This document shows positions 1-22,295 of a DNA stretch of 22,295 nucleotides, piece after piece. Each line of letters opens with the position of its first letter. The first letter of the stretch is position 1. The stretch is from the IMG/VR virus record IMGVR_UViG_3300023119_000138, positions 1 through 22,295 of that record, one strand, 5' to 3'. A model generated the notes under the pieces. The model was not told the origin of the DNA. It was given only the letters and a program-made list of their open reading frames with translations, and did no database searches. Origin of the DNA: a virus. Position numbers and translations under genes: made by a program.

Positions 1-50
1 ATTAACTCAAAAAATTGTTCTCCCTTTTTTTCTTTTACTATCTCATTCAT
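1..50 (-). CDS. Partial gene, N-terminus only (unknown)
   Basis: An open frame starts with ATG at position 50 and runs off the left edge after 16 codons; the peptide begins MNEIVKEKKGEQFFEL. It is too short to identify. It lies directly downstream of a Bacteroidota-type promoter (54-85). That promoter's -7 element ends only 4 nt before the ATG, so the message would be leaderless or nearly so. In T4 the helicase gene 41 neighbours primase gene 61, so a primase is possible by context, but nothing in these 16 residues shows it. Confidence 0.5.
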   Translation of the reverse strand, partial: MNEIVKEKKGEQFFEL

Positions 51-53
51 TTA

Positions 54-85
54 CAAATATACGAATAATTTTTAGATTTACCAAA
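54..85 (-). promoter_or_regulatory. Bacteroidota-type promoter A
   Basis: Read on the minus strand, TTTG (85-82), a 20-nt spacer and TATATTTG (61-54) match the known Bacteroidota housekeeping consensus TTTG-N19/20-TAnnTTTG. It lies in the gap after the helicase gene and directly before the gene at the left edge. The TTCGTATATTTGT core is shared with the promoters at 4909-4940 and 12776-12807. Confidence 0.8.
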
Positions 86-130
86 ACTTATTTGAGTTTG
101 TCTATACAATCTCCTAATAATAATCTCATA

Positions 131-1489
131 TTATCCAAAATTTTCTACATACTTTTTATGAAGTAATTTTTTCTCCATTTGTTCTCCATTTGCAGATTCT
201 TTTTGTGTAATGATTCCATCCGATGAGTTACCATCATAAACCTCAATGAATCCAGTATTGGTATCCATTTTAGATGGGAAAGTAATTCCATCAGGTCCAA
301 ATCGGTTTTTCATAATATGGAATCGTGCAGTATTGTTCAATTTATCCTTACTCTTTCTACTGATACTCATAATGAAATCAGCGTTCATTACCTTAGCATA
401 GGAATCTGCTACCTTATCCGCTTCGATAACTTCAGAATCAATTGCTGAACGATTGGTTTGGGATGCTGTCCAAATTGGAATACCTAACTCTCCACTAATT
501 CCTCTCAACTCAATGTAAACACCACCTTGCTCTCCATAAGTTGAATCAGATTTATTAGTGTGAGATAATAACAAATCAGCATAATCAATAATTATCAAAT
601 CAGGTTTATTTCCTGCTGCTGTCATTTTCTCAATGTGAGATTCTATCTTTTTAGCAGATACACCTTTGGGTGGGAAGTACTTAATAAGAAGTTTACCATT
701 TAACCTACTAATCTTTTCCTTAACAAATTCTTTTTTCTCTTTCACATCAGCAGATGGAATTTGTGTAAAGACAGTATCGTATCTTTGTCCAACATAATGT
801 TCGGATAGTTCCAAAGAATAATGTACTACATTCAATCCTTTTTTTACTGCTGCTGCTCCTAAAGCACATAGTACCCAAGTCTTTCCAACACCAGAAGGTG
901 CAACTGCTACTCCCAATTCACCAGGTCCCAAACCACCATCCATAAGTTCATTAATACAATCCCAACCAGTTGGAACAGTGTTTCTATTAACCTCTTCAGT
1001 TCTTTCTTCAAAGTCCAAAAGGTAATCGTGTCCCAAATCGGAATCAACTCCTACCTTCATTGCCTTATCTACTAAATCTTTGATTCTATCGTAGTTTCCA
1101 GCTTTAAGTAAATCAACTGAACTAACGATTGCTTGTTTAAGGTTTTGATTGATACAAAAGTTAGAAAACTCTTTTTTCACATATTCCAAATCAGAATCAC
1201 CAACTTGAGTGAATACTGATTTGAGTTGTTCTACTACACTTTTCTGAAATCCTTTATCATCCAACTTTGAAACTTCAACCTTAAAAACATCAAGGGTTGG
1301 AGATTTCTTAAACTCATCGTAATAAGAAATTACCTCTTCCGCAATCCATTTATTTGCCTCGGATTCAAAAAACTTTGGATGTATAATCTCACTAAGAGTA
1401 TCCAACATACGAACATCCGTAATCAAAGATGATAACACCTTTGTTTGAAAGGATTGTCCATATTTAGAAAGAGTATCTATATTCTGCAT
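131..1489 (-). CDS. Replicative DNA helicase, gp41/DnaB type
   Basis: A 452-residue hexameric-helicase homologue expected to unwind DNA ahead of the phage replisome. An N-terminal helical domain (about 1-160) is followed by a RecA-like motor. Walker A is APSGVGKT at residues 197-204, directly after the GGLGPGELGV lead-in typical of DnaB/gp41. Walker B is DLIIIDYADLL at about 297-307. A Gln/Asn-containing sensor stretch (WTASQTNRSA, around residue 345) matches DnaB motif H4. Length is close to T4 gp41 (about 475). The ATG at 1489 follows its own promoter (1511-1541) with a leader of roughly 15-20 nt. It lies in a replication block with exonuclease, UvsX and gp32. The call rests on motifs and context; a DnaB-like rather than strictly gp41-like ancestry cannot be excluded. 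Confidence 0.9.
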   Translation of the reverse strand: MQNIDTLSKYGQSFQTKVLSSLITDVRMLDTLSEIIHPKFFESEANKWIAEEVISYYDEFKKSPTLDVFKVEVSKLDDKGFQKSVVEQLKSVFTQVGDSDLEYVKKEFSNFCINQNLKQAIVSSVDLLKAGNYDRIKDLVDKAMKVGVDSDLGHDYLLDFEERTEEVNRNTVPTGWDCINELMDGGLGPGELGVAVAPSGVGKTWVLCALGAAAVKKGLNVVHYSLELSEHYVGQRYDTVFTQIPSADVKEKKEFVKEKISRLNGKLLIKYFPPKGVSAKKIESHIEKMTAAGNKPDLIIIDYADLLLSHTNKSDSTYGEQGGVYIELRGISGELGIPIWTASQTNRSAIDSEVIEADKVADSYAKVMNADFIMSISRKSKDKLNNTARFHIMKNRFGPDGITFPSKMDTNTGFIEVYDGNSSDGIITQKESANGEQMEKKLLHKKYVENFG

Positions 1490-1510
1490 CTATAACCTAA
1501 TTTGATTTCA

Positions 1511-1541
1511 CAAATATAAGAAAAATTTGTGACATATCAAA
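1511..1541 (-). promoter_or_regulatory. Bacteroidota-type promoter B (helicase)
   Basis: On the minus strand, TTTG at 1541-1538, a 19-nt spacer and TATATTTG at 1518-1511. It occupies the gap between the exonuclease stop (1543) and the helicase ATG (1489), so the helicase can be transcribed independently of the upstream gp32-uvsX-exonuclease genes. Confidence 0.8.
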
Positions 1542-1542
1542 A

Positions 1543-2589
1543 CTATTTTGTAATAATATTTTGAAAGGTTGAATGTAACCAATCATTTATATCTCTCCAG
1601 TTTTGGAGAATTTTATATTTTTGACCAACTCTAAGAAAATCCAACTTCTTAAATTCTATATCATCTTGATTAAATCTATCTAAGATTTTTAATTTTTGAT
1701 TTGTTGGAATATGTGGTTCATGAAGTTCCATTAATCTCTTATTCATCAAAAGTTGTTCTTTTGCTTCTAAGACATCATCATATAACTTGATTTTACCTTG
1801 TTTTTCTTCACATAGAGAGAAGAAGTCATCATGAGTGATAAGTTTATCCTCTTGTAGTTCTGGAAACCTCTTAATTAAGGTTTTTAGTCCACATCCTTTG
1901 ATACCTGGTATGTTATCCGATTTATCACCATCCAAAGTTCTATATAAAAGAATATTTTGAGGCCATATACCAAATTCATCAAATACCATTTGTCTATCAT
2001 ATAATTTCTTTTTAGTAGGTGAAAATACCTTTACTTTATCAGAAACTAACTGAAGGAAATCTTTGTCAGTAGAAACAATTACAACCTCGCCATCTAAATC
2101 ATATTGAGTATGTTTAGTTAAATATGCAATTGTATCATCTGCTTCTATACCATCATAAATCATGGTTTGGAGAGGTAAATAATCTAAAACATCATTTAAC
2201 CAAATAAATTGTTGTTTCATAGACAATCGTTCCTCTTCTTCATCCATCATACCTTGATACTGACGGTTTACTCGAAATCGATTTTTTTCTCTTCCTGCTT
2301 TATATCCTTCGTGGATTTTCTTTCTGGATTGAGAACCATCTTTACCATCAAAGGTTACTATACATCGAGTTGGATTGAATTCTCTAATTTGATATCCAAT
2401 GGATTTGAGGGAACCAACAACTCCACCCGTATGGTCACCATCCTCATTCATTGTAGGGTTGGTTGTCCAACTTCGGATGAAGGTGTTTAGCCCATCAATA
2501 ATTAGAACTCTACTATTCCTTTCACGAAGGTGATTCGTTTTATGTTCCTCATTTACTTCGTTGAGGATGTTTTTGTAGAGTTTCTTCAT
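1543..2589 (-). CDS. 5'-3' exonuclease, RNase H / FEN family
   Basis: A 348-residue structure-specific 5' nuclease of the T4 RNase H / Pol I 5'-exonuclease family, expected to remove RNA primers and flaps from lagging-strand fragments. Acidic metal ligands appear in the usual order: D32 in LIIDG, D81 in VTFDGK, the E149-A-D151-D152 cluster, D175 and D177 in STDKDF, and D222 and D225 in GDKSDN. The last is followed by the helix-hairpin-helix-like NIPGIKGCGLKT (226-237). Arg/Lys-rich residues 89-109 fit the helical arch that threads flap DNA. The ATG overlaps the stop of the preceding 79-residue gene by one base (TAATG), which implies translational coupling. T4 RNase H is about 305 residues, so this one is slightly longer, mostly at the N-terminus. 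Confidence 0.9.
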   Translation of the reverse strand: MKKLYKNILNEVNEEHKTNHLRERNSRVLIIDGLNTFIRSWTTNPTMNEDGDHTGGVVGSLKSIGYQIREFNPTRCIVTFDGKDGSQSRKKIHEGYKAGREKNRFRVNRQYQGMMDEEEERLSMKQQFIWLNDVLDYLPLQTMIYDGIEADDTIAYLTKHTQYDLDGEVVIVSTDKDFLQLVSDKVKVFSPTKKKLYDRQMVFDEFGIWPQNILLYRTLDGDKSDNIPGIKGCGLKTLIKRFPELQEDKLITHDDFFSLCEEKQGKIKLYDDVLEAKEQLLMNKRLMELHEPHIPTNQKLKILDRFNQDDIEFKKLDFLRVGQKYKILQNWRDINDWLHSTFQNIITK

Positions 2590-2828
2590 TATGTAGTTGT
2601 TGTTGTATAAGTGATTGTATCTTCACCACCGAAATATTTTTCAATGGTTTCTAATCTATCATTTGCATCACATAGTTTGGATAATGCCTCTTCTGCGTTT
2701 TTATAAAAATCATCAGTTGAGTGGTCTCCAATACCTACTGCATTATTTTCCAACAACTCCAATGTAAGAAGTGCTTTTGCTTTATCTGCTTCTGCAGATG
2801 CTTTAAGCATTGCTTTTAATTTACTCAT
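2589..2828 (-). CDS. Small hypothetical protein between uvsX and exonuclease
   Basis: A 79-residue, probably helical protein of unknown function. The N-terminus is rich in Lys, Ala and Glu (MSKLKAMLKASAEADKAKAL), and the tail is a low-complexity run of threonines (TYTTTTT) encoded by repeated ACA/ACT codons. It lies 16 nt downstream of the UvsX gene and overlaps the exonuclease start by one base, so it is part of the gp32-uvsX-exonuclease operon. A role as a recombination or replication accessory is plausible from position only; I recognise no domain. Confidence 0.75.
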   Translation of the reverse strand: MSKLKAMLKASAEADKAKALLTLELLENNAVGIGDHSTDDFYKNAEEALSKLCDANDRLETIEKYFGGEDTITYTTTTT

Positions 2829-2844
2829 AACTTATTATTTTATT

Positions 2845-3963
2845 TTATTCCACAACCTCAGCTCCGTCAGTATCTAACTCATGTGTTTCGATATCTTTAG
2901 AATCTGATTTGTATTGTAAGATAGTTGCTTCACAAATCTTTTTATAGATTTGGTCTCTAATATCTTCTCTTTCTTCCATCAAGTCGATGAAATCTTTGGA
3001 TTGGAATTTAATTTCCTCACCAGTCTCAGTATCAATGTAAGTGTACCATGCACCACCTTGTTTTACCAACTTATTTTCTTTCATTACTCCAATCCAAGAA
3101 CCGTAGTTATCGATTCCTCTATCAAAGAATATTTCAAAATCTGCTGCACGAAGTGGTGGTCCCATTCGGTTTTTGATAACTTGACATCGTACTTTCATAC
3201 CAATAGTCTTGTCTTGACCATTTACTTTTTGTTTGATTTGTCCCATATTCTTCAATCTCAATCTAACAGAGGCATGGAAAGCAAGAGCTTTACCACCTGA
3301 AGTTGTCCATGGGTCACCAAACATAGCATTCATCTTTTGTCTTAACTGATTAGTGAATACTAAAGTAATCTTTTGTCTTCCAATTAAATTGGTAATCTTT
3401 CTCATCGCCTTAGAGATAATAATAGCTTTATCAGTAGCATATCCATCTTTACCATAATCGGCTGCCAACTCATTTTTAGTTGATGCCGCGGCAACTGAAT
3501 CTACTACGATTGTTACTAACTTATCTTTTTGTGTGGTTCTTACCTTTTCAATGATTGTTTCAGTAAATTCGAAAATTTGTTCTACTGAATCAGCTGATAC
3601 ATAAAGTAGTTTTGCTACATCTACACCAATTGCTTCTAAGAATTCTCTACTTACCGCAGTTTCAGTATCAATTAAAACTGCAACACCACCTTGCCTTTGT
3701 GTTTCAGCAAGGAGGTGTGCAGATACTAATGATTTTCCACTTTGTTCTAAACCAGTTACTTCGGTAATTCTACCAACAGGTAGTCCACCATAAGGGCGAT
3801 TAGAAATTGCAACATCCAACATTGCTGCTCCTGTTGATATCCATCCATCTACATTTGTAGGTGCATCATCCTCTCCCAAGAAGAAAGCAACTTTTTGGTC
3901 TTTGTTTGTTTTGTTTAGCTCGGAAGCCAATTCCGCAGCTAAATCCATTTCTTTTTTCGCCAT
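2845..3963 (-). CDS. uvsX: UvsX/RecA-type recombinase
   Basis: A 372-residue strand-exchange ATPase of the UvsX/RecA family, which would form filaments on single-stranded DNA for recombination-dependent replication and repair. Walker A is GLEQSGKS at residues 71-78. E101 in LIDTETA matches the catalytic glutamate of RecA, and Walker B is LVTIVVDSV at about 149-157. FTNQLRQKMNAMFGDPWTTSGG (about 203-224) resembles RecA's DNA-binding L1/L2 region and the conserved TSGG. The C-terminus is acidic. Length is near T4 UvsX (391). The Walker A is more RecA-like than that of T4 UvsX. The gene starts 10 nt after the gp32 stop and is probably co-transcribed with it. UvsX and gp32 act together in T4, so the pairing is functionally coherent. 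Confidence 0.92.
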   Translation of the reverse strand: MAKKEMDLAAELASELNKTNKDQKVAFFLGEDDAPTNVDGWISTGAAMLDVAISNRPYGGLPVGRITEVTGLEQSGKSLVSAHLLAETQRQGGVAVLIDTETAVSREFLEAIGVDVAKLLYVSADSVEQIFEFTETIIEKVRTTQKDKLVTIVVDSVAAASTKNELAADYGKDGYATDKAIIISKAMRKITNLIGRQKITLVFTNQLRQKMNAMFGDPWTTSGGKALAFHASVRLRLKNMGQIKQKVNGQDKTIGMKVRCQVIKNRMGPPLRAADFEIFFDRGIDNYGSWIGVMKENKLVKQGGAWYTYIDTETGEEIKFQSKDFIDLMEEREDIRDQIYKKICEATILQYKSDSKDIETHELDTDGAEVVE

Positions 3964-3973
3964 TTAATTTAGA

Positions 3974-4789
3974 TTATCCGTTAAACAAGTCATCAAATGC
4001 TGATGCCACATCATCCATTTTCTTCTTTTCCTCAACCGTTGGTTGTGATGAAGGTGTTGGAGCAGTATTTTCACTCACTTTAGTTGTAGATGTTGAAAGA
4101 GTTTCTTGAGAAACCGATTCTTCACCATCTTCTGCAGTTGGATTCAACCAACCTTCCAATACTGATTTCAATTCTTCATAAGATAATTCTGAATAGATAT
4201 CCGTAATGTTAGTTTGGTTCTCCATAAAGTTAGTTTGTGCTGCACTATCTTCAGACAATGGAGTTTGGTTTGGTTTAATACGAATTGTAGTTACAGGATA
4301 AGAAGTTCCCGCATCTTCTGCTGATGTATATTCAATAGTAATATCTCTACCACCATTAACATCGGTAATATCACCATAATCAGGGTCTGCGATGTATCCT
4401 AATAATTCTTGGTAAACAGTTTTACCGAATCCCCAAAATCTTACACCTTCGTTTTCTTCACCTCTTACGATGACAGGAACGAATGTTCTTAATTTTGGTT
4501 CCATTTTCTTGGCTGCTTTCCAATCTTCTTTATCACCCATTCTCTTCAACTTATCAGCAAACTCAACGATTGGGTCTGGTCTACCAAATGAACTTGGAGA
4601 CAAGTAAGTTTTGTTGTTGATGTTGTAGTGAAAGAATAACTCGATGAAAGGATTTTCAGGAGAAAATTTGTAAGGAACGATTCTTACTTGATGTTTACCT
4701 GGAGTAGGTTTCCACAAATTGTCTTTGCGGTTTGAAGTGTTTTGCAGTTTGTTCAGTCTGCCTCTGATTGCATTCAAATCAAGTGCCAT
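3974..4789 (-). CDS. Single-stranded DNA-binding protein, gp32 type
   Basis: A 271-residue gp32-like SSB that would coat replication intermediates and recruit UvsX and the replisome. The N-terminus (1-25) is short and basic, as in the gp32 B-domain for cooperativity. The core (about 25-180) starts with the gp32-like LWKPTPGKHQVRIVPY and HYNIN, and contains FWGFGKTVYQELL near 140. A Ser/Thr/Glu-rich linker follows, then an acidic hydrophobic tail ending DDVASAFDDLFNG, which fits the partner-binding C-terminus of SSBs. There is no cysteine in the protein, so T4's zinc site (one His, three Cys) is absent. T4 gp32 is 301 residues. It is first in the gp32-uvsX-79 aa-exonuclease operon, behind a roughly 115-190 nt leader with two promoters, a hairpin and a late-type element. 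Confidence 0.88.
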   Translation of the reverse strand: MALDLNAIRGRLNKLQNTSNRKDNLWKPTPGKHQVRIVPYKFSPENPFIELFFHYNINNKTYLSPSSFGRPDPIVEFADKLKRMGDKEDWKAAKKMEPKLRTFVPVIVRGEENEGVRFWGFGKTVYQELLGYIADPDYGDITDVNGGRDITIEYTSAEDAGTSYPVTTIRIKPNQTPLSEDSAAQTNFMENQTNITDIYSELSYEELKSVLEGWLNPTAEDGEESVSQETLSTSTTKVSENTAPTPSSQPTVEEKKKMDDVASAFDDLFNG

Positions 4790-4853
4790 AATTTTTAAGT
4801 TTTAATGTTTATAATTTATAATTTAGGTTTTATTAAGGTGTCTTTCCTACACC
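4790..4853 (-). promoter_or_regulatory. gp32 leader: hairpin plus A/T-rich operator-like stretch
   Basis: On the minus strand a stem-loop GGTGT / ACACC (arms 4853-4849 and 4841-4837, loop AGGAAAG) is followed by 47 nt of almost pure A/T up to the ATG at 4789. The loop AGG could pair with CCT at about 4824-4826, giving an H-type pseudoknot. T4 gene 32 mRNA has a pseudoknot followed by an unstructured A/U-rich tract to which gp32 binds to repress its own translation. The layout here is the same; the function is inferred. Confidence 0.5.
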
Positions 4854-4856
4854 ATG

Positions 4857-4864
4857 TATAAATA
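4857..4864 (-). promoter_or_regulatory. Late-type element (TATTTATA) in the gp32 leader
   Basis: Minus-strand GATATTTATA matches the element found before virion genes in this window. It lies 67 nt upstream of the gp32 start, further away than at the late genes. It would put gp32 under late as well as early transcription, as is known for T4 gene 32. Confidence 0.45.
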
Positions 4865-4867
4865 TCA

Positions 4868-4895
4868 AGAAACCCTATTTTTGGGGGGCTTTTTG
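4868..4895 (-). terminator. Imperfect C-rich hairpin, possible attenuator
   Basis: On the minus strand AAAAAGCCC can pair with GGGTTTCTT (8 of 9 positions including one G-U, one mismatch) around a loop of about 10 nt, followed by a T-rich stretch. It lies between the two early promoters (4909-5017) and the gp32 start. It could partly terminate early transcripts or protect the 5' end. Only three G-C pairs form the core, so this is weak. Confidence 0.3.
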
Positions 4896-4908
4896 GATTT
4901 ATTTGATA

Positions 4909-4940
4909 CAAATATACGAAAAATATTTTACACTACCAAA
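4909..4940 (-). promoter_or_regulatory. Bacteroidota-type promoter C (gp32 proximal)
   Basis: On the minus strand, TTTG at 4940-4937, a 20-nt spacer and TATATTTG at 4916-4909. It predicts a start near 4902-4905 and a leader of about 115 nt for gp32. The spacer end and -7 element (TTTTTCGTATATTTGT) are identical to promoter E at 12776-12807. Confidence 0.82.
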
Positions 4941-4986
4941 TCTTTTTTTACTTTTTTTTTGAGTGTGATTTTTCAATTTGTAAGTA

Positions 4987-5017
4987 CAAATATAAGGAAA
5001 ATATTTTAGAATTCAAA
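4987..5017 (-). promoter_or_regulatory. Bacteroidota-type promoter D (gp32 distal)
   Basis: On the minus strand, TTTG at 5017-5014, a 19-nt spacer and TATATTTG at 4994-4987. It overlaps the last codons of the halogenase gene and is in tandem with promoter C about 77 bp downstream, giving gp32 two early starts. Confidence 0.75.
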
Positions 5018-6553
5018 ATCTTTTCGATTATTTTTTAGAAAGTTTTGCACTGCACCGATAAATGCGGTATGAGGAATGTATTTGTCTGACATCTTCTCAT
5101 AATTTGATTGCATTTTGTTATAGACATCATCTGAAAGAAAGTGGAGACCTTGACTTTTTAAGGTGTTATTTAGTACCGTATCACTAATCAAACCATTACC
5201 ATCCAAAATCCAACACCATACACCCCAACCAGCAGAACCATGGTGATATGGGAAGTCATACGAGTTTGGAACTCTCCATTGACATATTTCCAAAATCTTT
5301 TCTACTAACTCTCCTCTTTTCAAATCATGTTTTACATATTTCCAAAATGGTGTATCTTCTCTTTCAACCATATAATGGATTTGAATTAAATCTCTGAATT
5401 CATCCAACATTTTTCCAAAATGGTCATTATATGCTTTGATGTTTGATTCTCTAACTAAGTTTTCTTTGATATGAGATAAACTATGTTGTGTTAGGTGAAC
5501 CATTTGAATAATCGTAGAATGAATAGATGTTGCTTCTAATGGTTCTAAGAAAGAAGATGATAATCCAACTGCGAGTACATTCTTTTTCCAAGTTTCTTTT
5601 AACCTACCACTATCAAACTTTATATTTCTAAGTGGTTCAATTTTTCTACCTGTTATTTCTTGCATTTCTTTTAATGCTTGTTCTTCTGAAACAAATTTGT
5701 CAGAATGACAATACCCACAACCATATCTTGTTTGTGTTGGAATTTGCCACATCCAACCATTTGGCATTGCCCAAGCAAGAGTTGATGGTCTAATTACCTC
5801 ATCCTTTTCCATTGGGTGTGTGTATACTAACGCAGAATTTATTGGTAAGTAATCCGAATAAGAAACCCATTCTGCACCTACCGAATTTATTAGTACTCTA
5901 TTGAATCCCGTACAATCAATCCAAAAGTCAGATTCAATTTCAGTACCATCTGATAGTATTACTCTTTGTAATTCTCCATTATTTGGATTTAGATTTGTAT
6001 TTGAAACTGTTCCCTTTTGTACTTTAACTCCATTTTTTAGAGCAACTTGTTTGAAGTATTCACCAACCTTGTACGAATCAAAATGATATGCATAACCTTC
6101 ATAACCACCATCTTCTGCTTTTAGTGGGAATGCAGATAAGTTTTTATCCCATAAGTATCTGTTTAGAGTTGCGTATGATGATTCATCATACTTTTTTGTA
6201 ATACAATAATCAACATCACATGGAAGTTCAAAACTATTTGTTTGTTGAAGTGGTTCGAAGAAAAAATCACCAACTCCATTCCAATCTCTACATTCAAGAC
6301 CTAACTTAAATGTTGTGTTACAATTTTCAAAAAACTGTTGTTCACTAAATCCTTCTAAATCTTTTAGAGTGTTTACTACTGCCATTGTCATAGCACCAGT
6401 TGAACCCTCACCCGCACCAATGATTGGGATGTCTTCACTTTCTATAACAGTAATATCGTATAAGGGGTCTTGTTTATCTCTTATATTTATTCGTGCAAGG
6501 AACAAAGATGCCATCCAACCGGCAGTTCCTCCACCTACTATAACAATTTTCAT
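5006..6553 (-). CDS. Flavin-dependent tryptophan halogenase
   Basis: A 515-residue FADH2-dependent halogenase of the PrnA/RebH family. Such enzymes use reduced flavin, oxygen and halide to make HOCl or HOBr, which a lysine relays to an aromatic carbon. The FAD-binding GxGxxG box is VGGGTAGW at residues 6-13. The catalytic lysine is K83 in TTFKLG (PrnA K79). The family signature WxWxIP is WMWQIP at 267-272. The glutamate matching PrnA E346 is E340 in FLEPLEATSI. Length fits the family (about 500-540), so the enzyme looks intact. No flavin reductase is visible; reduced flavin would come from the host. A phage-borne halogenase (VirX1, cyanophage Syn10) is known. The ATG follows the preceding small gene by 3 nt, placing it last in the 7892-5006 operon. 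Its substrate cannot be told from sequence. Confidence 0.93.
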   Translation of the reverse strand: MKIVIVGGGTAGWMASLFLARINIRDKQDPLYDITVIESEDIPIIGAGEGSTGAMTMAVVNTLKDLEGFSEQQFFENCNTTFKLGLECRDWNGVGDFFFEPLQQTNSFELPCDVDYCITKKYDESSYATLNRYLWDKNLSAFPLKAEDGGYEGYAYHFDSYKVGEYFKQVALKNGVKVQKGTVSNTNLNPNNGELQRVILSDGTEIESDFWIDCTGFNRVLINSVGAEWVSYSDYLPINSALVYTHPMEKDEVIRPSTLAWAMPNGWMWQIPTQTRYGCGYCHSDKFVSEEQALKEMQEITGRKIEPLRNIKFDSGRLKETWKKNVLAVGLSSSFLEPLEATSIHSTIIQMVHLTQHSLSHIKENLVRESNIKAYNDHFGKMLDEFRDLIQIHYMVEREDTPFWKYVKHDLKRGELVEKILEICQWRVPNSYDFPYHHGSAGWGVWCWILDGNGLISDTVLNNTLKSQGLHFLSDDVYNKMQSNYEKMSDKYIPHTAFIGAVQNFLKNNRKDFEF

Positions 6554-6556
6554 ATT

Positions 6557-6838
6557 TTATAAATTTTCTATAAAGTAATTTTTTATTTCATCTCGTTTTT
6601 CTTCCCAAACGGATTGACTTATTATTTCGGGAGCAGATGAACCAGTTTCTGATGATGATATAAAAGAATTTAATATACCATCGTATTTTACACTTCCAGA
6701 AAGTGAAGTCATAGATATTGTAGTATTTGTACTACCACTAACATCTACAACAGATGAAGAAACTAATGTAATTATTTCAGTAGTTTCATCAATTAGTTTG
6801 AAGTAGTTGTTAAATGATTTTATATAATGGGTACTCAT
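6557..6838 (-). CDS. Small protein, paralogue of its upstream neighbour
   Basis: A 93-residue protein of unknown function, clearly related to the 83-residue product just upstream. The N-termini share THY.K, YFKL.DET.E and I, and the C-termini share EEKRDE.K.Y and the ending NL. The central 50 residues have diverged and here are very rich in Ser and Thr. The ATG abuts the neighbour's stop codon and the stop is 3 nt from the halogenase ATG, so all three are translated from one message. There is no signal peptide or membrane segment. Linkage to a probable virion protein suggests a small structural or decoration role; a halogenase accessory is also possible. Confidence 0.75.
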   Translation of the reverse strand: MSTHYIKSFNNYFKLIDETTEIITLVSSSVVDVSGSTNTTISMTSLSGSVKYDGILNSFISSSETGSSAPEIISQSVWEEKRDEIKNYFIENL

Positions 6839-7090
6839 TTATAAATTATCATTAATGTATTGTTTTACCTCATCTCTTTTTTCTTCGTACTGAGATTGAG
6901 TTATTGACTCTGCATTACCCTCACTAACTATTTGATTAAATTCATCAGATACATTAGTTGGGGCACCACTATTATCAATACTCATTGCCGCACACTTATT
7001 GTCTGCGTTTATTGTTACACTAATAACTTCTCTTGTTTCATCAACAAGTTTGAAGTAAGTATCTCCCATTTTGTAATAATGTGTTGCCAT
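6839..7090 (-). CDS. Small protein, tandem paralogue
   Basis: An 83-residue protein of unknown function, with the same conserved ends as the next gene: N-terminal THYYKMGDTYFKLVDETREV and C-terminal EEKRDEVKQYINDNL. The middle segment (about 27-65) is variable and more acidic than in its neighbour. The two genes probably arose by tandem duplication with divergence of the centre. It starts 5 nt after the Trp/Tyr-rich gene, with an A/T-rich leader (AAAAATT before ATG) and no strong Shine-Dalgarno sequence, as expected in Bacteroidota. Confidence 0.75.
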   Translation of the reverse strand: MATHYYKMGDTYFKLVDETREVISVTINADNKCAAMSIDNSGAPTNVSDEFNQIVSEGNAESITQSQYEEKRDEVKQYINDNL

Positions 7091-7095
7091 AATTT

Positions 7096-7653
7096 TTAAC
7101 TTAAATTGTCTATTCTTATAAATTCATTACTCTGAGTATATAGACCACTATAATTTCTATAAGTATTTGCTCGTTCGTATACATTTAATAAATATCCTCT
7201 ATAATTGGAATAAATTCTTCGATAGTTGTAATTCCATGCACTACCCCAAGAAATTCCATTATCAAAATAAATATCATATCTTCTACCATACGGTTCAAAT
7301 CCTAACCAAGAATTTGGATAATAACGATTTATAGTTCCCCATTCCCAACGTTGACCAATATATTGTTGATTCCAATGATACCAAGTTATTCTTGTATCAA
7401 CATCATTCCGACTCTCTCTTTGTTGAAGTTGAATATGAGCACTACTTGCTCGATGGTCGTATCCTCTCCAATCAGAATATGCGTATCCTGAATTTGTTTG
7501 TCCAACACCAAGTGGATTTCTATCTCTACTTCGATTTACCGCGCCATAATATCCATTTCTTGCATGCCATATTGACATATAAGACCTGTAATATCTTCCA
7601 AATTCGGTGTTTATGTTTGAAGCTTCGACTCTTCCTGATGTTGATATAGGCAT
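7096..7653 (-). CDS. Trp/Tyr/Arg-rich, lysine-free probable virion (fibre-type) protein
   Basis: A 185-residue protein with extreme composition: by hand count 9 Trp, 24 Tyr and 22 Arg, but no Lys and no Cys. The opening (MPISTSGRVEASNINTEFGR), the GVGQTNSGYAYSDWRGYDH box near residues 50-65 and the stop after a short tail resemble a domain recurrent in marine phage tail and fibre proteins (ISxSxINTEFG ... YAxSDWYGYDH). I recall that family from experience and could not search it. The C-terminal half alternates aromatic and charged/polar residues, suggesting a beta-rich, ligand-binding or adhesive surface. It lies in a late-type operon with two small paralogues and the tryptophan halogenase. 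It could be a fibre tip or capsid decoration. Confidence 0.7.
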   Translation of the reverse strand: MPISTSGRVEASNINTEFGRYYRSYMSIWHARNGYYGAVNRSRDRNPLGVGQTNSGYAYSDWRGYDHRASSAHIQLQQRESRNDVDTRITWYHWNQQYIGQRWEWGTINRYYPNSWLGFEPYGRRYDIYFDNGISWGSAWNYNYRRIYSNYRGYLLNVYERANTYRNYSGLYTQSNEFIRIDNLS

Positions 7654-7655
7654 AA

Positions 7656-7892
7656 CTAAATATAATAAAGGGTTTTCGTTTCTAAATCTATATTACATTC
7701 ATGGTTATTATTTCTATTAACCACTTCCCACATATCGGTAGGCATATTAGAATCTCGTTCTACATCACCATCAACAACTTTTAGAATATCAGTTGGTTCT
7801 ATTTTTTCTTTTGTAGATTGTACTTGAAATACAATATGTTCTGGTTCACCAGAAAATCCTGCATTTACCACCTTACATAGTTCAGTTGCCAT
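7656..7892 (-). CDS. Small hypothetical protein, first gene of the halogenase operon
   Basis: A 78-residue soluble protein of unknown function (starts MATELCKVVNAGFSGEPEHI, ends ETKTLYYI) with no recognised domain. It follows a strong terminator (7971-7998) and a late-type element (7935-7942), and lies 2 nt before the Trp/Tyr-rich gene. It therefore appears to open the operon 7892-5006. The start is the only ATG near the leader. Confidence 0.7.
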   Translation of the reverse strand: MATELCKVVNAGFSGEPEHIVFQVQSTKEKIEPTDILKVVDGDVERDSNMPTDMWEVVNRNNNHECNIDLETKTLYYI

Positions 7893-7934
7893 AATAAAAT
7901 TCCTATCTAATTAAAAACTCGTATACCAATATAG

Positions 7935-7942
7935 TATAAATA
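7935..7942 (-). promoter_or_regulatory. Late-type element (TATTTATA) before the halogenase operon
   Basis: Minus-strand CTATTTATAC lies between the terminator at 7971-7998 and the ATG at 7892 (42 nt away). Terminator, element, gene is the same order seen at 20118-20165 and 21139-21199. Confidence 0.55.
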
Positions 7943-7970
7943 GTTCCTTTTAGAAATCCTATCCATGCAG

Positions 7971-7998
7971 ATAAAATTGGGTTCTTTCGAACCCAATT
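7971..7998 (-). terminator. Intrinsic terminator after the amidase gene
   Basis: A perfect 10-bp stem (AATTGGGTTC / GAACCCAATT, arms 7998-7989 and 7984-7975) closes a GAAA tetraloop and is followed by TTTTAT on the minus strand. It begins 33 nt beyond the amidase stop. The plus strand also has a T run beyond the hairpin, so it may work both ways. Confidence 0.85.
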
Positions 7999-8030
7999 GT
8001 ATTTTTTTTCTATATAACTCTTATACCACA

Positions 8031-8942
8031 TTATAATGATACTAACATATCCATCAACTCTTGTTGAGGAAATAAGTCAAATTTATCTTTACGAGTGTTA
8101 GTGTGTGTCCAAGTTCCTTTTACTTTACCATAGTAAGCATCTTCATTGAACTCAAATGCTGCAGCACCCTTTTCTTTGATTAAAGAAGGTAATCCAGCTC
8201 TGATATCAATTCCATCTCTTTCACCGATAAACTTCATCCACTTTTCTAATTGTTCGATTTGTTTATCAGAATATCTATGCCAAGTTTTATGTCCTCTAAA
8301 TTCTTCTTTTAGAGTTACGATTTGTGAATCTGCTACTTGAGTACCAGCATAAGTTTTTCCATCTACTACATATCCAAAATTACAAATCTCAATTCCTACT
8401 GAATGTACATGCATATGCTGTGAACCATTCTTACCTAAATGCCATGCGTAGTTACCTTCTGGGAAACATTGTAATAATTCACCATCGTATCTTTCATCGT
8501 TTCCTTTTACCGATGGTCCACCCATTACCCATTCAGTAGCAATAGTTCCACCATCACTATCCCAATACTCAACACACTTATAAGGATTATGCCATCCTGC
8601 AGTGTGATGTAAGAAAAGATATTCGTAGTTTACAGGTCCATGTTTATATTCATCTTCGGGCATAAAGTATTCTACATACTCTAAATCACCTTTAGTTACT
8701 TTATTCTTTGAATAGATATCTGGTGCATCTGATTCTTCTTGTCCAGTTGCATCAGTATCATTTAATCCCATTGCTGCCCATGTTCCTTTGCCAACTAAAC
8801 CATCAGCATCTAAACCATTTAGGGATTGAAAATCTTTTACGGCTTGTTCCGTACCCTTTCCGAAGATTCCATCAGCACCAAGACCTAAAAATTCTTGAAC
8901 TGCCTTTACATCTTCACCTCTTGAACCTACTTTTAATAGCAT
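8031..8942 (-). CDS. N-acetylmuramoyl-L-alanine amidase (endolysin) with peptidoglycan-binding domain
   Basis: A 303-residue cell-wall lysin expected to cut the amide bond between MurNAc and L-Ala at lysis or entry. Residues 3-58 form a PG_binding_1 repeat (LKVGSRGEDVKAVQEFLG, then DGIFGKGTEQAVKDFQ and a DGLVGKGTW turn). A Ser/Asp linker precedes an amidase_2-type domain from about 100. HHTAG at 112-116 supplies zinc ligands, with further conserved AWHLG (H168), SVGIEICNFG (181-190) and TWHRYSDKQ (220-228). No signal peptide is present, so export would need a holin or delivery on the virion; no holin is visible here. It starts 10 nt after the 133-residue gene and ends before a strong terminator. 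The lysis role is inferred from domains. Confidence 0.9.
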   Translation of the reverse strand: MLLKVGSRGEDVKAVQEFLGLGADGIFGKGTEQAVKDFQSLNGLDADGLVGKGTWAAMGLNDTDATGQEESDAPDIYSKNKVTKGDLEYVEYFMPEDEYKHGPVNYEYLFLHHTAGWHNPYKCVEYWDSDGGTIATEWVMGGPSVKGNDERYDGELLQCFPEGNYAWHLGKNGSQHMHVHSVGIEICNFGYVVDGKTYAGTQVADSQIVTLKEEFRGHKTWHRYSDKQIEQLEKWMKFIGERDGIDIRAGLPSLIKEKGAAAFEFNEDAYYGKVKGTWTHTNTRKDKFDLFPQQELMDMLVSL

Positions 8943-8952
8943 ATTTTTTTAT

Positions 8953-9354
8953 TTAGTTTTGATTAAATTCTATAACTTCAAAGATACGAGTTTGAATTCG
9001 TTTCGTACCTTCTGTATTTGTAAGAATTATTGAATTTTTAAATTTTTGCCAATCAATAACAAATGTTTTATCTAATATACCCCCATTTTCTTCTCTCACT
9101 AATTGATTTAGTGCATTAATTGTATATAGGGTATTTGATTCTTTTTTTCTGTGTATTAGAATCGTATCTTCTAAAGGTTGGGGTGGTTTGAACTCTGTAT
9201 TTATGTTGTAAGTAACATACAGCTCATCCAAATTTGATTTGTTCTGTAAAATATAGATATAGTTATATACTATCACATAAGTCTCCCTAATATCTTGTAG
9301 AGTCTTTTGTAACCCATCCTTTGAAGTAAATGTACACAATAGTTGTGTTTTCAT
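8953..9354 (-). CDS. Hypothetical protein upstream of the amidase
   Basis: A 133-residue protein with no domain I recognise. It is predicted soluble, with a hydrophobic aromatic stretch TYVIVYNYIYIL near 25-36 and alternating beta-like segments. It has its own late-type element (9383-9390) 28 nt before the ATG and is followed by the amidase after 10 nt, so the two are probably one late unit. It is unlikely to be a holin, as no segment is long and apolar enough for a clear membrane span. Confidence 0.7.
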   Translation of the reverse strand: MKTQLLCTFTSKDGLQKTLQDIRETYVIVYNYIYILQNKSNLDELYVTYNINTEFKPPQPLEDTILIHRKKESNTLYTINALNQLVREENGGILDKTFVIDWQKFKNSIILTNTEGTKRIQTRIFEVIEFNQN

Positions 9355-9382
9355 ATATTTTTCTCTCTATTAATCAATTACC

Positions 9383-9390
9383 TATAAATA
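9383..9390 (-). promoter_or_regulatory. Late-type element (TATTTATA)
   Basis: Minus-strand GATATTTATAGG in the 60-nt gap between the 684-residue gene (stop at 9415) and the 133-residue gene (ATG 9354). Spacing to the ATG is 28 nt, typical for this motif in the window. Confidence 0.55.
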
Positions 9391-9414
9391 TCACAGAATA
9401 TTTTTGGGGTATGT

Positions 9415-11469
9415 TTAATCAATACCCAACGATTTCTTCAAAGCTTGTAATTTTGTTGAGTTTGAATTGTATGATTCAAGCAATTTAATTCTTTCTTTTA
9501 TTTCTTCTTGTTGTTTAAGTGATAATTCATCAAAATCTGGATTTTTATCATCTTCAAAGTTAGATAAAATATCAGAAACCTCACCATCAACAACGGTTTT
9601 TCTATCTTTATCATCCCAAGAATTTACATCAGTATTACCATTTTTAAGAGCAAGAGAACCAAATACTGCTTGTGATACTTCTAATGTTTGTGCATTACCA
9701 ATTCCACGAGTTCTAACCCCAATTGTATAAAGTGGTAACTCTGATGTACTACCATCTTCATTTTCCACCATAATAGCAATTACAGGAACACCTCTTTTTT
9801 TAGTAATTTTTAATTTATCTTTTATTTTAGCTTCAATCTCATTACGAAGTCTTTCCTTTTCTTCATCTGATGTTGCTTTTTGATATTGAGAATATAAATC
9901 ACCGATTCCAAAAATACTTTGTATTGCATCACGAGTCATTTCCACCGCAGGGTCAGTTCCAAATACAGTTTTAAAATCACTTAAAGGTTCTTTTGGAAAT
10001 AAAGTATCAATAATATGAGTATCTTCTATAATTTTTTCTTTAGTCTTTTCCTTCATTGTATCATTTGATTGAAAAGATTCGAATATATTTTCAGTCATTT
10101 CATTATCAAGACCTCTTAACTTACCATAGATACCATGTTTATTTTCAATTTCTTTTCTTTTAAAGAACGAAGCTGCAAACTTCATATCATCGCCAGTTTT
10201 TATTTCTTTTAAAATAGAAACAAATTCTTCTGGAGTTGTACTTTTAACTGCATTATCAATCTCTTCATCAGATAGTTTTTTGGCTTGGTCTACTGAAATA
10301 CCTAATTTTCTTGATGCAATATATGCCTTTCTACTTCTAATGGCATCTTTTTTGGGCCCAAAAGTTTTATTGAATTCTTCTTCATCTTCTAATACTATCT
10401 TTGCTTGTGCCTCAAATAAACCTCTATCACCATCTATAATTTCAACTGCATTGTCAAACTCCGATTGTCTTCTATCATTATAATAATTTACTTGGCAGTT
10501 TTCTGGTAATTTAATTCCTGTTTTTTCTTCAAACTCTTTCATAGCTTTGCCATATCCACCATTTACGATGAATACTTTGAAGTCTTTTTTGAGAGAAACA
10601 CCAATAGTTGTTCCATCGTTTAATTGAACAAACATATCAGCAGAAGTTCCATGTCCTTCACTACCAACTAATTTATTACCTTGTGGAGTATCCCATGCAA
10701 AGTGTTTGATGTTTTCAAACCCATAGACGGAATTTAAATGGTCAAATACAGCAAGACCCGATTTTACCCATGCAGGTGTAAGAACGGTTTTACTATTTTT
10801 TGCAATTTCTAAAAGTTCTTGTTCAATTTCTGCTCTTGCTTCTTCGTAAGATTTACCTTCTTGCATTAGTTGTTGAATCTTTTGTCCAGCATAAACTGTT
10901 ACCGATTCACCAGTTCTTGATTCAGGTGTTCCAAGACCAACCCCTTTTTGTTGTTTCTTTGCATCTGCCTTGGTCATTAAGATTTGACTTTTAACTTTTT
11001 TAGAATCTTCCTTGGAAAGTTTTTCTTGTTCTTGTTGTGGGGTTAAGCTAGATGTTGTGTCAGAATCATCTTGAACAGTTGGGTCATGTGAAAAATCCTC
11101 TGGCCCACTTACCTCACCACCAGTTTTTTTAGTTTCCCCATCATCTCCTTGTTGAACATACTTACCATCTGCAGTTTTAGTAAATTTTGGGCCATCAAAT
11201 CCATTTTTATTTTTCTTGTATCTCTCAAAGTCTTTTGCTAATACATACCCCTTACCACCGATGCCTTTATACTTATCATCCAATCCACCATCTTCTGCCT
11301 CAAATAAATTTTGAAATAATTCATTTTTGATTTCAGCTAATCCCAATTCATCCAATACTTCAGATAAGATTGCAAGATGTTCTGATTTTTTTAAATCAAC
11401 AATTCCTTCGTTGGTTCGATACGAAACTTCGGTTAGTAAATCACTTATAAACTGCTTAAAATAATTCAT
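9415..11469 (-). CDS. Large probable virion protein with nuclease-like core
   Basis: A 684-residue protein of uncertain function. The N-terminus MNYFKQFISDLLTEV resembles the short helical capsid-targeting peptides of T4 internal head proteins, and NLFEAED places L-F-E57|A58 on the T4 prohead-protease consensus (L/I-x-E|A/G/S). Residues 60-190 are low-complexity, Gly/Lys/Asp/Gln-rich. Residues 230-310 form a compact domain in which TSADMFVQLNDGTTIGVSLKK (D278, then S292-L-K294) resembles a PD-(D/E)XK nuclease core. The C-terminal 300 residues are charged and helical, with a DDELI-type ending rich in Lys and Glu. It stands alone behind a late-type element. A packaged or injected nuclease is a reasonable guess; a structural scaffold is the alternative. 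Confidence 0.6.
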   Translation of the reverse strand: MNYFKQFISDLLTEVSYRTNEGIVDLKKSEHLAILSEVLDELGLAEIKNELFQNLFEAEDGGLDDKYKGIGGKGYVLAKDFERYKKNKNGFDGPKFTKTADGKYVQQGDDGETKKTGGEVSGPEDFSHDPTVQDDSDTTSSLTPQQEQEKLSKEDSKKVKSQILMTKADAKKQQKGVGLGTPESRTGESVTVYAGQKIQQLMQEGKSYEEARAEIEQELLEIAKNSKTVLTPAWVKSGLAVFDHLNSVYGFENIKHFAWDTPQGNKLVGSEGHGTSADMFVQLNDGTTIGVSLKKDFKVFIVNGGYGKAMKEFEEKTGIKLPENCQVNYYNDRRQSEFDNAVEIIDGDRGLFEAQAKIVLEDEEEFNKTFGPKKDAIRSRKAYIASRKLGISVDQAKKLSDEEIDNAVKSTTPEEFVSILKEIKTGDDMKFAASFFKRKEIENKHGIYGKLRGLDNEMTENIFESFQSNDTMKEKTKEKIIEDTHIIDTLFPKEPLSDFKTVFGTDPAVEMTRDAIQSIFGIGDLYSQYQKATSDEEKERLRNEIEAKIKDKLKITKKRGVPVIAIMVENEDGSTSELPLYTIGVRTRGIGNAQTLEVSQAVFGSLALKNGNTDVNSWDDKDRKTVVDGEVSDILSNFEDDKNPDFDELSLKQQEEIKERIKLLESYNSNSTKLQALKKSLGID

Positions 11470-11489
11470 GTGTAAATCTTCCTATATCC

Positions 11490-11497
11490 TATAAATA
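11490..11497 (-). promoter_or_regulatory. Late-type element (TATTTATA)
   Basis: Minus-strand AATATTTATAGG abuts the polymerase stop codon (11498-11500) and lies 20 nt before the ATG of the 684-residue gene. It would start a transcript separate from the replication-type promoter that serves the polymerase. Confidence 0.55.
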
Positions 11498-12766
11498 TTA
11501 AAGTTTTGAGTAATCCGTACCCCATGATGCCTTTATTGGGAATCCATTCGATTCTACAATTTCTTTTAATTTTAACGCATCTTCTTTAGGAGTATCTAAT
11601 GGATAAGAGAATAAGAATGAATCATAAGTATATAAGGTCAACTCAATGTCGGTTTGTTTAATAAACTCCAACACTTTCCCCATTACATTCATATTCAATT
11701 CAGTTTCAGTTGCTTGTAGTAAGTAATTAAATACTTTTTGAGGATTCGATTGTTCTATGTAATTTAAAGGTATATTTCGATTGTATGTCGATACATAACC
11801 CCTTTTCGATGATTCACTCCACATTTCCTCTATATACGCTCTAACCTTCTTATAATAAGGAATAGAATCAAACTCTTCGGGTATTCCACCATATAGTAAT
11901 TGGAAGGTAATTCCTTTGGATTCATCATAAGGAACTCCATATTGGTCTGCTAACCATTGGTGAACCGAAGTCTTTGGTAATTCGTAATCAATCAACTTAC
12001 CAATGATTCGAGGGTGATATGCATCATAATCCATTTGTAGGAATATGTGATTTGGTTTTGGGATAAAGACTTCTCTCGTACCATCCTTTTTATTTAGAGC
12101 AGAGAAGTTAATACCACCAAATCTATTCGAAGGCCTTGATGTAATCGTATATGGATTGTATTCGGTATATAAGGTGTTACCTTTGAGATGTTTAGAAGCA
12201 TTGGGATATCTATCAAAAAATTTTTCCCTATCGACTTGGACGCCGTATTTCTCGATTTCTGAAAGGAGGGGAATCATTGTATCATCAATCCAAGATTTAG
12301 TTGGAGTAGGAAGATTAAGATTGTCAACAAACGAAGTTAGATACTCACCCCATTTCATCAAAGGTGCAATCTTTCCTAAATTTTCTCTTATACCCATTCG
12401 GGTATAATGTGAGATAAATGGTTGATTTTGTACCTCATCGGGTATAGTTTGATTCTTTTCAAAGAAGTAATAATTGGATATATCAAAAATATTTTGTATC
12501 TTTGTATCCATTTGTAATAAACCTTTCTTATTCCATACCCATTTTGGTTGTGTGGAGGTTGAGAGGTCTAAATGATGGGATTTCCCATCAATATGGTTGT
12601 ATATGAGAATAAAGTCAGTATTTCCCATCCTTACGAATAAAAAGGATAGTTCATTGTTCATTGGATGCTTCTCCAAATCAGACCATATAGGAATTACAAT
12701 CGATGGTTCATTATTCCATCGTTGTAAGAATTCTTCTTTCTCTTTATTACTTTCTACTATAACCAT
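11498..12766 (-). CDS. Short family A DNA polymerase
   Basis: A 422-residue protein with the palm of Pol I / T7-type polymerases. Motif A is LQMDYDAYHPRII (catalytic D246), preceded by the ITSRPSNRFGGINFSAL and FIP stretch typical of the family. Motif B is KGITFQLLYGG (K284, Y292-G293). Motif C is YTYDSFLF (D382), where the usual His-Asp-Glu has become Tyr-Asp-Ser. The N-terminal 150 residues look like a degenerate 3'-5' exonuclease lobe (SDLE in place of DxE). It is far shorter than T7 gp5 (704) or Pol I (928). I chose ATG 12766: an upstream in-frame TTG (12778) lies inside the promoter's -7 box. It has its own replication-type promoter, yet is wedged between virion genes. It may be a repair or accessory polymerase; replicative status is uncertain. 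Confidence 0.85.
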   Translation of the reverse strand: MVIVESNKEKEEFLQRWNNEPSIVIPIWSDLEKHPMNNELSFLFVRMGNTDFILIYNHIDGKSHHLDLSTSTQPKWVWNKKGLLQMDTKIQNIFDISNYYFFEKNQTIPDEVQNQPFISHYTRMGIRENLGKIAPLMKWGEYLTSFVDNLNLPTPTKSWIDDTMIPLLSEIEKYGVQVDREKFFDRYPNASKHLKGNTLYTEYNPYTITSRPSNRFGGINFSALNKKDGTREVFIPKPNHIFLQMDYDAYHPRIIGKLIDYELPKTSVHQWLADQYGVPYDESKGITFQLLYGGIPEEFDSIPYYKKVRAYIEEMWSESSKRGYVSTYNRNIPLNYIEQSNPQKVFNYLLQATETELNMNVMGKVLEFIKQTDIELTLYTYDSFLFSYPLDTPKEDALKLKEIVESNGFPIKASWGTDYSKL

Positions 12767-12775
12767 TTGAATTGA

Positions 12776-12807
12776 CAAATATACGAAAAATATTTGAACT
12801 ATCCAAA
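12776..12807 (-). promoter_or_regulatory. Bacteroidota-type promoter E (polymerase)
   Basis: On the minus strand, TTTG at 12807-12804, a 20-nt spacer and TATATTTG at 12783-12776. It occupies the whole gap after the preceding stop codon (12808). The start codon at 12766 is only 9 nt beyond the -7 box, so the leader would be about 3-6 nt. Confidence 0.82.
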
Positions 12808-13161
12808 TTATTTTTTGTGAAATTGTAAAAGGTTAGGTAAGTAAAGTTGAATTCTTGGTATTGTTTTAGATGCTATTTGTACTGATGCAGAGTTTGATTT
12901 CTTTACATCTACCGGATTTCCTTTGATTCTCCAATCAAGTGATACACCTCTATAAAACGAAGATGTTAAAAATTTTATATAAACACCCTCGTTAACTTCA
13001 TATATTGATGAATGCTCATCGTTTACCTTTTGAATAAAATATCGAGTAATATAACCCACTTTATATTCTATTTCCTTTGGTGTAGGTATATGAGTGCGTA
13101 TCTTTGTATTATTATACTCCGATGAATTATTAGAAATTTTATTATATCTATCAATACTCAT
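12808..13161 (-). CDS. Conserved-looking small tail-module protein
   Basis: A 117-residue soluble protein with aromatic/basic motifs (YKVGYITRYFIQKVNDEHSS about 33-52, RGVSLDWRIKG about 72-82, and the ending LYLPNLLQFHKK). It starts 5 nt after the hub gene and is the last gene of the tail-module run before promoter E. I believe similar proteins sit next to gp53-like genes in marine T4-like phages, but cannot verify it. A minor baseplate or neck component is likely from position. Confidence 0.7.
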   Translation of the reverse strand: MSIDRYNKISNNSSEYNNTKIRTHIPTPKEIEYKVGYITRYFIQKVNDEHSSIYEVNEGVYIKFLTSSFYRGVSLDWRIKGNPVDVKKSNSASVQIASKTIPRIQLYLPNLLQFHKK

Positions 13162-13166
13162 GTCTA

Positions 13167-15410
13167 TTATCTTCTAAATCCTCCAGTAACTTCGGTTTTC
13201 CATACCATACCATCAATTGTATGTTTTACACTCAAAACTTGAAAGAATCCTCCTTTATATTTTTCAGGTATACCATCTACCTTAAATCTATCACCCCTTT
13301 TAATACCACTTATTCCATGTATTGAAAATGAAAAATTAATTGGCATTAAAGGAGAAACTTCGGATTTATCTTTTTTTCCTTGTAGTTTAAATGCAGTGAA
13401 TATATTACTATCTGAAAATGCACCTACATAAAGTGAATTATATAAATCTCCACTTGTAGTAGAAACTCTCGTTAATTCAACTTTTGGTAAGAATGATAGT
13501 TTTCCAAGTAATATATTTAAATTATCTTCTATTAATTCATCATCAGTCCTATCATCCTTTACTGGGTCTTTTGGTGGGGCTTTCTTTTTTATTTCAACTC
13601 CTAACAAATCCTTTTCATCTGAAAATAATGTTTTTGGGGTTTCTTTTACATCACCATTTAATGCAGCACCTAATCTTCTACCTATAATTTGGTTCATCTT
13701 TGCACCACTAATATCCATATCAAATGAAGAATCAATAAATATGGAATCCGAACCTATTAAACTAAATTCGTATGTATTATCACTTTTAGCACCATCAGAT
13801 ACAAAGTTTAATTCGTGAACTGTTAGTTGTGTAACTCCAGTTGAATTTCCATTTTCATCTTTTAGTTCATTTTCTTGAATTTGAAAATCCCACATTCCAT
13901 TTACAGCAGAGGACATACCATTTAAAATTTGATACAATGCATCTTTAACAAAGAAAGATTCAGTTTCTAATATATTTTTTGCAAAATCAAAATTTACATA
14001 TAAATTATCCAAATAACCCCAATATTGTGCAGTTTTTGTATCACTTTCACCAATTAAATTATCAGTAGGTGTAGTTTGTGAAGGAAACTGAACCAATCCC
14101 CCATCTGATTTTTTTACCGAATTATCAGTCGTACCACCACCTTTATCAGCAGTTACAATATCTTTAATTTTACTTTTGGGTTGTATTTTACCTAAATTAA
14201 ACTTGGGCCCCTTTGGGTTTGGTATAAATAACTTATCTATTTTAGTACTATAAATGTTTGGAAATGCAGAACATTTTGTATCTTTTGTATTTATTTCAAA
14301 TTTTATAACTTTATTGGGGTCGTTATTTAAAATATATCCCTCTACACCTATTTCAGAGAATATTCTCATAAGTGTACTGAATTTTATGAATCTTGCATCA
14401 GATGTTATTTTTGTTCCAGTTGGAAATGTAACATCCTCATCACCAATTTGCTTTGTATCTCTAACCAAACCAAAAAACCACCCATCTGTTGTACTATTTA
14501 ATTTAGAATTTGTAGAGTCATCGAAATTTATAAAATTTTCTTGTTTTGCAAGTTCAGATTCTAATGCCTGTATTCTTTCAGTTCTTCTGGTTTTTGGTAA
14601 GTCATTAAATGCCTTCATCCACCTTGACTTAAAGTATTCATCTTTATTATTACTAAATTCACTTATTCTAATTTTCTGTGTTCCATAGGATGGTGCACTA
14701 ACAAGTGTTGCATCTTCATTAGAGTTTTGTTCACCAGATTCACTTGCTAAAAGATATGCAGGTAATTCAACATAACCTGAACATTTTACATTTATATTCC
14801 AAGTATCACCATTTAAAGTAATACCACCACCTGTCATAAATCCTAAATAGTTATCATACTCTCCTTCAGAACTTTCTCTTATTGCATTTGTATTTGAGAA
14901 TGTTTGATATTTTGCAATATTCTCTGCAGTTAACTGCTGTAATCCACTTACTCCAGCATCGGTATTCCAACCCCATTCTATAAACATAGAATAACCTGGT
15001 TCTAAAAAGTATTTACTCAAAGTTTCCATTTGTTCTTTTGAGTATGCAGTAATTGTAAAAGATGCCTTTCTTGATAAATTACCAGTACCTTCATCAATTT
15101 CTAATGATGAAACAATTGGAGATGGCCTATATCCTTGCCCCTCATTTGCATTTATAGATGCACCACCCCATGTAGTTCCAACTGTACCTGATAGTTTGTC
15201 ATTACCATATATTCCATTAGTTGCACTTCCTGCTGCTTTAAATAAATCATAATTAGGATTTGATAATAGAACAAGACCACCAGGACCGGTGCCAGATGTA
15301 ATCCTAACCCATGGATTTAATTTAGATATATTATATACGCTACCTCTTCTATTTTTGAGTTTTGTACGAATATAATCAGATATATTTGAAAATTTAGGAA
15401 ATGTTGACAT
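13167..15410 (-). CDS. Baseplate hub protein, gp27/gpD-like
   Basis: A 747-residue structural protein expected to form the central hub that joins tail tube to spike. The N-terminal part has IVSSLEIDEGTGNLSRKAS and a beta-rich stretch, followed by YFLEPGYSMFIEWGWNT (about 133-149), which I associate with marine myovirus hub proteins. Residues 385-455 form a Pro/Lys/Gly-rich linker. The C-terminus, from INFSFSIHGISGIKRGD through KYKGGFFQVLSVKHTIDG to TEVTGGFRR, is the gpD/gp27-type beta-domain ending. The length is much greater than T4 gp27 (391), mainly from inserts. It is 7 nt from the LysM gene upstream, and the order tape measure, adapter, LysM, hub matches the T-U-X-D block of P2-like tails. 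Confidence 0.75.
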   Translation of the reverse strand: MSTFPKFSNISDYIRTKLKNRRGSVYNISKLNPWVRITSGTGPGGLVLLSNPNYDLFKAAGSATNGIYGNDKLSGTVGTTWGGASINANEGQGYRPSPIVSSLEIDEGTGNLSRKASFTITAYSKEQMETLSKYFLEPGYSMFIEWGWNTDAGVSGLQQLTAENIAKYQTFSNTNAIRESSEGEYDNYLGFMTGGGITLNGDTWNINVKCSGYVELPAYLLASESGEQNSNEDATLVSAPSYGTQKIRISEFSNNKDEYFKSRWMKAFNDLPKTRRTERIQALESELAKQENFINFDDSTNSKLNSTTDGWFFGLVRDTKQIGDEDVTFPTGTKITSDARFIKFSTLMRIFSEIGVEGYILNNDPNKVIKFEINTKDTKCSAFPNIYSTKIDKLFIPNPKGPKFNLGKIQPKSKIKDIVTADKGGGTTDNSVKKSDGGLVQFPSQTTPTDNLIGESDTKTAQYWGYLDNLYVNFDFAKNILETESFFVKDALYQILNGMSSAVNGMWDFQIQENELKDENGNSTGVTQLTVHELNFVSDGAKSDNTYEFSLIGSDSIFIDSSFDMDISGAKMNQIIGRRLGAALNGDVKETPKTLFSDEKDLLGVEIKKKAPPKDPVKDDRTDDELIEDNLNILLGKLSFLPKVELTRVSTTSGDLYNSLYVGAFSDSNIFTAFKLQGKKDKSEVSPLMPINFSFSIHGISGIKRGDRFKVDGIPEKYKGGFFQVLSVKHTIDGMVWKTEVTGGFRR

Positions 15411-15416
15411 AACCTA

Positions 15417-15704
15417 TTATTTAAAATTATTATTTATCTCAATATAGTTTTGTGGAATTCTTAATATTGTTCCATCTTTTAATCCAAATGGTGCATTATG
15501 AATATTGTTTGCTGCAGCAATTATCCACCACAAAGATGCATCTCTGTAATATTGATATGCAAGTGTATCTAATCTATCACCAGTTTCGCTAGCAACATAA
15601 ATATCATCATCTCTTAATGGAATTTCTGGATATATTTTAGAAGTATATACAGTTCTCCCATCATTTAATTTTTTTGTTTTATTATTTTGATATCTACTTG
15701 CCAT
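15417..15704 (-). CDS. LysM-domain baseplate protein, gp53/gpX-like
   Basis: A 95-residue protein whose C-terminal half is a LysM fold: GDRLDTLAYQYYRDASLWWIIAAANN (about 42-67) followed by a turn and GTILRIP (about 78-84). The N-terminal part, GRTVYTSKIYPEIPLRDDDIYV, is typical of T4 gp53-like wedge proteins in marine phages. In contractile tails such LysM proteins (P2 gpX, T4 gp53) clamp around the hub and tube at the baseplate and do not act on peptidoglycan. It lies between the adapter gene and the hub gene with gaps of 2 and 6 nt. Confidence 0.85.
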   Translation of the reverse strand: MASRYQNNKTKKLNDGRTVYTSKIYPEIPLRDDDIYVASETGDRLDTLAYQYYRDASLWWIIAAANNIHNAPFGLKDGTILRIPQNYIEINNNFK

Positions 15705-15706
15705 TA

Positions 15707-17476
15707 TTAACTTGTTTGTGGTGTAAATGAATATAATCTTCTACCTTGAGTTGTACTTCTACTTTCCAAAAATTTAATTGTAATGGAAACATCAGTAATC
15801 ATAGGTAATCTATAGCCTTCCATATCTACACCTTCATTTGATATAGAATCTACTTTTTTATTTATTTCCCAAGGTGTAGATTCTGACCATGTATGTGATA
15901 ATGATTCTATAAATGCAAACTTACCTTTATATAAATCACCCATCGTAAATTTAATAAATGGTGGAACTATTGCAGATGATTCCGAATAAAATCCTTGTGG
16001 GAAAACTAATGTATTTAAAAAATTTATTTTATCCCACCCTGCCTTGTGCTCTTCTGCATTTAAAGAAAATACTTTAAAGTTAAATGAAACACTTCTTTCA
16101 ATTCCACTATATGTGTAGTAACTAAATGGTGAACCAATAAATTTACCACTATCCCATGATGGTGAAAGTGTTTCGGTTAAACCAGTTATTGTTGATAAAA
16201 AATTAACTGACCTACCTCTATGTATAGAAGTAAATTTAAGAGGTACTGTATCAAGTTCATCTATTGGTGTATTATCTATATTTAAACCATCTGATTCTTT
16301 ATAAACACCACTCGTATTTACAGCAATACCATAAGATGATTCATTATTTTTATTTTTAGAAAAATTATCTAAATTTTGTTTTCTTTTTTCAATTTGACCT
16401 TTTGATAATTTTCCTGCTCTGTTTATTTGTTTATTTAATTCAATATCTGGAAATGGAGAATTTTTTAATAATCCAAATTCTCTATTTTCTTCGGCATCAT
16501 CAGATTTTTGTACAAATTTACTTGGTAATGCAAATGTACTTGTTTCCTTACCTAAAATTCCAAAATTTTTAGTTTCAACAGTTGTTATACTTGGTTTAAA
16601 GAAAGATGAATATGATGAACCTCCTGCATCAAAAAATTTACCAGAATCACTAACAAAGTTTGGAAGTGAACTATTAAATGTAGTTAAAGATGTTCCTGCA
16701 CTTGTAGCACTTAATAAATTATTTTGTGTGTTTGACCCATAATTTCTTACTATTTTAACTCCGTTTGCAAAACCTGGAAAATTGTCAAAATCATAATTAT
16801 TTTGTGATGGGGCATTTCCACCTCCTACTAATTTATCTCTCAATAAACCTTTCCCAAATTTCATTGCCTCACCAATTACTTTAGAACCTAATTGATTTGG
16901 GTCAGTTAGTGAACCAATTCCACCTTTTAACAATCTACCTAAAAGACTTCCTTGTGAACTATCTTTAATATTTTGTAATACACCTTGGTAATCTTTTTGA
17001 ATACTATTTGTTGTTTCCAAACTACCCTTTGTAGGGTCTGAAAAGTTTTTTGTGAATGTAGGTGTTGCAAGAGATGGTATGCCTAATGTTTTGGTAGCAA
17101 AAGTTCTAACTGACTTAAATACCTTACCAATAGGACCTGATGGAAGTACACCAGATGTTTCTGCTTTCATCTCTGATAATGGTAAGGTTTCTCTTAATAC
17201 CATTCTACCTAATTCAGGCCCATACAATAGGGGTTGTGAAAGTGTACCTAATATTCTAATACCTGTTGTCTCTTGTTCAAATACTCGTTCTCTTAATGTA
17301 CTACCATTATTACGCCTTAATAAATTAACAGCTTTCATTGTAGTAGCATTAATTACAGGAGAATTGGATGATAATGGTATATTATTACCATTTCTAATCG
17401 CATAGACCTCTTGGGCAGTTTTACCACCTTGACTTTCTAATTGTTTACTTTTAAATAATTCTTCTAATGTAGGCAT
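15707..17476 (-). CDS. Tail tube-baseplate adapter (gp48/gp54/gpU-like), structural
   Basis: A 589-residue structural protein. The N-terminal two thirds is low-complexity, rich in Ser, Gly, Asn and Thr, with charged linkers. The C-terminal 170 residues are a compact beta-rich domain: PLKFTSIHRGRSVNFLSTI, RSVSFNFKVFS, PPFIKFTMGDLYKGKFAFIESLSHTW and DVSITIKFLESR. That pattern resembles tail-terminator and tube-initiator proteins of contractile tails (gpU, gp48/gp54, Afp-type adapters). Position supports this: directly after the tape measure gene and before the LysM protein. The start ATG is 2 nt past the tape measure stop. The long disordered N-terminus is unusual for the family. The specific assignment is inferred; a structural role is near certain. 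Confidence 0.65.
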   Translation of the reverse strand: MPTLEELFKSKQLESQGGKTAQEVYAIRNGNNIPLSSNSPVINATTMKAVNLLRRNNGSTLRERVFEQETTGIRILGTLSQPLLYGPELGRMVLRETLPLSEMKAETSGVLPSGPIGKVFKSVRTFATKTLGIPSLATPTFTKNFSDPTKGSLETTNSIQKDYQGVLQNIKDSSQGSLLGRLLKGGIGSLTDPNQLGSKVIGEAMKFGKGLLRDKLVGGGNAPSQNNYDFDNFPGFANGVKIVRNYGSNTQNNLLSATSAGTSLTTFNSSLPNFVSDSGKFFDAGGSSYSSFFKPSITTVETKNFGILGKETSTFALPSKFVQKSDDAEENREFGLLKNSPFPDIELNKQINRAGKLSKGQIEKRKQNLDNFSKNKNNESSYGIAVNTSGVYKESDGLNIDNTPIDELDTVPLKFTSIHRGRSVNFLSTITGLTETLSPSWDSGKFIGSPFSYYTYSGIERSVSFNFKVFSLNAEEHKAGWDKINFLNTLVFPQGFYSESSAIVPPFIKFTMGDLYKGKFAFIESLSHTWSESTPWEINKKVDSISNEGVDMEGYRLPMITDVSITIKFLESRSTTQGRRLYSFTPQTS

Positions 17477-17478
17477 AG

Positions 17479-19869
17479 TTATACTGCGTATGAATTACTT
17501 CCTATTTTATCATAGACCTTTGATAAGGTTGATGCAACTTTTTGTCCATCCATATAAACTGCAACTTTACCATTGGTTAAATCGTTTCGTAACCCTTGAA
17601 TTTCAGTTAATAGTTCGCGGTCTTCACCACCACCACCATCACCACCTAATAATGAATTTAACCCAGTTGCAACAGTACCAACTACTGACAAAGCCATTAA
17701 TCCTGGTGCGGCAAGAACTCCAGCTACACCCAATGCTATTAACGAAGCTGATAACCCCATTAATGAATATGATAATAATGCTATTGCTGGGATTAATAGT
17801 ACTAATCCACTAATTGTTGTAGCTACAGACATTAATTGTGGCATTAAAGTTCCGATACCACTAGCCATCATTTCAAATCCAGTTCCTATCGCTTGAAGTG
17901 CATGTCCTAATACCAATACTGATGCCGCTATTACTAACATTGCTGCTGCTCCAGCTAAAATTGCTACTGCACCAACTCCACTCATCATAATAGCACCCAA
18001 TAGGGCAACAGCACCAACTAAAGATAACATCGATACCACAGCCATTCCAACTGCTTCCCAACTAACCTTCATAAATTCTTGTACTGCTTTTCCAAATACA
18101 AATACAGCACCAGCTACAATTACCATTGCTGCAGCACCTTTAAGAACTGCATTCATATTGATTTTAGACATAGAATCCATCATTCCACCTTTAGAAGCTG
18201 GATTTGCTTTATCTGATAAGGATTTCATTGGGGCAGTTTTATTACTCTTAAATCTCATATCAGGTGTACCATCAGCTTTAAGTGGACCTTTCGGTCCTTT
18301 ACCAAAGTATGATTTAAATTTTTGTAATATACCACCACTACTTTTAAGATTAATACCCATTTGACCTGCTGCAATAGCCATACTACCCATTGCTTGCATT
18401 CCACTAAATAGTTGTGAACCTACTGATTTTGCAGTGTTTGCAAATTTTTCATAATTAGTTACTGTTATTTCTCCATTTTTACCTAATTTATCTGCATTGT
18501 CAGCCATTTTTTGGAATTCTGCAACAGATACACCTAATAATGCTGCGGTTTGTTTCTTTTGGAAGTAATCCATTTTATTGAATTCTTCTATACCACCTAA
18601 CGATGAAAGTGTTTCTCTAACTGCACCACCTATATCTCCTTCATATGCTAATGCTCTGGCTCTATCTAAATTGATATTTCTACCTAACATTGCACCAAGT
18701 TCTAATTCTGCATTAATTGAATTTTCAAAATCTAAAAGGTTATCAGCAATACCAGAAACTTGTTGCATTGAAACCCCCAACTTACTAGCAGCAATGGCAG
18801 CCTCAGCAATATTCTTACCACCATTTTTTCCAAATAATGCAAATTGTTCAGCAGAATTTGCTACATCAGCCATTACATCAGCAGGAACTAATCCATTTTG
18901 TTCTGCAAGGTTTTTAGTAGACTGAATTAAGTTTTGTGCTGTTTTTGCAGACCCATCATTTAATCTAGCAAAAGAACCAGTTAATCCAGCAGCCTCACTT
19001 GCACTTATTCCTAAATTTGTAGCAAGTGCATTAGTTCTAAATTGTGTTAGTGCTGATACATCACTTAATCCACCAAATTCTTTTGAAAGAGATTTTGTAG
19101 TTTCAACTGCATTTGGAAATATTGTTGAAAATAAAGTTGTTGATATATTTGAAGTATCTAATAAAGAACTACCTAATTGTCTTGAAGTTTCTAATAATTT
19201 CTTTCCAGCAGCTCCACCTGCTATAAATACAGCACCTAATTTACCAAGGCCTGTTGATAATAGTAGGTCTGCTGTATCAAAAATACCACCAACGGTGTCT
19301 TTTATACTCTCATATACTTTAAGTTGTTTATTTAAATAACCTTGTTGTTTTTCGGTTAGTGAAGACATTCTTTCTGCAATATCTCTTTGCTGTTCAAGAG
19401 TATTTATTATATCTTGATTAACCTCCTCATTTTCTCTTAATAGTTCAATTTGGTCATTTATATCTGCTAATTTTTTTGCTCTACTTATTTCATCTTCAGC
19501 TGACATTGATAACAATTCTTGTGTTGCTGATGCAACTGAATTAATACTATCTTGTGTTACCGAACCTAATGTTTGTTGAGAATTTAGCCTCTTTCTATCT
19601 AATTCAACTAATGAAGCCTGTATACCAGTTAGTCCTTTTAATTTACCTTCTTGTTGAATTAAAGTATCTACTATTATTTTAGTCTTTGCTTGTATTTCCT
19701 TTAATTGCTCGTTGTTTTCTTTTAATATTGTTACCTGGTTTTTATACTCTTTTGTGCCCTTTACCCTAGCCCTTCCAAGCTCGTTTTCAGTGCCTAATAG
19801 TCTATCCATTTCAGCTTTGGCAGCTGCAACGTTTTCCTTTAATTTTTTTATTTCATCACTTGAGGCCAT
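17479..19869 (-). CDS. Tail tape measure protein
   Basis: A 796-residue tape measure that would set tail length and be expelled during DNA entry. Residues 1-190 are coiled coil (Glu/Lys/Gln-rich heptads such as AAAKAEMDRLL and EKQQGYLNKQLKVYESI). Residues 190-560 are Ala/Ser/Gly-rich and helical. About 570-735 holds several strongly apolar Ala/Val/Leu/Gly segments, the membrane-active region typical of tape measures. The last 60 residues form a Gly-rich hinge and a DRELLTEIQGLRNDL helix. At 1.5 angstrom per helical residue the predicted tail is about 120 nm (inference). It lies between the chaperone genes and the baseplate block, the canonical position. The hydrophobic block alone could suggest a holin, but length and context exclude that. 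Confidence 0.9.
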   Translation of the reverse strand: MASSDEIKKLKENVAAAKAEMDRLLGTENELGRARVKGTKEYKNQVTILKENNEQLKEIQAKTKIIVDTLIQQEGKLKGLTGIQASLVELDRKRLNSQQTLGSVTQDSINSVASATQELLSMSAEDEISRAKKLADINDQIELLRENEEVNQDIINTLEQQRDIAERMSSLTEKQQGYLNKQLKVYESIKDTVGGIFDTADLLLSTGLGKLGAVFIAGGAAGKKLLETSRQLGSSLLDTSNISTTLFSTIFPNAVETTKSLSKEFGGLSDVSALTQFRTNALATNLGISASEAAGLTGSFARLNDGSAKTAQNLIQSTKNLAEQNGLVPADVMADVANSAEQFALFGKNGGKNIAEAAIAASKLGVSMQQVSGIADNLLDFENSINAELELGAMLGRNINLDRARALAYEGDIGGAVRETLSSLGGIEEFNKMDYFQKKQTAALLGVSVAEFQKMADNADKLGKNGEITVTNYEKFANTAKSVGSQLFSGMQAMGSMAIAAGQMGINLKSSGGILQKFKSYFGKGPKGPLKADGTPDMRFKSNKTAPMKSLSDKANPASKGGMMDSMSKINMNAVLKGAAAMVIVAGAVFVFGKAVQEFMKVSWEAVGMAVVSMLSLVGAVALLGAIMMSGVGAVAILAGAAAMLVIAASVLVLGHALQAIGTGFEMMASGIGTLMPQLMSVATTISGLVLLIPAIALLSYSLMGLSASLIALGVAGVLAAPGLMALSVVGTVATGLNSLLGGDGGGGEDRELLTEIQGLRNDLTNGKVAVYMDGQKVASTLSKVYDKIGSNSYAV

Positions 19870-19879
19870 CTAATGTATA

Positions 19880-20089
19880 CTATTGGTAATATTTTAAATC
19901 ATCTTCTAGCTCTTTGGCTAACTTATCGATTTCTTTCATTTTTTTAATGATTGGAGGTGGAACTTTTTTATTTTTTTCCGCCTGTTTTAATGCTCGATTT
20001 GTAGCATTGGATTTTAGTCCATCAAAAAATGAATCAGAAAACTTTTTGGCTGCACCAAATAAACCTTCGTTTGTTTTTTGTTTTGACAT
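19880..20089 (-). CDS. Small basic helical protein before the tape measure gene
   Basis: A 69-residue protein of unknown function, basic and helical, with KKFSDSFFDGLKS near 14-26, a Lys/Pro segment KNKKVPPPIIKKMKEID and the acidic end ELEDDLKYYQ. I chose ATG 20089: it is 28 nt from the late-type element (20118-20125), whereas the alternative in-frame TTG at 20116 abuts that element. It comes 10 nt before the tape measure start, in the same transcript. It could be a small tail-assembly factor; no domain is recognised. Confidence 0.65.
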   Translation of the reverse strand: MSKQKTNEGLFGAAKKFSDSFFDGLKSNATNRALKQAEKNKKVPPPIIKKMKEIDKLAKELEDDLKYYQ

Positions 20090-20117
20090 GGGTAATCTCT
20101 TTATAGTTTTATACAAC

Positions 20118-20125
20118 TATAAATA
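20118..20125 (-). promoter_or_regulatory. Late-type element (TATTTATA) before the tape measure unit
   Basis: Minus-strand AATATTTATAG lies directly downstream of the T run of the terminator at 20132-20165 and 28 nt before ATG 20089. A position immediately after a strong terminator argues that it is a promoter. Confidence 0.65.
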
Positions 20126-20131
20126 TTGGAT

Positions 20132-20165
20132 AAAAAAAAAGTGAGGATTATTTCCTAACCCTCAC
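20132..20165 (-). terminator. Strong intrinsic terminator after the chaperone genes
   Basis: On the minus strand GTGAGGGTTA pairs with TAATCCTCAC (10 bp, one G-U; arms 20165-20156 and 20150-20141), loop GGAAA, followed by nine T residues (20140-20132). The stop codon of the 83-residue frame (20148-20150) lies inside the 3' arm. Confidence 0.9.
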
Positions 20166-20399
20166 CTTTGACTTTCTTTCTATTTTCTTATGTTCTTCTG
20201 CTTCTTTCTTTTTTAACTCTAATAACTTATTGAAATAGAACTTTCTCCATTGTATAGGCATGAAGTAAACATCTCTCCAAGTAAATCCGTTACCAAAGTT
20301 AACCAACTCCCAAATTTGGTTGTGAAGTTGGATACTATAATCATTCGGAAGGGTAAAAAAACGATACCCCAAACGGGATATCGAGTGCCTCCTCTTCAC
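20148..20399 (-). CDS. Downstream chaperone frame (probable frameshift extension, gpT-like)
   Basis: An 83-codon frame overlapping the end of the 257-residue chaperone gene by 59 nt, in the +1 (equivalently -2) frame. Its only possible own start is GTG at 20399, with no visible ribosome site; a TGA two codons upstream closes the frame. The non-overlapping part reads NDYSIQLHNQIWELVNFGNGFTW..., then basic and acidic helices ending in Lys/Arg. A run of seven T (20361-20355) in the overlap is a natural slip site, which would give a fusion of about 321 residues. Tube, G/GT chaperones, tape measure is the conserved tail gene order in which such shifts occur. Independent translation from GTG by coupling remains possible. 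Confidence 0.7.
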   Translation of the reverse strand: MKRRHSISRLGYRFFTLPNDYSIQLHNQIWELVNFGNGFTWRDVYFMPIQWRKFYFNKLLELKKKEAEEHKKIERKSKVRVRK

Positions 20400-21114
20400 C
20401 CGTCAACTCTGAAACAAAGTTGAATGTTAAATCCATATCAGGACTTAACCCTTTCACAAATTTTCTGAATGCTTTAGTGTCTAATGCTAGGAATGAATTT
20501 TGTACCCATTTAGTAATGAATCCTCTATCTTGGTTACCATCTACTGATTGAATCATATACTTTAAACGAGTTGTTACATCAAATGTAGCATCTCCCTTTC
20601 CTTTATATAATCTAGCTAATGCTTGGTTTTCTTTACTAATTTCAATCTCATCACCATGTGTTAGAAGTTTAAATTCTAATTCAGTTCCACTTTTTGGTAA
20701 AGTAAACTTATATAGGTTATCACCATTGAGTAACTCTTCATTAAAATCTCTGGTTTTTACCTTTGATAAATCAATAGTTACTTTTTGTAATTCTAATGTA
20801 GATGGGTCAGTTACCTCAACAACATAATCAGAACCATAACCCATTACTCTTGTTGCTAAAAGAATTGCATTTTTATCACCGATAAAGATATCATTTATAT
20901 CAACACCTGGTTCTACAACAACTGATTCAAATAGTTTATCTAAAACTATACCCTTTTTAATTAAAGATTGAGATGCAAGAATATCTTCTTCTCTTGCAGT
21001 CATGTATTTAATTTCAACATTTCCTTTTCTTAAAGGATGTCCTTCTGGATAAACTAATCCCTTTGATGGTAAATCCACTACCTCGGTTGGGAAATCGAAT
21101 TTATTTTCGCTCAT
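20341..21114 (-). CDS. Tail assembly chaperone / baseplate hub assembly protein, gp26 family
   Basis: A 257-residue protein of the T4 gp26-type family. Its opening LPSKGLVYPEGHPLRKGNVEIKYMTAREEDIL (residues 15-46) carries the family hallmarks PSKG, V-x-I-K-Y-M and E-E-D-I-L. The middle holds paired helices (IVLDKLFESVV and AILLATRVMGYG). The end, DMDLTFNFVSELTGEEEAL, is acidic. T4 gp26 is 208 residues. It lies between tail tube and tape measure, the place of lambda gpG-type chaperones, and is followed by an overlapping small frame. Its own late-type element (21139-21146) is preceded by a strong terminator, so it is transcribed separately from the sheath and tube genes. Name and function come from family resemblance; the chaperone role is inferred from context. 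Confidence 0.82.
   Translation of the reverse strand: MSENKFDFPTEVVDLPSKGLVYPEGHPLRKGNVEIKYMTAREEDILASQSLIKKGIVLDKLFESVVVEPGVDINDIFIGDKNAILLATRVMGYGSDYVVEVTDPSTLELQKVTIDLSKVKTRDFNEELLNGDNLYKFTLPKSGTELEFKLLTHGDEIEISKENQALARLYKGKGDATFDVTTRLKYMIQSVDGNQDRGFITKWVQNSFLALDTKAFRKFVKGLSPDMDLTFNFVSELTGEEEALDIPFGVSFFYPSE
20355..20361 (-). other. Candidate slippage site (T7 run)
   Basis: On the minus strand the overlap of the two chaperone frames reads GTATCGTTTTTTTACCC. In the upstream frame the codons are TCG TTT TTT TAC; losing one T in decoding or transcription continues as TTT TTT ACC in the downstream frame. The usable window (downstream-frame stop at about 20405 to upstream-frame stop at 20341) is only about 60 nt, and this is its one homopolymer. 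Confidence 0.5.
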
Positions 21115-21138
21115 AATTAACCTTTATTTGTTTGTATA

Positions 21139-21146
21139 TATAAGTA
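21139..21146 (-). promoter_or_regulatory. Late-type element, one mismatch (TACTTATA)
   Basis: Minus-strand ATACTTATAT lies between the terminator at 21167-21199 and the chaperone ATG (21114), 24 nt away. It differs from TATTTATA at one base. Confidence 0.45.
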
Positions 21147-21166
21147 TATGGAAATAAAAAAGTTGT

Positions 21167-21199
21167 AAAATGAAAAAAGGTTCTCACAAAGAGAACCTT
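21167..21199 (-). terminator. Intrinsic terminator after the tail tube gene
   Basis: A perfect 9-bp stem AAGGTTCTC / GAGAACCTT (arms 21199-21191 and 21185-21177), loop TTTGT, followed on the minus strand by TTTTCATTTT. It lies 33 nt past the tail tube stop. Confidence 0.88.
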
Positions 21200-21231
21200 C
21201 TTCAAATATATAGATAGTAGTGGATAATATC

Positions 21232-21720
21232 TTAAAACTCTAACACAGCGTAATCGTATGCCAATGTTAGTGAAATTTCAGCAGGGTCATTAGAGTCGAA
21301 TGCCAAGTCATTGAAATTAGCAGCAGCAATGAAAGCACCTTTCAGTTTCCATTGTTCAATTTTATCACCAACTGGACCTAACATATAGAAATCGATATCT
21401 TTTTTGTAGAAATCTGCATATCCTTTTCTACCAGTTAAAGATTCATACCCTAATCTTACCCATTCCATCACTTGTTGTGCTCCACTTGGAACGATTGGGT
21501 CATATAGAGTAATTTCGATATCTTGCCACTCACCTTTACCTTGTAGTTTTCTATAAGTGTTGATGTGGTCTAACTTTACAGTTTCGAAATTGATAGCTGG
21601 TCTACTTGCTGCCTTAATTAAGTACGACTGAATACCATCAATCTCCATGATGTATCTGTTCTTCATCTTCGGTTCGAAGTTGGTAAAGAACATTTCGTTA
21701 AATTCTAATACTTCTGCCAT
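21232..21720 (-). CDS. Tail tube protein, gp19-like
   Basis: A 162-residue major tail tube subunit, whose hexameric rings stack inside the sheath to form the DNA channel. It matches T4 gp19 in length (163) and pattern: NRYIMEIDGIQSYLIKAASRP (about 21-41), a beta-hairpin around KLQGKGEWQDIEITLYDPI, an ADFYKKDIDFYMLGP strand pair, and the end PAEISLTLAYDYAVLEF. The gene follows the tail sheath after 52 nt, with a late-type element 23 nt before the ATG and a strong terminator after it. A high-output, separately punctuated unit suits a protein needed in many copies. Confidence 0.92.
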   Translation of the reverse strand: MAEVLEFNEMFFTNFEPKMKNRYIMEIDGIQSYLIKAASRPAINFETVKLDHINTYRKLQGKGEWQDIEITLYDPIVPSGAQQVMEWVRLGYESLTGRKGYADFYKKDIDFYMLGPVGDKIEQWKLKGAFIAAANFNDLAFDSNDPAEISLTLAYDYAVLEF

Positions 21721-21740
21721 TTTATTATTTTCCCTTTTAT

Positions 21741-21756
21741 ACTAATAAATATTAGT
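21741..21756 (-). promoter_or_regulatory. Late-type element inside a palindrome, before the tail tube
   Basis: Minus-strand AATATTTATT (core 21751-21744, one mismatch to TATTTATA) lies 23 nt from the tube ATG. It is embedded in a 7-bp inverted repeat ACTAATA-TT-TATTAGT, which the other copies lack. Confidence 0.45.
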
Positions 21757-21772
21757 TGTTCATTTTTTTATC

Positions 21773-22295
21773 TTATGCCGAGAAAGATGCCCCAGTTGGT
21801 AAGATGTTGAAATCAATTACGATGAATTCAGCAGTCTTAGCAGGTTGTAAGAAAATCTGTCCAGCAAGTATGTTTCTATCAACTACATCAGGTGTGTTGT
21901 TAGTTTCATCCATAACCACTTTGAATGCATACAATCCTTGTCTTTGTTGGATACCCTCTAAATAAGGTTGTACTGTATTGATAAATCTACCTCTTGTTTG
22001 AGCAGTGTTTTGTTCGAATACCAAGTATCTTGAAGTACTTGCAACAAATTTCTTAACTGCAATCAACAATCTTCTTACATTGATTCTATCTAATGCAGAA
22101 GCCTTATCTTGTAGAGTCTTTTGTCCAAATGCAACAATACCTTGTCCTGGGAATGAAGCAATTGGGTTTACTTTGTTTTCATATAAAGTATCTCTTTCAG
22201 AGTGAGTTAATCTATTCAATACTGATACTGCACCAATAATACCACCTCTATTCAGACCAGCAGGAGCAAACCATTCAGCTGCAATTGCATCGTTA
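21773..22295 (-). CDS. Tail sheath protein, C-terminal part (cut by window edge)
   Basis: The frame is open from the right edge to the stop at 21773, giving 173 residues plus the partial edge codon. Shortly after the edge it reads AAEWFAPAGLNRGGI, a hallmark of gp18-like contractile sheath proteins. It continues with LTHSERDTLYENKVNPIASFPGQGIVAFGQKTL, RINVRRLLIAVKKF and FEQNT, and ends FIVIDFNILPTGASFSA. All are typical of the conserved C-terminal sheath domain that drives contraction. The TTG at 22219 is an internal leucine codon and not a start; the true start is outside the window. The tail tube gene follows at once, the usual gp18-gp19 order. Confidence 0.93.
   Translation of the reverse strand, partial: NDAIAAEWFAPAGLNRGGIIGAVSVLNRLTHSERDTLYENKVNPIASFPGQGIVAFGQKTLQDKASALDRINVRRLLIAVKKFVASTSRYLVFEQNTAQTRGRFINTVQPYLEGIQQRQGLYAFKVVMDETNNTPDVVDRNILAGQIFLQPAKTAEFIVIDFNILPTGASFSA

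Follow-up and report, generated by a model that had tools for sequence, protein, structure and literature searches.

On which molecule does a halogenase carried by a phage act? Such enzymes have been noted in marine phages for more than ten years, with a role only guessed at, and they have been discussed so far in terms of antibiotic, metabolite or capsule chemistry (PMC2984593, PMC7824862, PMC10452541). In the open-licence literature, we found no report of the halogenation of a virion protein. Here, a cassette provides one particular conserved partner gene, together with candidate residues that can be named, and this makes the question of the natural substrate directly testable.

The window, by which we mean the whole stretch of DNA that was analysed, is a virus record of 22,295 bp (G000). 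It comes from a T4-like myovirus: homologues of replicative helicase, exonuclease, UvsX and gp32 occupy one side and genes for the baseplate and tail tube the opposite one, and the minus strand holds nearly all the genes. In reading order, the endolysin gene (8031-8942) is followed by a gene for a protein of 78 aa, by three genes that we call A, B and C, by the halogenase gene, and by gp32 (3974-4789). The original prediction described an operon that joins an apparently intact halogenase to a 185-residue protein with about 18% Trp and Tyr, here A, and to two small paralogues. The gene map agrees with it: all open reading frames are where it placed them, the gaps from A to the halogenase are of 0-5 bp, and the Trp and Tyr content is 17.8%. 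The features used below are the following.

5006..6553, minus strand: flavin-dependent halogenase, 515 aa, variant A (PF04820), from Pfam, PHROG and an AF2 model
6305-6307, minus strand: codon of halogenase K83
5738-5755, minus strand: WMWQIP motif of the halogenase
5534-5536, minus strand: codon of halogenase E340
6557..6838, minus strand: C, small protein of 93 aa, paralogue of B (hhalign; presence and absence of the cassette)
6839..7090, minus strand: B, small protein of 83 aa, kept after A even without an adjacent halogenase (profile scan)
7096..7653, minus strand: A, Trp/Tyr-rich protein of 185 aa, probable tail-fibre-associated virion protein and candidate substrate (composition; family context)
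7447..7653, minus strand: residues 1-69 of A, its N-terminal domain (61 distinct paralogues aligned)
7099..7446, minus strand: residues 70-185 of A, its C-terminal domain, for which a beta-sandwich is predicted (AF2 pLDDT mostly 80-93)
7656..7892, minus strand: 78-aa gene ahead of A, outside the cassette
4909..5017, minus strand: two tandem Bacteroidota-type promoter sites (TTTG-N19/20-TATATTTG), exact pattern match
7935..7942, minus strand: TATTTATA on the coding strand, candidate late-promoter element, 50 nt upstream of the 78-aa gene

The 78-aa gene is found with or without the cassette, and is thus not a member of it: relatives L220 and L221 have the gene at an empty site, and several cassette loci are without it. 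The unit formed by A, B, C and the halogenase could extend to the preceding lysis genes.

The Bacteroidota-type promoter pattern TTTG-N17/20-TAnnTTTG has five exact sites on the minus strand and one on the plus strand, against 1.27 expected in the window, and none of 100 shuffles reaches six. This promoter type suggests that the cassette-bearing T4-like phages have Bacteroidota hosts. The tandem pair lies at, or just past, the end of the halogenase gene and faces gp32 and uvsX, while A-B-C contains no site of this type and none separates A from the halogenase. From these positions, the cassette would end a lysis and tail transcription unit rather than start the replication unit. The element TATTTATA, conserved across relatives upstream of the 684-aa, 133-aa and gp32 genes, may act as a late promoter. 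A sigma-70 scan of the window yields 27 sites for 26.7 expected, and the inverted repeat at 7975-7998 has a terminator score on the plus strand only.

The catalytic motifs of the halogenase are indeed intact. It matches Pfam PF04820 with an E-value of 1.1e-95 and PHROG 2928 with 1.9e-104. The FAD box GxGxxG is present as GGGTAGW (residues 7-13), with G7, G9, T10, A11, G12 and W13 invariant in an alignment of 15 relatives; K83 and WMWQIP (residues 267-272, the WxWxIP motif) are unchanged in all 15. E340, within EPLEATS, is kept in 13 of them, L041 and L045 carrying Q; the window and every aligned halogenase linked to A keep it. The catalytic pair K79/E346 of PrnA thus has its counterpart in K83/E340. 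Values of dN/dS between the window and its relatives, from 0.05 to 0.26, indicate purifying selection. The AF2 model (pLDDT 85.4) is matched by PyrH with Z 41.3, over 478 residues, at 2.2 A and 29% identity; BrvH follows with Z 39.5, MibH with 37.9 and VirX1 with 35.1, and PrnA also lies within Z 35-41.

In PrnA, residues H101, F103, Y443, Y444, E450 and W455 hold free Trp, by binding its amino and carboxyl groups and by stacking on the indole (PMC5659210). They correspond to E100, L102, H437, H438, G444 and I449 in the window enzyme, in an alignment that is less certain around 430-450, the pLDDT of the model being below 50 at 440-442. With these residues replaced, the window enzyme is, by sequence, not a free-Trp halogenase. 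BrvH, which is also without the residues that clamp the amino acid, has an open pocket, rejects Trp and accepts indole (PMC5945002).

Are the halogenase and A more than neighbours? A survey of their joint occurrence, proposed with the original prediction as a check, was carried out on intervals whose two ends are marked by gp32 and the 133-aa gene. Among 124 marker-flanked loci, 37 have both A and the halogenase, 87 have neither, and none is mixed. Merging identical intervals leaves 11 with A, B, C and the halogenase, 70 with none of the four, and again no mixed state; related phages are among those counted, and the numbers do not represent independent events. Of the empty sites, that of G014 is the closest: its DNA is 92.7% identical to the window as far as the lysin gene extends, after which come a diverged 78-aa gene and then the region upstream of gp32, without any of the four cassette genes. 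The whole 252.6-kb G014 record contains neither a halogenase nor a full A.

The association extends further. A halogenase scan of 2.9 million viral contigs recovers 39 relatives, and those at least 64% identical with enough visible upstream DNA are all preceded by A-B-C. In L037, L038 and L039, the halogenase is 49-51% identical to that of the window and has A and one B/C-like protein upstream, in other genomic settings; across such settings the pair persists at 36-38% identity for A and 47-51% for the halogenase. An A profile search of the same contigs gives 25 loci. When these are pooled with the loci of the halogenase scan and with L366, found later, 24 distinct A sequences are informative, and 22 of them are followed by a halogenase at a distance of 301-567 bp. 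Every locus that the A and B profiles recover belongs to a cassette or a tail cluster. In the tree, all halogenases linked to A group into one clade, with support 96/91; its sister (L040, L041, L045) is without A, as is a group at 40% identity (L089-L130), where most of the halogenases have as neighbours a Nudix gene, another halogenase and kinase/epimerase genes. The original prediction named halogenases without A as a finding that would refute it. The wider family has such cases (cyanophages, pelagiphages, L089-L132), but the clade of the window has none where upstream DNA is visible. The halogenase and A are a real evolutionary unit, a cassette gained or lost together, and A is thus the best candidate yet for the natural protein substrate of a phage halogenase. 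In L038 and L039, there is also a second halogenase downstream, and the first one has a C-terminal extension matching DUF6445. By eye, this extension resembles a 2OG-Fe(II) oxygenase, apparently fused to the halogenase.

What kind of protein is A? Its 9 Trp and 24 Tyr make up 33 of 185 residues. We compared A with 1,316 phage ORFs, each 120 aa or longer, that come from related loci. Their Trp and Tyr content has a median of 5.3% and a 99th percentile of 13.3%; only 0.3% of these ORFs match the richness of A, and all of them are its relatives. Members of the family range from 12 to 22%, and eight aromatics are invariant in 13 relatives: Y36, Y57, W62, Y65, W103, W116, W136 and Y148. In the AF2 monomer, residues 1-69 have pLDDT below 50, and residues 70-185 are predicted, with good confidence, to form a beta-sandwich. 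The best structural matches of this sandwich are streptococcal pilin Ig-like domains, with Z about 9; we take the match as an Ig-like surface-protein fold only, and not as homology with pilins. Neither the single sequence nor the alignment has a significant match in Pfam, PHROGs or PDB sequence searches. A tblastn search of INPHARED (50,697 phage records) has no match to A, its diverged relatives or one N-domain paralogue, and A is absent from the contigs of 84,980 bacterial and archaeal genomes. Foldseek yields one uncharacterised phage protein (E 8e-4, low TM-score), and no match below 0.001 in the PDB.

The N-terminal domain is common to 61 distinct phage proteins. None of the 80 paralogue loci kept has a halogenase, and 29 of them have a relative of S74-type tail fibres. 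Comparing the two groups singles out five positions. Position 29 (W29) is aromatic in 13 of 13 A proteins and in 2 of 61 paralogues, which mostly have Asp; position 59 (Y59), in 13 of 13 and 3 of 61. Of these paralogue hits, two at 29 and three at 59, one at each position is L366, itself a relative of A. The counts are 13 of 13 against 7 of 61 for position 57 (Y57), 10 of 11 against 0 of 57 for position 22 (Y22), and 10 of 13 against 1 of 61 for position 25 (Y25). Trp is not strictly conserved at position 29, where L037-L039 have Tyr. Since all full A proteins are related, these aromatics may reflect one ancestral change, even one unrelated to halogenation. They nonetheless name residues with which the substrate can be tested.

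B and C are true paralogues, as proposed (hhalign 99.1%, E 1.5e-18). C is present in 11 of 11 distinct cassettes and at 0 of 70 empty sites, and a B profile scan of the 2.9 million contigs finds 24 loci, all on cassette contigs. In L037, L038, L039, G008 and L366, the small protein that follows A is likewise a relative of B. Most B proteins have no Trp, C has at most two, and the aromatics of both are unremarkable. Small proteins that precede the halogenase in S-PM2 and Syn1 (T4-GC 860, 250) and in S-H38 were considered as counterparts of B and C and set aside: by eye, they share no motif.

There are two cases of A and B without an adjacent halogenase, the converse of the situation considered above. 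The 274-kb record G008 has A (18% Trp and Tyr) and a B-like gene where its relative G006 (L037) has A, B and the halogenase. No remnant of a halogenase was found at this locus, and the only halogenase of G008 lies elsewhere in the record, with the catalytic E340 replaced by Q. The order in L366 is a tail-fibre gene, A (14% Trp and Tyr, E 5.6e-41), a gene like B (E 1.8e-15) and then the tail sheath and tail tube genes, with no halogenase within the 7-kb contig. Consequently, A is able to function without modification, or with that of a different enzyme, which counts against A as the substrate; A-B may be an older pair, and the halogenase an addition or a loss.

The position of A in L366, between tail-fibre and tail-sheath/tail-tube genes, makes it a probable virion protein, and probably a tail-fibre-associated one. 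In L038 and L039, A stands behind an S74 tail fibre, and in G009 a paralogue of its N-terminal domain lies beside the tail sheath gene. The window's own A adjoins lysis genes, with no tail-fibre gene near. The original suggestion that A belongs to the virion thus gains tail-cluster relatives, and its location there is probable. Tail genes and genes for 2OG-Fe(II) oxygenases are recurrent neighbours of halogenases in other phages (P-SSM2, syn9, HTVC008M, L105/L109), a qualitative pattern drawn from a handful of loci; in syn9, a pair of halogenases adjoins tail-fibre and oxygenase genes.

Taking as observed the linkage, the joint presence and absence, the aromatic enrichment, the intact catalytic motifs and the tail context of the A relatives, we propose that a dedicated halogenase modifies, post-translationally, the phage's own tail-associated virion protein on lineage-specific aromatics. 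We put the probability of this reading at about 45%; it would be the first viral protein halogenation system, and a phage halogenase would for the first time have a natural substrate that is a protein. The cassette would be transcribed late, together with lysis and virion genes, and the odds seem to us even that the enzyme then acts on aromatic residues of A before or during tail assembly. It would attach Br or Cl to Trp and Tyr side chains, its pocket, devoid of groups that clamp a free amino acid, leaving room for the side chain of a protein. The likeliest sites would be W29, then Y57, Y59, Y22 and Y25, the N-domain aromatics that only the halogenase-linked A family carries. B and C would probably serve as chaperones or delivery partners for A. 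In the virion, A would be a small tail-fibre-associated protein that combines an N-domain common in tail clusters with an Ig-like beta-sandwich, and the benefit could be a tighter hydrophobic packing or an altered receptor binding; the hardened adhesive surface of the original prediction is a conjecture.

Other readings have to be weighed. The enzyme might make a halogenated small molecule during infection, such as an indole-type metabolite, a signal or an antibiotic, and A, B and C would then be a separate virion part in the same cassette. Earlier authors have proposed metabolite roles for phage halogenases (PMC2984593, PMC7824862), most characterised variant A relatives outside RiPP pathways use free small molecules, VirX1 accepts many small aromatics (PMC8407142), and the open pocket of BrvH takes indole and not Trp. 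However, the cassette has no other biosynthetic gene, the halogenase is strictly co-lost with A, B and C, and the aromatics are specific to A: we regard this reading as unlikely, though deserving attention. That the small molecule would be free tryptophan, depleted or tagged in the host as the database name implies, we hold to be very improbable: the family name, the overall fold and the WxWxIP motif point that way, but the residues that bind the Trp backbone and stack on the indole in PrnA are replaced, and BrvH, without the backbone-binding ones, rejects Trp.

Could the target be another macromolecule, that is, B or C, a tail fibre or a component of the host surface, with A as a partner or presenting binding module? 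B and C are tied to the cassette as tightly as A, a tail fibre adjoins the A relatives in L038, L039 and L366, and other phage halogenases have the tail-fibre and oxygenase neighbours described above. Against this stand the scarcity of Trp in B and C, neither of which is aromatic-rich, and the lack of a tail-fibre gene nearby in the window, and we find the idea somewhat more doubtful than that of a small molecule. It is also conceivable, if improbable, that the four genes are neutral neighbours in a late 'moron' cassette that moves as a block. The aromatics of A could by themselves bind a glycan or a receptor, or make the fold very stable, and the A proteins of G008 and L366 are still aromatic beside B and away from a halogenase; yet the A-halogenase pair is kept in other genomic settings, at the identities given above, and window-type cassettes show no mixed state.

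If A is modified as we propose, halogenation would become a post-translational modification of virions, and the cassette a tool for protein-level halogenation in biotechnology. Tail fibres would then be chemically tailored in a broader scheme, to which the 2OG-Fe(II) oxygenases often found with phage halogenases would belong.

Among known systems, VirX1 of cyanophage Syn10 (PDB 6QGM) is likewise a variant A halogenase from a phage and uses the K79/Glu chemistry. Its structure matches over 470 residues, but with only 25% identity in the structural alignment, and it prefers iodide in vitro (PMC8407142). The halogenases of syn9 belong to a distant branch of the tree and have no A, B or C neighbour. 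PyrH, PrnA and RebH have the highest structural and sequence similarity and share the catalytic Lys and Glu, but the Trp-binding residues of PrnA are not conserved in the window enzyme. The marine BrvH (PDB 6FRL), alike in lacking the clamping residues, is bacterial and has no phage cassette. MibH and SrpI, which have the same fold, are RiPP halogenases that act on Trp within a genetically encoded peptide, the gene of which lies in the same cluster (PMC12615548); they set a precedent for a peptide as the substrate. No leader/core precursor, maturation protease or transporter was recognised in the cassette or its direct neighbours, and A, with 185 aa and a predicted folded C-terminal domain, is unlike a RiPP precursor. 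The substrates of MibH and SrpI are short peptides, whereas the candidate here is a probable virion protein of roughly 20 kDa.

The catalytic Glu is replaced by Gln, giving EPLQATS instead of EPLEATS, in several phage halogenases: those of L041 and L045, from the sister clade that lacks the Trp/Tyr-rich protein A, and those of L001 and L002. S-PM2 and Syn1 are among the phages with this replacement. It is doubtful that such enzymes are active, or else their chemistry is changed.

Two A-linked halogenases found outside the window-type setting are longer:

L038:6445-8490, halogenase with an extra C-terminal region of ~170 aa
L039:8001-10046, halogenase with an extra C-terminal region of ~170 aa

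The end of this region matches Pfam DUF6445 (E 1.4e-6), and each protein is possibly a single chain with two oxidative tailoring activities. Judged by eye, the region resembles a 2OG-Fe(II) oxygenase.

In two further loci, a 2OG-Fe(II)-like oxygenase gene, confirmed by Pfam in L109, and small similar proteins flank the halogenase:

L105:4001-5512, halogenase
L109:4001-5518, halogenase

These are candidates for a second case of virion-linked halogenases. The long genes upstream look tail-fibre-like by eye. In the ~40%-identity halogenase group without A (L089-L130), it is common for a viral contig to have a pair of diverged halogenase genes in tandem, preceded by a Nudix-like gene and followed by kinase- and epimerase-like genes, functions again named by eye.

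Exact pattern matches to Bacteroidota-type promoters in the window suggest a Bacteroidota host:

54-85, (-), promoter
1511-1541, (-), promoter
4909-4940, (-), promoter
4987-5017, (-), promoter
12776-12807, (-), promoter

Another window feature is a PHROG 17 match:

11498-12778, (-), DNA polymerase-like ORF, 426 aa

It aligns with the C-terminal part only of the PHROG 17 DNA polymerase, and is possibly a piece of a split polymerase.

Finally, an element read on the coding strand recurs in the window:

+ strand positions 4857, 7935, 9383, 11490 and 20118, TATTTATA

Its distance to the start codon is near-fixed, at 28 nt (684-aa gene), 36 nt (133-aa gene) and 75 nt (gp32), and relatives of the window phage also keep it upstream of these genes. 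In this group of phages TATTTATA may serve as a late promoter, to be compared with the T4 late promoter, TATAAATA.
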